From assembly GCA_017622925.1 (NCBI GenBank), contig JAGAQC010000035.1:1-49676 (forward strand): a DNA stretch of 49,676 nucleotides, given 5' to 3'. Under the pieces are notes generated by a model. The model had not been told where the DNA came from and made no database searches. It saw nothing but the letters and a program-made list of their open reading frames with translations. Numbering within the stretch: position 1 is the first letter of the stretch; every line of letters starts with the position of its first letter. Shown here in pieces: positions 1 through 49,676 of the stretch. The position numbers and the translations under genes are program-made. The stretch is from Ruminococcus sp. GTDB lineage: Bacteria > Bacillota > Clostridia > Oscillospirales > Ruminococcaceae.

Positions 1-318
1 CTTATCCGCACTGAAATCACGCTTCAGAAGATCGTCCGATTTACGTGCTTCACGGTCTGCTTTGGTGATCCCATTCGGCTTTCTGCGAGACTTATGGATC
101 AATCCAATATGTTCCATGACATTACGGACTGTACCTTCGCTTGGTATATGAACAGAAATCTCGCCGGCTTCGCTTTTCAGCTTCAATGCTATGTACATAC
201 GCTCTCTGCCGTATGTGTCATTACATGTATCTTCGTTATGAATTTTCATCATTTCTTTAGCAAGCGTCTCGTATTTCCATGGTTTGCTTTTTCGGTCAAG
301 ATAGTCATAGGGATTTTG
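1..318 (-). CDS. IS3-family transposase (OrfB), partial, 5'-truncated
   Basis: The minus-strand frame encodes a stretch ending at the window edge that contains TYGRERMYIALK, an IPSEGTVRNVMEHIGL helix-turn-helix-like block and RRKPNGITKADREARKSDDL. These are typical of the HTH_21 region of IS3-family OrfB transposases, which cut and join element ends. The DDE catalytic core would lie left of position 1. The frame is closed by a TGA at 319-321 with no plausible start or upstream orfA before the MATE gene, so this is a broken or 5'-deleted copy. Beyond the TGA the same frame still reads protein-like (FIKQFFRENCVKYY) to about 378, which suggests an internal stop instead of a clean end. The family call is good; intactness downstream cannot be judged. 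Confidence 0.72.
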
Positions 319-427
319 TCAATAATACTTGACACAATTTTCTCTAAAGAACTGTTTGATAAAGCAAAAATCAGATAGGTGCGGCAGAGGCAAGGAAATC
401 GCCCGATGGCGTACTGTCGTTTACATC

Positions 428-468
428 CTGAAAACGGGACGTCGAGGGCGCCGTCCCTACAAAATTTA
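428..468. repeat. Short interspersed repeat (copy of the 44893-44930 unit)
   Basis: A block of about 38 bp containing GGGACGTCGAGGGCGCCGTCCC recurs in inverse orientation at 44893-44930. Its core GACGTCGAGGGCGCCGTC is a near-palindrome. It lies between the transposase remnant and the MATE promoter. No gene is seen between 322 and 510. Confidence 0.6.
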
Positions 469-510
469 CTTGCCTACTAAAACTTTACCATACGCGCGTT
501 TCTTGCAGGG

Positions 511-540
511 TTGACTTGATTTGCAGAAAAGTGATATAAT
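511..540 (+). promoter_or_regulatory. Promoter of the MATE gene
   Basis: TTGACT at 511-516 and TATAAT at 535-540 with an 18-bp spacer, 34 nt before the chosen ATG. The -10 box lies downstream of an in-frame TTG at 521, which rules out that TTG as the start. Confidence 0.75.
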
Positions 541-574
541 TATATTATATCGCAAAAGAAACGGAGATGAAAAA

Positions 575-1915
575 ATGCAGAAAGATTTTTCTAAGGGGAG
601 CGTCGGGAAAATTATTTTATCGCAAGCGATTCCGTTAATGCTTGCGCAGCTTATACAGTTGTTGTACAATGTCATCGACAGGATATACATAGGACACATG
701 AACGACAGCGACAGCGCAGCATTGACAGGCGTAGGATTAACATTTCCGATCATAACATTTATAATAGCCTTTGCGGCGTTATTCGGAATGGGCGGTGTAC
801 CGTTATTTTCAATAGCCAATGGAGCGGGGAAAAAAGCTGAAGCGGAACGTATCCTCGGCAATTCATGCAGTCTGATCGTTGGGGGTTCTGTTGTATTGAT
901 GATTCTGGGGTATATATTTTGCAAGCCGATTTTGTATTTTTTGGGAGCAAGCGATATTTCTTACGAATACGCTTCGTCGTATCTCAGGGTATATTTTATA
1001 GGAATAACATTTGCGATGCTTAATACGGGACTTAACGGTTACATAAGCGCACAAGGGTTCCCGAAAACAGGAATGCTCACAGTTATGATCGGAGCGGTGG
1101 CAAATACGATACTCGATCCTGTTTTCATATTTTTATTTGATCTTGGAGTAAGCGGAGCTGCGGCTGCGACAGTAATAAGTCAAAGTATTTCGACAGTATG
1201 GATGATAGCTTTTCTTGTGAAAAAAACGACACCTCTCAGATTAAAGTTGGAGAACATTCGGTTAAATATTGATTTGACAAAGCGGATATGCAAGCTCGGG
1301 GCGTCGAATTTTGTCATGCAGGGGACAACCTGTCTCGTTCAGGCAGCCTGCAATTCAACGTTGCAGAATTTTGGAGGAGATATTTATGTCGGAATCATGA
1401 CTGTTCTTAATTCCATAAGAGATATATTTATGCTGCCTGTCAGCGGACTTGTCAGCGGAGCGCAGCCTGTGATGAGTTACAACTACGGAGCAAAATTGTA
1501 TGAAAGAGTAAAAAAGGCGATTCGTTTCAATACTCTTGTCGGAATGATATATACGACAGCGGCATGGCTTACGGTATTTATATTGCCGTCGTTCTTTTTC
1601 AAAATATTTTCCGATGATGTTTCGCTTGTTGATTCGGGAGTTTCCGCAATAAGAATTTATTTTTTTGGATTTGTATTTATGTCGTTTCAATTTGCGGGAC
1701 AATCGACATTTCAGGCGTTAGGGGACGCAAAACACGCTATTTTCTTTTCTCTGCTGAGGAAAGTGATAATTGTTATACCGCTTACATTTATATTGCCGAG
1801 ACTTGGAATGGGCGTAAATGGAGTATTTGCAGCCGAACCGATCTCAAACGCTGTGGGAGGTATTGCCTGCTATGTAACAATGCGTAAAACGATTTACAGA
1901 AAGCTTGATAAATAA
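575..1915 (+). CDS. MATE family efflux transporter
   Basis: A 446-residue polytopic membrane protein of normal MATE length with about 12 hydrophobic segments in two homologous halves. The start reads MQKDFSKGSVGKIILSQAIP followed by LMLAQLIQLLYNVIDRIYIGH, the typical first-helix signature of the NorM/DinF/MepA-type superfamily. These pumps export cationic drugs or metabolites in exchange for Na+ or H+. The ATG at 575 was chosen because it has GGAG eight bases upstream and lies downstream of a clear promoter; the frame is open from a TTG at 521, but that lies inside the promoter. It is a single-gene unit with no adjacent regulator. The substrate cannot be told from sequence. Confidence 0.9.
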   Translation: MQKDFSKGSVGKIILSQAIPLMLAQLIQLLYNVIDRIYIGHMNDSDSAALTGVGLTFPIITFIIAFAALFGMGGVPLFSIANGAGKKAEAERILGNSCSLIVGGSVVLMILGYIFCKPILYFLGASDISYEYASSYLRVYFIGITFAMLNTGLNGYISAQGFPKTGMLTVMIGAVANTILDPVFIFLFDLGVSGAAAATVISQSISTVWMIAFLVKKTTPLRLKLENIRLNIDLTKRICKLGASNFVMQGTTCLVQAACNSTLQNFGGDIYVGIMTVLNSIRDIFMLPVSGLVSGAQPVMSYNYGAKLYERVKKAIRFNTLVGMIYTTAAWLTVFILPSFFFKIFSDDVSLVDSGVSAIRIYFFGFVFMSFQFAGQSTFQALGDAKHAIFFSLLRKVIIVIPLTFILPRLGMGVNGVFAAEPISNAVGGIACYVTMRKTIYRKLDK

Positions 1916-2012
1916 TTTGAAAACAGCACCGAGCGTAATTATACATTATTCATAATAAGCCGAGGTACTATTTGTTTATTCGTACAAATTTTGCAATACA
2001 TATTATATTTAC

Positions 2013-2041
2013 TTGACGTATGTGTTCGGATAAGGTATAAT
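2013..2041 (+). promoter_or_regulatory. Promoter P1 upstream of the dockerin operon
   Basis: TTGACG 2013-2018 and TATAAT 2036-2041 with a 17-bp spacer. It points towards the half-dockerin/dockerin gene pair. The region 1916-2012 holds no gene. Confidence 0.6.
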
Positions 2042-2100
2042 AAAAGTAGAAACATTTGGAACGTAATGGGAAAAATTTTGCAATAGCGGCGAGTATAATA

Positions 2101-2136
2101 TGCTTTTCAGGACAAAAAACTGCTTTTCAGGACAAA
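2101..2136 (+). repeat. Tandem direct repeat, likely regulator site
   Basis: TGCTTTTCAGGACAAA is repeated exactly at 2101-2116 and 2121-2136. The 20-bp period, about two helical turns, ends four bases before the -35 box of promoter P2. This is the usual position of an activator site. Confidence 0.65.
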
Positions 2137-2140
2137 TATA

Positions 2141-2169
2141 TTGACTTTACATTTTTATTCAGATATACT
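2141..2169 (+). promoter_or_regulatory. Promoter P2 of the dockerin operon
   Basis: TTGACT 2141-2146 and TATACT 2164-2169 with a 17-bp spacer, about 20 bp before the ATG of the 49-aa dockerin-like peptide. Confidence 0.65.
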
Positions 2170-2189
2170 TAAACTCAAGAGGTGATGAT

Positions 2190-2339
2190 ATGATTCATCG
2201 ACTGAGCTTAGAGATGCATTCTGCTTTGTCTATCGGACAAAGCGATTATTCAAATCTTGATATGTTTTTAGCAGACTATGACGGAAATGGTATTGTAGAT
2301 GTAACAGATGCAAATTTAATTTTAGCAGCTGTAAATTGA
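2190..2339 (+). CDS. Stand-alone half-dockerin (single EF-hand-like repeat) peptide
   Basis: A 49-residue ORF with a strong ribosome site (AGAGGTG) and a promoter directly upstream. The C-terminal half reads DYDGNGIVDVTDANLILAA, one calcium-binding F-hand repeat of a type I dockerin (D-x-D-G-N-G-x-V-D-x-x-D); a normal dockerin has two. No signal peptide is visible, so it may be a remnant of an older dockerin gene or a leader peptide. Its stop is 14 nt before the start of the next dockerin protein and overlaps that gene's Shine-Dalgarno region, so the two may be translationally coupled. It is too short for many annotation pipelines. Confidence 0.55.
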   Translation: MIHRLSLEMHSALSIGQSDYSNLDMFLADYDGNGIVDVTDANLILAAVN

Positions 2340-2353
2340 TCGGAGGAATGGCT

Positions 2354-3499
2354 ATGAAAAAATTATTGATCGGAATTTTATCAGCAGTTCTTTGTACTGC
2401 GTCAATATCCGCATTGCAGCCGATATGCAATGACGCTGTGATAGCAGTATCGTCAGCAGACGGAAAGATTTCCGCAGAGCTTAGCGAAAAGTTGTCCCAA
2501 GCGGACAGCGGAGAAATACCCGTATGGATATGGCTCGCAGATAACGACAAGCCTGATTTTGACGCGCTTGCAGAGGAGCAGACAGCTCCGCGGACAGAGG
2601 CTGAGGCTGAAAAATATTATGCGCTTACCGAGGCGGAACGTGTCGATCTGTTAAAGGCTGCAAAGCTTGAAATAGCGCAGGAATACTATCAGAATAAAAA
2701 CAATGCGTTTGTCAAAGCGCAGGGTATCACAGAGGAGAGCATAATTTTTTTTAGTGAATTAACTCCTTCGATCGTGTGCAGACTGTCAGCGGACGAGATA
2801 AGAAGCGCAGCCGAAAACGAAAGCGTTGTGAGCATAAATTTGTATGATAAAAATCCCGAAGTAGAAGTTCCCACAGAGTCCGAACCGAAGATGACGAAAG
2901 AGGAATTTCTTGATATGGTGATTTCCGAAAACGAGGATTTTTCGGACGGCGGTTTTGTTTACCGAGGAGATTTGAAATTCGACGCTGTTCCCGACGGCAA
3001 CGGCTTCGACCTTGTTGTATACGGCATAAAGCAGGAGTATTATACACGTAATGTCGGCGTATCGGGAGAATGCCTGAAATTCGATGTGCAGAATTACATT
3101 GTAGGCTCAACGCCCGAGTTTTACAGCGGCTGCTTTATGACTGTAAAGTCGGGGGAAACGGCGGCTCACAGCGACCTCAGCTTCGGAATGGTGTGCTACG
3201 TTGAGGACGTACTGCCGGGATTCCCTGAACCTGCGCAGGACATCATAGAAGCTTCGCTGTACAAGGATATTGATATTGCGCCGTATATCTACTCTGAGAT
3301 AACTCCGGGGGACGTTGATAACGACGGAACAATATCAGCATCGGACGCGTCGCTTGTTCTCAGGGCATACGGGTACTCGTCTACGGGCAAGACGATCACG
3401 CTTAATAATGATATGTGCGATTACAACGGCGACGGCGTAATAGATGCCGCAGATGCTTCGGCGATACTTGCAAAGTATGCGGAGCTTTCGACAAGCTGA
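2354..3499 (+). CDS. Secreted dockerin-containing protein
   Basis: A 381-residue protein with an N-terminal signal peptide (MKKLLIGILSAVLCTASISA). Residues about 35-165 include a propeptide-like segment (IPVWIWLAD ... ENESVVSINLYD) resembling inhibitor-I9-type domains seen in other secreted Ruminococcus proteins. The middle region, about 175-310, is unrecognised. The C-terminal dockerin, about 318-380, carries two calcium repeats, GDVDNDGTISASDASLVLRA and CDYNGDGVIDAADASAILAK, for docking to a cohesin. The ATG at 2354 has GGAGG seven bases upstream. This dockerin differs in recognition residues from those in the xylanase and the 24801 protein, so it probably binds another cohesin class. No catalytic domain was recognised. 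Confidence 0.8.
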   Translation: MKKLLIGILSAVLCTASISALQPICNDAVIAVSSADGKISAELSEKLSQADSGEIPVWIWLADNDKPDFDALAEEQTAPRTEAEAEKYYALTEAERVDLLKAAKLEIAQEYYQNKNNAFVKAQGITEESIIFFSELTPSIVCRLSADEIRSAAENESVVSINLYDKNPEVEVPTESEPKMTKEEFLDMVISENEDFSDGGFVYRGDLKFDAVPDGNGFDLVVYGIKQEYYTRNVGVSGECLKFDVQNYIVGSTPEFYSGCFMTVKSGETAAHSDLSFGMVCYVEDVLPGFPEPAQDIIEASLYKDIDIAPYIYSEITPGDVDNDGTISASDASLVLRAYGYSSTGKTITLNNDMCDYNGDGVIDAADASAILAKYAELSTS

Positions 3500-3509
3500 T
3501 AATATAATT

Positions 3510-3540
3510 AAAAAAGTCTCCGCATTCGGAGACTTTTTAT
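3510..3540. terminator. Bidirectional terminator
   Basis: A perfect stem AAAAGTCTCCG/CGGAGACTTTT with a 3-base loop and T-rich ends on both strands. It sits between the convergent dockerin gene and the AI-2E-type gene. Confidence 0.85.
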
Positions 3541-3542
3541 TT

Positions 3543-4793
3543 TTAATTTTTATCTTCTTTTTCGTCAGTGTCATTTTTCTTTGCAGGCGGAGCAGGCGTT
3601 TTCACGGCAACGGGTTCGGGAAAGTAGTCTTTTGTATCGGAGGACATATTTTTCCCCTCGAGCCGATATTCGATAAATTCCTGTAGAAGCGAGTAAAGGA
3701 CTGCAAATATGGGAACTCCCAGTATCATGCCTGCGAAGCCGAACAGTCCGCCGCCGACAAGTATTGAGAAAAGCACCCAGAATGCCGAAATACCCGTAGA
3801 CTGTCCGAGAATTTTAGGACCGATAACGTTTCCGTCAAGCTGTTGGATAATGAGTATCAGGATAAGGAACGGTATGACCTGCTTTGGCGAAGCCACTAAA
3901 AGAAGAAACGCGCTTGGTATTGCGCCGATGAACGGACCGAAAAACGGGATAATATTTGTAACGCCGACGATAACCGAAATAAGAACGACAAAATCGAGCT
4001 TCATGACTGTCATGCTGATGAAGCACAGGCAGCCGATAATTATGGAATCAACGATTTTTCCCGAAATAAAGCCGCTTATGGAGGAGTTCGTCTGCGCGCA
4101 AATTCTGAAAAAGGTCTTTGACGCTTTAGAGGGAAGAATAGCGCAGGAGATTTTTTTCATTTGAGCCTGAAAGTGTTCTTTGCCGTAGAGAAAATAGACT
4201 GCAACGATAATTCCTATCAGAAAATCCTTGATAGCCACAATAAATCCGAGTGTACTGTCGGTTATTTTGACCATAATATCGCCGATTTTGGGAACGATAT
4301 TATTTATGAATTCCATTATGGTCTTTTCGATATTATTTATCTGATTGTTGACCTCGGTGAGCAGTTCGGGATATTTAACAAGAATGGAATCTATCCATTT
4401 TTTAAAGTTGCTGAGGTAAGTGCCGATGTTGTTGATAATGCTCGTGATGCTCTCAAAGACCTGCGGCAGGATTATCGACGCTAAAGCCGCAATAGCCGCA
4501 AGAAACAGCAGCATGGAGATACTGAGCGATATTATGCGGTTCAGCTTGAAATGGGGCTTGTTTTTTTCCGTCAGTTTTTTCAGCCTTTTTTCAAACCATT
4601 TCATGATAGGGTTGACGAGATATGCAATGACAAGTCCCCAAGTTATCGGAGCTATTATCGAGAGAAACTTTTCAATAAAGTCTCCCAGTCCCGTGAAGTT
4701 GAACAGAAGCGCGTATACTACAAGGCATGCCGTAAAGGTCAGCACGGTATATACGGAAATAGTGGTGTATTTGGTATTCCAGTTTATTTTCAT
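3543..4793 (-). CDS. AI-2E family transporter (UPF0118 permease)
   Basis: A 416-residue integral membrane protein of the AI-2E/PerM superfamily. Hydrophobic helices come in two groups, around residues 15-95 and 200-370, separated by a long amphipathic segment (SIINNIGTYLSNFKKWIDSI). The late GPKILGQSTGISAFWVL ... GMILGVPIFAVLY block is diagnostic. Members export signals, lipids or ions, and the substrate here is unknown. The start at 4793 (MKINWNTKY) is preferred over 4829 because GGGAG lies about eight bases upstream; the upstream ATGs overlap the promoter. The charged tail (KKNDTDEKEDKN) is cytosolic. Confidence 0.85.
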   Translation of the reverse strand: MKINWNTKYTTISVYTVLTFTACLVVYALLFNFTGLGDFIEKFLSIIAPITWGLVIAYLVNPIMKWFEKRLKKLTEKNKPHFKLNRIISLSISMLLFLAAIAALASIILPQVFESITSIINNIGTYLSNFKKWIDSILVKYPELLTEVNNQINNIEKTIMEFINNIVPKIGDIMVKITDSTLGFIVAIKDFLIGIIVAVYFLYGKEHFQAQMKKISCAILPSKASKTFFRICAQTNSSISGFISGKIVDSIIIGCLCFISMTVMKLDFVVLISVIVGVTNIIPFFGPFIGAIPSAFLLLVASPKQVIPFLILILIIQQLDGNVIGPKILGQSTGISAFWVLFSILVGGGLFGFAGMILGVPIFAVLYSLLQEFIEYRLEGKNMSSDTKDYFPEPVAVKTPAPPAKKNDTDEKEDKN

Positions 4794-4827
4794 TTGTTCA
4801 CTCCCATGATTAAATTTTAACATATAC

Positions 4828-4856
4828 ATTATATCACTTTTCCGAAGTCAATGCAA
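4828..4856 (-). promoter_or_regulatory. Promoter of the AI-2E-type gene
   Basis: On the minus strand TTGCAT (4856-4851) and TATAAT (4833-4828) with a 17-bp spacer, upstream of the start at 4793. Confidence 0.65.
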
Positions 4857-4874
4857 GTTTATTTAAAAATTTTC

Positions 4875-4903
4875 TTGCAATTATCACGAAGCTGTGATAT
4901 AAT
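4875..4903 (+). promoter_or_regulatory. Promoter of the queuosine-precursor cluster
   Basis: TTGCAA 4875-4880 and TATAAT 4898-4903 with a 17-bp spacer, about 55 bp before queD. I saw no preQ1 riboswitch fold in the short leader. Confidence 0.7.
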
Positions 4904-4958
4904 AATAACAAGATACGAGAAATAAAAAGAATAATGTCACTTGTCAGGGAGAATGAAC

Positions 4959-5378
4959 ATGTATTATTTGAAAACGTCTGCCGCATTTGATTCGGCGCAC
5001 TTTCTTAAAGGCTACGAGGGCAAATGCGCCAATATACACGGTCACCGCTGGACTGTAGAAGTCAGTATAAAAGGCGAGGAGCTTCAAAACGACGGTACAA
5101 AGCGCGGAATGCTTATTGATTTCGGCGATTTGAAGAAAAAAGTCCGCAGCCTTGCCGACAGCTTTGACCATGCCCTTATTTACGAAAAGGGCAGCCTTAG
5201 ATCCGCAACAGCCGAGGCTCTTAAAGACGAGGGGTTCGCTCTGATAGAAGTTCCGTTCAGACCTACCGCCGAGAATTTTGCCCGTCACTTTTATGAACTG
5301 CTGTCCCTTGACGGACTGTCGGTATGTTCGGTGACAGTTTACGAAACTCCCGATAACTGCGCCGTTTACGAGGCGTGA
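4959..5378 (+). CDS. queD: 6-carboxy-5,6,7,8-tetrahydropterin synthase
   Basis: A 139-residue QueD/PTPS-family enzyme converting dihydroneopterin triphosphate to 6-carboxytetrahydropterin in the 7-deazaguanine (queuosine) pathway. Zinc ligands are visible as His14 (FDSAHFL) and His27/His29 (CANIHGHRW); Cys23 is the catalytic thiol and the late VYETP glutamate fits the family. The ATG at 4959 has AGGGAG seven bases upstream and gives the standard length; an in-frame ATG at 4953 is less likely. It is first in the folE/que cluster, and the next two genes are unrelated insertions before queE. Confidence 0.93.
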   Translation: MYYLKTSAAFDSAHFLKGYEGKCANIHGHRWTVEVSIKGEELQNDGTKRGMLIDFGDLKKKVRSLADSFDHALIYEKGSLRSATAEALKDEGFALIEVPFRPTAENFARHFYELLSLDGLSVCSVTVYETPDNCAVYEA

Positions 5379-5438
5379 GAGCAATAAATCAATAGAGGTT
5401 CGGGATATTCGGATATCTTAATTGATATGAGGTATATA

Positions 5439-6005
5439 ATGAATATTTGGAAAGTAATAGCAAATGAAGGCTATAATAATGCTTTTTTGATAAATGAGAA
5501 TGGTGAACAGTGTTTTGATATGGTTTCAGATTTCAAGGAAATAATAGAACCACAGTCCACAAGATTACTGAGAATAGAGATGACAGACAAAGGCTTTCCA
5601 GACATAATGAACTACTGGGGGATCAATGGAACCATACTCGTCAATTCAAAAGTGAAAGCGTTGATAGAAAATTACTATGGGAGTCTATCAATTCAGTTCT
5701 TTCCATGTAAATGCAAGCAGTTTAATGAAATAAAACTTTGGCTTTTAAATATTTGCGAATATCATGATGTACTGGATTTGAGTAATAGTATATGCAAAAA
5801 AACACATAATCTACAAGGAATAGAGGTAATTCGATCAGTCAAAAAATATTGCTTTACAGAAGAAGCATTTGATTTGGATTTATTTAAAATATATTTGGAT
5901 AAACGCAAATACACAACTACCTTGTTTGTATCTGACAGGTTTAAGAGAATAATGGAAGAAAACAACATTATCGGATTAGCTCTTGAAAAAGTTTATTCCA
6001 TATAA
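5439..6005 (+). CDS. Imm11/DUF1629-like protein, putative immunity protein
   Basis: A 188-residue soluble protein with noticeably AT-rich, A-ending codons compared with the flanking que genes. The C-terminal block LFVSDRFKRIMEENNIIGLALEKV and a middle ILVNSKVKALIENY ... IQFFP block resemble the repeated 'vs.k.k..ie...l.g.ef.pv' pattern of Imm11 (DUF1629) polymorphic-toxin immunity proteins. No toxin gene lies next to it. It sits inside the queuosine cluster, 60 nt after queD, which suggests horizontal insertion. GAGG six bases upstream supports the ATG at 5439 over 5427. The family assignment is from pattern memory and is moderate. Confidence 0.5.
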   Translation: MNIWKVIANEGYNNAFLINENGEQCFDMVSDFKEIIEPQSTRLLRIEMTDKGFPDIMNYWGINGTILVNSKVKALIENYYGSLSIQFFPCKCKQFNEIKLWLLNICEYHDVLDLSNSICKKTHNLQGIEVIRSVKKYCFTEEAFDLDLFKIYLDKRKYTTTLFVSDRFKRIMEENNIIGLALEKVYSI

Positions 6006-6023
6006 TTCAAGGAGATTCTTACT

Positions 6024-6324
6024 ATGCAGAATAACCAAAACCAATTCGGAAACAAAAGGCTTGTCAAGCTTGCATTAGAGAATACAGCGTAAAAAGCCGA
6101 GTATTTCCGTATCGGGAAAAACGGTATTTTACAACGGAAATTGCTGGAACAGCGATGAGATCGCATGTGTTAAGTGCGGCAAGTGGTTTGAATATATAGA
6201 CGTTTATTCCAACGGCAAAAAGATAATATCTTTTCCTTGGGAAAAGGATAATTCGGAACTTTTTATTGCGTGGACTAAGAAATGCGGAATACCGTTTGAG
6301 GATAAACGCAAAAAAGCGTCCTGA
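6024..6324 (+). pseudogene. Frameshifted small CxxC protein gene
   Basis: An ATG with a good ribosome site (AAGGAGA) opens MQNNQNQFGNKRLVKLALENTA and hits TAA at 6090-6092. In the +1 frame the coding sense continues immediately (KKPSISVSGKTVFYNG ... IACVKCGKWFEYID ... FIAWTKKCGIPFEDKRKKAS) to TGA at 6322-6324. Removing the single T at 6090 restores one ORF of about 98 residues with a CxxC and a further Cys. It may be a real frameshift mutation or a base error. The second part has no start codon of its own. The function is unknown; with the preceding gene it forms a two-gene insert between queD and queE. Confidence 0.55.
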
Positions 6325-6346
6325 TTACGATTTAAAGAGGTAGAAC

Positions 6347-7009
6347 ATGAAATATTCCATAGCAGAAAAATTTGTCAGCATAAACGGCGAAGGCACGAGA
6401 GCAGGGGAACTTGCGGTATTTATACGTTTTAGCAGATGCAACCTCAGTTGTACGTATTGTGATACAAAGTGGGCGAACACCGACGGCTGCGAAACGGAGC
6501 AGCTTTCACCCGAGCAGATAGCGGGCTACGTTTACGGCACGGGCGTAAAAAATGTTACTTTGACGGGCGGCGAACCGCTTTTGCAGGATGAGCTTTATAC
6601 ACTTATTGAGATGCTTTCCGAGCAGGGGAACAGCGTTGAAATAGAGACAAACGGCAGTATTTCCATAGCCGAACTGAGCGGAAAAAAATGCCGACCTATA
6701 TTTACTCTTGACTATAAGCTGCCAGACAGCGGCATGGAATCGGCAATGGGGCTTGGAAATTACAGTTATCTTCAAGGGGAGGACACGGTAAAATTCGTTT
6801 CGGGAAGTCTTTCCGACCTTGAACGAGCTGTTGAAATCATAGAAAAATACGAGCTTACAAAAAAATGCAGCGTGTACATAAGTCCCGTGTTTGGAAATAT
6901 TGACCCTGCCGATATAGTGGAATTTATGAAAGACAAGCGGCTTAACGGCGTGAAGCTTCAATTGCAGCTTCACAAATTTATCTGGGATCCCGAGGAGAGG
7001 GGCGTATAA
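6347..7009 (+). CDS. queE: 7-carboxy-7-deazaguanine synthase
   Basis: A 220-residue radical-SAM enzyme that ring-contracts 6-carboxytetrahydropterin to 7-carboxy-7-deazaguanine. The cluster-binding motif is C31-x3-C35-x2-C38 (RCNLSCTYCDTKW), followed by TLTGGEPLLQ (SAM-binding GGE) and VEIETNGS, both typical of QueE. The N-terminal EKFVSINGEGTRAG recognises the pterin substrate. The start has AGAGG upstream. The stop is one base before folE, so the genes are co-transcribed. Confidence 0.93.
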   Translation: MKYSIAEKFVSINGEGTRAGELAVFIRFSRCNLSCTYCDTKWANTDGCETEQLSPEQIAGYVYGTGVKNVTLTGGEPLLQDELYTLIEMLSEQGNSVEIETNGSISIAELSGKKCRPIFTLDYKLPDSGMESAMGLGNYSYLQGEDTVKFVSGSLSDLERAVEIIEKYELTKKCSVYISPVFGNIDPADIVEFMKDKRLNGVKLQLQLHKFIWDPEERGV

Positions 7010-7010
7010 T

Positions 7011-7571
7011 ATGGATAAGGAAAAAATCGAATATCACATACGAGGACTTCTTGAAGCTATAGGCGAAGACCCCGACCGTGAGGGACTTGCGGAAACTCCG
7101 AAGCGTGTAGCGGCTATGCTTGAAGAAGTTCTCGAGGGTACGGCGTATTCCAATCACGAAATTGCCGAAATGTTCGGAAAAACCTTTACAGCCGAGCAGT
7201 CGGACGCCGAAGAAGCGGTCGTAATGAAAGATATAACGGTTTTCAGCTATTGCGAGCATCATATGGCGTTAATGTACGATATGACGGTAAACGTTGCGTA
7301 TATCCCGAGGGGACGAGTTCTCGGTTTAAGCAAGATCGCAAGAATATGCGACATGGCGGCAAAGCGGCTTCAATTGCAGGAACGTCTTGGACGGGATATA
7401 GCGGAGATAATATCCGAAGCGGCAGGCTCTCCCGATGTGGGCGTGAAGATAACAGGCTCTCATAGCTGTATGACGGCTCGGGGAATACGTAACGCCTCCG
7501 CCCGTACAGAAACGAGAACTTATACGGGAGCGTTTAAAAATAACCGCGATCTACAAAAATTACTCGATTGA
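7011..7571 (+). CDS. folE: GTP cyclohydrolase I
   Basis: A 186-residue FolE that opens GTP to dihydroneopterin triphosphate, the first step for folate and for queuosine. Visible family features are EGLAETPKRVA, the zinc-site CEHHM and SHSCMTARG, and GLSKIARI. Its place between queE and queC indicates that this copy feeds preQ1 synthesis. The start is one base after the queE stop with a purine-rich GAGAGGGG upstream; the end overlaps the queC ribosome site. Confidence 0.93.
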   Translation: MDKEKIEYHIRGLLEAIGEDPDREGLAETPKRVAAMLEEVLEGTAYSNHEIAEMFGKTFTAEQSDAEEAVVMKDITVFSYCEHHMALMYDMTVNVAYIPRGRVLGLSKIARICDMAAKRLQLQERLGRDIAEIISEAAGSPDVGVKITGSHSCMTARGIRNASARTETRTYTGAFKNNRDLQKLLD

Positions 7572-7579
7572 GGTGTGAT

Positions 7580-8269
7580 ATGAAAGCATTGGTATTATTC
7601 AGCGGCGGAGTAGACAGCGCGACTTGTCTCGGGCTTGCAGTAAAGGAATACGGGGCGGAGAACGTTATCGCCCTTTCGATATATTACGGTCAGAAGCACG
7701 ATAAGGAAATACAGGCGGCTCGGAAAATTGCGGAATATTACGGCGTAACGCTGAAAACTCTCGATTTGACTAAAATATTTGCCGATTCGGACTGCTCGCT
7801 GCTTGCAGGTTCTAAGGAGGAAATTCCGCAGGAAAGCTATGCCGAGCAGCTTGAAAAGACGGACGGCAAGCCTGTTTCGACATATGTACCGTTCAGAAAC
7901 GGTCTGTTTATTTCTTCGGCGGCAAGTATCGCCTTATCAAACGACTGCGGAGTTATTTATTACGGAGCGCACAGCGATGACGCGGCAGGCAACGCCTATC
8001 CCGACTGCTCGTCGGCGTTCAACAATGCCATGAACGACGCGGTATACATCGGCAGCGGAAATCAGCTTCGGATAATTGCGCCGTTTGTGGAGCTTACCAA
8101 AGCGGACATTGTAAAAACGGGACTTAAACTGGGCGTTCCATACGAGCTGACATGGAGCTGCTACGAGGGCGGAGACAAGCCCTGCGGCGTGTGCGGAACG
8201 TGCCGTGACAGAATAGCGGCTTTTGAAGCTAACGGAACAGTTGACCCGTTATTAATCCGCTGCCCATAA
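7580..8269 (+). CDS. queC: 7-cyano-7-deazaguanine synthase
   Basis: A 229-residue PP-loop ATPase that converts 7-carboxy-7-deazaguanine to preQ0 with ATP and ammonia. The PP-loop is SGGVDS at residues 8-13. The C-terminal zinc site is the cysteine set CYEGGDKPCGVCGTC. YGAHSDDAAGNAYPDC is typical of the substrate pocket. The ATG at 7580 follows GAGGTG; the in-frame TTG at 7568 overlaps the folE stop and is not needed. A hairpin repeat begins directly at the stop codon. Confidence 0.94.
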   Translation: MKALVLFSGGVDSATCLGLAVKEYGAENVIALSIYYGQKHDKEIQAARKIAEYYGVTLKTLDLTKIFADSDCSLLAGSKEEIPQESYAEQLEKTDGKPVSTYVPFRNGLFISSAASIALSNDCGVIYYGAHSDDAAGNAYPDCSSAFNNAMNDAVYIGSGNQLRIIAPFVELTKADIVKTGLKLGVPYELTWSCYEGGDKPCGVCGTCRDRIAAFEANGTVDPLLIRCP

Positions 8270-8470
8270 CTTAAGCAGGGGGACGCTGTCCCCCTGCACC
8301 CCCTGCCAAAGGGGTGACCCCTTTGGAATCTCTGTTGTCGCGAATTGTACTGTAAAAATCCCCGAATTAATACAACGCTGTTAGTCCTCATGATTTTCAC
8401 AGTCCAATTCACGAGAACGGACACCACAAGTTACTTCTTTAACAGAAAGTAAAGGGGAACAAAATTCTCT
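8269..8470. repeat. Hairpin repeat family R2, copy 1
   Basis: The conserved left block, 8269-8340, holds two GC-rich hairpins (CAGGGGGA/TCCCCCTG and CCAAAGGGG/CCCCTTTGG) and ends TCTGTTGTCG. A 22-bp imperfect stem follows (8339-8360 with 8392-8413) whose sequence is unrelated to that in the second copy. A conserved tail, AGTAAAGG..AACA, lies at 8448-8462. Copy 2 is at 13959-14156. It separates queC from queF; no gene is seen here. Confidence 0.8.
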
Positions 8471-8515
8471 TAAGTTGTAGACAGTGCATTATTAAAGGAA
8501 CAAGGAGAGTAAAAA

Positions 8516-9013
8516 ATGGCAGGCAGAACAGAAAATGAAAACGGAAGCATTACGCTTTTAGGCAATCAGAATACAAAATATCCCTCGGATTATTGTCCCG
8601 AGGTGCTGGAGACATTTCCCAACAAGCACCCTGACAGGGATTATTTTGTGAAATTCAATTGTCCCGAGTTCACCAGTCTTTGCCCTATTACGGGACAGCC
8701 TGATTTTGCGGCGATATATATATCCTACGTGCCGTCGGAGAAAATGGTGGAAAGCAAGTCGCTGAAGCTGTATCTTTTCAGTTTCAGAAATCACGGCGAC
8801 TTTCACGAGGATTGCGTAAATATTATAATGAACGACCTTATAAAGCTCATGTCTCCTAAGTATATCGAGGTGTGGGGAAAATTCCTGCCGAGGGGCGGAA
8901 TATCCATAGACCCGTACTGCAACTACGGTCAGACGGGAACGAAGTGGGAGCAGGTAGCGTGGGACAGGCTCACGCATCACGATCTGTACCCCGAAGCTAT
9001 TAATAACAGATAA
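8516..9013 (+). CDS. queF: NADPH-dependent 7-cyano-7-deazaguanine reductase
   Basis: A 165-residue short (unimodular) QueF that reduces preQ0 to preQ1. The nucleophile Cys56 lies in [14 protein letters not shown] with Asp63, and the QueF signature [17 protein letters not shown] (about 78-94) is intact. The start has AAGGAGAG upstream. It is separated from queC by a 246-bp hairpin repeat, so it may have its own transcript. With folE, queD, queE and queC it completes the GTP-to-preQ1 route in one locus. Confidence 0.93.
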
Positions 9014-9086
9014 TGAATAAAAATTGATTTACGGCATAAAATAAATTTGTACGGAACTTTGTACAGTATGTATAGAGGAGGAAATT

Positions 9087-9266
9087 ATGGATAAATTTGA
9101 TATGCCCGTAGGTTTGGGAATGGCGTTAGCGATGAATCCCGAGGCTATGCAGAAGTTTGCAATGCTGCCCGATGAAAAAAAGTGGCAGGTAGTAAGCGGC
9201 ACTCATGCTGTTGGGTCGCGTGACGAGATGAGACAATATGTTGAAAATATTATAACCGCATACTAA
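9087..9266 (+). CDS. Small conserved hypothetical protein (59 aa)
   Basis: A 59-residue ORF with a strong AGAGGAGG ribosome site and a terminator immediately downstream. The sequence MPVGLGMALAMNPEAMQKFAML ... EEMRQYVENI-like (actual DEMRQYVENI) follows a pattern I associate with small Clostridia proteins of unknown role: a glycine-rich 'G-L/F-G-M-A-L' start, then a short helical tail. It has no signal peptide. The function is unknown; the ORF is real on ribosome site, codon use and terminator. Confidence 0.7.
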   Translation: MDKFDMPVGLGMALAMNPEAMQKFAMLPDEKKWQVVSGTHAVGSRDEMRQYVENIITAY

Positions 9267-9270
9267 TGAA

Positions 9271-9312
9271 AAAAACGTCCACGGCAAAGAAAGTCGGGGA
9301 CGTTTTGTTTTG
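9271..9312. terminator. Terminator after the 59-aa gene
   Basis: A stem AAAACGTCC/GGACGTTTT with a 17-base loop and a T-rich 3' side (TTTTGTTTTG). It lies between convergent genes and could serve both. Confidence 0.75.
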
Positions 9313-9316
9313 CAAA

Positions 9317-9958
9317 TCAAATTGTGTCCATTCTCTCAGGCTCATCATGGGCGTGTTCGTAGTCGTACTCGGGAGTGCGTTTATGAACGGGAAAAGTGTC
9401 TCGGGAGTTCATGTCAATATCGGTCATTTCGTTCGAGCTTGTTTTTATGATGCGTTCGTAATTTTGTTGAAATTCGTCTTTTATCTCACGCTGTTTTTTG
9501 TCGAACTCCTGATTGAAGCAGCGTTCGTTAAAATGAGGAAATCCTGCCTGCGTTTCAAGATATTCGTACCTTTTGTTAGCGTATACTGTAAGAACGCAGA
9601 AAATGACTGAAAGGATAAACAGAAGCCTGTTGAAGCTCAGACCCGTTATTAATCCGCCAAAAAACATGTCAAGAAACGAACCCTCCATAACATTGAAGAT
9701 CGCGCTTATCAGTTGTAATATAACGGCATAAAATGCAAAGCTGTTTTTGTGCTTGTAGCAGGAAAGAACTCCGCAGGCAACAAGTCCGCATTTCAGTATG
9801 ATCGTGTCAAGTAAAAGTAAGATCACATTTACGCTCGGTATCATGATGCCTGAAACTAAACATATAAAAGCATAAGATAGATAAACAGCTACATATAATA
9901 TAGAGAGCCTGTTGTAGGTTTTTGTGATACGCCGCATTTCTGCGCCGTTTTTTGCCAT
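9317..9958 (-). CDS. Membrane protein, paralogue of the next gene upstream
   Basis: A 213-residue protein with four hydrophobic segments between about residues 15 and 130, then a hydrophilic tail. The junction YANKRYEYLETQAGFPHFNE, followed by QQNYERIIKTSSNEMTDIDMN, matches the neighbour's YKYLEEQPGFPYFNE and QQNCEKRMETAVNETENLN, so the two arose by tandem duplication. The start is uncertain: ATG 9958 (MAKNGAEMRR) or TTG 9967. It is third in a minus-strand unit behind a metallophosphoesterase and its paralogue. I recognise no family; a cytosolic-tail scaffold or small permease-like role is only a guess. Confidence 0.7.
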   Translation of the reverse strand: MAKNGAEMRRITKTYNRLSILYVAVYLSYAFICLVSGIMIPSVNVILLLLDTIILKCGLVACGVLSCYKHKNSFAFYAVILQLISAIFNVMEGSFLDMFFGGLITGLSFNRLLFILSVIFCVLTVYANKRYEYLETQAGFPHFNERCFNQEFDKKQREIKDEFQQNYERIIKTSSNEMTDIDMNSRDTFPVHKRTPEYDYEHAHDEPERMDTI

Positions 9959-9992
9959 TTCGTCCAAAAAATGTCACTTCTTTCTATGGTTA

Positions 9993-10604
9993 CTATATCT
10001 CGTCCATTTTCCCATAGCCGTGATTATTGCCGACCGTAGGAGCTGCGTTAAGATTCTCTGTTTCATTTACGGCAGTTTCCATACGTTTTTCGCAGTTTTG
10101 TTGATATTCCGATTTTTTATTTGCCTGAACGGCATTGGATTTCTTCTCCTCAAATTTCTCGTTGAAATAGGGGAATCCGGGCTGCTCCTCCAGATATTTA
10201 TATTTCTTGTTTGTGAATATAATAACAACACCGGCGAATATACATAAAAACAGAAGCGCAAAATAGAGAACGCGGAAGCCTGTGAAAGTAACAAATCCGC
10301 TGTCGCAGGCTGCCATAATAATGCTGCAAAAGCTTATGATGATCGTGAACAAAGAGTAGATGCTCTTGTGCTTGTAGCATGCGCCGTAGCCGAAAACCAC
10401 CGTAGCGACTTTGAATATAATTCCGTCAAGGAGAATAGGGAGCGGCGATGTACTCGAGTTCGAGATCGCGTCAAATGATTCGCTGACATAAATCAGACCG
10501 AATAACACATAGAATATACTGATTATGTTATATATTTTTTTGCACCGCTTTAGCTCTCCGTAGTTTATCGTCATTTCTGAGAATGTATCATTATATGTTT
10601 TCAT
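9993..10604 (-). CDS. Membrane protein, paralogue of the 9317-9958 gene
   Basis: A 203-residue protein with four predicted membrane segments (IISIFYVLFGLIYV, ILLDGIIFKVATVVFGYG, IYSLFTIIISFCSIIM, VLYFALLFLCIFAGVVII), then a charged tail with KYLEEQPGFPYFNEKFEEKK. The start at 10604 (MKTYNDTFSEMTINYGELKRC) has AAAGGAAA upstream; the longer open frame to 10739 runs into the phosphoesterase gene and lacks coding character. It is tandem with a diverged copy. Both keep the motif E-x-Q-x-G-F-P-x-F-N-E after the last helix. The function is unknown. Confidence 0.75.
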   Translation of the reverse strand: MKTYNDTFSEMTINYGELKRCKKIYNIISIFYVLFGLIYVSESFDAISNSSTSPLPILLDGIIFKVATVVFGYGACYKHKSIYSLFTIIISFCSIIMAACDSGFVTFTGFRVLYFALLFLCIFAGVVIIFTNKKYKYLEEQPGFPYFNEKFEEKKSNAVQANKKSEYQQNCEKRMETAVNETENLNAAPTVGNNHGYGKMDEI

Positions 10605-10654
10605 AATTTTCCTTTCACGTTTTGCCGTATCACGGCATATATTTAAATAGGCTC

Positions 10655-11137
10655 TTACACATCGGCAATGTTTGTGACTATTCCGACAGATGAAACGTCG
10701 ATGTGTCCGAATGACGGTCTTGTGCCGTCGTGGGGACATGATGCGCTGCCGGGATTGAGGATATACAGCCCGTCCTCGAATTTATTGAAGCGGACGTGGG
10801 TGTGACCGTACAGCACGATGTCGCAGCCGTTTTCCTTTGCGGTTCGTTTGATTATTTCGAGGTCGTTCTTGACGGCGAACAGATGACCGTGAGAAGCGAA
10901 AATCTTGTGTTCTCCGACAGGCAGGACGGCAAATCCGGGACTGAGACTGCCCCAATCGCAGTTTCCGGCTACGTGTATGACCTTTTCGGTAAACTCGGGG
11001 TGTTCGCTGATAAAGCCGTCAAGCTCGCGTTCGCCGTCGCCAAGGTGTATGAACCAATCGGCGTCGGAGTTCCGCAGGAAAACGTTATCTATCGCCTGTC
11101 TGCTGCCGTGAGTATCGGAAATCGCAATAATTCGCAT
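10655..11137 (-). CDS. Metallophosphoesterase, YfcE/MJ0936 family
   Basis: A 160-residue calcineurin-like phosphodiesterase of the small YfcE/MJ0936 group. All metal-binding motifs are present in order: SDTHG (7-11), LGDG, GNCDWG, SHGH, YGHTHV. These proteins hydrolyse phosphodiesters with Mn or Ni; the physiological substrate is unknown. The start at 11137 has GGAGG nine bases upstream. The two membrane paralogues follow 50 bp downstream on the same strand and may share its transcript. Confidence 0.88.
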   Translation of the reverse strand: MRIIAISDTHGSRQAIDNVFLRNSDADWFIHLGDGERELDGFISEHPEFTEKVIHVAGNCDWGSLSPGFAVLPVGEHKIFASHGHLFAVKNDLEIIKRTAKENGCDIVLYGHTHVRFNKFEDGLYILNPGSASCPHDGTRPSFGHIDVSSVGIVTNIADV

Positions 11138-11246
11138 AAATAAAAACCTCCGAAGTAGAGAACCTGTTCCGTACAGTTAAGGAGCGAGTTCTGAAATTTT
11201 CTTTAATTATAACATATTTTTAAATTGGTGTCAAGGAGGAACTTAT

Positions 11247-11495
11247 ATGAATAACAATATCGACAAGAATCAGCTTCAGGGACTTCTTAATGTGGTAAGC
11301 AAAAAGATCGGCATTCCCCCCGAACAGCTCAAAAAAGAGCTGGAGGAGGGCAAGTTCGACAGCGCGTTATCGGCAATGAGTCCCAACGAGTCGGCGAAAT
11401 TCCAACAGGCGGTGAAGAACCCGAAGCTTATCGAAAAGCTTATGAGTACTCCGCAGGCGAAGGCTCTGTATAACAAAATAAGCGGCGGAAAATAG
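11247..11495 (+). CDS. Small hypothetical protein (82 aa)
   Basis: An 82-residue soluble, helical, charged protein (MNNNIDKNQLQGLLNVVSKKIG ... SAKFQQAVKNPKLIEKLMSTP). It has a strong AAGGAGG ribosome site. It is the first of four closely spaced genes ending in a BofA-like membrane protein, 8 nt before the next start. The repeated helix pattern, with 'NESAKFQQAVKNP', resembles small Clostridia proteins I cannot name. The function is unknown. Confidence 0.7.
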   Translation: MNNNIDKNQLQGLLNVVSKKIGIPPEQLKKELEEGKFDSALSAMSPNESAKFQQAVKNPKLIEKLMSTPQAKALYNKISGGK

Positions 11496-11503
11496 GTGAT
11501 ATT

Positions 11504-11872
11504 TTGGACGATGTAATGGGTAAGATAACCGATATACTAAAGGACGAGGAGAGCCTCCGTCAGCTTTCGGAGCTGGCGGAAATGCTCAAATCGGGGGACG
11601 TTTCCGAGACAGCTCCCGAAACGGAGCAGTGCGAAAAACCGAAAAATAACGAGTGTTCGGGAGAAATGCCCAATATGGAGATGATGTTGAAGCTCACGAG
11701 CCTTGCGGGAGCAATGAATAGCAGCGACAAGAATACGGAGCTGCTGCTTGCGCTTCGACCGCATCTGGGTTCGGCGGCGCAGCAGCGGCTTGACAGAGCG
11801 GTGAAGCTTCTGAAACTGATCTCGGTATACGAATTGGCAAAGGGATCGGGAATGCTGAATGATCTGATTTAA
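11504..11872 (+). CDS. Hypothetical protein of the bofA-like operon (122 aa)
   Basis: A 122-residue soluble, mostly helical protein starting at a TTG (MDDVMGKITDILKDEESLRQLSELAEML) with GGTG about eight bases before it; an in-frame ATG at 11516 is the alternative. The acidic middle (ETEQCEKPKNNECSGEMP) looks like a linker. The C-terminal helices (LLLALRPHLGSAAQQRLDRAVKLLKLISVYEL) are the most conserved-looking part. No catalytic motif is seen. It is tightly coupled with neighbours on both sides. Confidence 0.7.
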   Translation: MDDVMGKITDILKDEESLRQLSELAEMLKSGDVSETAPETEQCEKPKNNECSGEMPNMEMMLKLTSLAGAMNSSDKNTELLLALRPHLGSAAQQRLDRAVKLLKLISVYELAKGSGMLNDLI

Positions 11873-11893
11873 TTATGACAGGGAGGTTGGAGT

Positions 11894-12121
11894 GTGTCTG
11901 TTTACGAAAAGTGCAGAGAGGATAAAAAAGGAGTACAGGCAGCTCCTAAGACGGCAGGAACGGAGAGGAAACCGCAGAATACAGGGAACGACCTTATTGC
12001 AGGGATCGACAGGGATACGCTGCTGACAGCGGCGGTAATGCTTCTCATGATAAGAAACGGAGGCGATATTCGATTGATATTGGCTCTCGGATATATTATA
12101 GTAGGCGGTGGAAAAAAATGA
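11894..12121 (+). CDS. Small membrane-associated hypothetical protein (75 aa)
   Basis: A 75-residue ORF starting at GTG with GGGAGG seven bases upstream. The N-terminal half is charged; the C-terminal half (TLLTAAVMLLMIRNGGDIRLILALGYIIVGG) is one long or two short membrane segments. The stop overlaps the ATG of the BofA-like gene by four bases (ATGA), a sign of translational coupling. The function is unknown. Confidence 0.65.
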   Translation: MSVYEKCREDKKGVQAAPKTAGTERKPQNTGNDLIAGIDRDTLLTAAVMLLMIRNGGDIRLILALGYIIVGGGKK

Positions 12122-12372
12122 GTACGGAAATGATATTTTATCTTGTTTGCGGAACAACGGCGGCGATAATGCTGATATACTACATAAAAAGGAGAAGGCG
12201 GCTGATTTCCGCTTTTTTCGGCGTATTTTCGGGACTTGCCGCGCTTTTTCTCATGAATCGTTTCGGCGGAGCGATAGGCGGCGATCTGCCGCTTAACGCT
12301 TTCAACGTCTGCGGAAGTATGCTGTTGGGTATACCATTTGTAGCGTTAATGATAATTATAAAATATTTATAA
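12118..12372 (+). CDS. BofA-like (pro-sigma-K processing inhibitor family) membrane protein
   Basis: An 84-residue protein with three hydrophobic segments. The C-terminal half (ALFLMNRFGGAIGGDLPLNAFNVCGSMLLGIPFVALMIIIKYL) matches the BofA family pattern: L-N-x-x-G, then P-x-N, then G-x-x-G-I-P-G/F. BofA anchors the SpoIVFB protease complex in spore formers; in this organism a sporulation role is doubtful and other membrane-protease control is possible. It is the last gene of a four-gene operon. Confidence 0.7.
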   Translation: MSTEMIFYLVCGTTAAIMLIYYIKRRRRLISAFFGVFSGLAALFLMNRFGGAIGGDLPLNAFNVCGSMLLGIPFVALMIIIKYL

Positions 12373-12387
12373 AATTTTCAAAAAAGA

Positions 12388-12416
12388 TTGACTTTTTGTA
12401 TAAAATGTGCTATAAT
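12388..12416 (+). promoter_or_regulatory. Promoter of the pyrimidine-nucleoside phosphorylase transcript
   Basis: TTGACT 12388-12393 and TATAAT 12411-12416, 17-bp spacer. A five-hairpin repeat lies between this promoter and the gene, so it would be transcribed as leader. Confidence 0.75.
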
Positions 12417-12433
12417 TAAAACTAAAGTAAACT

Positions 12434-12612
12434 AACATCGGGATTCCAAAGGGACGGTGTCCCTTTGGCGGAGTCCAGAGGCAGCGCCTCTGGTGGGGTG
12501 CGGGGCAAAGCCCTGCATATCGTTTAAGCGCTCCGCAAAGGGTGAATTTCAAAACAGTCCGTTGGACTGTTTTGAAAGAGGGAACGCCCTGCAAGAGAGG
12601 GCGTTCCCTTAG
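12434..12612. repeat. Five-hairpin repeat family R3, copy 1
   Basis: Back-to-back hairpins: CCAAAGGGAC/GTCCCTTTGG, CCAGAGGC/GCCTCTGG, TGCGGGGC/GCCCTGCA, TTTCAAAACAGTCC/GGACTGTTTTGAAA and GGGAACGCCCT/AGGGCGTTCCC. The inverted second copy is at 19221-19406. Short ORFs here only reflect the palindromes. Apart from this repeat and the promoter, 12373-12656 holds nothing. Confidence 0.85.
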
Positions 12613-12656
12613 TAGGGTTACTATAATAGTGCAGAACAGCAAAGGCGGTGAAAATT

Positions 12657-13937
12657 TTGAATGCGGTCGATATAATTAACAAAACAAAGAAAAAAGTTCC
12701 GCTTACGGACGAGGAGATAAAATACCTCGTAAACGGCTATACATCGGGAGAAATACCCGATCATCAGATGTCGGCGTGGCTTATGGCGGTGTGTCTGAAC
12801 GGTCTTACAGAGGAGGAAACGGTTTCTCTGACGCTTGCGATGCGTGACAGCGGAGATATACTTGACCTGAGCTGTATCGGGAAAATTACCGTAGATAAGC
12901 ACAGCACGGGGGGAGTAGGCGACAAAACAAGCCTTATTATAGGAACTGCCGCTGCTGCCTGCGGAGTAGCTGTGCCGAAAATGTCGGGTCGGGGACTTGG
13001 TCACACGGGCGGAACTATCGACAAGCTCGAAAGCATCGACGGTTTCCGTGTCGAGCTGCCGTTTGCCGAATTTGCCGAGATAGTCAATAAAACGGGATTT
13101 TCGATAATTTCGCAGAGCGGAAAGCTTTGCCCTGCGGATAAGAAAATCTATTCCCTGCGCAATGCCACGGGAACGGTGGACAGCATTCCGCTGATTTGCG
13201 CAAGCATTATGAGCAAAAAGCTCGCTCTTAATGCGGACTGCCTGCTGCTTGACGTGAAGTGCGGCAGCGGCGCGTTTATGAAAACTCCCGAAGATGCCGA
13301 AAAGCTCGGCAGACTTATGGAGAAGGTCGGCAGGGCGGCAGGAAAGAAAGTCCGCGCGGTCGTGACCGATATGGATACGCCGTTGGGCTGTTGTATAGGA
13401 AATTCTCTGGAAGTCAGGGAGGCTGTCGAACTGCTTCAAGGCAAGGTCAAGGGGCGGCTTTACGAAGTCTGCATGGAGCTGACGGCAAATATGCTTGAAC
13501 TTGCAGGAAAAGGCAGTCTGTCGGAGTGCAGGGCTATGGCTGAGGAAGCTGTTTCGTCGGGCAGGGCGTTGGCTGTTCTTAAAGAAACGATCGGACTACA
13601 GGGCGGAGACAGCAGGATATGCGACGACGCAGGACTTTTCAAAACGGCTAAATACAGCCATGTCATATATGCGCCGAGGGATTTCGAGGTAGTTTCGGTG
13701 AACGCCGAGGAGCTTGGTATGGCAAGTCTTCTTTTAGGGGCAGGAAGAATCAACAAGGGCGACGAAATAGACTATTCTGCCGGAATCGTGCTGGAGTTTG
13801 AGCTTGGCGACAAAATTTCGATGGACGCTCCGCTTATGACGCTTTATTCGGACAGCGTAAGCGATTTTTCCGAGGCGGCTCTGAGGGCATATAACGCTTT
13901 GACTTTTAAAACTCTCACGGGAGTGGCGTTGACATAA
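12657..13937 (+). CDS. pdp: Pyrimidine-nucleoside phosphorylase
   Basis: A 426-residue enzyme of the thymidine/pyrimidine phosphorylase family that splits uridine or thymidine with phosphate to free base and (deoxy)ribose-1-phosphate. The phosphate-binding KHSTGGVGDKTS, GRGLGHTGGTIDKLE and the C-terminal PYNP domain (after residue about 340) are intact. The TTG at 12657 gives MNAVDIINKTK with GGCGGTG six bases upstream; a GTG at 12648 (MKILNAVDII) is the alternative start. It is monocistronic behind a long hairpin-rich leader and followed by an R2 repeat. deoA is a possible alternative symbol. Confidence 0.92.
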   Translation: MNAVDIINKTKKKVPLTDEEIKYLVNGYTSGEIPDHQMSAWLMAVCLNGLTEEETVSLTLAMRDSGDILDLSCIGKITVDKHSTGGVGDKTSLIIGTAAAACGVAVPKMSGRGLGHTGGTIDKLESIDGFRVELPFAEFAEIVNKTGFSIISQSGKLCPADKKIYSLRNATGTVDSIPLICASIMSKKLALNADCLLLDVKCGSGAFMKTPEDAEKLGRLMEKVGRAAGKKVRAVVTDMDTPLGCCIGNSLEVREAVELLQGKVKGRLYEVCMELTANMLELAGKGSLSECRAMAEEAVSSGRALAVLKETIGLQGGDSRICDDAGLFKTAKYSHVIYAPRDFEVVSVNAEELGMASLLLGAGRINKGDEIDYSAGIVLEFELGDKISMDAPLMTLYSDSVSDFSEAALRAYNALTFKTLTGVALT

Positions 13938-13958
13938 GTTTTAAAGTTATGACAGGAA

Positions 13959-14156
13959 ACTTAAGCAGGGGGACTCTGTCCCCCTGCACCCCCTGCCAAA
14001 GGGGTGACCCCTTTGGAATCTCTGTTGTCGTAAATTTTCCTGCATAAAGCCTGCCATATAAATCCGAATCCATATTTTTATGGCTTTATGCAGGAGAATT
14101 TACGATATAGGGTTCAAACTGTCTCCTTTTGACAAAGAGTAAAGGAAAACAGAATC
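13959..14156. repeat. Hairpin repeat family R2, copy 2
   Basis: It carries the same two GC-rich hairpins and TCTGTTGTCG as 8269-8340 with one change (gct versus tct region). Here the variable stem is 14029-14050 pairing with 14081-14104 (TAAATTTTCCTGCATAAAGC against its complement, one G-U), unlike the copy-1 stem. The tail AGTAAAGGAAAACAGAAT is at 14139-14155. It follows pdp directly. Confidence 0.8.
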
Positions 14157-14237
14157 TACTGCATAGGTTTACTGTAAAACTTAAAATTCATTTCAACAAC
14201 TTGCATAAAACATATTGATTTTAGGAGGTATAGACCA

Positions 14238-14732
14238 ATGGGACTTAAAGAAACAGTTATCAACATTGCCGAGAAAGTCGGAGATACCGTTGATAAGGGT
14301 ATCACCATGAGCAAGGACAGCTACAATAAAATGGCTGAAAAGAACCGTATCAAGAAAGAGCTGAACCGTCTTAATACGGAGATAACTAATATTTTTGTTT
14401 CTGTGGGCAGAAAGCTTTACAATGAAAATCCCGAGAACGAAAAGTTCAAAACGGTTTTCGGAGAGGTGAAGTCCAAGGAAACGGAAATTGCCGAGCTTAA
14501 ACAGCAGCTCAGCGTCATCGAGGGAGCGACAGTATGTTCCGTATGCGGTGAAACTGTGCAGAAAGGCGAGGCAGCATGTTCAAAGTGCGGCGCAAAGGTC
14601 GAGGCGGAGAGCGAAAAAGCCGAAGTTGAAATTGTTGAGGCGGAAGAAGTGCTTTATTGCAGTCAGTGCGGAGCGAAGCTTGACGGCGGCGCAAAATTCT
14701 GCCATCAATGCGGAGCTAAAGCATCTAATTGA
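14238..14732 (+). CDS. Zinc-ribbon protein with coiled coil
   Basis: A 164-residue cytosolic protein. Residues about 20-95 form a heptad-rich coiled coil (RIKKELNRLNTEITNIFVSVGRKLYNE). Two double-cysteine zinc ribbons follow: CSVCGE ... CSKCGAK at about 97-118 and CSQCGAK ... CHQCGAK at about 139-160. This resembles DUF4428/zinc-ribbon_2-type adaptor proteins of Firmicutes, of unknown role. The start has AGGAGG about ten bases upstream. A terminator follows. Confidence 0.8.
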   Translation: MGLKETVINIAEKVGDTVDKGITMSKDSYNKMAEKNRIKKELNRLNTEITNIFVSVGRKLYNENPENEKFKTVFGEVKSKETEIAELKQQLSVIEGATVCSVCGETVQKGEAACSKCGAKVEAESEKAEVEIVEAEEVLYCSQCGAKLDGGAKFCHQCGAKASN

Positions 14733-14752
14733 TCTTGCCGTAAATTGATTAT

Positions 14753-14790
14753 CAGCGTCGGTATGTATATATCGGCGCTTTTTGTTTTTT
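14753..14790 (+). terminator. Terminator after the zinc-ribbon gene
   Basis: Stem AGCGTCG/CGGCGCT (with a G-T pair), loop about 15, followed by TTTTTGTTTTTTC. Confidence 0.7.
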
Positions 14791-14791
14791 C

Positions 14792-14849
14792 ATACTAATC
14801 TCTGATTGGTTCGGTGAAGATTTTCATCGGTTCGGTCAGAGATTAGTAT
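14792..14849. repeat. Isolated 14-bp perfect inverted repeat
   Basis: ATACTAATCTCTGA at 14792-14805 and its exact complement at 14836-14849. The 30-bp loop has GGTTCGG twice. It lies between the zinc-ribbon terminator and the xylanase promoter; the role is unknown. Confidence 0.6.
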
Positions 14850-14956
14850 CAGATATAGCGTCGTTTGAGACTATGACTGATTATTGTGATTTGAACATTT
14901 GCTGAAAGAAATTTAGCAAGATTTGACCGATTGAATAATTTATAGCAAAAAACGAC

Positions 14957-14985
14957 TTGAATTGTTCACAAAAACGTAATAAAAT
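14957..14985 (+). promoter_or_regulatory. Promoter of the xylanase gene
   Basis: TTGAAT 14957-14962 and TAAAAT 14980-14985, 17-bp spacer. It leaves a leader of about 215 nt that contains hairpins CGGCACAATGCCG and GGCTC/GAGCC before the ribosome site. Confidence 0.6.
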
Positions 14986-15208
14986 ATAAATAACAGAAAA
15001 CGAGATTCATGAAAAAGTATTTGAATAAAATGTGAATCGGTAAACATAAATATCCAAAAGCTTTGAAATGATCTCATCGCCATACTGCATCGGGGGGAGG
15101 CGGCACAATGCCGCTGCGATAGCAGTAAAAACGCTGCGTACAGCAGCAACCACGTTCAATCAAACGATCGGCTCTGAAAAGAGCCAAAGAAAGCGAGGAA
15201 TGATATAC

Positions 15209-18200
15209 ATGAAAAATGGCTTTTTCAAAAAATTAGTCACAGGCATGGTAAGCGGACTTATGTGCTTGACATTGCTCCCTAAAGTGCCGACTTCCTCTTA
15301 TGCGGCAAATGTTGGCGACAAGCTCAGCGTCGGCAACGGTATGAATCAGCATAAGGGCAATTGTGACGGTTACAGTTACGAGGTCTGGATCGACCAGACA
15401 GGCGGCAGCGGCTCTATGACTCTCGGCGAGGGCGCGTCATTTAAAGCAGAGTGGAGCGCAAATGTTAGCGCAGGTAACTTTCTTGCACGCCGCGGCTTAG
15501 ACTTCGGTTCTCAGAAGAAAGCTACCGATTATCCGTACATCGGTATGGACTACGAAGCCGACTATCGTCAGACGGGCAGCGCAAACGGTAACTCTCGTCT
15601 TTGCGTATACGGCTGGTTCCAGAACAAGAATGCAGGCAACGTACCGCTCGTAGAGTATTACATCATCGAGGACTGGGTAGACTGGTGTCCTGACGCTAAC
15701 GGTAAAATGGTTACTATCGACGGCGCGCAGTACAAGATCTTCCAGATGGATCACACAGGTCCGACTATCAACGGCGGCAGCGAGACATTCAAGCAGTATT
15801 TCAGTGTTCGTCAGCAGAAAAGAACTTCGGGTCACATTACTGTTTCCGATCACTTCAAGGCATGGGCTGATCAGGGCTGGGGCATCGGTAATCTTTACGA
15901 GGTTGCTCTTAATGCCGAAGGTTGGCAGAGCAGCGGCGTTGCAGACGTCAAAAAGCTCGACGTTTACACCGATCCCAACGCAGGTCCGAGTAACCCCGGA
16001 ACGCCTTCAACCCCTTCAACTCCTTCTGTTGAACCCGATTCAAAGGGCTACTATTTCAACGAGGATTTTGAAAGCGGTTCGGGCGACTGGACTTCAAGAG
16101 GAAGTACGACCCTCACTTCCGACAGCAGCAATTACTACAGCGGCAAAAAGTCCATACTCGTAACAGGCAGAGAAGATACATGGCAGGGTGCGGCGATCGC
16201 CCTCGATCCCAAAGCATTCGTTCCCGGAAACACCTACAGCTTCGGAACTGCTATTCTCCAAAAGAGCGGTTCTACAGAGGAGGCTAAACTCACTCTCCAG
16301 TATACCCTTAACGGCGAGGAGAATTACGATACAGTAGCTTCCGCAGACGCAGCAAGCGGCAAGTGGACTAAGCTCGGAAATACAGCTTACACGATTCCGT
16401 CAGGAGCTTCCGATCTTCTACTTTACGTTGAGACTGACAGCACAAACGATTTCTATATCGACGCTGCTACAGGCGCAGTAAAGGGTACAGCCGTTAATAT
16501 CACAACAGGCGGCGGAACGGTTTCAGGCGGCAGCACGGTAGAGCCTTCAAATCCCGACAATCCTCCTGTTGACGTCAGCGACGCAGGTCTTAAAGACATT
16601 TTCTCCAAGTATTTCAGATTCGGCACATGCGTAAGCCCCAACGAGCTTAACACAGGCGCAGACTTTATCAAGAAGAATTACAACAGCATTACACCCGAGA
16701 ACGAGCTTAAACCCGACGCTCTCCTTCAGCAGCAGGCTTCAATTTCGGGCGGCGATAACAATCGTGCAGCAGTTTCTCTCAGCAGAGCTGCTCAGACGCT
16801 TAAATTCTGCGAGGACAACAACATTCCGCTCCGTGGTCATACTTTCGTATGGTACAGTCAGACTCCCGATTGGTTCTTCCGTGAGGGATTCCAGAGCAAC
16901 GGCGCATATGTTTCCGCTGATACTATGAACAAGCGTCTTGAAAACTTCATCAAGGATACGTTTGCGGCTCTTGCTAAGGAGTATCCTAAGCTTAACGTAT
17001 ATTCCTACGACGTATGTAACGAGCTTTTCCTCAACGACGGCGGCGGACTTCGTCCGGCAGGCGACGCAGGTTCGGGCGGTTCAAACTGGACACGTATTTA
17101 CAGCGACGACAGCTTTATCATCAACGCATTCAAGTACGCAAGAAAGTACGCTCCGGCAGGCTGTAAGCTCTACATCAACGATTACAACGAATATATCCCT
17201 GCAAAGACAAACGACATTTACAACATCGCAATGAAGCTTAAAGAACAGGGTCTCATCGACGGTATCGGAATGCAGTCCCACCTTGCGACAAATTATCCCT
17301 CAGCATCTGTTTACAAGACAGCTCTTGAAAAGTTCCTCAGCACAGGTCTTGAAGTTCAGATAACAGAGCTTGACATCACTGTTTCAGGCAGCGACACAGC
17401 AGGACAGAGCGCGCTGTACAAGGCTGTTTTTGAAATGGCTATGAAGAATTCGGCTAATATCCCCACAGTTACGATTTGGGGTACATGCGATAACTACAGT
17501 TGGCGTGCAAGTCAGAATCCTCTCCTGTTCAGTCAGGGTTATAAGCCCAAGGACGCATATAATGCGATCGTAAGTCTTGTAGATCCTTCTGATATAGGCG
17601 CACCTTCCGATGACCCCGTACAGCAGCCTACAGACCCTGTTGTACAGCCTACCGATCCCAGCGGCAAAGTTACTCTTTGGGGTGATGCAAACTGCGACGG
17701 GAAAGTTACTATCGCAGATTCTACGGCTATTTTGCAGGCTCTTGGAAATCCTGACAAATACGCATTGTCTGCTCAGGGCGCAATAAACGCTGACGTTTAT
17801 ATGCCCGGCAGCGGAGTTACAGCTTTGGATTCACTTTCTATACAGAAGCTTGACGCTAAACTCATTGATAAACTTCCCGAGGGCGAGGCAGTAACGACTC
17901 CTCAGTCTACAACTCCTCCCTCACAGACAGATACAAAAGTAAACTATTTTACAAGCTCTTTCGACTCGTCGGCTGACGGTTGGGCAGGCAGAGGCGACGC
18001 TTCTGTAGTTCTCGATTCCGACAATTACTATTCGGGAAAATCCCTTTTTGTAAGCGGACGTACCGATAACTGGAACGGCGCAGCACTCGAACTTGATTCA
18101 AGCGAATTCGTTCCGGGAAATTCTTACAGCTTTTCCGCAGCAGTAATGCAGAAAAGCGGTTCGACCACAGCAATGAAAATGACCCTCCAGTACACACTGA

Positions 18201-19111
18201 ACGGCGAGGATAACTATGACGAGGTCGCTTCCGCAGACGTTAAGAGCGGCGAGTGGACAAAGCTTGAAAATACTTCCTTTAGTATTCCTACAGGCGCAGA
18301 AAATATGCTGCTCTACTTTGAAGCTCCCGACAGCCTTACAGACTTCTATGTTGACGAGGTGCAGGGCGCAAAGGAAGGCACAAAGTCCTCAGTAACCACA
18401 GGAAAGGGTACTGTTGCAGCAGGAACAACTGCTCCTCCTGTTAATCCCTCGGTTGGCGGCGTTGACATTTCATGGATCGACCCTACAAAGCCTATGGTAG
18501 CAATTTCCTTTGACGACGGCGCATCTCCGGCTACAGGAAACAGGATCGTAAACGCGCTTGACAAATCGGGATTCCATGCAACATTCTTCTATGTTGGCGA
18601 TTGGATCAAGGGTTCAGACGGTGAAAACGAAGTTAAGAACGCATACGCAAAGGGCATGGAGATCGCAAACCACACAACATCTCACCCCTATCTTACACAG
18701 AAATCCGCATCTGAGATACGCTCAGAGGTAGATACGACATTCAACAAGTTAAAGAACATAACGGGCGCAGAGCCTTCAAAGCTCCTCAGACTTCCCTATC
18801 TTGCATCGAATGCGACTGTTCAGTCAACACTTAACGACTACGGTCTTATCACATGTTCGATAGATACTCAGGACTGGAACGGAGCGTCCAAGGATCAGAT
18901 AGTTAATACTATCAAGAGCGGAATGAATGACGGCTCACTTAACGGCGCAATTGTACTTTGCCATGAAACATACGATTCAACGGCAAGCGCGATCGAAGAA
19001 CTTTGTCCTTACCTTAAGAGTCAGGGCTGGCAGATCGTAACTGTTTCCGAGCTAGCAGCAGTAAAGGGCAAGACACTCGGCGGCGGTCAGATCTACACAA
19101 AGATCAACTGA
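15209..19111 (+). CDS. Multidomain cellulosomal xylanase/acetyl xylan esterase (GH11-CBM22-GH10-Doc-CBM22-CE4)
   Basis: A 1300-residue secreted enzyme. Signal peptide about 1-31. GH11 xylanase about 33-254, with catalytic Glu in LVEYYIIEDW and in ALNAEGWQSSG. A Pro/Thr/Ser linker, then a CBM22 about 280-426. GH10 xylanase about 457-793, with acid/base Glu in YDVCNELF and nucleophile in ITELD. Dockerin about 821-891 (GDANCDGKVTIADSTAILQA). A second CBM22 about 910-1060. CE4 acetyl xylan esterase about 1084-1300, with FDDG, TTSH, RLPY and a final CHE. It cleaves the xylan backbone in two modes and removes acetyl groups while docked on the cellulosome. ATG 15209 has GAGGA nine bases upstream; the frame is open further, but those residues are leader. 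A terminator follows. Confidence 0.95.
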   Translation: MKNGFFKKLVTGMVSGLMCLTLLPKVPTSSYAANVGDKLSVGNGMNQHKGNCDGYSYEVWIDQTGGSGSMTLGEGASFKAEWSANVSAGNFLARRGLDFGSQKKATDYPYIGMDYEADYRQTGSANGNSRLCVYGWFQNKNAGNVPLVEYYIIEDWVDWCPDANGKMVTIDGAQYKIFQMDHTGPTINGGSETFKQYFSVRQQKRTSGHITVSDHFKAWADQGWGIGNLYEVALNAEGWQSSGVADVKKLDVYTDPNAGPSNPGTPSTPSTPSVEPDSKGYYFNEDFESGSGDWTSRGSTTLTSDSSNYYSGKKSILVTGREDTWQGAAIALDPKAFVPGNTYSFGTAILQKSGSTEEAKLTLQYTLNGEENYDTVASADAASGKWTKLGNTAYTIPSGASDLLLYVETDSTNDFYIDAATGAVKGTAVNITTGGGTVSGGSTVEPSNPDNPPVDVSDAGLKDIFSKYFRFGTCVSPNELNTGADFIKKNYNSITPENELKPDALLQQQASISGGDNNRAAVSLSRAAQTLKFCEDNNIPLRGHTFVWYSQTPDWFFREGFQSNGAYVSADTMNKRLENFIKDTFAALAKEYPKLNVYSYDVCNELFLNDGGGLRPAGDAGSGGSNWTRIYSDDSFIINAFKYARKYAPAGCKLYINDYNEYIPAKTNDIYNIAMKLKEQGLIDGIGMQSHLATNYPSASVYKTALEKFLSTGLEVQITELDITVSGSDTAGQSALYKAVFEMAMKNSANIPTVTIWGTCDNYSWRASQNPLLFSQGYKPKDAYNAIVSLVDPSDIGAPSDDPVQQPTDPVVQPTDPSGKVTLWGDANCDGKVTIADSTAILQALGNPDKYALSAQGAINADVYMPGSGVTALDSLSIQKLDAKLIDKLPEGEAVTTPQSTTPPSQTDTKVNYFTSSFDSSADGWAGRGDASVVLDSDNYYSGKSLFVSGRTDNWNGAALELDSSEFVPGNSYSFSAAVMQKSGSTTAMKMTLQYTLNGEDNYDEVASADVKSGEWTKLENTSFSIPTGAENMLLYFEAPDSLTDFYVDEVQGAKEGTKSSVTTGKGTVAAGTTAPPVNPSVGGVDISWIDPTKPMVAISFDDGASPATGNRIVNALDKSGFHATFFYVGDWIKGSDGENEVKNAYAKGMEIANHTTSHPYLTQKSASEIRSEVDTTFNKLKNITGAEPSKLLRLPYLASNATVQSTLNDYGLITCSIDTQDWNGASKDQIVNTIKSGMNDGSLNGAIVLCHETYDSTASAIEELCPYLKSQGWQIVTVSELAAVKGKTLGGGQIYTKIN

Positions 19112-19157
19112 TCCATTATTTAAGTTAATTCCTAATTAATTATCCCAAAATACAGAG

Positions 19158-19190
19158 AATCCTCCCGTTTTTCGGGAGGATTTTCTGTTT
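19158..19190 (+). terminator. Terminator of the xylanase gene
   Basis: Stem AATCCTCCCG/CGGGAGGATT, loop TTTTT, then TTCTGTTT. Confidence 0.85.
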
Positions 19191-19220
19191 AACATTATTC
19201 AGATTAAGCGAACTTATATT

Positions 19221-19406
19221 GGGATACCAAAGGGAACGCCCTCTCTTGCAGGGCGTTCCCTCTTTCAAAACAGTCTTTTGGACTGTTTTGAAATTCACCC
19301 TTTGCGGAGCGCTTAACGCTTTGTGGGACGCTGTCCCACACCCTGCCAGAGGCGCTGCCTCTGGACTCCGCCAAAGGGACACCGTCCCTTTGGAATCCCA
19401 ATGTTA
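19221..19406. repeat. Five-hairpin repeat family R3, copy 2 (inverted)
   Basis: The reverse complement aligns along its length with 12434-12612. The third hairpin differs on both arms (TGTGGGAC/GTCCCACA here, TGCGGGGC/GCCCTGCA there), and the fourth has a changed loop with its stem kept. No gene is supported in 19112-19470. Confidence 0.85.
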
Positions 19407-19427
19407 GCCTCCTTGACACATAGAATA

Positions 19428-19460
19428 AAAATAACGTCCGCATATCGCGGACGTTATTTT
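19428..19460. terminator. Bidirectional terminator, end of hydA
   Basis: A perfect 14-bp stem AAAATAACGTCCGC/GCGGACGTTATTTT with a 5-base loop, T-rich on both strands. It lies 11 bp past the hydA stop. Confidence 0.85.
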
Positions 19461-19470
19461 ATTTATTCAA

Positions 19471-21213
19471 TTAGTTTACGCTTCTCTTAACGTAGCTTGT
19501 GTGGAGAACCTCATGTGCCTTGTGGCTGCCGGGTTCACCGAAGTATTCCTCGTAAACCGCCTTGATAGCAGGATTCTCGTGAGACTGTCTCAAAGGCATT
19601 GAAGCGTCGAGATCGTAAAGGACCTTAGCTCTCTTTTCTCTGATGTCAACGAAGTTTCTGATACCCATTGCCACCTGAGGCTGACCGCCGCCGTTTACAC
19701 AGCCGCCGGGACAACCCATGATCTCAATGAACTGGTAATCAGCTTCGCCCTTCTGAACCTTTTCAAGCAGTTCTCTTGCGTTGGCAAGACCGCTTGCAAC
19801 AGCGACTTTAACGTCCATACCTGCAACGTTGTAGGTAGCCTCCTTGATTCCGTCTGTACCGCGAACCTCGGGGAAGTCGATAGGATTCTCGCCTGTGAGC
19901 GTGTACACAGCAGTACGGAGAGCAGCCTCCATAACGCCGCCTGTTGCGCCGAAGATAACGCCTGCGCCTGTGGAAATTCCGAGCGGATCGTCAAACTTCT
20001 CGTCCTCAAGACCGAGGAAGTTGATACCTGCGCGCTCGATCATTCTGCCCAGCTCGCGAGTTGTGAGAGCGTAATCCACATCGGGAACGCCTGCCGCGCT
20101 CTGGTCGTCACGTCCGATCTCGAACTTCTTAGCTGTACAAGGCATGATAGATACCATAACGATATTCTTGGGGTCGATGCCCATTTTCTCCGCATAGTAT
20201 GTCTTAGCCGTTGCGCCGAACATCTGCTGAGGAGACTTGCAGGACGAAAGGTTCTCCGTCATATCGGGGAAGTAATGCTCGCAGTATTTTACCCAACCGG
20301 GCGAGCATGAAGTAATAAGAGGAAGTTTTCCGCCGTTCTTAACTCTGTCGAGGAATTCGTTAGCCTCCTCCATGATAGTGAGGTCGGCGGCAAAGTCTGT
20401 ATCGAATACCTTGTCGAAGCCGAGTTTTCTGAGAGCTGCGACCATTTTGCCCTCAACGTTTGTTCCGATGGGGAGACCGAAGCATTCGCCGAGACCTGCG
20501 CGTACAGCAGGAGCAGTCTGAACGAGGACTGTTTTCTCGGGGTCTGCGATAGCTTCAAGAACAGGCTTTGTATAGTCCTTTTCGGCAATAGCGCCAACGG
20601 GACATACAGCGATACACTGACCGCAGGAAACGCAGCTTGTCTCGCCGAGGCCCATATCGAACGCAGAGCCGATAAACGTCTTGAAACCGCGCTCGTTTGC
20701 GCCGATTACGCCGATACCCTGAGTTTTGGAGCAAACGGCAACGCAGCGGCGGCAAAGAATACACTTGTTGTTGTCGCGGTACATATGAGCAGCCGAGTTA
20801 TCAATTTCGTAGCTGTTCTTAACGCCGTCGTATTTTGAAGCGTCCTCGATGCCGTAGTCCTTGCAGAGCTTCTGAAGCTCGCAGTTTCCGCTTCTTACGC
20901 ACGAGAGGCACTTTCTGTCATGAGTTGAGAGAATGAGTTCAAGAGTCTTTTTGCGTGACTCGATAACCTTTGGTGAAGCTGTGAGAATTTCCATGTTGTT
21001 TGAACACGGATAAACGCAGCCTGCAACAAGACGGAAACCTCTGCCTTCGTTTACCTCGGTAACGCAGATACGGCAAGCGCCGATCTCGTTGATTTCTTTC
21101 ATATAGCAAAGTGTGGGAATCTCAAAACCTGCCATGTGAGCAGCCTCAAGAACCGTAGTTCCCTTGGGTACGGAGATTTCGGCACCATTAACTTTAACTG
21201 TGATATTTTCCAT
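19471..21213 (-). CDS. hydA: [FeFe] hydrogenase catalytic subunit, electron-bifurcating type
   Basis: A 580-residue subunit of a trimeric NAD/ferredoxin-linked hydrogenase. In order: N-terminal [2Fe-2S] domain (CYMKEINEIGACRIC, about 1-78), His-ligated [4Fe-4S] (HDRKCLSCVRSGNC), two [4Fe-4S] ferredoxin motifs (CILCRRCVAVC, CVSCGQCIAVC), then the H-cluster domain with TSCSPGWVKYCE (L1), MPCTAKKFE (L2) and GCPGGCVNGGGQP (L3), and a small-subunit-like tail. All H-cluster ligands are intact. It evolves H2 from NADH plus reduced ferredoxin in the cytosol, the main electron sink in this fermenter. GGAGG lies before the ATG. It is last of hydC-hydB-hydA. Confidence 0.95.
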   Translation of the reverse strand: MENITVKVNGAEISVPKGTTVLEAAHMAGFEIPTLCYMKEINEIGACRICVTEVNEGRGFRLVAGCVYPCSNNMEILTASPKVIESRKKTLELILSTHDRKCLSCVRSGNCELQKLCKDYGIEDASKYDGVKNSYEIDNSAAHMYRDNNKCILCRRCVAVCSKTQGIGVIGANERGFKTFIGSAFDMGLGETSCVSCGQCIAVCPVGAIAEKDYTKPVLEAIADPEKTVLVQTAPAVRAGLGECFGLPIGTNVEGKMVAALRKLGFDKVFDTDFAADLTIMEEANEFLDRVKNGGKLPLITSCSPGWVKYCEHYFPDMTENLSSCKSPQQMFGATAKTYYAEKMGIDPKNIVMVSIMPCTAKKFEIGRDDQSAAGVPDVDYALTTRELGRMIERAGINFLGLEDEKFDDPLGISTGAGVIFGATGGVMEAALRTAVYTLTGENPIDFPEVRGTDGIKEATYNVAGMDVKVAVASGLANARELLEKVQKGEADYQFIEIMGCPGGCVNGGGQPQVAMGIRNFVDIREKRAKVLYDLDASMPLRQSHENPAIKAVYEEYFGEPGSHKAHEVLHTSYVKRSVN

Positions 21214-21228
21214 TAATAATTCCTCCGC

Positions 21229-23127
21229 TTATTTCTTGCTGATTGCCTTGAACTTACATGTAGCGATACATGCGCCGCACTTTACGCACTTATCCTTGTC
21301 GATAGCGTAAGCAGGCTTTTTCTTTCCGGGAGCAGTGTAATCCGTAACGCTGATAGCGTTTGCGGGACACTGTTTAGCGCACATTGAGCAGCCGAAGCAC
21401 TTGTCGGGGTCGATCTCAAAGCTGAGAAGGTCTTTACAAACGCCGGCAGGACATTTTTTATCAACAACGTGAGCGATATACTCGTCACGGAAGTAACGCA
21501 GAGTAGAAAGAACAGGGTTTGGAGCTGTCTGTCCGAGACCGCAGAGAGAGTTGGACTTAACGTGGTAGCAGAGTTCTTCCAGCTTGTCGATGTCTTCGAG
21601 AGTACCCTTGCCTTTGGTGATCTTGTCGAGTATCTCGTGCATTCTCTTAGTACCGATACGGCAGGGAGTACACTTACCGCAGGATTCGTCAACCGTAAAT
21701 TCGAGGAAGAACTTGGCAATATCTACCATACAGTTATCCTCGTCCATAACGATAAGACCGCCCGAACCCATCATAGAGCCGATGCCGATAAGGTTATCGT
21801 AGTCGATCGGAATGTCGAAATGTTCTGTAGGGATACATCCGCCTGAAGGACCACCTGTCTGAGCAGCCTTGAACTTCTTGCCGTTGGGGATTCCGCCGCC
21901 GATCTCCTCGATTACCTCACGGAGGGTCGTACCCATAGGAATTTCCACAAGACCTGTGTTCTTGATCTTACCGCCGAGGGCGAATACCTTAGTACCCTTA
22001 GACTTTTCTGTACCCATTGCCGAGAACCATTCTGCGCCGTTGAGAATGATCTGAGGAATGTTTGCGTATGTTTCAACGTTGTTGAGGATAGTAGGCTTCT
22101 GGAAAAGACCTTTTTCAGCAGGGAAAGGAGGTCTCGGACGGGGTTCGCCTCTGTTGCCCTCGATAGAAGTCATAAGAGCCGTTTCCTCGCCGCATACGAA
22201 AGCGCCTGCGCCAAGACGGAGGTCGATATCGAAATCAAAGCCTGTGCCGAAGATGTCCTTGCCCAGCATGCCTGCTTCACGAGCCTGCTTGATAGCGATG
22301 TTCAGACGTTCAACAGCGATAGGATATTCAGCACGAACGTAGATGTAGCCCTGTTTTGCGCCGATAGCGTAGCCTGCGATAGTCATAGCTTCAAGAACAA
22401 CGTGGGGGTCGCCCTCGAGAACGGAACGATCCATAAATGCGCCCGGATCGCCTTCGTCGGCGTTGCAGCAGACATATTTCATGTCAGCATCGGGAACGAT
22501 ATTTCTTGCAAGCTTCCACTTCATACCAGTGGGGAAGCCGCCGCCGCCACGACCGCGGAGACCCGAATCGAGGATAGTCTGGATAACGTCCTCGGGCTTC
22601 ATTTCGGTGAGGACCTTGCCGAGAGCCTTGTAGCCGTCCCTGCCTATGTACTCGTCGATGCACTCGGGATTGATAACGCCGCAGTTTCTGAGAGCGACAC
22701 GGTGCTGCTTTTTATAGAAAGCTGTATCGTCAAGAGACTTGATCTCATCGCCGTCAACAGTTTCCTCATAGAGGAATTCCTTAACGGGATTGCCGCCGAT
22801 AAGATGCTCGTCTACGATACGGGGGATCTCGTCAACGTCAACGCGCGAGTAGAAAGAACCCTCGGGGTAAACGATCATGATAGGACCTCTTTCGCAGAGA
22901 CCGAAGCAGCCTGTCTTAACTATCTGAACTTTATCGGTAAGTCCTTTAGCGGCAAATTCCTCATTGAGCTTAGCGATGATCTTGGGGGAAGATGACGATG
23001 TACAGCCTGTACCGCCGCATACGAGGACGTGTCTTTCGTATTTTGAAGAAGCGTTGCCATGAGTTCTGAGAGCGACCTCGCCCTCCATAGATTCTCTGAC
23101 AGCCTTGAGTTCTTCAAGAGTCTTCAT
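21229..23127 (-). CDS. hydB: Bifurcating [FeFe] hydrogenase, NADH/FMN subunit (NuoF-like)
   Basis: A 632-residue NuoF-like flavoprotein subunit. A thioredoxin-fold [2Fe-2S] region is at about 30-115 (CGGTGCTSS ... CFGLC). The FMN/NADH domain follows, with GLRGRGGGGFPTGMKW and GAGAFVCGEETALMTSIEG, then an SLBB segment and the SCGKCTPCRIGTKRM cluster site. Two C-terminal ferredoxin motifs (CFGCSMCAKQCP, CVKCGACIATC) are the additions that distinguish HydB from complex I NuoF and belong to electron bifurcation. The start has GGAGG upstream. hydA begins 15 bp after its stop. Confidence 0.95.
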   Translation of the reverse strand: MKTLEELKAVRESMEGEVALRTHGNASSKYERHVLVCGGTGCTSSSSPKIIAKLNEEFAAKGLTDKVQIVKTGCFGLCERGPIMIVYPEGSFYSRVDVDEIPRIVDEHLIGGNPVKEFLYEETVDGDEIKSLDDTAFYKKQHRVALRNCGVINPECIDEYIGRDGYKALGKVLTEMKPEDVIQTILDSGLRGRGGGGFPTGMKWKLARNIVPDADMKYVCCNADEGDPGAFMDRSVLEGDPHVVLEAMTIAGYAIGAKQGYIYVRAEYPIAVERLNIAIKQAREAGMLGKDIFGTGFDFDIDLRLGAGAFVCGEETALMTSIEGNRGEPRPRPPFPAEKGLFQKPTILNNVETYANIPQIILNGAEWFSAMGTEKSKGTKVFALGGKIKNTGLVEIPMGTTLREVIEEIGGGIPNGKKFKAAQTGGPSGGCIPTEHFDIPIDYDNLIGIGSMMGSGGLIVMDEDNCMVDIAKFFLEFTVDESCGKCTPCRIGTKRMHEILDKITKGKGTLEDIDKLEELCYHVKSNSLCGLGQTAPNPVLSTLRYFRDEYIAHVVDKKCPAGVCKDLLSFEIDPDKCFGCSMCAKQCPANAISVTDYTAPGKKKPAYAIDKDKCVKCGACIATCKFKAISKK

Positions 23128-23154
23128 AAATTAACCTCCTAACAGTTATGTATA

Positions 23155-23652
23155 TTATGCAGTATATTTTTCAATTATTTTATCAACGTCGTCAACTGTA
23201 AGACGTCCGTAAACGTCCTCATTAACGGTAAGAACGGGGGCAAGACCGCAAGCGCCTATGCAGCGGCATGCTTCGAGAGAGAACTTTCCGTCGGGAGTAC
23301 ATTCGCCGCCCGAGATACCGAGCTTTTCCTGAAGCTTGTCGTAAATGTCGCCCGAGCCTTTAACGTAGCAAGCCGTACCGAGGCAAACGGAAATAGTGTA
23401 CTCGCCCTTGGGGTAGAGAGAAAACTGGGCATAAAAAGTTACAACGCCGTAGATCTTCTCCATAGGTATCCCGGTGTTGTCGGAAATGATCTTCTGAACC
23501 TCAATGGGGAGATAGCCGTAAATTTCCTGAGCCTTTTGCAGGATAGGCATAAGAGCGCCCTGAGTGTCCTTTTTCTCGGCAATAATTTCGAGAAGCTGAG
23601 CCTCCTGTTCCTTAGTACCCTTGAAGGGGACTGTAGCTTTAGCTGAATTCAT
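23155..23652 (-). CDS. hydC: Bifurcating [FeFe] hydrogenase, NuoE-like subunit
   Basis: A 165-residue NuoE-type [2Fe-2S] protein. The cluster ligands are in CLGTACYVKG and EACRCIGACGLAP. The N-terminal helical bundle (PILQKAQEIYGYLP ... MEKIYGVVTFYAQF) is standard. It passes electrons between HydB and HydA. The start has GGAGG nine to ten bases upstream. It is first gene of the operon; a -10 TATAAT at 23775-23770 (minus strand) probably lies in its promoter. Confidence 0.95.
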   Translation of the reverse strand: MNSAKATVPFKGTKEQEAQLLEIIAEKKDTQGALMPILQKAQEIYGYLPIEVQKIISDNTGIPMEKIYGVVTFYAQFSLYPKGEYTISVCLGTACYVKGSGDIYDKLQEKLGISGGECTPDGKFSLEACRCIGACGLAPVLTVNEDVYGRLTVDDVDKIIEKYTA

Positions 23653-23769
23653 ATTTAAAATGAACCTCCTTTAACTTGTTCCGCAGAGAAACGGTTCTGC
23701 GGCGGACATTATGTGAAATAAATAACAATTTTGCGGAAACGTATTGATTTACCCACATATCTCCCTAAC

Positions 23770-23798
23770 ATTATAACATATTATCGAAAAAATTTCTA
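23770..23798 (-). promoter_or_regulatory. Probable promoter of hydCBA
   Basis: Minus-strand TATAAT at 23775-23770 and a weak -35 TAGAAA at 23798-23793 with a 17-bp spacer, about 118 bp before hydC. Upstream, 23800-24100 is AT-rich with no recognised feature. Confidence 0.45.
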
Positions 23799-24106
23799 TC
23801 GCTTTTTTAGACTAATTCAGAATGATTTTCTTGTGGACTTTGCACAAAAATATTTGTTAAAAATTAGTTAGTCTTACCTAACTTTTACAAATTCGGCAAA
23901 TCTCGGAAACTTCCCAAGCTTATTGTAAATTAGCGGTAAACTAAATATGTATAAAAGATTAATTTGATAAATTTGATTCTTATGTTAAATACGGCTGAAA
24001 ACGGCATAAAACAGAAAAATATGGAAATATCGGGACTGATTTTTCTTATAGATAATACAAATATCAAATTTACTGAAAATTCATATATCAAATATTTCAA
24101 AAACCA

Positions 24107-24135
24107 TTGACAGAGAGCGTTTTTTATTGTATATT
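24107..24135 (+). promoter_or_regulatory. Promoter of the structured leader and DUF4250 gene
   Basis: TTGACA 24107-24112, TATATT 24130-24135, 17-bp spacer, about 25 bp before the closing stem of the RNA-like element. Confidence 0.7.
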
Positions 24136-24159
24136 AGTATCAAGCGGTAAATACATAAT

Positions 24160-24320
24160 AGACCTACTCGGGAACTGGGAAGTGCTGTATGGCGCAGGAT
24201 TTTTTGCGCTCGGCAAAGTCAGATTTCCGCAGGAATACTGTATGTATTGCAAGGAAAGCTGACAAAGCCGAACGCTAAAAAGACAAGTCAGATAGTGCTT
24301 TTCAGTTTCCGAGTAGGTCT
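24160..24320 (+). ncRNA. Candidate structured leader RNA, family R1, copy 1
   Basis: An 18-bp closing stem pairs AGACCTACTCGGGAACTG (24160-24177) with 24303-24320, with one G-U. Inside are a small hairpin GCGCA/TGCGC (about 24192-24209) and a long arm, TCGGC-AAA-GTCAG ... CTGAC-AAA-GCCGA (about 24210-24271), with a symmetric AAA/AAA loop and an AATAC/GTATT tip. The same ~160-nt element occurs at 29050-29208 with compensatory changes. I do not recognise a known riboswitch. It lies in the leader of the DUF4250 gene, behind a promoter. Confidence 0.7.
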
Positions 24321-24348
24321 AAAACGTTAAGAGAGTTATTGAGAGCTT

Positions 24349-24384
24349 GGCTGCTGCGAAATATTAGCACATTTTGCAGCAGCC
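24349..24384 (+). promoter_or_regulatory. Hairpin between the R1 element and the DUF4250 start
   Basis: A perfect 9-bp stem GGCTGCTGC/GCAGCAGCC with an 18-nt loop, without a T tract. It could be an expression-platform helix for the preceding element. This is speculative. Confidence 0.45.
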
Positions 24385-24421
24385 GATCTAATTACTGATT
24401 ACAGCAGATGGGAGGGCAGCC

Positions 24422-24598
24422 ATGAATATTCCAAACGATCCTATAATTTTGCTCAGCTACATAAACACAAAGCTAAGGGACGATTATCCAACGCTTGACG
24501 AGCTGTGCGCCGCTCTCTGTATATCGAGATCTGAGCTTGAAAACAAACTTGCGGCGATAGGTTATGTGTACAGCGAAGAAACGAATTCATTTAAATAA
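24422..24598 (+). CDS. DUF4250 family protein (58 aa)
   Basis: A 58-residue protein reading MNIPNDPIILLSYINTKLRD ... LDELCAALCISRSELENKLAAIGYVY. This follows the DUF4250 pattern closely: NIPxDPxILLSxxNTKLRD, then a winged-helix-like LDELC-xxL-xxxxxELxxKLxxIGYxY. Its helix-turn-helix-like fold suggests a small DNA-binding or regulatory protein, but no function is established that I know of. GGGAGG lies about six bases before the ATG. It is behind the R1 leader element. Confidence 0.82.
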   Translation: MNIPNDPIILLSYINTKLRDDYPTLDELCAALCISRSELENKLAAIGYVYSEETNSFK

Positions 24599-24759
24599 GA
24601 GCCTGTTTAATACCTCTCCACGCACGTCTTTTCGGCAAAATTCGCCGATTACTGCGTTGAAAAAGCTCACCATACACAAAGTATGCTTTCGCTTTTTCGC
24701 CTTGTACTCGACAAATTTATGCTCGAAAATCCGTACATGCCGAGATATTAAACAGCCTC
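24599..24759. repeat. MITE-like element with terminal inverted repeats
   Basis: Termini 24599-24616 and 24742-24759 are 18-bp inverted repeats (GAGCCTGTTTAATACCTC against GAGATATTAAACAGCCTC, 16/18). Inside are further short palindromes such as CATACACAAAGTATG. There is no credible ORF. It lies between the DUF4250 gene and the next dockerin gene. Confidence 0.6.
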
Positions 24760-24800
24760 TGAGTGTGATGCACAGCGTGTATCGGAAATGAGAGGGAAAA

Positions 24801-26150
24801 ATGAAAAAATTATTAACGAGAACAGCGGCGGCGTTTTCCGCAGCGATGCTCTCCGTGTGCTGCTTAGGAGGGTTCACGGGTATTGCGGCGGAAACGGAGG
24901 ATAAAAAGGTAACGATAGCCTTTGACTTCGGAGTTGACCTTTCGGAGATCGAGCCGTGGTACGGCACAAACGGCGAGCTTACCGACTTTGCGAGTTTTGA
25001 GTCCTTTACGGCTGAAAAAGGCGATGTTTCAGGAATCCCAATAGGCGCGTTCAGACGGGACGGATATGAGTTCAGCGGTTGGACTCCCGACGGCTTCTAC
25101 GGCTATTACTGCGGAGATACTTACATAATTCCTGCGGACTATGAGGGCGATACCATTACGTTCAAGGCGTTATGGCACGATTTGGCGGACGAAAGGGAGA
25201 CCCATTACACGTACAATGTCGTTATGGACGGCGAACCCATTGAAAGACCGATATGGCTGGAGGACGCCGTTTTGACGCCTAATATGATATATGAACCGAA
25301 CTATGCTTCTATCAAGATAGACGGAGCGTCCTCTTACGGACTGACAGACGGCGAACGTGAATATCATATCGGCACGAAGCTTGTCGTTACCGAGGAGGAC
25401 AGGGAGTTCACGCCAATATGGAAGCGCGAGATAAAGCTTACATATTTTGCAGGCGATGTTGACAGGATAAACGGAAATACTTCGTTTACTTTTACAAAAA
25501 TGGAGGGCGGCAGAGACGAGCTTGCCGCCGCCGACCGTTTTTCGAGGAACGGCTTCAGCCTTGCGGGCTGGGTGTCTGATTTTGACGGAAAAACCTATAA
25601 AACGGGTGAAACTGTCACAATGCCGGGAAAGGACGTTACTTTTACGGCGGTCTGGGAGCCTAAGAATTACGTGGTCGTTTTCAAAACGGGAAACGGCGGT
25701 GCGAGCAAAAAGGTATCGGGAATTACCGATACAGCCATAATTTGTCCCGACCCCGAGCATACTGTAAGCGGCATGAGCTTTGCAGGCTGGAAGGACGACG
25801 AGGGCGTTATATATCCCGTAGGCAGCGAGTACACAATTAAAGGCGCGCTGCCCGGTTCGGGAATTTCGCTTCAAGGTGTGTGGGTAGAGGGCGATGTGCC
25901 GCCTGCGACCTCCGAGCCTGTCAAGGTAAGTCTTTTGGGCGACGCCAATTGCGACGGTCAGGTGACTATTGCCGATTCGACCGCAATTCTGCAAGCTCTC
26001 GGAAATCCCGATAAATACGGTCTTTCAGATCAGGGCATGGCAAACGCCGACTGCTGCGATACGGGGGACGGCGTTCTCCCCAGCGACGCGCTCTCCATTC
26101 AGAAAATAGACGCAGGTGTAATTAAGGCTTTGCCCGAGAAAACAAAATAA
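24801..26150 (+). CDS. Secreted dockerin protein with InlB-type repeats
   Basis: A 449-residue protein. Signal peptide about 1-30. Several Flg_new/InlB B-type repeats follow (FRRDGYEFSGWTPDGFY, FSRNGFSLAGWVSDFDGKTYKTGETVTMPGKDVTFTAVW split over about 60 residues, MSFAGWKDDEGVIYPVGSEY), small beta modules common in cell-surface proteins. The C-terminal dockerin, about 378-445 (GDANCDGQVTIADSTAILQALGNPDKYG), is nearly identical to that of the xylanase, so both should bind the same cohesin. No enzyme domain was found, so a binding or structural role in the cellulosome is more likely. GAGAGGG lies before the ATG. Confidence 0.85.
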   Translation: MKKLLTRTAAAFSAAMLSVCCLGGFTGIAAETEDKKVTIAFDFGVDLSEIEPWYGTNGELTDFASFESFTAEKGDVSGIPIGAFRRDGYEFSGWTPDGFYGYYCGDTYIIPADYEGDTITFKALWHDLADERETHYTYNVVMDGEPIERPIWLEDAVLTPNMIYEPNYASIKIDGASSYGLTDGEREYHIGTKLVVTEEDREFTPIWKREIKLTYFAGDVDRINGNTSFTFTKMEGGRDELAAADRFSRNGFSLAGWVSDFDGKTYKTGETVTMPGKDVTFTAVWEPKNYVVVFKTGNGGASKKVSGITDTAIICPDPEHTVSGMSFAGWKDDEGVIYPVGSEYTIKGALPGSGISLQGVWVEGDVPPATSEPVKVSLLGDANCDGQVTIADSTAILQALGNPDKYGLSDQGMANADCCDTGDGVLPSDALSIQKIDAGVIKALPEKTK

Positions 26151-26190
26151 ACCAAAAATGCGGTCAAAAAAACCGCTCATAAAGAAGTAT

Positions 26191-26245
26191 AGCCCTAAAG
26201 CGATTGACTAAAATTGCTTTAGGGCTTGGCTTTTGTTATTTTTTT
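26191..26245. terminator. Bidirectional terminator
   Basis: A perfect 11-bp stem AGCCCTAAAGC/GCTTTAGGGCT (26191-26201, 26215-26225), then T-rich sequence. It lies between convergent genes. Confidence 0.8.
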
Positions 26246-26257
26246 TACTTACGTAAA

Positions 26258-26782
26258 TTAGAATTTAATGTACTTTACACCTAATAATGTAAGTTCATCT
26301 CTCATTTTCTGAACTTTATCATTTGAAAAGCGTCTGCCAATACAGTTTTCAAGCATAAGGACTTTTACTCCTGTTTTTACTGCACCTTTTGCAGTAGCGC
26401 CGACACAACCGCATTCATCTAAACCGCACAGGACTATCTCTGTATAACCTTGCTTTTTCATATGCTCTCTAAATGCTTTTGATGAATATGCATCAGGCAG
26501 ATTTTTTTCAAAATATAAATCTGATACCACATTCAGCTTACTGTATAGTTCTGCTCCTATCGTACCCTTGATCGAAAAACCAATGAACCATTTATTTGTG
26601 ATAATATTAGGAAACATTTGCGCAATGTAAATAACGTCATACCCATTTTCTTTATAAGAAGATATTGCGTTATTTACGGAATTTACAAGATTATTTGTGT
26701 TATATGAGAACTTTTTTTTACGCTTTTCCCATAGATAGTCATTCTGCATATCAATTACAACTAAAGCCTTTTTATCCGTCAA
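26258..26782 (-). CDS. Cysteine hydrolase, isochorismatase-like family
   Basis: A 174-residue protein of the isochorismatase/nicotinamidase superfamily. The triad is visible: Asp11 (VVIDMQNDYL), Lys93 (FEKNLPDAYSS) and Cys126 in GLDECGCVGATAKGA. Family members hydrolyse amides or enol ethers such as nicotinamide, ureidoacrylate and N-carbamoyl compounds; the substrate is not evident. It starts at TTG 26782, with AGGAGG eight bases upstream and no competing ATG. The gene is AT-richer than its neighbours. It lies 47 bp downstream of the GGDEF gene on the same strand. Confidence 0.85.
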   Translation of the reverse strand: MTDKKALVVIDMQNDYLWEKRKKKFSYNTNNLVNSVNNAISSYKENGYDVIYIAQMFPNIITNKWFIGFSIKGTIGAELYSKLNVVSDLYFEKNLPDAYSSKAFREHMKKQGYTEIVLCGLDECGCVGATAKGAVKTGVKVLMLENCIGRRFSNDKVQKMRDELTLLGVKYIKF

Positions 26783-26829
26783 AATGTTTCCTCCTATTTA
26801 TCAGTACTGTGCAAAATGACCGCCCATTT

Positions 26830-28737
26830 TTATTTTCCCGAACCTGCTCGGGAATTTTTCTTTGCTTTTTTAACGTCGTACATAAGTTCGTCAGCCATTT
26901 TGATTATCCTGTAAAGGGTGTAGTTTTCGTCAACAGTTTCAACAACGCTGCCCAGACTTGCGGAAATTCTGTAGGGCTTATTGATAATGTCGTTGATGCT
27001 GTCAAGCTTGGCGTTGAATTTCTGTTCGAGAACGCCTGCGGAATCGTCGTTGGCGTTTTTATCGAAGATAACGAACTCGTCACCGCCGAACCTTGCGCAT
27101 ATGGCGTCGCTGTTGCAGCATTCCTTGATAACGTTGGCAAGCTTTTTGATAGCGAAGTCGCCCTCGTCGTGACCGTAGTTGTCGTTGATGAATTTAAGAC
27201 CGTCCATATCAATAAAAGTGAGCATGACCTTTTTACGTTCGGCAACGCAGTCTCTGAATATTTCGTCGGCGAACTTAATGAAGCCGTTTCTGTTGTAAAT
27301 ATCGCACAAAGGGTCGATAACATAGATCTTATTCAGTTCTTCCATAGCCTTGTTGATATGAGAAAGCTTGCGGAGATTTTCTATGGAATTGCTTATATCC
27401 ATTGAGAATGTGTGGCAGAGCAGGCTGTTAATGGGGAAATCTCCGTTTGTTATTATATAGTATCCGAGAACCTTGTTGCGGAAGTGGAGCGGCAGGAAGT
27501 AATTGACGTTTCCGCCGCTGTTCTGAGGTACGGGGAACATCTCGCTGCCGTTGAAATATTCAACGCTTTCGACCTTATCCTTGCTCCACACGAAAGGCGC
27601 AGTCATTCTCTCGAAAACGAAATCGCTTGTATTTCCGGCGGTTCTGTTGTAGGAATCCTGCCAGTTGCTCGTAAGGCAGAGTGAAAACTGTTTGCAGTCA
27701 AGCTCCTCGACAAATTCGCGGATAACGCTGAAATGCTCCTCGGAGGATTCAGTCTCGGCAAGACGGGCGGCAAGGATATTCAGCTTGCGGACGTTGCTGT
27801 TGGTAACTTCCATTTTGTTGTATGTGGTTTTGCGGAATTCGCTGAAATTACCGTCTGTCTGAATGCCGCAGCCGCAGCTTTCGGTAAATACGCAGGAAGC
27901 CTCAAGCTCCTCATGAACGGGCTTTTTTCCGTTAAGGAGATCGAGTATAACGTCGCAAGCCATAGCTCCCATCTGAGAGAGCGGACGTTTTACCGAGGTG
28001 AGGGCAGGGCAGTAATTTCTTGCGCTGTAGGTATAGTCAAAGCCCGTAACGATAACGTCAAGGGGAATGCAGAAGCCGTATTTTTCGAGGGTGCTGACAG
28101 CCGTGAGAGCCATAGCGTCGTTGGCGCAGATAAACGCGTCGGGCAGAGCAAGACCCGACTTCATGTATTCTTCGATAGCGTCATGACCGTCGAAGCTGCG
28201 GAATTCGCCGTAATAAATGCGGCTTTCTTCCACGGGCAGGTCGTTTTCAGCCATGACCTCGCGGAAAGCGTTAAGTCGCTCCACGGCTTCGGGATTGGAC
28301 ATAGGACCCGAGATATAGTTTATGGTCTTTGCGCCGTGTTCGGTTATTACGTGGCGAACCATTTCACGCATGGCGATAGTATTATTTATCCTTATGTTGT
28401 AGAATTCGCTGACATTGTCGCAGTCAAAGACGACGGCGGGAATGCCCGAAGCCTTGATACGGCTTGTAATGGATTCTTTCATATCGTTGTCGTTGATAGT
28501 GTTGGTCATAAGGATAGCGCCGTCGAATTTTTCGAGATTGGCAAGGCTGTAGATGCTGTATTCGCCAATGTCAAAAAGTCGGCTGTCTATCATGCCGCCG
28601 AAAGCGGCAAAGTAAGAAACGTTGATGTTATTTCTGCGAGAAAACTCGTTTATACCGACGATAATGTTGCTTTGGTACTCTTCATCAAGACCGGCAACAA
28701 ATACGGCGATATTGATTACTTTTCCTAAATTCATCAT
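26830..28737 (-). CDS. Diguanylate cyclase with LacI-type sugar-sensor domain
   Basis: A 635-residue soluble protein. Residues about 7-290 form a periplasmic-binding-protein-like sensor of the LacI/GalR class (NIAVFVAGLDEEYQSNIIVGINE ... DAFICANDAMALTAV ... VIVTGFDYTYSA ... LTSVKRPLSQMG) but with no HTH, no signal peptide and no membrane segment, so it senses a cytosolic ligand. A GAF-like linker follows, then a GGDEF domain about 475-635 with intact RFGGDEF (551-555) and no RxxD inhibitory site. It should make c-di-GMP in response to a sugar. It is divergent from three solute-binding lipoproteins. AGGTG precedes the ATG. Confidence 0.88.
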   Translation of the reverse strand: MMNLGKVINIAVFVAGLDEEYQSNIIVGINEFSRRNNINVSYFAAFGGMIDSRLFDIGEYSIYSLANLEKFDGAILMTNTINDNDMKESITSRIKASGIPAVVFDCDNVSEFYNIRINNTIAMREMVRHVITEHGAKTINYISGPMSNPEAVERLNAFREVMAENDLPVEESRIYYGEFRSFDGHDAIEEYMKSGLALPDAFICANDAMALTAVSTLEKYGFCIPLDVIVTGFDYTYSARNYCPALTSVKRPLSQMGAMACDVILDLLNGKKPVHEELEASCVFTESCGCGIQTDGNFSEFRKTTYNKMEVTNSNVRKLNILAARLAETESSEEHFSVIREFVEELDCKQFSLCLTSNWQDSYNRTAGNTSDFVFERMTAPFVWSKDKVESVEYFNGSEMFPVPQNSGGNVNYFLPLHFRNKVLGYYIITNGDFPINSLLCHTFSMDISNSIENLRKLSHINKAMEELNKIYVIDPLCDIYNRNGFIKFADEIFRDCVAERKKVMLTFIDMDGLKFINDNYGHDEGDFAIKKLANVIKECCNSDAICARFGGDEFVIFDKNANDDSAGVLEQKFNAKLDSINDIINKPYRISASLGSVVETVDENYTLYRIIKMADELMYDVKKAKKNSRAGSGK

Positions 28738-29049
28738 TTTTCACCTTTCGGCATTGCACGAAATGAAATATACTCGCCGACTTATGTCAAAAACGGCGTG
28801 GATATACGGCTCGGTCAATTGGGCGTATGTGTGGCAATGCAATGTATTTAGCATTTTCATTATAACATATTCTCAAAAAATTTTAAAGTCTTTTCAGGAA
28901 TTTATAAAAAATCGTGACATTGCACATATCGGGAAAAACTTTTTGTGCATTTATACGAAATTTTCTTATTTCAAAAATTTTTTCGTCTTTTTTGCCTTTT
29001 AAAATCACTTGTATATAGAACGCTTTATTTTGCGTTATTGTCAAAATTT

Positions 29050-29208
29050 GACCTCCTCGGGAACTGGGAAGTGCTGTATGGCGCAGGATTTTTTGCGTTC
29101 GTCAAAGTCAGGTTTCCGCAGGAATACTTTGTGTATTGCAAGGAAAGCTGACAAAGGCGAACACAAAATAGACAAGTCAGACGGTGCTTTTCAGTTTCCG
29201 AGGAGGTC
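29050..29208 (+). ncRNA. Candidate structured leader RNA, family R1, copy 2
   Basis: Closing stem GACCTCCTCGGGAACTG (29050-29066) pairs with 29192-29208. Compared with copy 1, CCTA/TAGG becomes CCTC/GAGG (A-U to C-G), and the internal arm TCGGC/GCCGA becomes TCGTC/GGCGA (G-C to U-G). The inner GTCAG/CTGAC and AATAC/GTATT pairs are kept. It ends 20 nt before the ATG of a lipoprotein gene, with the strand end AGGAGG inside the stem. Upstream, 28738-29049 is AT-rich with no gene. Confidence 0.7.
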
Positions 29209-29228
29209 TATCAGACGGAGGGTCACAT

Positions 29229-31547
29229 ATGAAAAAATCAATATCATTCATTTTAGCAGTCGGAATGCTTACAGCCGCTGTTTCATGCAGTTCAACGCCC
29301 AAAAAGGAAACTCCTGCGGCAATTGTTCAGACAGACGAGCTTTCCGAGGCGGCGTACAAGAAGTTCTCGGTCGAAGTTCCCGACGGGGTAAAGCAGATAT
29401 ACATTGTTTCTTCGTACAATAACGGCGAAAACCTGTTTCTGCTCGGTTTGGGGAACTCCGCTGCGTGTCTTTGGATGGCAAAGGGGAATTTTACAGAGAT
29501 TGCGCCCATTGAACTGCCCGATCATGACTTTGGAGCAAATTCTACCGCAAATGTGACCGAGGACGGAAAAATTGCCGAGCTGCTTGTTCACGCCGACTAC
29601 GGAGACCTGCCCGAACCCGATTATGATTCCGAGGACTTTAATGCCGAGCTTTACGATAATTCGGCGGAATACAGCCTAAAAGTATGCTTATATGATACGG
29701 ACGGCGGCAAACTTGAAAATACGGTCTCGGGTTATACGGGGGTCGTGGACAGAGATATGTCAATGGGAGAACTTGTTTCAGACGGCAAAAAAATTCTTGC
29801 GGAGCTTAACGGCAGCTACGAGCTTTTCACGGTCGAGGGCGAATATATCGGCGAGGTCACGGCAGACGACGGGGAAGTTATCACTGCTGTTGGACGCGAT
29901 AAAAACGGAATTGCCGTAATTACCGAAAAGGACGGCAGCATTTTCCTGCGCAGGATAGGCGAAAGTTCCGCAAAGCTAACGGCGGCGGAGTTTTCATGCA
30001 ATTTGGGAGAAACCGTCACGCAGATAAGCAAGGGAACGGGCGGCTATTCCTTGTTTCTCCGCACAAGGAGCAGAATTTACGGAGTGGGCGAAAACGGCGA
30101 AATTTCCGCGCTTTTCAATTGCAGCGCGGCAGAAGTGAACGGCGACGAAGTAAGCGGATTTTGCATGGACGGCGAGGGGAACTTCACGATATGCGAAAAT
30201 TCCTACGTAGACAACAGCGTAAAAATTGCAAAATACACTCAATGCGACCCCTCGGAGCTTGAAAATATCCCTGTTCTTGAAGTCGGCATAAGAGAGGGCG
30301 AGGAACGGTTGGCGGAAGAAACTGTTGAAGCCTACAATTCCATGCAAAGCGACATAGTGGTCAAGCTTGTGGAATATGACGAACCCGAGCCGAATCAGGC
30401 GGCAGAAACTCTTTCAAAGCTTGAAAACGACATTATATCGGGAAATATCCCTGACATGTTTATTATGACAAGCGTAAACGGCAGATTCTGCGGCACAGAG
30501 CTTATGGAAAAAGGAGTTTTCTGCGATCTTTCGGAGTTTATGGCTGATGACGACGAGTTGAGGGAAGATAATATTTTCCCCGAGATATTTAATATTCTGA
30601 CGAGGGAAAACGGCGAAATACCGCTGTTAGCCACAGGTTGGCGGCTGGAACTCGGTAATTACGGAAAGTCGGCTTTTATCGACAAATATCTTGAGGGCAT
30701 TGAAACGTTTGATATTGACGGTTATCTCGATTTTCTCGAAAAACTTCCGAAAGATAAAGGCGTGAAGTCGTATTACGACACGGACACGATATTGAACCGC
30801 TTTACACGTCTTAGCTGGACAACATGGGTCGATGTGGAAAATGCTACGTGCAGCTTTGATTCCGACAGCTTTATTCGTTTTCTGAATTATGTGGCGGCAG
30901 GAACGGGCGATATTGAACAGCAGATGCAGGAAACGCAGGAAATTGACGATACAAAAGACAGACGGCAGTATTTAGACGATACCGCAATGATGCAATTTGG
31001 CGGAATTTCAGGCTTCAGCGGCTATATGACGAATATCAGGGGAAGTTTCGGCGGAGAAAAGCTCACGATCATCGGCTTACCCACGTTGGAGGGCGGACGT
31101 ACTTATGCGGAGCTTGCAGGGCAGACCTTGGCGATCGCCGATAGTTCGGATATGAAAGCTCAGGCATGGGAATTTCTGAAATACTATATGCAGAACAATT
31201 CAACGGAAATGCCTGTATTTCCACTGACAATAAGCGGCTTTGAGGCGGAATACGAGCGTTTGAAGGACGGCGTTGACGATGAAGAACTCGGCAAGGGCTG
31301 GTATTATTGGGACGGTAAGAAGAATATTGATATGGGCAGCATGACGGAAGATGACAAAAATTATATTTTAGAGCTGCTCGGTAAGACATATCCGCCGAAA
31401 AAATATATTGACAATGACGATGATACGCCGTATAACATTTATTACGAGGAGACCGACAGATTTTTTGGCGGAGAATATACTGCCGAAAAATGCGCCGAGG
31501 TCATACAGAACCGTATGGAAACTTACCTTTCCGAACAATTCGGTTGA
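29229..31547 (+). CDS. Extracellular solute-binding lipoprotein with large N-terminal domain
   Basis: A 772-residue lipoprotein; Cys20 follows the lipobox TAAVSC. Residues about 40-360 form a beta-rich domain with repeated YDTDGG/ADDG-type turns, possibly a beta-propeller. Residues about 365-770 match the family 1 (sugar) solute-binding fold: AEETVEAYNSM, NDIISGNIPDMFIM, WEFLKYYM near the end, and the tail TAEKCAEVIQNRMETYLSEQ. It captures an unknown carbohydrate at the cell surface. GGAGGG precedes the ATG. It is first of three related genes; no permease or ATPase gene is nearby. Confidence 0.85.
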   Translation: MKKSISFILAVGMLTAAVSCSSTPKKETPAAIVQTDELSEAAYKKFSVEVPDGVKQIYIVSSYNNGENLFLLGLGNSAACLWMAKGNFTEIAPIELPDHDFGANSTANVTEDGKIAELLVHADYGDLPEPDYDSEDFNAELYDNSAEYSLKVCLYDTDGGKLENTVSGYTGVVDRDMSMGELVSDGKKILAELNGSYELFTVEGEYIGEVTADDGEVITAVGRDKNGIAVITEKDGSIFLRRIGESSAKLTAAEFSCNLGETVTQISKGTGGYSLFLRTRSRIYGVGENGEISALFNCSAAEVNGDEVSGFCMDGEGNFTICENSYVDNSVKIAKYTQCDPSELENIPVLEVGIREGEERLAEETVEAYNSMQSDIVVKLVEYDEPEPNQAAETLSKLENDIISGNIPDMFIMTSVNGRFCGTELMEKGVFCDLSEFMADDDELREDNIFPEIFNILTRENGEIPLLATGWRLELGNYGKSAFIDKYLEGIETFDIDGYLDFLEKLPKDKGVKSYYDTDTILNRFTRLSWTTWVDVENATCSFDSDSFIRFLNYVAAGTGDIEQQMQETQEIDDTKDRRQYLDDTAMMQFGGISGFSGYMTNIRGSFGGEKLTIIGLPTLEGGRTYAELAGQTLAIADSSDMKAQAWEFLKYYMQNNSTEMPVFPLTISGFEAEYERLKDGVDDEELGKGWYYWDGKKNIDMGSMTEDDKNYILELLGKTYPPKKYIDNDDDTPYNIYYEETDRFFGGEYTAEKCAEVIQNRMETYLSEQFG

Positions 31548-31593
31548 TACTACCGATAAAGTTTATAATTATACCTGACAAGGAGGATTCTTC

Positions 31594-33816
31594 ATGAAGA
31601 AAATTTTAACGTTAATAATATCTCTGCTTATATTTGCAAGCGTTTCGTGCAGCGGAAATACAACGTCCGAAACGCCTGTGTCAACGGCTGATATGGCAAT
31701 GCTCTATCTGAAAGAAGCGGACATCACCATGTCGGAGGACTTCAAGACCATTATTTCGCTCGACAAGCTCGGCGAACAAGTGCTTGTTTTCGGTACAGGC
31801 AACAACAGCGGATACATGGGCTATGTGACCGATAAGAGCTTTGCCGATCATCGCAAATTTGCCTTTACGCCTAAAGAAAACGAGGTCGTGAAGTCTGCCT
31901 GTTTGTGCAAATTCAGCAAAACAGCCGTTGTTACGCTGCTTGATAACGAGCTTATGCTGTACGTTTTTAATTCCGACGGCGACGTTTGCAACGAGTACAA
32001 TTTAGGCGAGCATGAATTTGATACCGAAATGGCTGCTATTATCACGGCAAACGGCGAGGACTATATCATAAATCTGAACAACGAGAGCCTGCTTGCGGTT
32101 GCGGCTGACGGTACGGTACAGGGCGAAATTGACTGCAAAGGCGGAAATATCTTAGGCTTTTCAAAGGATAACGCCGATGTTCCCACTGTTATCCTCGGCT
32201 ACGGAGATACTGCAAAAACGGCGAGCATTAACGGTACTTCGCTTGAAAACGAGCGGAAATGCGGCGATATTTCTTCTTCGGCGTATGCGATATGCGGCGG
32301 AAATGACGAGTATTCGCTTTTTGTTAATTTCAATGACGGACTTTACGGATTAAAGGAAAATAACCTGATAAAGCTTACCGATTATGTGGACAATTCATTT
32401 TCCGCGCTTGAACTGTGGGGACTTCAATATATTAACGAAAACGAGTTTGCGGCACTGATAAAAAAGGACGGCGAACAGCGTCTGATACTGCTTACAGAGC
32501 GTGATATTTCAGAGATCAAGACGAGAAAAACGCTGACTCTTGCAGTATTCGGCGATGCAAACACCGAGATTGGAAACGAGATAAAAACATTTAATAATAC
32601 AAATGAGAATTACCGTATAGAAATAAAAACATATAACGGCGGCAATTTTATTGAAAATACGGCATTAATGCGTGATGATATTCTTTCGGGCAATACTCCT
32701 GACATTATTCAGAATAATCCGGGGCAATTGTCGCCTGACAGCTTCGGCGCAAGAGAGTCTCTTTTCGTTGATATGTACGAGTTTATCGACAATGACCCGA
32801 ACCTGAGCCGCGAGGATTTTGTGGACGGATTCCTTGAGGGAATGGATTTCAATGGAAAGCTGCTTGAAATATCGCCCGGATTTACGGTCAATACAATGAC
32901 TGTCAAGGACAAATATCTTAACGGTCTGACATCATGGACGTTTGACGATATGGTAAATATAATCAATTCTCGTCCTGACGGAATGGGGATAGTACCGAAT
33001 TTCGATATATACACCCGTTCCGTTTATATGATAAATATGATAGATTACTGCTCGTTTATTGATTTTGAAAACGCAACTTGCCGCTTTGATTCCGATGAAT
33101 TTATAAATATAATGAAGTTGGTACAGGAAAATGAGATAGGAATGACAGTTGCAGAAAGCAACAGCTATATCGGCAATGAAAACTCCGAGTTCAGCAACGG
33201 AGCGAGAGATTTTATTGACGACAATTATCTGATAAATGTAATACCCTTACGCAGCGCTCAGGATATTCAGTCGGTCGTAAAAGGTGAATTTAACGAGCCG
33301 TGTACCTTTATCGGCTGTCCGACAAAAGAGGGAGCCGGATCGACGTTTTCTCCCGATAAATACAGGAGCTTTTCGATAATGAGAAGCTGTGAACACCCCG
33401 AGGGAGCATGGGAATTTATTCGCGACAGCTTTTTTACAGACAGCTTTTATAATAGTTGGAGCGGCAGCAGTTGTTTCCCTGCTCTTGAAAGCAGTTTTAC
33501 AGAAAAATTTGAAGCCGAAAAAAATGTATCCATGTATGAAGACCCGGCGACAGGTGAAACAGAAAACGGTGATTTTTATATAATAGACACCATAGAAAAT
33601 GCGATATATTTCGACCCGTTCAATGACAGCGAGGTCAAGAAATACAGCGAATTTGTCCGTAATGCGGCAAAGCATCGCAGGCGTTATGACTTCACCGTGT
33701 GGGATATTCTGGACGAGGATCTGACCTTGTACTTCGAGGGAGAACGTTCGGCGGAGGAGACTGCCGAGGTCATACAGAACCGCGTAAGCATTTATGTCAG
33801 CGAAAATTACGGTTGA
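31594..33816 (+). CDS. Extracellular solute-binding lipoprotein with large N-terminal domain
   Basis: A 740-residue lipoprotein with lipobox FASVSC (Cys19). The layout is the same as its upstream neighbour: a beta-rich N-terminal half (about 25-305), then a family 1 solute-binding domain (about 310-740) with FNNTNENYRIEIKTY, DDILSGNTPDIIQ, SREDFVDGFLEGM and WEFIRDSFF. The tail SAEETAEVIQNRVSIYVSENYG is shared with the next gene. AAGGAGG precedes the ATG. It starts 47 bp after the previous stop. The ligand is unknown. Confidence 0.85.
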   Translation: MKKILTLIISLLIFASVSCSGNTTSETPVSTADMAMLYLKEADITMSEDFKTIISLDKLGEQVLVFGTGNNSGYMGYVTDKSFADHRKFAFTPKENEVVKSACLCKFSKTAVVTLLDNELMLYVFNSDGDVCNEYNLGEHEFDTEMAAIITANGEDYIINLNNESLLAVAADGTVQGEIDCKGGNILGFSKDNADVPTVILGYGDTAKTASINGTSLENERKCGDISSSAYAICGGNDEYSLFVNFNDGLYGLKENNLIKLTDYVDNSFSALELWGLQYINENEFAALIKKDGEQRLILLTERDISEIKTRKTLTLAVFGDANTEIGNEIKTFNNTNENYRIEIKTYNGGNFIENTALMRDDILSGNTPDIIQNNPGQLSPDSFGARESLFVDMYEFIDNDPNLSREDFVDGFLEGMDFNGKLLEISPGFTVNTMTVKDKYLNGLTSWTFDDMVNIINSRPDGMGIVPNFDIYTRSVYMINMIDYCSFIDFENATCRFDSDEFINIMKLVQENEIGMTVAESNSYIGNENSEFSNGARDFIDDNYLINVIPLRSAQDIQSVVKGEFNEPCTFIGCPTKEGAGSTFSPDKYRSFSIMRSCEHPEGAWEFIRDSFFTDSFYNSWSGSSCFPALESSFTEKFEAEKNVSMYEDPATGETENGDFYIIDTIENAIYFDPFNDSEVKKYSEFVRNAAKHRRRYDFTVWDILDEDLTLYFEGERSAEETAEVIQNRVSIYVSENYG

Positions 33817-33830
33817 CAAGGAGGTTTTAC

Positions 33831-35144
33831 ATGAAGAAAATTTTAACGTTAATAATATCTCTGCTTATATTTGCAAGCGTTTCGTGCAGCAGCGGAAATA
33901 CAACGTCCGAACCCGATACTTCGGAAAAAGATAACGCTCGGATAGTAAAAATAGCAACCGTCGTACCTGATGCGGAGCTGTCTTACTATGTAAATCAGTA
34001 TAACTCCGCTAATGATAAATACAAGATCGAGCTTGTAAATTATGATCGAGGTCAGGATCATGAGGAGAATGTCAAGGCTTTGAAAATGGACATCGTATCT
34101 GGAAACGCTCCCGATATAATACCGTTTAACGCAGATATGCCCATTGATACGTTCGGCTCTAAGGAAAGCATTTTTGTTGACCTGTACTCCATGATAGACA
34201 GTGATCCTGATTTAAGCCGCGAGGATTTTGTGGACGGATTCCTTGAGGGAATGGAATCGAATGGCAAATTGCTCATGATAACTCCCAGCTTTAGCATCAA
34301 GACTATCGAATGTAAAGATAAATTCCTCAATGGACTTACAAGCTGGAACTACGATCAGATGATGGAGAGCTATAGCAAAATATCCGAAAACATTGATCTT
34401 TCAGCCGAATCAAAGTACGGTTCTTCAACAAGCGCATTTTGCGAAATTATAAATTATAATTCATTTATAGATTACGACAAGGGCGTTTGCGATTTTGATA
34501 ATGAAAATTTTATCAAGCTTATTAAATTTTTTAAAGACAATGATATAGGTTCAGTTGACAGCTCCGGTTGGGACAGCGATATGATAAGAGATCACTATAA
34601 AAACGATGTTCTCATGCTTAATGTCACGGAGGTTCAATATTTCCTTGAACTGTACGCAATAGAAAGAGAATACTTCAACGAGCCGACAACAATAATAGGA
34701 TACCCGACAGAAAACGGCAGCGTTTCTTATGTTGAGATAGACGACGGATATTCGATCTTAGCTAATTCAGACGTTAAGGACGGCGCATGGGATTTTCTGA
34801 AATATTCGTTTTTCAGCGACAGCTATTACACGGGAACGACAGGTAGCTATTTATTCCCCGCTGTTGATAAATATATAGATGAGCAGGCGGAAAATGTAAA
34901 TAAGCTGCTTTCAGACGCTCAGAAAGAGGGCGAGGACGCTGCTCCGATGTCGGACGAGGAACTCAAAGAATACAAAACATGGGTCAGAGAATCGGCTAAA
35001 AATGTTGTTAAGAGAGATCAGAACGTGATGTCTGTTTTATGGGACGAACTGAACGCCTATTTCAATGATGAACGCTCGGCGGAGGAAACTGCAAAAATGA
35101 TCCAAAATCGTGTTTCGATCTATATTAGCGAACGTTATACCTGA
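33831..35144 (+). CDS. Extracellular solute-binding lipoprotein (single domain)
   Basis: A 437-residue lipoprotein with lipobox FASVSC (Cys19). The first ~75 bp are identical at the DNA level to those of the upstream gene apart from a 3-bp insertion, and the rest aligns with its C-terminal solute-binding half (SGNAPDIIPF, SREDFVDGFLEGM, WDFLKYSFF, SAEETAKMIQNRVSIYISERY). The beta-rich N-terminal half is missing, so it looks like a duplicate with an internal deletion. The frame is open from 33699, but the upstream part overlaps the neighbour; AAGGAGG supports 33831. No transporter gene follows. Confidence 0.85.
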   Translation: MKKILTLIISLLIFASVSCSSGNTTSEPDTSEKDNARIVKIATVVPDAELSYYVNQYNSANDKYKIELVNYDRGQDHEENVKALKMDIVSGNAPDIIPFNADMPIDTFGSKESIFVDLYSMIDSDPDLSREDFVDGFLEGMESNGKLLMITPSFSIKTIECKDKFLNGLTSWNYDQMMESYSKISENIDLSAESKYGSSTSAFCEIINYNSFIDYDKGVCDFDNENFIKLIKFFKDNDIGSVDSSGWDSDMIRDHYKNDVLMLNVTEVQYFLELYAIEREYFNEPTTIIGYPTENGSVSYVEIDDGYSILANSDVKDGAWDFLKYSFFSDSYYTGTTGSYLFPAVDKYIDEQAENVNKLLSDAQKEGEDAAPMSDEELKEYKTWVRESAKNVVKRDQNVMSVLWDELNAYFNDERSAEETAKMIQNRVSIYISERYT

Positions 35145-35251
35145 TGTGTAGAATTTATGGGTCACATAACAATACATGCGGACACGGCACGTCGTGGCAG
35201 CGTGTCGCTGCCCCCTGTGTAGTGTCAAAAAAATTATTAAACGAAAAATCA

Positions 35252-35291
35252 TTCCGCGACTGTTGCATTTTCAAGACTTTTATGCTATAAT
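35252..35291 (+). promoter_or_regulatory. Promoter with TTCCGCGACTG upstream block (copy a)
   Basis: TTCCGCGACTG directly abuts -35 TTGCAT (35263-35268); TATAAT is at 35286-35291, spacer 17. It serves the amidohydrolase operon. The same block occurs at three other promoters (44837, 48640, 48808). A GGCAGC/GCTGCC hairpin lies upstream at about 35193-35209. Confidence 0.75.
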
Positions 35292-35326
35292 AAATAGGAA
35301 AATTTAAATAAAAGAGGGTCTTTTTA

Positions 35327-36136
35327 ATGGATAAGGAGCTTTATGAAAAATACGAGATAATTGACGCTCACGCGCATATTTTTCCCGAAAAAATAGCGGA
35401 AAAGGCAACCGTGAACGTGGGAAAGTTCTACGATCTGCACATGGATAGCTGCGGAATGAGCGAGAAGCTTATCGAGGGGGGAAGTGCAATAGGCGTGTCG
35501 AAGTACCTTGTCTGCTCTACTGCGACAGTTCCGCATCAGGTGAGGGTAATAAACAGCTTTATTGCCGAAGAATGCGGAAAGCACCCCGAATTTTTCGGAT
35601 TCGGCACTACGCATCCTCAGTCGGAGGATATTGAGGGGGACATTGCTCAGATAAAGGAGCTGGGACTTCACGGTGTCAAGCTGCACCCCGATTTTCAGGA
35701 GTTTGATGCGGACTCCCCCGAAGCGTTTAAAATTTACGAGATCATCGAGGGGGAGCTTCCGCTGCTTATCCATTGCGGCGACCCGAGATACGATTATTCC
35801 GCGCCTGCAAAGATAAGGAAGATATGCGAGAATTTCCCGAAGCTTAAATTGCAGGCGGCTCATATCGGAGGCTATCAGCGTTGGGACGAGGCTGAGGAGC
35901 TGCTGACGGGATTTGAAAATCTGAGCGTAGATATTTGCAGTTCTCTTGCGTTCATGACGGCGGAAAAGGCGGCTGAAAGGATAAGAAAATTCGGCGTGGA
36001 AAAGAGCTTTTTCGGCTGCGATTTCCCCATGTGGAATCACGAGGAGGAGCTTGAAAGGTTCTTTAAGCTCGGTTTTTCGGAGAATGAAAACCGCATGATA
36101 CTTTCGGAAAGCTTTAAAAACTTTTACAATATATGA
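35327..36136 (+). CDS. Amidohydrolase (amidohydrolase-2 family)
   Basis: A 269-residue TIM-barrel metal-dependent hydrolase. Metal-site residues appear in family order: DAHAHIF (His15, His17), GVKLHPDF, LLIHCGD, AAHIGG and GCDFP. The group includes decarboxylases and lactonases acting on small carboxylic acids; the substrate is not evident. AGAGGG lies about nine bases before the ATG. It is the first of three genes; the next starts 12 nt after its stop. Confidence 0.82.
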   Translation: MDKELYEKYEIIDAHAHIFPEKIAEKATVNVGKFYDLHMDSCGMSEKLIEGGSAIGVSKYLVCSTATVPHQVRVINSFIAEECGKHPEFFGFGTTHPQSEDIEGDIAQIKELGLHGVKLHPDFQEFDADSPEAFKIYEIIEGELPLLIHCGDPRYDYSAPAKIRKICENFPKLKLQAAHIGGYQRWDEAEELLTGFENLSVDICSSLAFMTAEKAAERIRKFGVEKSFFGCDFPMWNHEEELERFFKLGFSENENRMILSESFKNFYNI

Positions 36137-36148
36137 GAAAAGTACAAT

Positions 36149-38755
36149 ATGGAAAACGGATATAAAAAATATAAAAGTCGGATAGACGCCGTAACCGACC
36201 GATACTCTGAAAAGATCGCTGTAAAATATATGCGCAACAGCGGAAATATTGAAACTATTACATTTAAGCAGCTCGGCGGATTTTTCCGCAGCGTTCAAAG
36301 CAAAATGACCGATATGGACTTGTTTTCGGGCGACCGCGCGGCAATTCTCGCTCCGCTTTCGCCGACGAGCGTTTTTATCGGCGTTGCGCTGACGTACTGT
36401 AATGTTACGGTAGTCCCAATAGACGCATCGCTGCCCTTTGAGGAAATAGAAAAGCTTATAGAGTTTTCGGACGTAAAGGCTATTTTTACAACAGATGCTT
36501 TTTACGAAAAGCTCGGTAAAAATATAAAGGAGGACGTTCCGTGCTATCGTGTGGGCGACGCTCTTGAAATAGTCCCGTTTGAGGAAAGCGGAATGCTTCA
36601 CAGGAACGTCAAGATAAATCCCGACCCCGAACCCGACGTTATCGCAATAATCTATTCTTCGGGAACTACGGGGCAGATGAAAGGCGTAAAAGTCCCGTAT
36701 ATTTCAACTCTTAAATCAAGGACTGTCACCCTGCGGCTTTCGGGGATAAGGGGGTACATGAGCTATCTTCTTATGCTGCCGTTCAATCATATAGCAGGCT
36801 TTACAAGCGTGACGACCTGTTTTCTGACGGGCTGTGAGATAGACTTTATCGAGGACGCAGACGCAACAAAGCTGCAAAAGGCGTTCCTCACCTTTCAGCC
36901 GGGATTTTATATCATGGTGCCAAAGGTTTACGAGGTCATGGAGCAGAAAATACGCAGCGCAGTTCACGAAAAGGGCAGACTTGTCGAAACTGCGCTTAAC
37001 GGTATGCTTAAACTTTCGGGACTTTCAAGAAAGTACCTCGGCATCAATTTCGGAAGAAAGCTGTTTTTGTTTATACGAAAAGAGGCTATGGGAAAAAATG
37101 TTTTCGGATTTGCTACGGGGGCTTCTCCGTGCAGTCCCGAAACTGCCGAATTTTATATGAGCCTCGGGATTGAATTTGAGAATTTCTATGCCTCTACGGA
37201 AACGAACGTTACGCTGACGGCTACGGGGGTACTCGATAAATGGTCGCCTGCTTCCGTGGGAAACGTTCATCATCACCCCGAAATAAAAGTCAGGATAAGT
37301 AACCCCGACAGCAGCGGAGTAGGCGAGATAACCGTAAAAACCGAACTTATCATGAAAGGCTATTTCCGACAGCCCGAGCTTACCGCCGCCGCTTTTGAGG
37401 ACGGCTGGTTCAAGACGGGCGATTACGGATATATCGACAAAAACGGCTATCTGTACGTCACGGGAAGAATTAAGGAGAGCATAATTCTTCAAAGCGGAAA
37501 AAAAGTTTCGCCTGCCGATGTGGACGACTATTATATTGCCCGTCTGCCCGAATGCGATATTGCAAGCAGGGGAATTTCCGCAAAGAACGGCGGATATGAC
37601 GAGATACATATGTTTATTTCCTGCGAGAAATACGGCGAAAAGGAATGTCGGAAAATCTCCTCGGAGATAGGGAGAATCTCACGCAGCGCGCCGAAAATGT
37701 ACCGAATATCCCACGTTCATATCGTCCCGAAGATAGAGCGTACAGCCGTCGGAAAGGTCAAGCGTTTCAGTCTGAACACAGCCGATGAAATTCGTTTCGG
37801 CTCGAATGTGCAGACCGAAAAAAGCAGCGTTTCCGATGATGTTCTGCAAAGCGTGAAAGACTGTATAAAAGGTCTGCTGCCATTGGACGGCGGATTCGAT
37901 ATTTCCCCTGAGCTTCGCCTAAAAGAGGACGTTGGAATGGATTCGCTGAACGTTTTTGAAATGTGCGCGGAGCTTGACGGCAGGTACGGAATTTCCCTTG
38001 AAAGCTGTCTTTTTGACGGGATAACGGTGGGGGATATAGCCGAGATAATTAACGGGGGAAGCTGCGGCAGTACCGTTAAAAGCGATGCCGACCTGTATCC
38101 TCTTGAAAAAAACGCCGCGGATATGAAGCTGTTCGACCTGTTCACAAAGCTCTCCCACAGCGTTTACGATTTCAAGATTTACGGCAGAAGAAATATACGT
38201 AAAGGCGAGAAATATATTTTCTGTCCCAATCACGAGAGCCATTTTGACGGAATGTGGGTCATGGGGTGTCTTGACGAGGAAATAAGGCGGAGTATTTGCA
38301 GCGTGGCGGCGGATTATCTTTTTGAGAAAAATATTTACCGATTCGGCGTTAAGTCGATGGGCGGAATCCCCGTACACAGAAGCGGCAATTCTGCGCCTGC
38401 CATGAAGCGCGCGTTGGAGTGTCTGAAAACAGGAAGTCACAGTCTGCTTATCCACCCCGAGGGAACTCGCACACGTAACGGCAGACTTGGCAGCTTCAAA
38501 AACGGCGCGGCGAGACTGTCGATTGATTCGGGCGTGAAAATAATCCCCGTATGTGTTGACGGCGCGTATGAGATTTTCCCGAGGTTTAATGCGATGCCGA
38601 GGTTTTTTGACATTAAAAATATGCGGAAATATCCCGTGCGTATCTGCTTTGGAAAGCCGATATCTCCCGAAAACAAGACCGAATCCGAGATAACGGACGA
38701 GATAAGGCGACAGATAAAACTAATGAAAAAGAGCTGCGGAGGTGTTAAGAAGTGA
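36149..38755 (+). CDS. Fused acyl-ligase / acyl carrier / PlsC acyltransferase
   Basis: An 868-residue three-part protein. Residues about 1-520 are an AMP-forming acyl-CoA/ACP synthetase (IIYSSGTTGQMKGVKV, FYASTETN, FKTGDYGYIDKNGYLYVTGRIKE, late catalytic Lys in GKVKRF). Residues about 555-630 are an acyl carrier domain with phosphopantetheine Ser in GMDSLNVFE. Residues about 665-868 are a 1-acylglycerol-phosphate-type acyltransferase (NHESHFD, HPEGTRTRNG). A fatty acid could be activated, loaded in cis and transferred to a lysolipid, analogous to but longer than Aas. The ribosome site is weak, so translation may be coupled to the upstream gene. The next gene overlaps by four bases. Confidence 0.88.
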   Translation: MENGYKKYKSRIDAVTDRYSEKIAVKYMRNSGNIETITFKQLGGFFRSVQSKMTDMDLFSGDRAAILAPLSPTSVFIGVALTYCNVTVVPIDASLPFEEIEKLIEFSDVKAIFTTDAFYEKLGKNIKEDVPCYRVGDALEIVPFEESGMLHRNVKINPDPEPDVIAIIYSSGTTGQMKGVKVPYISTLKSRTVTLRLSGIRGYMSYLLMLPFNHIAGFTSVTTCFLTGCEIDFIEDADATKLQKAFLTFQPGFYIMVPKVYEVMEQKIRSAVHEKGRLVETALNGMLKLSGLSRKYLGINFGRKLFLFIRKEAMGKNVFGFATGASPCSPETAEFYMSLGIEFENFYASTETNVTLTATGVLDKWSPASVGNVHHHPEIKVRISNPDSSGVGEITVKTELIMKGYFRQPELTAAAFEDGWFKTGDYGYIDKNGYLYVTGRIKESIILQSGKKVSPADVDDYYIARLPECDIASRGISAKNGGYDEIHMFISCEKYGEKECRKISSEIGRISRSAPKMYRISHVHIVPKIERTAVGKVKRFSLNTADEIRFGSNVQTEKSSVSDDVLQSVKDCIKGLLPLDGGFDISPELRLKEDVGMDSLNVFEMCAELDGRYGISLESCLFDGITVGDIAEIINGGSCGSTVKSDADLYPLEKNAADMKLFDLFTKLSHSVYDFKIYGRRNIRKGEKYIFCPNHESHFDGMWVMGCLDEEIRRSICSVAADYLFEKNIYRFGVKSMGGIPVHRSGNSAPAMKRALECLKTGSHSLLIHPEGTRTRNGRLGSFKNGAARLSIDSGVKIIPVCVDGAYEIFPRFNAMPRFFDIKNMRKYPVRICFGKPISPENKTESEITDEIRRQIKLMKKSCGGVKK

Positions 38756-39345
38756 ATATCGGAATTGACTGCGACGGAGTGCTGACGGATATGTCGGCGT
38801 ATATTTTCCGTTACGGCGAAAAATGGTTCGGACGAAAGCCGACAGACCCCGATGCGCTCGATATTACGGATATTTTTAACTGCACCAAGCTACAGGAAAC
38901 TCTTTTCGGACTGAGGTATTTTTTGACCTATTGTAAAAAATGGCCGCCGAGAAAATATGCTTCGGCGGCGGTAAAGAAACTGAAAAATGACGGCAACAGG
39001 GTTTTCCAGATAACGGCAAGGAAATTCACATCGTGGGACGGTCCTGTCAGCAGAGTGAGCCGTTTTATATATAAAAAGTGGCTGAAAGAGCATGGTTTTG
39101 AGTTTAACGGTATTTTCTACTGTTCTGAAAGCAGAGGTCCTGCGGATAAGATGAGGGGAGTACGCCGTTTCGGTGTGGACGTTATGATAGACGACCGCCC
39201 CGACGTTGCTCTTTATCTTGCGGAAAAAGGCGTTAAAGTCCTGCTTTTCGACGCAAGGTACAATAAGACCATAAGTCACAGGAATATAACACGGGTCTAT
39301 GATTGGATAGACGTTTATCGGAAAATTTCGGAAATCAAAAAATAG
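38752..39345 (+). CDS. HAD-superfamily 5'-nucleotidase-like phosphatase (NT5C type)
   Basis: A 197-residue HAD phosphatase with motif I DCDGVLTD (Asp6, Asp8), motif II in FQITARKFTS and motif IV in VMIDDRPD. It resembles the 5'(3')-deoxyribonucleotidase/NT5C group. GTG 38752 overlaps the preceding stop (GTGA), with GGAGGTG upstream. Its coupling to an acyltransferase fusion suggests a role in lipid or nucleotide-lipid metabolism, but this is inference. A terminator follows within 10 bp. Confidence 0.78.
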   Translation: MNIGIDCDGVLTDMSAYIFRYGEKWFGRKPTDPDALDITDIFNCTKLQETLFGLRYFLTYCKKWPPRKYASAAVKKLKNDGNRVFQITARKFTSWDGPVSRVSRFIYKKWLKEHGFEFNGIFYCSESRGPADKMRGVRRFGVDVMIDDRPDVALYLAEKGVKVLLFDARYNKTISHRNITRVYDWIDVYRKISEIKK

Positions 39346-39349
39346 TATA

Positions 39350-39394
39350 AAAACGGGATTCCAAAGAGATATTATTTCTTCGGTATCCCGTTTT
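39350..39394. terminator. Bidirectional terminator
   Basis: Stem AAAACGGGAT/ATCCCGTTTT with an inner CCAAAGA/TCTTcGG helix. It lies between the convergent HAD gene and bioB. Confidence 0.8.
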
Positions 39395-39405
39395 AGTTAT
39401 ACGGC

Positions 39406-40362
39406 TCATAATTTGTAGTTAAGCTCGGACAGCATTATTTTATCCGTTCCAACGGAAATTCCCGAGGTAGTCAGCATATCTCCTGTTATTGCGGCGTTTG
39501 CTCCCGATCTGAACGCAGACCTGCCCTTATCGCCGAGAAGTCCCCGACCGCCTGCAAGACGTATGTCCGCATCGGGGACAATGTACCTGAAAACGGCTAC
39601 AGTCCGCAGTATATCTTCCTTGGAGAGGGGCGGCATGTTTCCCATAGGCGTTCCCTGTATGGGGTTCAATATGTTTATCGGAACGGAAACTACTCCGAGT
39701 TCCGACAAAGTAAGAGCCATGTCAAGCCTGTCCTCCCATGTTTCGCCCATTCCGATTATGCCGCCCGAACATACCTCCAGCCCATGCTTTTGCGCACGTT
39801 TTATGCAGTCCAGCTTATCTTCAAAGGTATGCGTTGAACATATGCTCGGGAAGTACCTGCGCGATGTCTCGATATTGCAGTGATACCTTGTAACGCCCGC
39901 TTCAAAAAGCCGACCGAACTGTTCTTCCGTCAGCAGACCGTGCGATGCGCAAAGCCCGATACTGCTCTCACGTTTCATCAAGCGATATGCCGACAATGCC
40001 CTGCGAAAATCGGCGTCCCCGAGAGTTCTGCCTGCCGTAACTACAGAGAACCGTTTCACGCCCTTGCGCTCGTTGTAAAGGCACTCTTTCAGAATCTCAT
40101 CTTCGGGAAGAAATGCGTAAACGTCAACGTCAGTTCCGTGACAGGCGGACTGCGCGCAGAATTTGCAGTCCTCGGAGCATTTTCCGCTTCTTCCGTTGAT
40201 TATGCTGCAAAGCTCGGCACAGTCTCCGTGGAGCTGCTCCCTTATTCTGTCTGCGCCTTGTGTAAGCTCGGTCAGGTCGGCTGTAAGCAGAGATGAAACG
40301 TTGTCGTCCCTTGTAAGCCGTCTGCCGCAAATAATTTCATCGGCAAGCTTCGGTATGTTCAT
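39406..40362 (-). CDS. bioB: Biotin synthase
   Basis: A 318-residue radical-SAM enzyme that inserts sulfur into dethiobiotin. The cluster motif CSEDCKFC (about 62-69) and the RYHCNIETS block, followed by CSGGIIGMGE and ILNPIQGTPM, are typical BioB. The second cluster ligands and the final Arg (RLAGGRG) are present. The start is ambiguous: ATG 40362 (MNIPKLADE) or ATG 40368 (MFMNIPK). Either way the start lies inside the 3' end of bioY, so the two are co-translated. No bioA, bioD or bioF is in view; dethiobiotin must come from elsewhere. Confidence 0.92.
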   Translation of the reverse strand: MNIPKLADEIICGRRLTRDDNVSSLLTADLTELTQGADRIREQLHGDCAELCSIINGRSGKCSEDCKFCAQSACHGTDVDVYAFLPEDEILKECLYNERKGVKRFSVVTAGRTLGDADFRRALSAYRLMKRESSIGLCASHGLLTEEQFGRLFEAGVTRYHCNIETSRRYFPSICSTHTFEDKLDCIKRAQKHGLEVCSGGIIGMGETWEDRLDMALTLSELGVVSVPINILNPIQGTPMGNMPPLSKEDILRTVAVFRYIVPDADIRLAGGRGLLGDKGRSAFRSGANAAITGDMLTTSGISVGTDKIMLSELNYKL

Positions 40363-40900
40363 AAACATTCATCCTTTCCAAAACAGGCATAAGCCTTTTT
40401 CCCAATATTGCGGTAAATACGCACAGTACAACATCTCCGGGGAACGGCATGAGACAATGGTAAATTACGGTTACTGCGCTTGCCTCCGCGTTCATGTACA
40501 GGCAGGTTATTATGCAGTTGTAGACCGTTCCGAGGGCGAAAACAGGCAGCATTCCCGTAAGACAGCCGATTATCAGCCGCTTTAGAGTAGGCTTTCCGCC
40601 GTGACATATCCGCCCCGTAACGTAAGTCCCGATAATAAATCCCAATAGGAAACCGAACGTCGGCTGAAGCACGTAATGTAATCCGCCGCCGCCCGTAAAT
40701 ACGGGAACTCCCAAAAGTCCCAGAAGAACGTAGACGGCTACGCTTGCAGCTCCGTTTCGTCCGCCTAAAAGTACGCCTGCCAATGTCGTAAAAAGTATTT
40801 GCAGAGTAATGGGACAAATGGGCGTCGGTATTTTTATAAAAGCTCCGACTGCCGTCAATGCCGCAAAGATTGAAATTAAAACAAGATTTTTAAGTTTCAT
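40337..40900 (-). CDS. bioY: Biotin ECF transporter S component
   Basis: A 187-residue membrane protein with six hydrophobic segments and BioY signatures: IKIPTPICPITLQILFTTLAG near the N-terminus and LGLLGVPVFTGGGGL (GxPxFxGGxGG). It binds biotin and is normally energised by a shared EcfAAT module. GAGGTG lies before the ATG. Upstream is a BirA operator that overlaps the promoter, so import and synthesis (bioB downstream) should both be repressed by biotin. Confidence 0.93.
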   Translation of the reverse strand: MKLKNLVLISIFAALTAVGAFIKIPTPICPITLQILFTTLAGVLLGGRNGAASVAVYVLLGLLGVPVFTGGGGLHYVLQPTFGFLLGFIIGTYVTGRICHGGKPTLKRLIIGCLTGMLPVFALGTVYNCIITCLYMNAEASAVTVIYHCLMPFPGDVVLCVFTAILGKRLMPVLERMNVYEHTEACR

Positions 40901-40929
40901 GAAAATTCACCTCTTTCACCTCCTATTAT

Positions 40930-40978
40930 ATCATACAAAAAAGCTCTTGTCAACCATTATTTTAAAATTGGTTGACAA
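40930..40978 (-). promoter_or_regulatory. Biotin promoter and BirA operator
   Basis: Operator TTGTCAACC-N14-GGTTGACAA (40947-40978), a perfect inverted repeat matching the Firmicutes BirA site. The minus-strand -35 TTGACA overlaps its left arm (40952-40947) and TATAAT lies about 17 bp further (40929-40924). Confidence 0.85.
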
Positions 40979-41009
40979 GAGCTGATGTTCTGAAATACCG
41001 AACATGCTC

Positions 41010-41780
41010 TTATTTGTCGTATGATTCTACGCCTTTCAAGTAAAGCTTGCAGGAAATAATAAACGAGAGTACGTAGCCTACTATTGCGGCGGCAGGAAAA
41101 ACAGATTTTAAGAGTTTAAGCTGATCTGAATATTTTCCGCTGAACAGATTCGATAAAAATTCAAACATATTATCAAAAAGCTCGTCGTTGTCCAAAGGTA
41201 TGGGAGCAAAAAGCAAACAGATCATGAGTATTACAAAAGCTCCCATAAACATTGCCGTCTTTATAGCAGAGCCTTTTTTTGAGCCGAAACGTATGCAAAA
41301 CGGCAGGTCGATGGCTTTAAGAATTATCTCCGCGCAAGAGAAATATGCAAGCATTTTTATTATGCTCTGAGCTTCAAGACCCGTGACGCTTTCGATAGCC
41401 TTATTCAGCAGAACGCTTGTTATCGACAGCAATATCAGATTCAGCCCTGTTGTAATGAATATTGAGGCATATTTTGTAAATACCTGTCCTTTTATGCCCT
41501 TTGGAGTTGAAGCCGAAAAATACGCCCATTTTTTTACTTCGTCCGCCGTTAAAAACGAGAGCGTCAGCATATCGAATATCAAAAAGCCGATGAGGAGAAA
41601 TAACGCTTTTAACAGTATTCCCGATTCCGAATACTCTGTGAACGCCGCTTTGAGAGAATAGGCGGAATCGTCGGCGGACGGCATAAATGCAGGGAAAAGC
41701 AAGAAAAACATCGGCAGTATCACGGCGAACAGAACTGCTATTCTGTTCTGTCGGAAGTCCTTATATAATAAGCCGTTCAT
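41010..41780 (-). CDS. ABC-2 type permease
   Basis: A 256-residue membrane protein with six hydrophobic helices of the ABC-2 permease type (RIAVLFAVILPMFFLLFPAF, LLKALFLLIGFLIFDML, IFITTGLNLILLSITSVL, ending ILSFIISCKLYLKG). It forms the channel with the neighbouring permease and ATPase, exporting a peptide or lipid; the substrate is unknown. AAGGAGG precedes the ATG. It is last of a four-gene YtrA-type operon. Confidence 0.82.
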   Translation of the reverse strand: MNGLLYKDFRQNRIAVLFAVILPMFFLLFPAFMPSADDSAYSLKAAFTEYSESGILLKALFLLIGFLIFDMLTLSFLTADEVKKWAYFSASTPKGIKGQVFTKYASIFITTGLNLILLSITSVLLNKAIESVTGLEAQSIIKMLAYFSCAEIILKAIDLPFCIRFGSKKGSAIKTAMFMGAFVILMICLLFAPIPLDNDELFDNMFEFLSNLFSGKYSDQLKLLKSVFPAAAIVGYVLSFIISCKLYLKGVESYDK

Positions 41781-42569
41781 TTATTTATACCTCCTTTTCA
41801 TCAAGCGTAAATTAACAAAATAGCTGACAACAGTAAGCAGAATTATGCACGGCAGGGCAAATGCGCCGAAGCGTTCAAGAATTTTTGCGGCTAAGTTTTT
41901 CAAGGCAAATATATTTGAATCTTCGCTGATAAGCGCAGAAATATAAGGCGAAAATTCCTCGCTGCCTTTAAATAAAAAGAAGCCTGCATTTCCCATAATG
42001 ATAATTGTGAATATCTGTACAACGTTGCTAAGACCTGCTTCCTTTTCTGTTCTTGCCCACGAAAGTGCGGCAGAGCCGAAAAAGCAGAAAAGCATTGATA
42101 ACGCTATTATTAAAAGGTACGCTTTTGCACTTTTTACAAAGTCAAAATCTATTCCCGATATTGCCGAAATTATAAGACCGTTTGCAACTGCCCCCGAAAA
42201 GCACAGGATAACCCCTGATACGTTAATGATAAGTTTTACGAGAGCGTTTTCTTTGTCCGTTACAGGCATGGTAAATCCGTACATCCGCCATTTGGTTTTT
42301 ATATCCGCTGAGGACGTTCCGTTTTCGTTGAGGAGCAAACACCACAATGCCGCCGTAAGATAATTGAAAATATAGTATACGGAATTTTTCGTTATATCAG
42401 CCATTTCTCCGCCCATTTCTTCAAATATTTTCGCAATGTTGCCGAATTCCATGCTCATAAGAATGAGGTATCCGAAAGCCGAAACGCCAAAGACGATAAG
42501 AATATCCGTAATATAAAACCTTTTTGCGAGCAAAAGCTCCCTGTAAACCAATGCGCCGATTTTTTTCAT
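41781..42569 (-). CDS. ABC-2 type permease
   Basis: A 262-residue polytopic protein with six helices (ITDILIVFGVSAFGYLILM ... CIILLTVVSYFVNLRLMKRRYK). It pairs with the downstream permease and the ATPase. The neighbouring genes are packed (6 bp and 0 bp gaps). The order GntR-ATPase-permease-permease is the organisation of ytr/bcr-type operons induced by cell-wall antibiotics. Confidence 0.82.
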   Translation of the reverse strand: MKKIGALVYRELLLAKRFYITDILIVFGVSAFGYLILMSMEFGNIAKIFEEMGGEMADITKNSVYYIFNYLTAALWCLLLNENGTSSADIKTKWRMYGFTMPVTDKENALVKLIINVSGVILCFSGAVANGLIISAISGIDFDFVKSAKAYLLIIALSMLFCFFGSAALSWARTEKEAGLSNVVQIFTIIIMGNAGFFLFKGSEEFSPYISALISEDSNIFALKNLAAKILERFGAFALPCIILLTVVSYFVNLRLMKRRYK

Positions 42570-42575
42570 AGCCGC

Positions 42576-43457
42576 TCACCGCCACTCCTTTTTGCTTCTG
42601 TTGACATAATAGACCATTATCTCGTCAAGGGCGGCGTGGTCGATGATAAGTCCCGAATACTTACGGCTTATCGCTGCTTTATCCGAGATCATCACCTCCG
42701 CTCCGTAATCGTTAAGACGCGCGCTTACAAAGTCCGCAGGGTCAATGTCCTTGTAATCGCTTTTGCTGCACTTCAAAATGCCGTGGCTTTCCAAAATATC
42801 GTCCTTATAGCCGCTCAGAAGTATCTGTCCTCTGTCTATAAAAGTTATGCTGTCGGCTATTTTTTCGAGGTCGCCTGTTATGTGGCTGCTCATGAGGATA
42901 CTGTGTCCCTCGTCCTGCAAATATTCAAGGAAAATGTCGAGTATTTCGTTTCTTACAACAGGGTCAAGTCCCGTGGTAGCCTCGTCCATAACAAGCAGCT
43001 CCGCATTATGCGACAGGGCGCAGGCGATTTGCAGCTTCATTTTCATACCCTTTGAAAACTGCCCTATCTTCTTTTTCCTCGGGAGCTGAAAACGGTCGAG
43101 ATAATTTGTATACGTTTCATTGTCCCAGTTCTTGTAAATTCCGCTGAATATCCTCGACATCTGATTGGCGTTGAAAATATCATGGAACGGCAGTTCGTCA
43201 AACACAACGGCGATACGTTCCTTTATTTCCCGTTCCGCTTTGATATGGTCAAGTCCGAGCAGCTTTATTTCGCCCTCGTCTATTTTGATAAGATTCAGCA
43301 GACTTCTTATCGTTGTGGTTTTTCCTGCTCCGTTCTGCCCGATAAAGCCCATAATGCTGCCGTTCGGTACGTTAAAGCTGATGTCTTTCAGCGTGAAGCC
43401 GTCGTATTTTTTTGTAACGCCCTTTATCTCTATGGCGTTTTCAAAGGTATCGTTCAT
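42576..43457 (-). CDS. ABC transporter ATP-binding protein
   Basis: A 293-residue ATPase with Walker A GQNGAGKTT, Q-loop, signature FSKGMKMKLQIA, Walker B LLVMDEATTGLD and the H-loop in SSHITGDLEKIAD. The C-terminal ~70 residues form the extra domain typical of YtrB/BcrA-type exporters. The start overlaps the GntR stop by one base (TAATG). Confidence 0.9.
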   Translation of the reverse strand: MNDTFENAIEIKGVTKKYDGFTLKDISFNVPNGSIMGFIGQNGAGKTTTIRSLLNLIKIDEGEIKLLGLDHIKAEREIKERIAVVFDELPFHDIFNANQMSRIFSGIYKNWDNETYTNYLDRFQLPRKKKIGQFSKGMKMKLQIACALSHNAELLVMDEATTGLDPVVRNEILDIFLEYLQDEGHSILMSSHITGDLEKIADSITFIDRGQILLSGYKDDILESHGILKCSKSDYKDIDPADFVSARLNDYGAEVMISDKAAISRKYSGLIIDHAALDEIMVYYVNRSKKEWR

Positions 43458-43831
43458 TACTGACCTCCATACACTATTTCTAAAATTTCCCGAAGCTCGT
43501 CAAGCTCTATTCCGCACAGCTTCGCCTTATCGCATACGTTGGAAAGCATTTCCTCTATAAGACGGAGCTGCTCCTCTCGGAAAAGCTCGGTGTTCTGAGC
43601 TTTCACAAAGCTTCCCTTGCCTGTGTAGGATTCTATGAAGCCGTCACGCTCCAGTTCCTCATAGGCTCTTTTTGTCGTTATTACGCTGATCCTGAGCTGT
43701 TGGGCAAGGCTTCTCATTGAGGGAAGGGCGTCCCCCTCCTTTAATCTGCCGTCAAGGATCATCGTTTTTATCTGGGAGCTTATCTGATTATAGATAGGCT
43801 CTCCCGAAGAATTGCTGATAATTATATCCAT
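43457..43831 (-). CDS. GntR-family regulator, YtrA subfamily
   Basis: A 124-residue short GntR regulator: winged-helix domain about 1-75 (PIYNQISSQIKTMILDG ... LPSMRSLAQQLRISVITTKRAYEELERDGFI) and a short YtrA-type dimerisation tail. AGGAG precedes the ATG. It should repress its own operon; matching TGTATA-type operators lie in the promoter. Confidence 0.88.
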   Translation of the reverse strand: MDIIISNSSGEPIYNQISSQIKTMILDGRLKEGDALPSMRSLAQQLRISVITTKRAYEELERDGFIESYTGKGSFVKAQNTELFREEQLRLIEEMLSNVCDKAKLCGIELDELREILEIVYGGQ

Positions 43832-43860
43832 AGGTGCGCACTCCTGTGATAAAATTAAAT

Positions 43861-43909
43861 TGTATATATCTTATATACACATTATACACTTGTATATACA
43901 ATTTGTCAA
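43861..43909 (-). promoter_or_regulatory. Autoregulated promoter with two YtrA-type operators
   Basis: Minus-strand -35 TTGACA (43909-43904), -10 TATAAT (43886-43881), spacer 17. A perfect palindrome TTGTATATACAA (43890-43901) fills the spacer, and TGTATAT-N4-ATATACA (43861-43878) lies just past the -10. Confidence 0.8.
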
Positions 43910-43940
43910 GGGGTTTTCAAAAATTTTATTTTAAAACAAA

Positions 43941-43975
43941 AAGGAGCACCGAAATGCTCCTTCAAATTTTATTTA
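43941..43975 (-). terminator. Terminator of the Fic gene
   Basis: Stem AAGGAGCA/TGCTCCTT, loop of six; read on the minus strand it is followed by TTTTTGTTTT. Nearly identical to the ispE terminator at 45030. Confidence 0.8.
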
Positions 43976-44008
43976 CGCTGTAATCTGCCGTGTCCGCTCC
44001 TGATGTAT

Positions 44009-44761
44009 TTATTCGTTTTCAATTATCGAGATGTATTTTTGGAGTTCCTGAATTTCATAATCAGCGACCAGTGAAGCAAGAGCCTCGACGCTGTTGTTTC
44101 GGCGGTAGTCGTCAAAGCTGTCATAATACTTCACACGATCGGTAAATTTGATATTAACGGGCAGCAGTCCGCACTTCATAAGCTCAAAGTTAAGGAGAAG
44201 TCTGCCTGTTCTGCCGTTACCGTCAATGAAAGGGTGAATGCTTTCAAACCTCAAATGCAGTTCGGAAGCGAGTTCTATTATGTCGGCAGCGCCGTATTTC
44301 TCATTGTAGTCAAGCACAAGCTCCGCCATAAGCTCAGGAATAAGAAAGGGCTGCGGCGGCGTATGTTCACTTCCCATTATCATAACAGGCACACGGCGGT
44401 ATATGCCTTTGTTCTCACGGTCTGCCATTAAGACAAGCGAGTGGATATCTTTGATAACACGTTCCGAGAGAGCCGTTTTGCTGTCTGTAAGCTCCATAAC
44501 GTAATCGAATGCGTCCTTATGTCCTATTGCTTCTAAATGCTCTTTTATGGGCTTTTCAGCTATCGTAACGCCCTCTTGTAAAATGAGTGCCGTTTCCCTG
44601 AGAGTAAGAGTGCTGCCCTCTATCGCATTGGAGTGATAGGTATTGTTTATGACAAATTCTTCACGAAGTCTTTTAAGCTCGCCCTGATTCAGCGGTCGAA
44701 GCTCGGACAGCTTATTTTTCAGCTCATGCACTTTGTTCAGCTTATCATACTTGCTCGGCAT
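44009..44761 (-). CDS. Fic/DOC family protein, class II (autoinhibited)
   Basis: A 250-residue Fic-domain protein. The complete catalytic motif HPFIDGNGRTGR (176-187) predicts AMP or other nucleotide transfer to a protein target. An N-terminal inhibitory helix motif, SNAIEG (44-49; S/T-x-x-x-E-G/N), marks class II Fic with in-cis autoinhibition, so no separate antitoxin gene is needed. MPSKYDKLNKVHELKNKLS is the usual N-terminus; ATG 44761 follows AGGAAAGG, while the open frame further upstream crosses the promoter. It is monocistronic between two near-identical terminators. Confidence 0.9.
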   Translation of the reverse strand: MPSKYDKLNKVHELKNKLSELRPLNQGELKRLREEFVINNTYHSNAIEGSTLTLRETALILQEGVTIAEKPIKEHLEAIGHKDAFDYVMELTDSKTALSERVIKDIHSLVLMADRENKGIYRRVPVMIMGSEHTPPQPFLIPELMAELVLDYNEKYGAADIIELASELHLRFESIHPFIDGNGRTGRLLLNFELMKCGLLPVNIKFTDRVKYYDSFDDYRRNNSVEALASLVADYEIQELQKYISIIENE

Positions 44762-44813
44762 TATATCATATCCTTTCCTGTGGGAGCTGAATTTTATAGC
44801 ACTCCATTTTTTT

Positions 44814-44853
44814 ATTATATCATATTGGTCGAAAAATTGCAACAGTCGCGGAA
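44814..44853 (-). promoter_or_regulatory. Fic gene promoter with TTCCGCGACTG block (copy b)
   Basis: Minus strand: TTCCGCGACTG abuts -35 TTGCAA (44842-44837); TATAAT (44819-44814), spacer 17. Confidence 0.75.
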
Positions 44854-44879
44854 AAATTGTATGTGTAAAGAAAACGTAG

Positions 44880-45022
44880 GCGAACATTAATACAAATTGT
44901 AGGGGACGGCGCCCTCGACGTCCCGTTTCCTGAGAATTGCTGCTACGGGGACGCATATCCCTTACATAAGAATACGGTCGGCAATGCCTGCGGCGGCTCG
45001 CCGCGCTAAAGGCTAAAGGCTA
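44880..45022. repeat. Mosaic repeat region upstream of the Fic promoter
   Basis: It contains the inverse copy of 428-468 and, next to it, a block shared with 48710-48765 (GCCGACCGTATTCTTATG ... GGGATATGCGTCCCCGTAGC, read on the minus strand). GCTAAAG heptamers follow (45005-45022). No gene. Confidence 0.65.
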
Positions 45023-45029
45023 AAATAAA

Positions 45030-45056
45030 AAGGAGCATCGAAATGCTCCTTCAAAT
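45030..45056 (-). terminator. Terminator of ispE
   Basis: Stem AAGGAGCA/TGCTCCTT (45030-45037, 45044-45051), minus-strand T tract beyond. Confidence 0.75.
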
Positions 45057-45058
45057 TG

Positions 45059-45916
45059 TTATCTCATCCCTATAAACGTAAATGGGACAGTATCGGTTAC
45101 TAAGGCAAAATATCCGTCCGCCTCAAGTCGTTCTTGGCATTTTAATGCGGGTATTATATCTTTGAAAAGTCCGAAAACAGCCGAGCCGCTGCCTGTCATG
45201 CACGCCGCTTTTGCTCCCGATGAAATCATTTTTTTCTTTATATCGTCAACCTCCGAAAGCTTTACCGCCTCCTCAAAGATATTCCCGATATATTTAGCTA
45301 TATTTCTGCCGTTTTCTATCGCTTTTACCAGTTCTTTCACGCGGACGGGAGCAGGAGCTTCCAAAGCGTCTATTTCTGCATAAGCTTTTGCAGTTGATAC
45401 GCCCTCTTTTCCCTTTGCGATAACGAGTATTTTTCCCTCACAGTCGGCAATTTTCCTGACTTTTTCGCCTATTCCCGTGACGTAAGCCGTTCCCCCCGTA
45501 AGAAAAAACGGCACGTCAGCTCCGAGCCTTTCGGGAGCTGAAAAGGTTTTCCTCGTAAGCTTTGAAAGACAGTGCAGCACAGCCGCCGCATCGGTACTTC
45601 CGCCGCCCATGCCTGCCTGTGACGGTATTTGTTTTTCAATATGTATACGGCAGCCCAAGTTAAGTCCGCTTTCTTCAAGGAACATCTTTGCGGCTTTATA
45701 GGCTATATTTCGTTCATCGCAGGGGATAGGGTCGGCTGAATCAAAGCTTTCGGGAATTTCGCAGGTCAGCTCGATGCCCTTTTCGATAAGCTCGACCGTG
45801 ACATCATCAAAAATTGCCACAGTCTGAAAAACGCTTTCAATTTCGTGGTAGCCGTTCGGGAGTTTTCCCGTAACGTCAAGGGCAAGGTTGATCTTTGCCG
45901 CCGCTTTGACCCTCAT
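45059..45916 (-). CDS. ispE: 4-diphosphocytidyl-2-C-methyl-D-erythritol kinase
   Basis: A 285-residue GHMP kinase of the MEP isoprenoid pathway. Substrate-binding AKINLALDV and NGYHEIESV, the ATP loop QIPSQAGMGGGSTDAAAVL and the GADVPFFLTGG and MTGSGSAVFG motifs are intact. Between the ATP loop and GADVP it is about six residues shorter than E. coli IspE (a helix of SxxEL type reduced to SAPERL). GGAGG precedes the ATG. The start overlaps the aminotransferase 3' end by 41 bp, so co-translation is likely. Confidence 0.93.
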   Translation of the reverse strand: MRVKAAAKINLALDVTGKLPNGYHEIESVFQTVAIFDDVTVELIEKGIELTCEIPESFDSADPIPCDERNIAYKAAKMFLEESGLNLGCRIHIEKQIPSQAGMGGGSTDAAAVLHCLSKLTRKTFSAPERLGADVPFFLTGGTAYVTGIGEKVRKIADCEGKILVIAKGKEGVSTAKAYAEIDALEAPAPVRVKELVKAIENGRNIAKYIGNIFEEAVKLSEVDDIKKKMISSGAKAACMTGSGSAVFGLFKDIIPALKCQERLEADGYFALVTDTVPFTFIGMR

Positions 45917-47093
45917 TTTTCTCAGCCTCCAATCGTTTCAGGAAATCTTCTATACGGCTCATTGCCTCCATAAGATGTTTAAGCGAATATGCGTAGGATA
46001 TGCGGATATAGCCCTCGCCCGAATCTCCGAACGCGCTTCCCGGAACAGCGGCGACTTTCTCCTCAAACAGCAGTCTTTCGCAAAATTCCTCGCTTGTCAG
46101 TCCCGTACTCTTGATACAGGGGAACACGTAAAACGCCCCCTCGGGATTGAAGCACGACAGCCCGAGCCTGTTAAATTCGCTTACAAGATAGCGGCGGCGG
46201 ATATTGTATTCGTCAACCATTTTGGCTACCTCGGCATCGCAGGAATTAAGAGCCTCGATAGCCGCATTTTGGCTTATATAGGGACTGCACATTATGCCGT
46301 ACTGGTGTATCTTGAATATCTGATGTATTATCGGCTCGGGAGCTGCCACGTAGCCCAGTCTCCAGCCTGTCATGGCGTATGCCTTTGAAAAGCCGTTGAC
46401 GTAGATAGTCCGTTCCGCCATGTCGGGCAGCTCGATTATCGAAAAATGCCGCCTGCCGTATGTAAGCTCCGAGTATATCTCGTCGGACAGCACCATGATG
46501 TTTGTATTGCGGAGAAATTCGGCGATAGGCTCTAAGTCCTCCTTGGTCATGATAGCTCCCGTGGGATTGTTCGGGAAAGGCAGGATAAGCAGCTTTGTGC
46601 GCTCCGTGACCTTGTCTCTGAGGTCGTCCACCGTAAGCTTGAAATTGTTCTCTATCCGCGTCGGCACAGGTACGGCAACTCCGCCCATAAGCTCCACAAG
46701 CGGCGCATAGCAGACAAAGCACGGCTCAACGATAAGAACCTCGTCCCCCGTGTCTATCATGCCGCGCACTGCAAGGTCGATAGCCTCCGAACCGCCCACG
46801 GTGACGATAAGTTCGCAGGAGGGGTCATATTTTACGCCGTGTTTTTTCTCGATATGCTTGGAAATAGTCTCCCTCAGAGGCGCTATGCCGAGATTGGGTC
46901 CGTAGACGATGTGCCTGCGCTCCAAAACCTGTATAGCCGCCTTTCGTATCACCCACGGCGTGGAGAAATCGGGTTCGCCCACTCCGAGAGAGATAACGCC
47001 CTCCATAGTTGCCGCAATATCAAAGAATTTACGTATTCCCGAGGGCTTGATGTTCTTTATTTTATTTGAAAGAACCTTATCGTAATCTATCAC
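45876..47093 (-). CDS. Pyridoxal-phosphate aminotransferase, class I/II
   Basis: A 405-residue fold-type I aminotransferase resembling the aspartate/aromatic AT subgroup. Visible: SLGVGEPDFSTP, GGSEAIDLAVRGM, PFPNNPTGA, LSDEIYSEL, the Lys in NGFSKAYAMTGWRLGY and the carboxylate-binding Arg in GYIRISYA. The start is a GTG at 47093, three bases after the Lrp stop, without a strong ribosome site, so it is probably coupled to the Lrp gene. The adjacent Lrp regulator suggests control by an amino acid. The exact substrate is unknown. Confidence 0.9.
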   Translation of the reverse strand: MIDYDKVLSNKIKNIKPSGIRKFFDIAATMEGVISLGVGEPDFSTPWVIRKAAIQVLERRHIVYGPNLGIAPLRETISKHIEKKHGVKYDPSCELIVTVGGSEAIDLAVRGMIDTGDEVLIVEPCFVCYAPLVELMGGVAVPVPTRIENNFKLTVDDLRDKVTERTKLLILPFPNNPTGAIMTKEDLEPIAEFLRNTNIMVLSDEIYSELTYGRRHFSIIELPDMAERTIYVNGFSKAYAMTGWRLGYVAAPEPIIHQIFKIHQYGIMCSPYISQNAAIEALNSCDAEVAKMVDEYNIRRRYLVSEFNRLGLSCFNPEGAFYVFPCIKSTGLTSEEFCERLLFEEKVAAVPGSAFGDSGEGYIRISYAYSLKHLMEAMSRIEDFLKRLEAEKNEGQSGGKDQPCP

Positions 47094-47095
47094 TT

Positions 47096-47575
47096 TTAAC
47101 CCAGTCCCCTTTCGTCGGTGTCGTCGTCGTCAATGAAGATGCCCTTTTCCTTGTACTTTTTGAGCAGAAAATGGGTGGACGTGGACAGCACTCCGTCAAT
47201 GGTCGCAAGTCTTTCGGAAACAAAAAACGCTACGTCTTTAAGAGTTCTGCCCTTGACCTCCACGGACAGGTCGTATGCGCCAGACGACATAAGGCTCACG
47301 CTCTCCACCTCGTCGTACATCATGATAGTTTTCGCAATGTCGTCAAAGCCGCAGTCACGCTGTGGCGTAACTTTAAGCTGTATCGTGGCATATACTGTGG
47401 AGCTGTCAAATTTTTCGTCGTTCAGTATTACGCTGTAGCCCCTGATAACTCCCGCTTCTTCGAGCTTGCGTATCTCCGCAGCCGCTTCTTCGGGGGAGAT
47501 ACCGAGCATTTCACCCATTGCCGTGTTGGAAATACGGGCGTTCTGCTGTAAAATTCCGATTATCTCGTTTTTCAT
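47096..47575 (-). CDS. Lrp/AsnC family transcriptional regulator
   Basis: A 159-residue feast/famine regulator. An HTH is at about 5-55 (EIIGILQQNARISNTAMGEMLG ... LEEAGVIRGY) and a RAM ligand-binding domain at about 70-140 (YATIQLKVTP ... VESVSLMSSGAYDLSVEVKG). The end is acidic (DDDDTDERGLG). ATG 47575 has AAAGGA upstream; a second ATG at 47593 is too far. It is first gene of a unit with the aminotransferase and ispE. Confidence 0.88.
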   Translation of the reverse strand: MKNEIIGILQQNARISNTAMGEMLGISPEEAAAEIRKLEEAGVIRGYSVILNDEKFDSSTVYATIQLKVTPQRDCGFDDIAKTIMMYDEVESVSLMSSGAYDLSVEVKGRTLKDVAFFVSERLATIDGVLSTSTHFLLKKYKEKGIFIDDDDTDERGLG

Positions 47576-47604
47576 TTTATCATATCCTTTCATATTATAT
47601 TATA

Positions 47605-47727
47605 AATGAGCGTTGTATAGTAAAGCTGTTAGCCGTTAGCCGTTAGCTAAGGTGTTCGCTTCGCTCACATTATTTAAAAATAGCGGACACCATAAGCTAA
47701 AGGCTAAAGGCTAAAAGCTAAAGGCTT
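47605..47727. repeat. GCTAAAG/GTTAGCC heptamer repeat with inverted arms
   Basis: GTTAGCC is repeated on the left and GGCTAAA/GCTAAAG on the right (47694-47725), with complementary GGTGTTCGC / GCGGACACC arms between. Similar heptamers occur at 45005-45022 and 49051-49058. Confidence 0.6.
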
Positions 47728-48571
47728 AATCTATCTTAATAAAGTACGGCTCTCTCTGCTTGAAATAGCATATCTCCGTAAATCCTGCGGCTTTGGCAAG
47801 CTCCACTCCGTCGGAAATATTCGCCCCCACATCTCTTATCTTGTGTGCGTCCGAGCCGACCGTTATTATTTTTCCCCCAAGCTCACGGAAAAGCTTTACG
47901 TATTTCAGCGAGGGAAATGTCGCTCCAAAGCCCTGACGTATCCCCGATGTATTTATCTCTATGCCTTTCCCTTTGCGGATAAGCTCCCTCAGGCTTTCGG
48001 CTATTATCTCGTCAAAGGGTTTCAGGCTCGGAGTTATGCTGTTGCGTATCTTCATATATCTCAGACAGTAGGTCAGGTGTCCCAGAACGTCGAATTTCCC
48101 CCACTTGCACATCTCGTATATCTCCGTAAAATAGCCCTCGATAAGCTTGTTTATTTCTTCGGAGGTCATATGATAATAGTTTATGTAGTAGAAATCCCTT
48201 TCGCCCCTTATCTGATGCAGCGACGCTATTACAAAGTCCAGCCGCTTGTCGCCGACCACCTTTTCGGCTATGTCGGGAGCTTCCATAGGCTGACCCAGCT
48301 CAGTTCCGCAAAGCAGCTCAAAGTCGCCGTATTTTTCTTTAAGCTCCGTTACCGCCGTAAGGGACGCTTCAAAGTCGTCCTTGTAATTGAAATAATCAAA
48401 AAGCTCCGTATTCTCGTAATGCTCCTTTGGATACCAGCAATTGCACTCGCAATGGTCGGTAACGGCGTAGGCAGCCAACCCAAGCTCCCTCGCCCTCTCT
48501 ATCATGCCGACTATATCCGCTTCGGAATCCATGGAATACTGCGTATGTGTATGACAGTCTGTCAGCTTCAA
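47726..48571 (-). CDS. PHP-domain phosphoesterase, histidinol-phosphatase-like
   Basis: A 281-residue PHP-fold metal phosphoesterase. Motifs: DCHTHTQYSMDS (His7, His9), VTDHCECNC, GTELGQP, IASLHQI, VLGHLTY, GIEINTSG and SDAHKI. It is closest in layout to HisK-type histidinol phosphatases; no other his genes are near, so another sugar phosphate is possible. The start is TTG 48571 (MKLTDCHTH) with GGGGTG six bases upstream; TTG 48589 is less likely. It has tandem promoters with the TTCCGCGACTG block. Confidence 0.85.
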   Translation of the reverse strand: MKLTDCHTHTQYSMDSEADIVGMIERARELGLAAYAVTDHCECNCWYPKEHYENTELFDYFNYKDDFEASLTAVTELKEKYGDFELLCGTELGQPMEAPDIAEKVVGDKRLDFVIASLHQIRGERDFYYINYYHMTSEEINKLIEGYFTEIYEMCKWGKFDVLGHLTYCLRYMKIRNSITPSLKPFDEIIAESLRELIRKGKGIEINTSGIRQGFGATFPSLKYVKLFRELGGKIITVGSDAHKIRDVGANISDGVELAKAAGFTEICYFKQREPYFIKID

Positions 48572-48616
48572 TATAACACCCCTTTTCAACTCGTTCGGAA
48601 CATTAGATATGTAATT

Positions 48617-48656
48617 ATTATATCATATTATGGTGGAAATTGCAACAGGCGCGGAA
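48617..48656 (-). promoter_or_regulatory. PHP gene promoter, TTCCGCGACTG block (copy c)
   Basis: Minus strand: TTCCGCGCCTG (one mismatch) abuts TTGCAA (48645-48640); TATAAT (48622-48617), spacer 17. Confidence 0.75.
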
Positions 48657-48679
48657 GAAAATTTGAGTTTAAAAATATT

Positions 48680-48785
48680 AGTGAGCTTGCGGCAGCGTGT
48701 CGCTGCACCCATTGCCGACCGTATTCTTATGAACGGGATATGCGTCCCCGTAGCCACAATACGCAGGGAAATGCTGCCACGCTGC
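48680..48785. repeat. Mosaic repeat between two PHP promoters
   Basis: GGCAGCG..CGCTGC hairpin (about 48692) and a block shared with the minus strand of 44930-44985 (GCCGACCGTATTCTTATG, GGGATATGCGTCCCCGTAGC). It looks inserted between promoters c and d. Confidence 0.6.
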
Positions 48786-48823
48786 TTATATCATAAAAGC
48801 TTCAAAAATGCAACAGTCGCGGA
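48785..48823 (-). promoter_or_regulatory. Upstream PHP promoter, TTCCGCGACTG block (copy d)
   Basis: Minus strand: TCCGCGACTG abuts TTGCAT (48813-48808); TATAAG (48790-48785), spacer 17. Confidence 0.65.
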
Positions 48824-48867
48824 AAAATTTGTGTGTGTCAAGTTTTCATGTTGACACATTTTGTCAC

Positions 48868-48972
48868 TTTTGGCACTTGCATAGGGTGCCAAAACAAATG
48901 CCTATATATAGCCAAAAAACAGGCGTAAAAGGAGTTTTGGCACTTTTGGCACCCTGTTTCAAGAACTGAAAA
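48868..48972. repeat. Left arm of large iteron-bearing inverted repeat
   Basis: It pairs with 49525-49636 (about 103 of 105 positions complementary). It carries four TTTTGGCAC/GTGCCAAAA units (48868, 48886, 48935, 48944) and a near-palindrome GCCTATATATAGCC. Confidence 0.85.
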
Positions 48973-49140
48973 ATAAATTTTGATATGCAGCTTTACGACT
49001 TCATTTCGGGTCGCCCGTTCCTATAAATGAGCGTTGTTCAGCAAAAAAGCCGTTAGCTTATAATGTGATAGTAGTCTCACATTTAATTAAAAGATTTGGG
49101 ATTTTTCTACCTTTTTACCCTTAAATCCAAAAGTCGGGAA

Positions 49141-49249
49141 TTTAAGGAAACGCTGATTAAATATCATTTTGAGCGAAACTACATATAAATAATAACGTAA
49201 ATACGTCATATGTATTTTCTAAAACCGATTAAATCAGTGATTCCTTAAA
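49141..49249. repeat. MITE-like inverted repeat element (~110 bp)
   Basis: Termini TTTAAGGAAACGCTGATT and its near-complement AATCAGTGATTCCTTAAA enclose AT-rich sequence with no ORF. Confidence 0.6.
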
Positions 49250-49309
49250 AAAGCGGCAGCATTCGGATAAATATATTAACTATTATTCAAAACAACTTAC
49301 TATACGCTT

Positions 49310-49366
49310 AGTACCAAAAGTGACAAAGATACTTTTAAACCTGCTTTTGGTGGCTATATATCGGCT
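49310..49366. repeat. Degenerate third copy of the iteron repeat
   Basis: ACCAAAAGTGACAAAG ... GGCTATATATCGGC follows the order of the right arm (GCCAAAAGTGCCAAAA ... GGCTATATATAGGC) with many substitutions. Confidence 0.5.
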
Positions 49367-49524
49367 TTTTTACGACATTCTATGCAGAGAAATTGAAATC
49401 TCTATAATAAGGGGATTTAGTTAAAAGATATATAAATTTATACAAACGTTTTTCAAATCTTACCCCGTGTGACATGTGACAAAATTGACAAAATGGATAT
49501 AGGCTAAAAGCTTTTATGAGTGTT

Positions 49525-49655
49525 TTTTTCAGTTCCTGAAACAGGGTGCCAAAAGTGCCAAAACTCCTTTTACGCCTGTTTTTTGGCTATATATAGGCAT
49601 TTGTTTTGGCACCCTATGCGAGTGCCAAAAAGTGCCAAAAGGTGCCAAAACTCCA
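49525..49655. repeat. Right arm of large iteron-bearing inverted repeat
   Basis: Reverse complement of 48868-48972 with two differences, then three further GTGCCAAAA units (49622-49650) beyond the paired part. The 557-bp interval between the arms contains no credible gene. Confidence 0.85.
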
Positions 49656-49676
49656 AAAAACAACGTAATAGGCTAA

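Follow-up and report, generated by a model that had tools for sequence, protein, structure and literature searches.

The analysed stretch of DNA, called the window here, comprises 49,676 nucleotides (positions 1 to 49,676, forward strand) of contig JAGAQC010000035.1 from Ruminococcus sp. (assembly GCA_017622925.1). It carries two copies of an element termed R1, one 5′ of a DUF4250 gene and one 5′ of a solute-binding lipoprotein gene. The features are as follows, the MITE assignments being argued below.

24157..24159, unstranded: AAT, left target duplication of copy 1 (the right side reads AAA at 24321-24323)
24160..24320, + strand: MITE copy 1, type A ends and R1 core, with the rod's forward strand on + (from genome copies, empty site, fold and alignment)
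24160..24179, + strand: left terminal inverted repeat of copy 1, matching the right one at 17/20 positions
24227..24254, + strand: apical module of copy 1, CC[GCA]GGAATAC-loop-GTATTGC[AA]GG (from pattern and fold)
24301..24320, - strand: right terminal inverted repeat of copy 1 (from sequence comparison of the ends)
24422..24598, + strand: DUF4250 gene (PF14056), 3′ of copy 1; the type C element inserted at the stop codon of this gene, 24596-24598
24598..24760, - strand: third MITE, with type C ends (AGAGCCTGTT) and the rod's forward strand on -; it spans 24599-24759 if the target duplication is not counted; absent in relative G147
29049..29209, + strand: MITE copy 2, type A ends and R1 core; its first base is T, not A
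29116..29143, + strand: apical module of copy 2 (from fold and consensus)
29229..31547, + strand: solute-binding lipoprotein gene (PF01547, by domain match), 3′ of copy 2
49141..49249, unstranded: probable additional MITE of 109 bp with a different end type (TTTAAGGAAACGCTGATTAAAT), its ends resembling those of elements such as L097 and L152

Palindrome scanning of the window had low sensitivity. The two copies of R1 reported in a preliminary description of the window are both present, each of 161 nt and with 147/161 positions identical. Both lie ahead of genes: 101 nt separate copy 1 from the start codon of the DUF4250 gene (24422) and 19 nt separate copy 2 from that of the lipoprotein gene (29229), each copy being on the same strand as its gene. 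Calling the family two-copy, as was done there, describes the window only, where a 29-nt stretch of R1 (up to 3 mismatches allowed) occurs at just these two places and in shuffled windows at none. The Ruminococcus assembly itself (2.5 Mb) has the R1 core at 33 full or near-full places, two of them on the near-duplicate contigs C46 and C55.

R1 has the build of a transposable element. The left and right terminal inverted repeats match at 17/20 positions in copy 1 and 16/20 in copy 2, and the 161-bp window elements contain no transposase gene. Type A ends also enclose a different core of 156 nt, as well as 41-81-nt deletion forms that retain the ends and have lost the core. A 3-bp target duplication is exact in 20/37 type A elements (shuffles averaged 9.3 and 0/1000 were as high), 19/32 type C elements (0/1000 as high) and 5/13 type B elements (7/1000 as high), and inexact in the other 17/37, 13/32 and 8/13; the flanking triplets are AAT/AAA at copy 1 and unequal at copy 2. 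The duplication follows the pattern ANT for type A and TNA for the sister type C, and 3-bp duplications of these two kinds belong to some IS5 groups. Shifting the boundary inward by one base gives agreement of both flanking bases in 27/37 type A elements against 25.9 expected, a comparison that shuffling cannot judge.

The close relative G147 supplies empty sites. There the site of copy 1 is precisely empty, with a single AAT and no element, leaving a gap of 164 bp (161 + 3); the sites of the window's type C element (164 bp, again 161 + 3) and of a third element, L056 (156 + 3), are also precisely empty. The copy 2 site is occupied in G147 by a different type A element of 78 bp. Copy 1 is missing before DUF4250 in the one relative examined for orthologous conservation. 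The 161 + 3 and 156 + 3 gaps, with 3-base flank agreement beyond chance, speak against the TA target duplication seen in RUP, Correia and ERIC elements, and the presence of target duplications and terminal inverted repeats speaks against a REP or IS200-IS605 derivative. We regard it as very probable that R1 is a MITE, a non-autonomous one of the IS5-family type; transposition accounts for the unrelated flanks of the two copies.

A link to actual insertion sequences comes from the sister end type. Two IS5-family ISs, L214 in genome G097 (886 bp) and L230 in G003 (884 bp), carry type C ends (AGAGCCTGTTCAGTATCTTT) in which left and right match at 20/20 positions; the two frames of L214 correspond to PF13340 and DDE_Tnp_1. 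The first 18 bases of this end recur identically in at least one end of 8/31 full-length type C elements, and the window's type C copy has 15/18 of these bases at each of its ends. These ISs share ends with type C MITEs and differ from them in length. The ends of a decayed IS5-family member, L219 in G098 (750 bp; CTTAGAACTTGTTCTCATAG), are likewise those of elements L089, L157, L161 and L200. The 110-nt end sequences inspected showed no rod, and none of the three ISs carries type A ends.

No transposase was found with the type A ends of the window copies themselves (AGACCTCCTCGG). The assembly, which is 88% complete, has no match to PF13340 or DDE_3 and no relative of the L214 transposase, and neither of its two DDE_Tnp_1 matches adjoins a type A or B end. 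When 8 of 22 listed pairs of ends were translated in search of an autonomous element between them, ordinary genes appeared and no transposase was recognised by eye. An IS630-type MITE, the idea suggested by RUP and Correia elements, is ruled out by the lack of a DDE_3 match and by the 3-bp duplication. The preliminary description had named a mobile element with a transposase as the result that would speak against its reading; such an element exists for the sister end type, whereas for the type A ends no transposase turned up. In the model that we propose, an IS5-family DDE transposase acting in trans most likely recognises the R1 ends (AGACCTNCTCGGRAACT) and would move the element of 161 bp into AT-rich target sites, where 3 bp are duplicated. 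For type A this enzyme would be a relative of the transposase of the type C ISs, matching IS ends being shown for type C only.

The preliminary description suggested that R1 is a leader sensing a metabolite or state. On that reading R1 would be a cis-regulatory RNA, either a riboswitch or a leader that binds protein, dispersed over the genome. In favour of this are the position of both window copies just upstream of same-strand genes and the strong, covarying fold, better on one strand, described below. The wider set of copies tells against it. By their flanking genes, 71 copies lie in 23 divergent, 37 tandem, 10 convergent and 1 unresolved settings, and in the tandem pairs 19 elements have the same orientation as the genes and 18 the opposite (a recount by profile score, in which 11/71 elements score low; the initial orientation rule gave 19 same, 16 opposite and 2 uncalled). 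With a gene start within 150 nt, 25 copies are in the same and 29 in the opposite orientation. These contexts rest on simple ORF calls with the element masked by stop codons, a procedure in which intragenic insertions are undetectable. Multiple mobile copies with terminal inverted repeats, presence/absence polymorphism with 3-bp duplications, deletion forms with ends and no core, and the lack of an Rfam match all argue in the same direction, and we consider a sensing leader highly improbable.

What the preliminary description said of the fold fared better. The minimum-energy fold is one long rod, at -88.1 kcal/mol for copy 1 (z -12.0) and -90.8 for copy 2 (z -11.9); for copy 1 the forward RNA, at -88.1, compares with -66.3 kcal/mol for the reverse. 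Between the two copies CCTA/TAGG becomes CCTC/GAGG, a true double change from A-T to C-G, as had been stated. The change of TCGGC/GCCGA to TCGTC/GGCGA turns G-C into T-G at one pair. At the other paired positions that differ, only one side has changed, in some cases with loss of the pair, and the proposed hairpin GCGCA/TGCGC lies outside both the minimum-energy and the consensus fold. Covariation over the family is real, with double changes in 16/60 and 16/64 pairs and 0/500 shuffles as high, and ends and core covary alike. A wider alignment, A1 (49 of 54 distinct elements, from many families), is too poor for a full consensus and serves for the inner helices only, its invariant apical columns being an artefact of the exact-pattern search. 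Asymmetric internal loops GCA/AA recur and are kept.

The earlier statement that no known riboswitch class is recognisable was borne out, with 0 Rfam 15 matches at gathering score in the window and nothing convincing at 24100-24450 with E up to 10. Across 18 related loci Rfam models hit none of the elements; a T-box alone was found, at 766-978 of L095, away from the element near 5756 of that locus.

Mismatches in the rod are strongly biased on one strand. In 79 deduplicated elements G·T outnumbers A·C by 227 to 41. The substitution cells agree (A>G 47 vs T>C 5; C>T 38 vs G>A 6), also when each column is counted once (19:5 and 19:6), and among 16 very different elements the G·T excess appears in 13, an A·C excess in 1, with 2 ties. 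The G·T:A·C ratio is equally strong in the outer 18 columns (51:6) and inside (176:34) and so does not separate ends from core. Because mismatches favour G·T over A·C on one strand, selection seems to act on the fold of that strand, whether as RNA or as single-stranded DNA, which we hold to be probable. The selected form would most likely be RNA in read-through transcripts, where the rod might protect or process the transcript, or bind a host or transposition protein; the absent orientation preference is awkward for selection on read-through RNA.

DNA-level explanations make up the remainder. Hairpin-templated repair could keep the palindromic arms of a MITE complementary by DNA mechanics, without selection on a folded strand, and it agrees with the palindromy of whole elements (67-72% identity between copy 1 and its copies read on the reverse strand) and with the equal covariation of ends and core. 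Such repair is, however, expected to be strand-symmetric and would give neither the 227:41 mismatch ratio nor the joint excess of A>G and C>T, and the asymmetric GCA/AA loops have been kept, not repaired away; we think it unlikely. Only a little less unlikely is selection on single-stranded DNA, a folded strand that replication, conjugation or transposition would expose and that would be recognised by its structure like attC sites or REP elements. Random orientation to genes fits a transcription-independent role, and G·T is the best tolerated mismatch in DNA hairpins too. Against a single-stranded form stand the 3-bp target duplication and terminal inverted repeats, which fit a DDE transposase on duplex DNA.

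R1 is unusual in its interior, since elements that carry other ends, most of them in Clostridia, contain similar rods. The interior is conserved as a rod in which internal loops recur, and it is maintained as the stems diverge and the ends differ. Tentatively, and with the odds somewhat against it, the interior could be a functional cassette of structured RNA (or single-stranded DNA), specific to one strand and with interchangeable apical modules, that has spread through Clostridia by exchange of transposon ends. If this is true, R1 is a mobile structured RNA riding under many IS5-type ends, with transposition merely its vehicle. A phage or plasmid origin received no support, as blastn against 50,697 phage and 72,556 plasmid records gave no hits. 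In a scan of viral contigs, type A ends gave 2 matches, of which one (L306) is apparently a chance coding match, and the apical pattern gave 9, of which L307, L312 and L314 are rod-like and the other six apparently chance.

We found no description of the R1 family in the open-licence literature; the following comparisons draw on parts of the cited accounts. RUP of Streptococcus pneumoniae is a non-autonomous repeat of ∼107 bp, its ends resembling those of an IS present in that genome, that folds tightly as RNA with its two ends paired (PMC3049150, PMC2229807). R1 is alike in being a short non-autonomous repeat with a tight fold and paired ends. RUP is tied to IS630-Spn1 and has TA ends, whereas R1 and type C have a 3-bp duplication (ANT or TNA) and the IS of the sister type is IS5-type; one core under many different ends is not described for RUP in those parts. 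Correia or NEMIS elements of Neisseria, of about 107 and 155 bp, have terminal inverted repeats and come in size classes set apart by 50 bp of internal sequence, and their transcripts fold to long hairpins that are cleaved by RNase III (PMC2229807, PMC10969869). They resemble R1 in size, terminal inverted repeats and long hairpins and differ in their TA ends, and the portions of the accounts used here mention no strand bias of the fold. ERIC or IRU and other stem-loop families are short intergenic repeats with a strong stem-loop (PMC2229807, PMC2267715). These are likewise short intergenic stem-loops, unlike R1 in hosts, ends and target. To our knowledge neither Correia/NEMIS nor ERIC/IRU is related to R1 in sequence.

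The usual definition of a bacterial MITE rests on its ends. Similar folded interiors under different ends, together with a mismatch pattern that points to selection on the fold of one strand, offer a concrete test of whether MITEs are passengers or carriers of a working nucleic acid structure, and they call for caution, in that searches for structured RNAs by covariation alone can catch such mobile elements. A mobile family of Clostridia with empty sites between close species also traces recent insertions, including those at gene stop codons. One such case lies in the window itself, where the type C element is inserted at the stop codon of the DUF4250 gene.

R1 is a family of MITEs with IS5-type features. 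It is a known kind of element, prokaryotic MITEs with folded transcripts having already been described; this particular family, the return of one folded interior under many different ends, and the strand bias are new as far as literature searches show. Elements are classed as types A, B and C by their terminal inverted repeats, and the window carries the following repeats and neighbouring genes.

19213-19407, inverted repeat of 195 bp with CCAAAGGGA..TCCCTTTGG inside it
24160-24320, R1 copy 1, type A, preceding the DUF4250 gene (24422-24598, forward strand)
24596-24598, stop codon of the DUF4250 gene, a type C insertion site
24598-24760, type C element
24801-26150, gene for an InlB-repeat protein of 449 aa
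29049-29209, R1 copy 2, type A, preceding the solute-binding lipoprotein gene (29229-31547, forward strand)
49141-49249, probable further MITE, ends TTTAAGGAAACGCTGATTAAAT / ATTAAATCAGTGATTCCTTAAA

The preliminary description rightly placed two R1 copies here, 161 nt each with identity 147/161; the A-T to C-G change between their closing stems is real, and the copies have no match among Rfam families. Each copy folds into a single rod (z about -12). The element is not, however, limited to two copies. The source genome, G000, is 88% complete, at 2.50 Mb in 76 contigs; copy 1, used as a DNA query against it, has 54 matches there. Of these, 33 are full or near-full places, seven are fragments, and 14 are opposite-strand hits at the full or near-full places, the element being palindromic. 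Element positions mirror each other along two contigs of ∼88.5 kb each, C46 and C55; these look like near-duplicate copies of one assembly region, and two of the 33 places may therefore be a single place counted twice.

In G000 the R1 core is framed by two end types, A (AGACCTNCTCGGRAACT) and B (AGACCTGTTCARTAAC). The type A pattern, with up to two mismatches, occurs at 86 forward and 87 reverse places (reversed control, 18 + 27), and the type B pattern, with up to one, at 15 + 15 (reversed control, 0 + 0). Seven elements combine type A ends with another core, of 156 nt, and the same ends bound deletion forms that are 41-81 bp long. At L065:4970-5287 a type A element with the 156-nt core is split by a different ∼160-bp inverted-repeat element, with CATATG apparently on either side.

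Flank duplications of 3 bp accompany 20 of 37 type A elements (ANT), 19 of 32 of type C (TNA) and 5 of 13 of type B; with shuffled pairings the means were 9.3, 10.4 and 1.8, and counts as high as those observed arose in 0/1000, 0/1000 and 7/1000 cases, respectively. Empty sites are found in a close relative, G147. The element of locus L056 is missing there, its flanks (92-96% identity) abutting with a gap of exactly 156 + 3 bp, and copy 1 and the window's type C element are each missing with a gap of 164 bp (161 + 3), in a stretch with identity 827/919. The copy 2 site is filled in both genomes with different elements, that of G147 (locus L301) being a 78-bp type A element with the other core's sequence and AAT at both sides, which suggests that either one core replaced another while the ends stayed, or the two elements inserted independently. 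G147 has its own copies at other places: six of seven tested had no flank match among the G000 loci compared, which cover part of that genome only, and the seventh (L299) matched next to a short element, L063.

The rod covaries among further homologues. Alignment A2 holds 21 elements (14/22 of type A, 4/10 of type B and three from genomes G018 and G031) and A3 all 31/31 of type C; of 60 and 64 pairs, respectively, 97.2% and 97.8% of cells are paired and 16 pairs in each show double changes, a number reached by 0/500 shuffles in either case, although the sequences are related and these counts are not independent events. Shifting the partner by 1-3 columns lowers pairing to 33-50%. Further pair types in A2 show no excess (43 against a shuffle value of 41.6; 156/500).

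The rod's two strands are not equivalent. All mismatches were scored alike in arm alignment, so the method has no strand preference of its own. On the strand that carries the apical motif, isolated mismatches with Watson-Crick pairs on both sides came to 227 G·T against 41 A·C among 79 deduplicated elements (own type A 29:11, B 9:0, C 51:6, 156-nt core 8:3; other genomes 130:21), all of them rod elements. Of 16 elements at string similarity <0.72, 13 had a G·T excess and one an A·C excess, with two ties. Among substitutions in A2 and A3 cells, A>G (47) outnumbers T>C (5) and C>T (38) outnumbers G>A (6); with each column counted once, the ratios are 19:5 and 19:6. A C>T bias alone would not be expected to enrich both of these wobble-making changes; the simplest reading would be that one strand is selected for its fold, as RNA or single-stranded DNA. 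Since the G·T bias does not weaken from the inside of the rod to the end zone, the whole rod seems to be involved. The sensing leader RNA of the preliminary description does not fit the about even orientation of rods relative to genes. By simple ORF calls, 71 full-length own-genome copies lie between 23 divergent, 37 tandem, 10 convergent and one unresolved gene pairs; in the tandem pairs the forward strand of the rod has the same direction as the genes 19 times and the opposite direction 18 times, and near gene starts (≤150 nt) the counts are 25 and 29.

A scan of 84,980 species genomes with the apical-hairpin pattern GCAGGAATAC-n-TATTKCAAGG found at least 118 stretches. Those listed are mostly from records labelled Clostridia, Clostridiales, Oscillospiraceae or Ruminococcus; a few carry other labels (e.g. 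Bacteroides, Roseburia, Alphaproteobacteria, Desulfobacterales, Hyphomonas), part of which look like chance matches, and some metagenome bins may be wrongly labelled. L169, labelled Roseburia, has type A ends. Among the 122 matches listed, inverted ends were recognisable by the rule used in 74 and not in 48, several of the latter being cut off by a contig end; of the 74, whose ends are many different sequences, 62 are 150-200 bp and eight are short inner repeats. Rod folding was found in 131/145 matches with enough flank, from own and other genomes. Apical invariance among these matches is no evidence, because the motif was the search key; unbiased evidence on the interior comes from elements collected by their ends. 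Type C of G000, so collected, has apical modules GCAGGCATAC..GTATGGCAAGG and CGAAAGCATAC..GTATGGTGAG, and an AA/GCA loop recurs in the middle of the rod. Contigs of viral collections carry rod-like copies with other end types (L307, L312, L314), the apical A-T pair being C-G in the first two.

PF13340 was found at E ≤0.001 in 19/125 genomes of the genus. The 30 PF13340 loci examined include two ISs with type C ends, L214 (886 bp) and L230 (884 bp), left and right ends matching at 20/20 in each; two frames of L214 are PF13340 and DDE_Tnp_1 by Pfam. A decayed IS, L219 (750 bp), has the same ends as elements L089, L157, L161 and L200. G000 holds 54 + 57 type C ends, against 0 + 0 for the control; 8/31 full-length type C elements reproduce the IS end exactly over its first 18 bases in at least one of their ends, and the window copy matches at 15/18 at both ends. 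None of the ISs found has type A ends, and G000, G147, G018 and G031 have no relative of the L214 transposase, so we can only infer that type A elements use such a relative.

In 11/31 type C elements the duplicated TNA ends, as stop codon, a flanking frame that is open over at least 60 codons (0-2 of 31 at six shifted control positions); six of these frames exceed 100 codons, and part of the shorter ones may be chance. Besides the DUF4250 site, where G147 still has a stop codon without the element, such insertions include loci L234, L241, L247, L257, L258 and L260. A stop codon is retained through target duplication when type C elements insert at such sites, as they often do.

Elsewhere in the window, the 3′ end of the InlB-repeat gene (25918-26154) has many matches of 74-81% in G147, as would be expected of a shared C-terminal domain, which looks dockerin-like; Pfam reported no dockerin for this protein. 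Long hairpin repeats similar to that at 19213-19407 lie in L069, L076 and L077.
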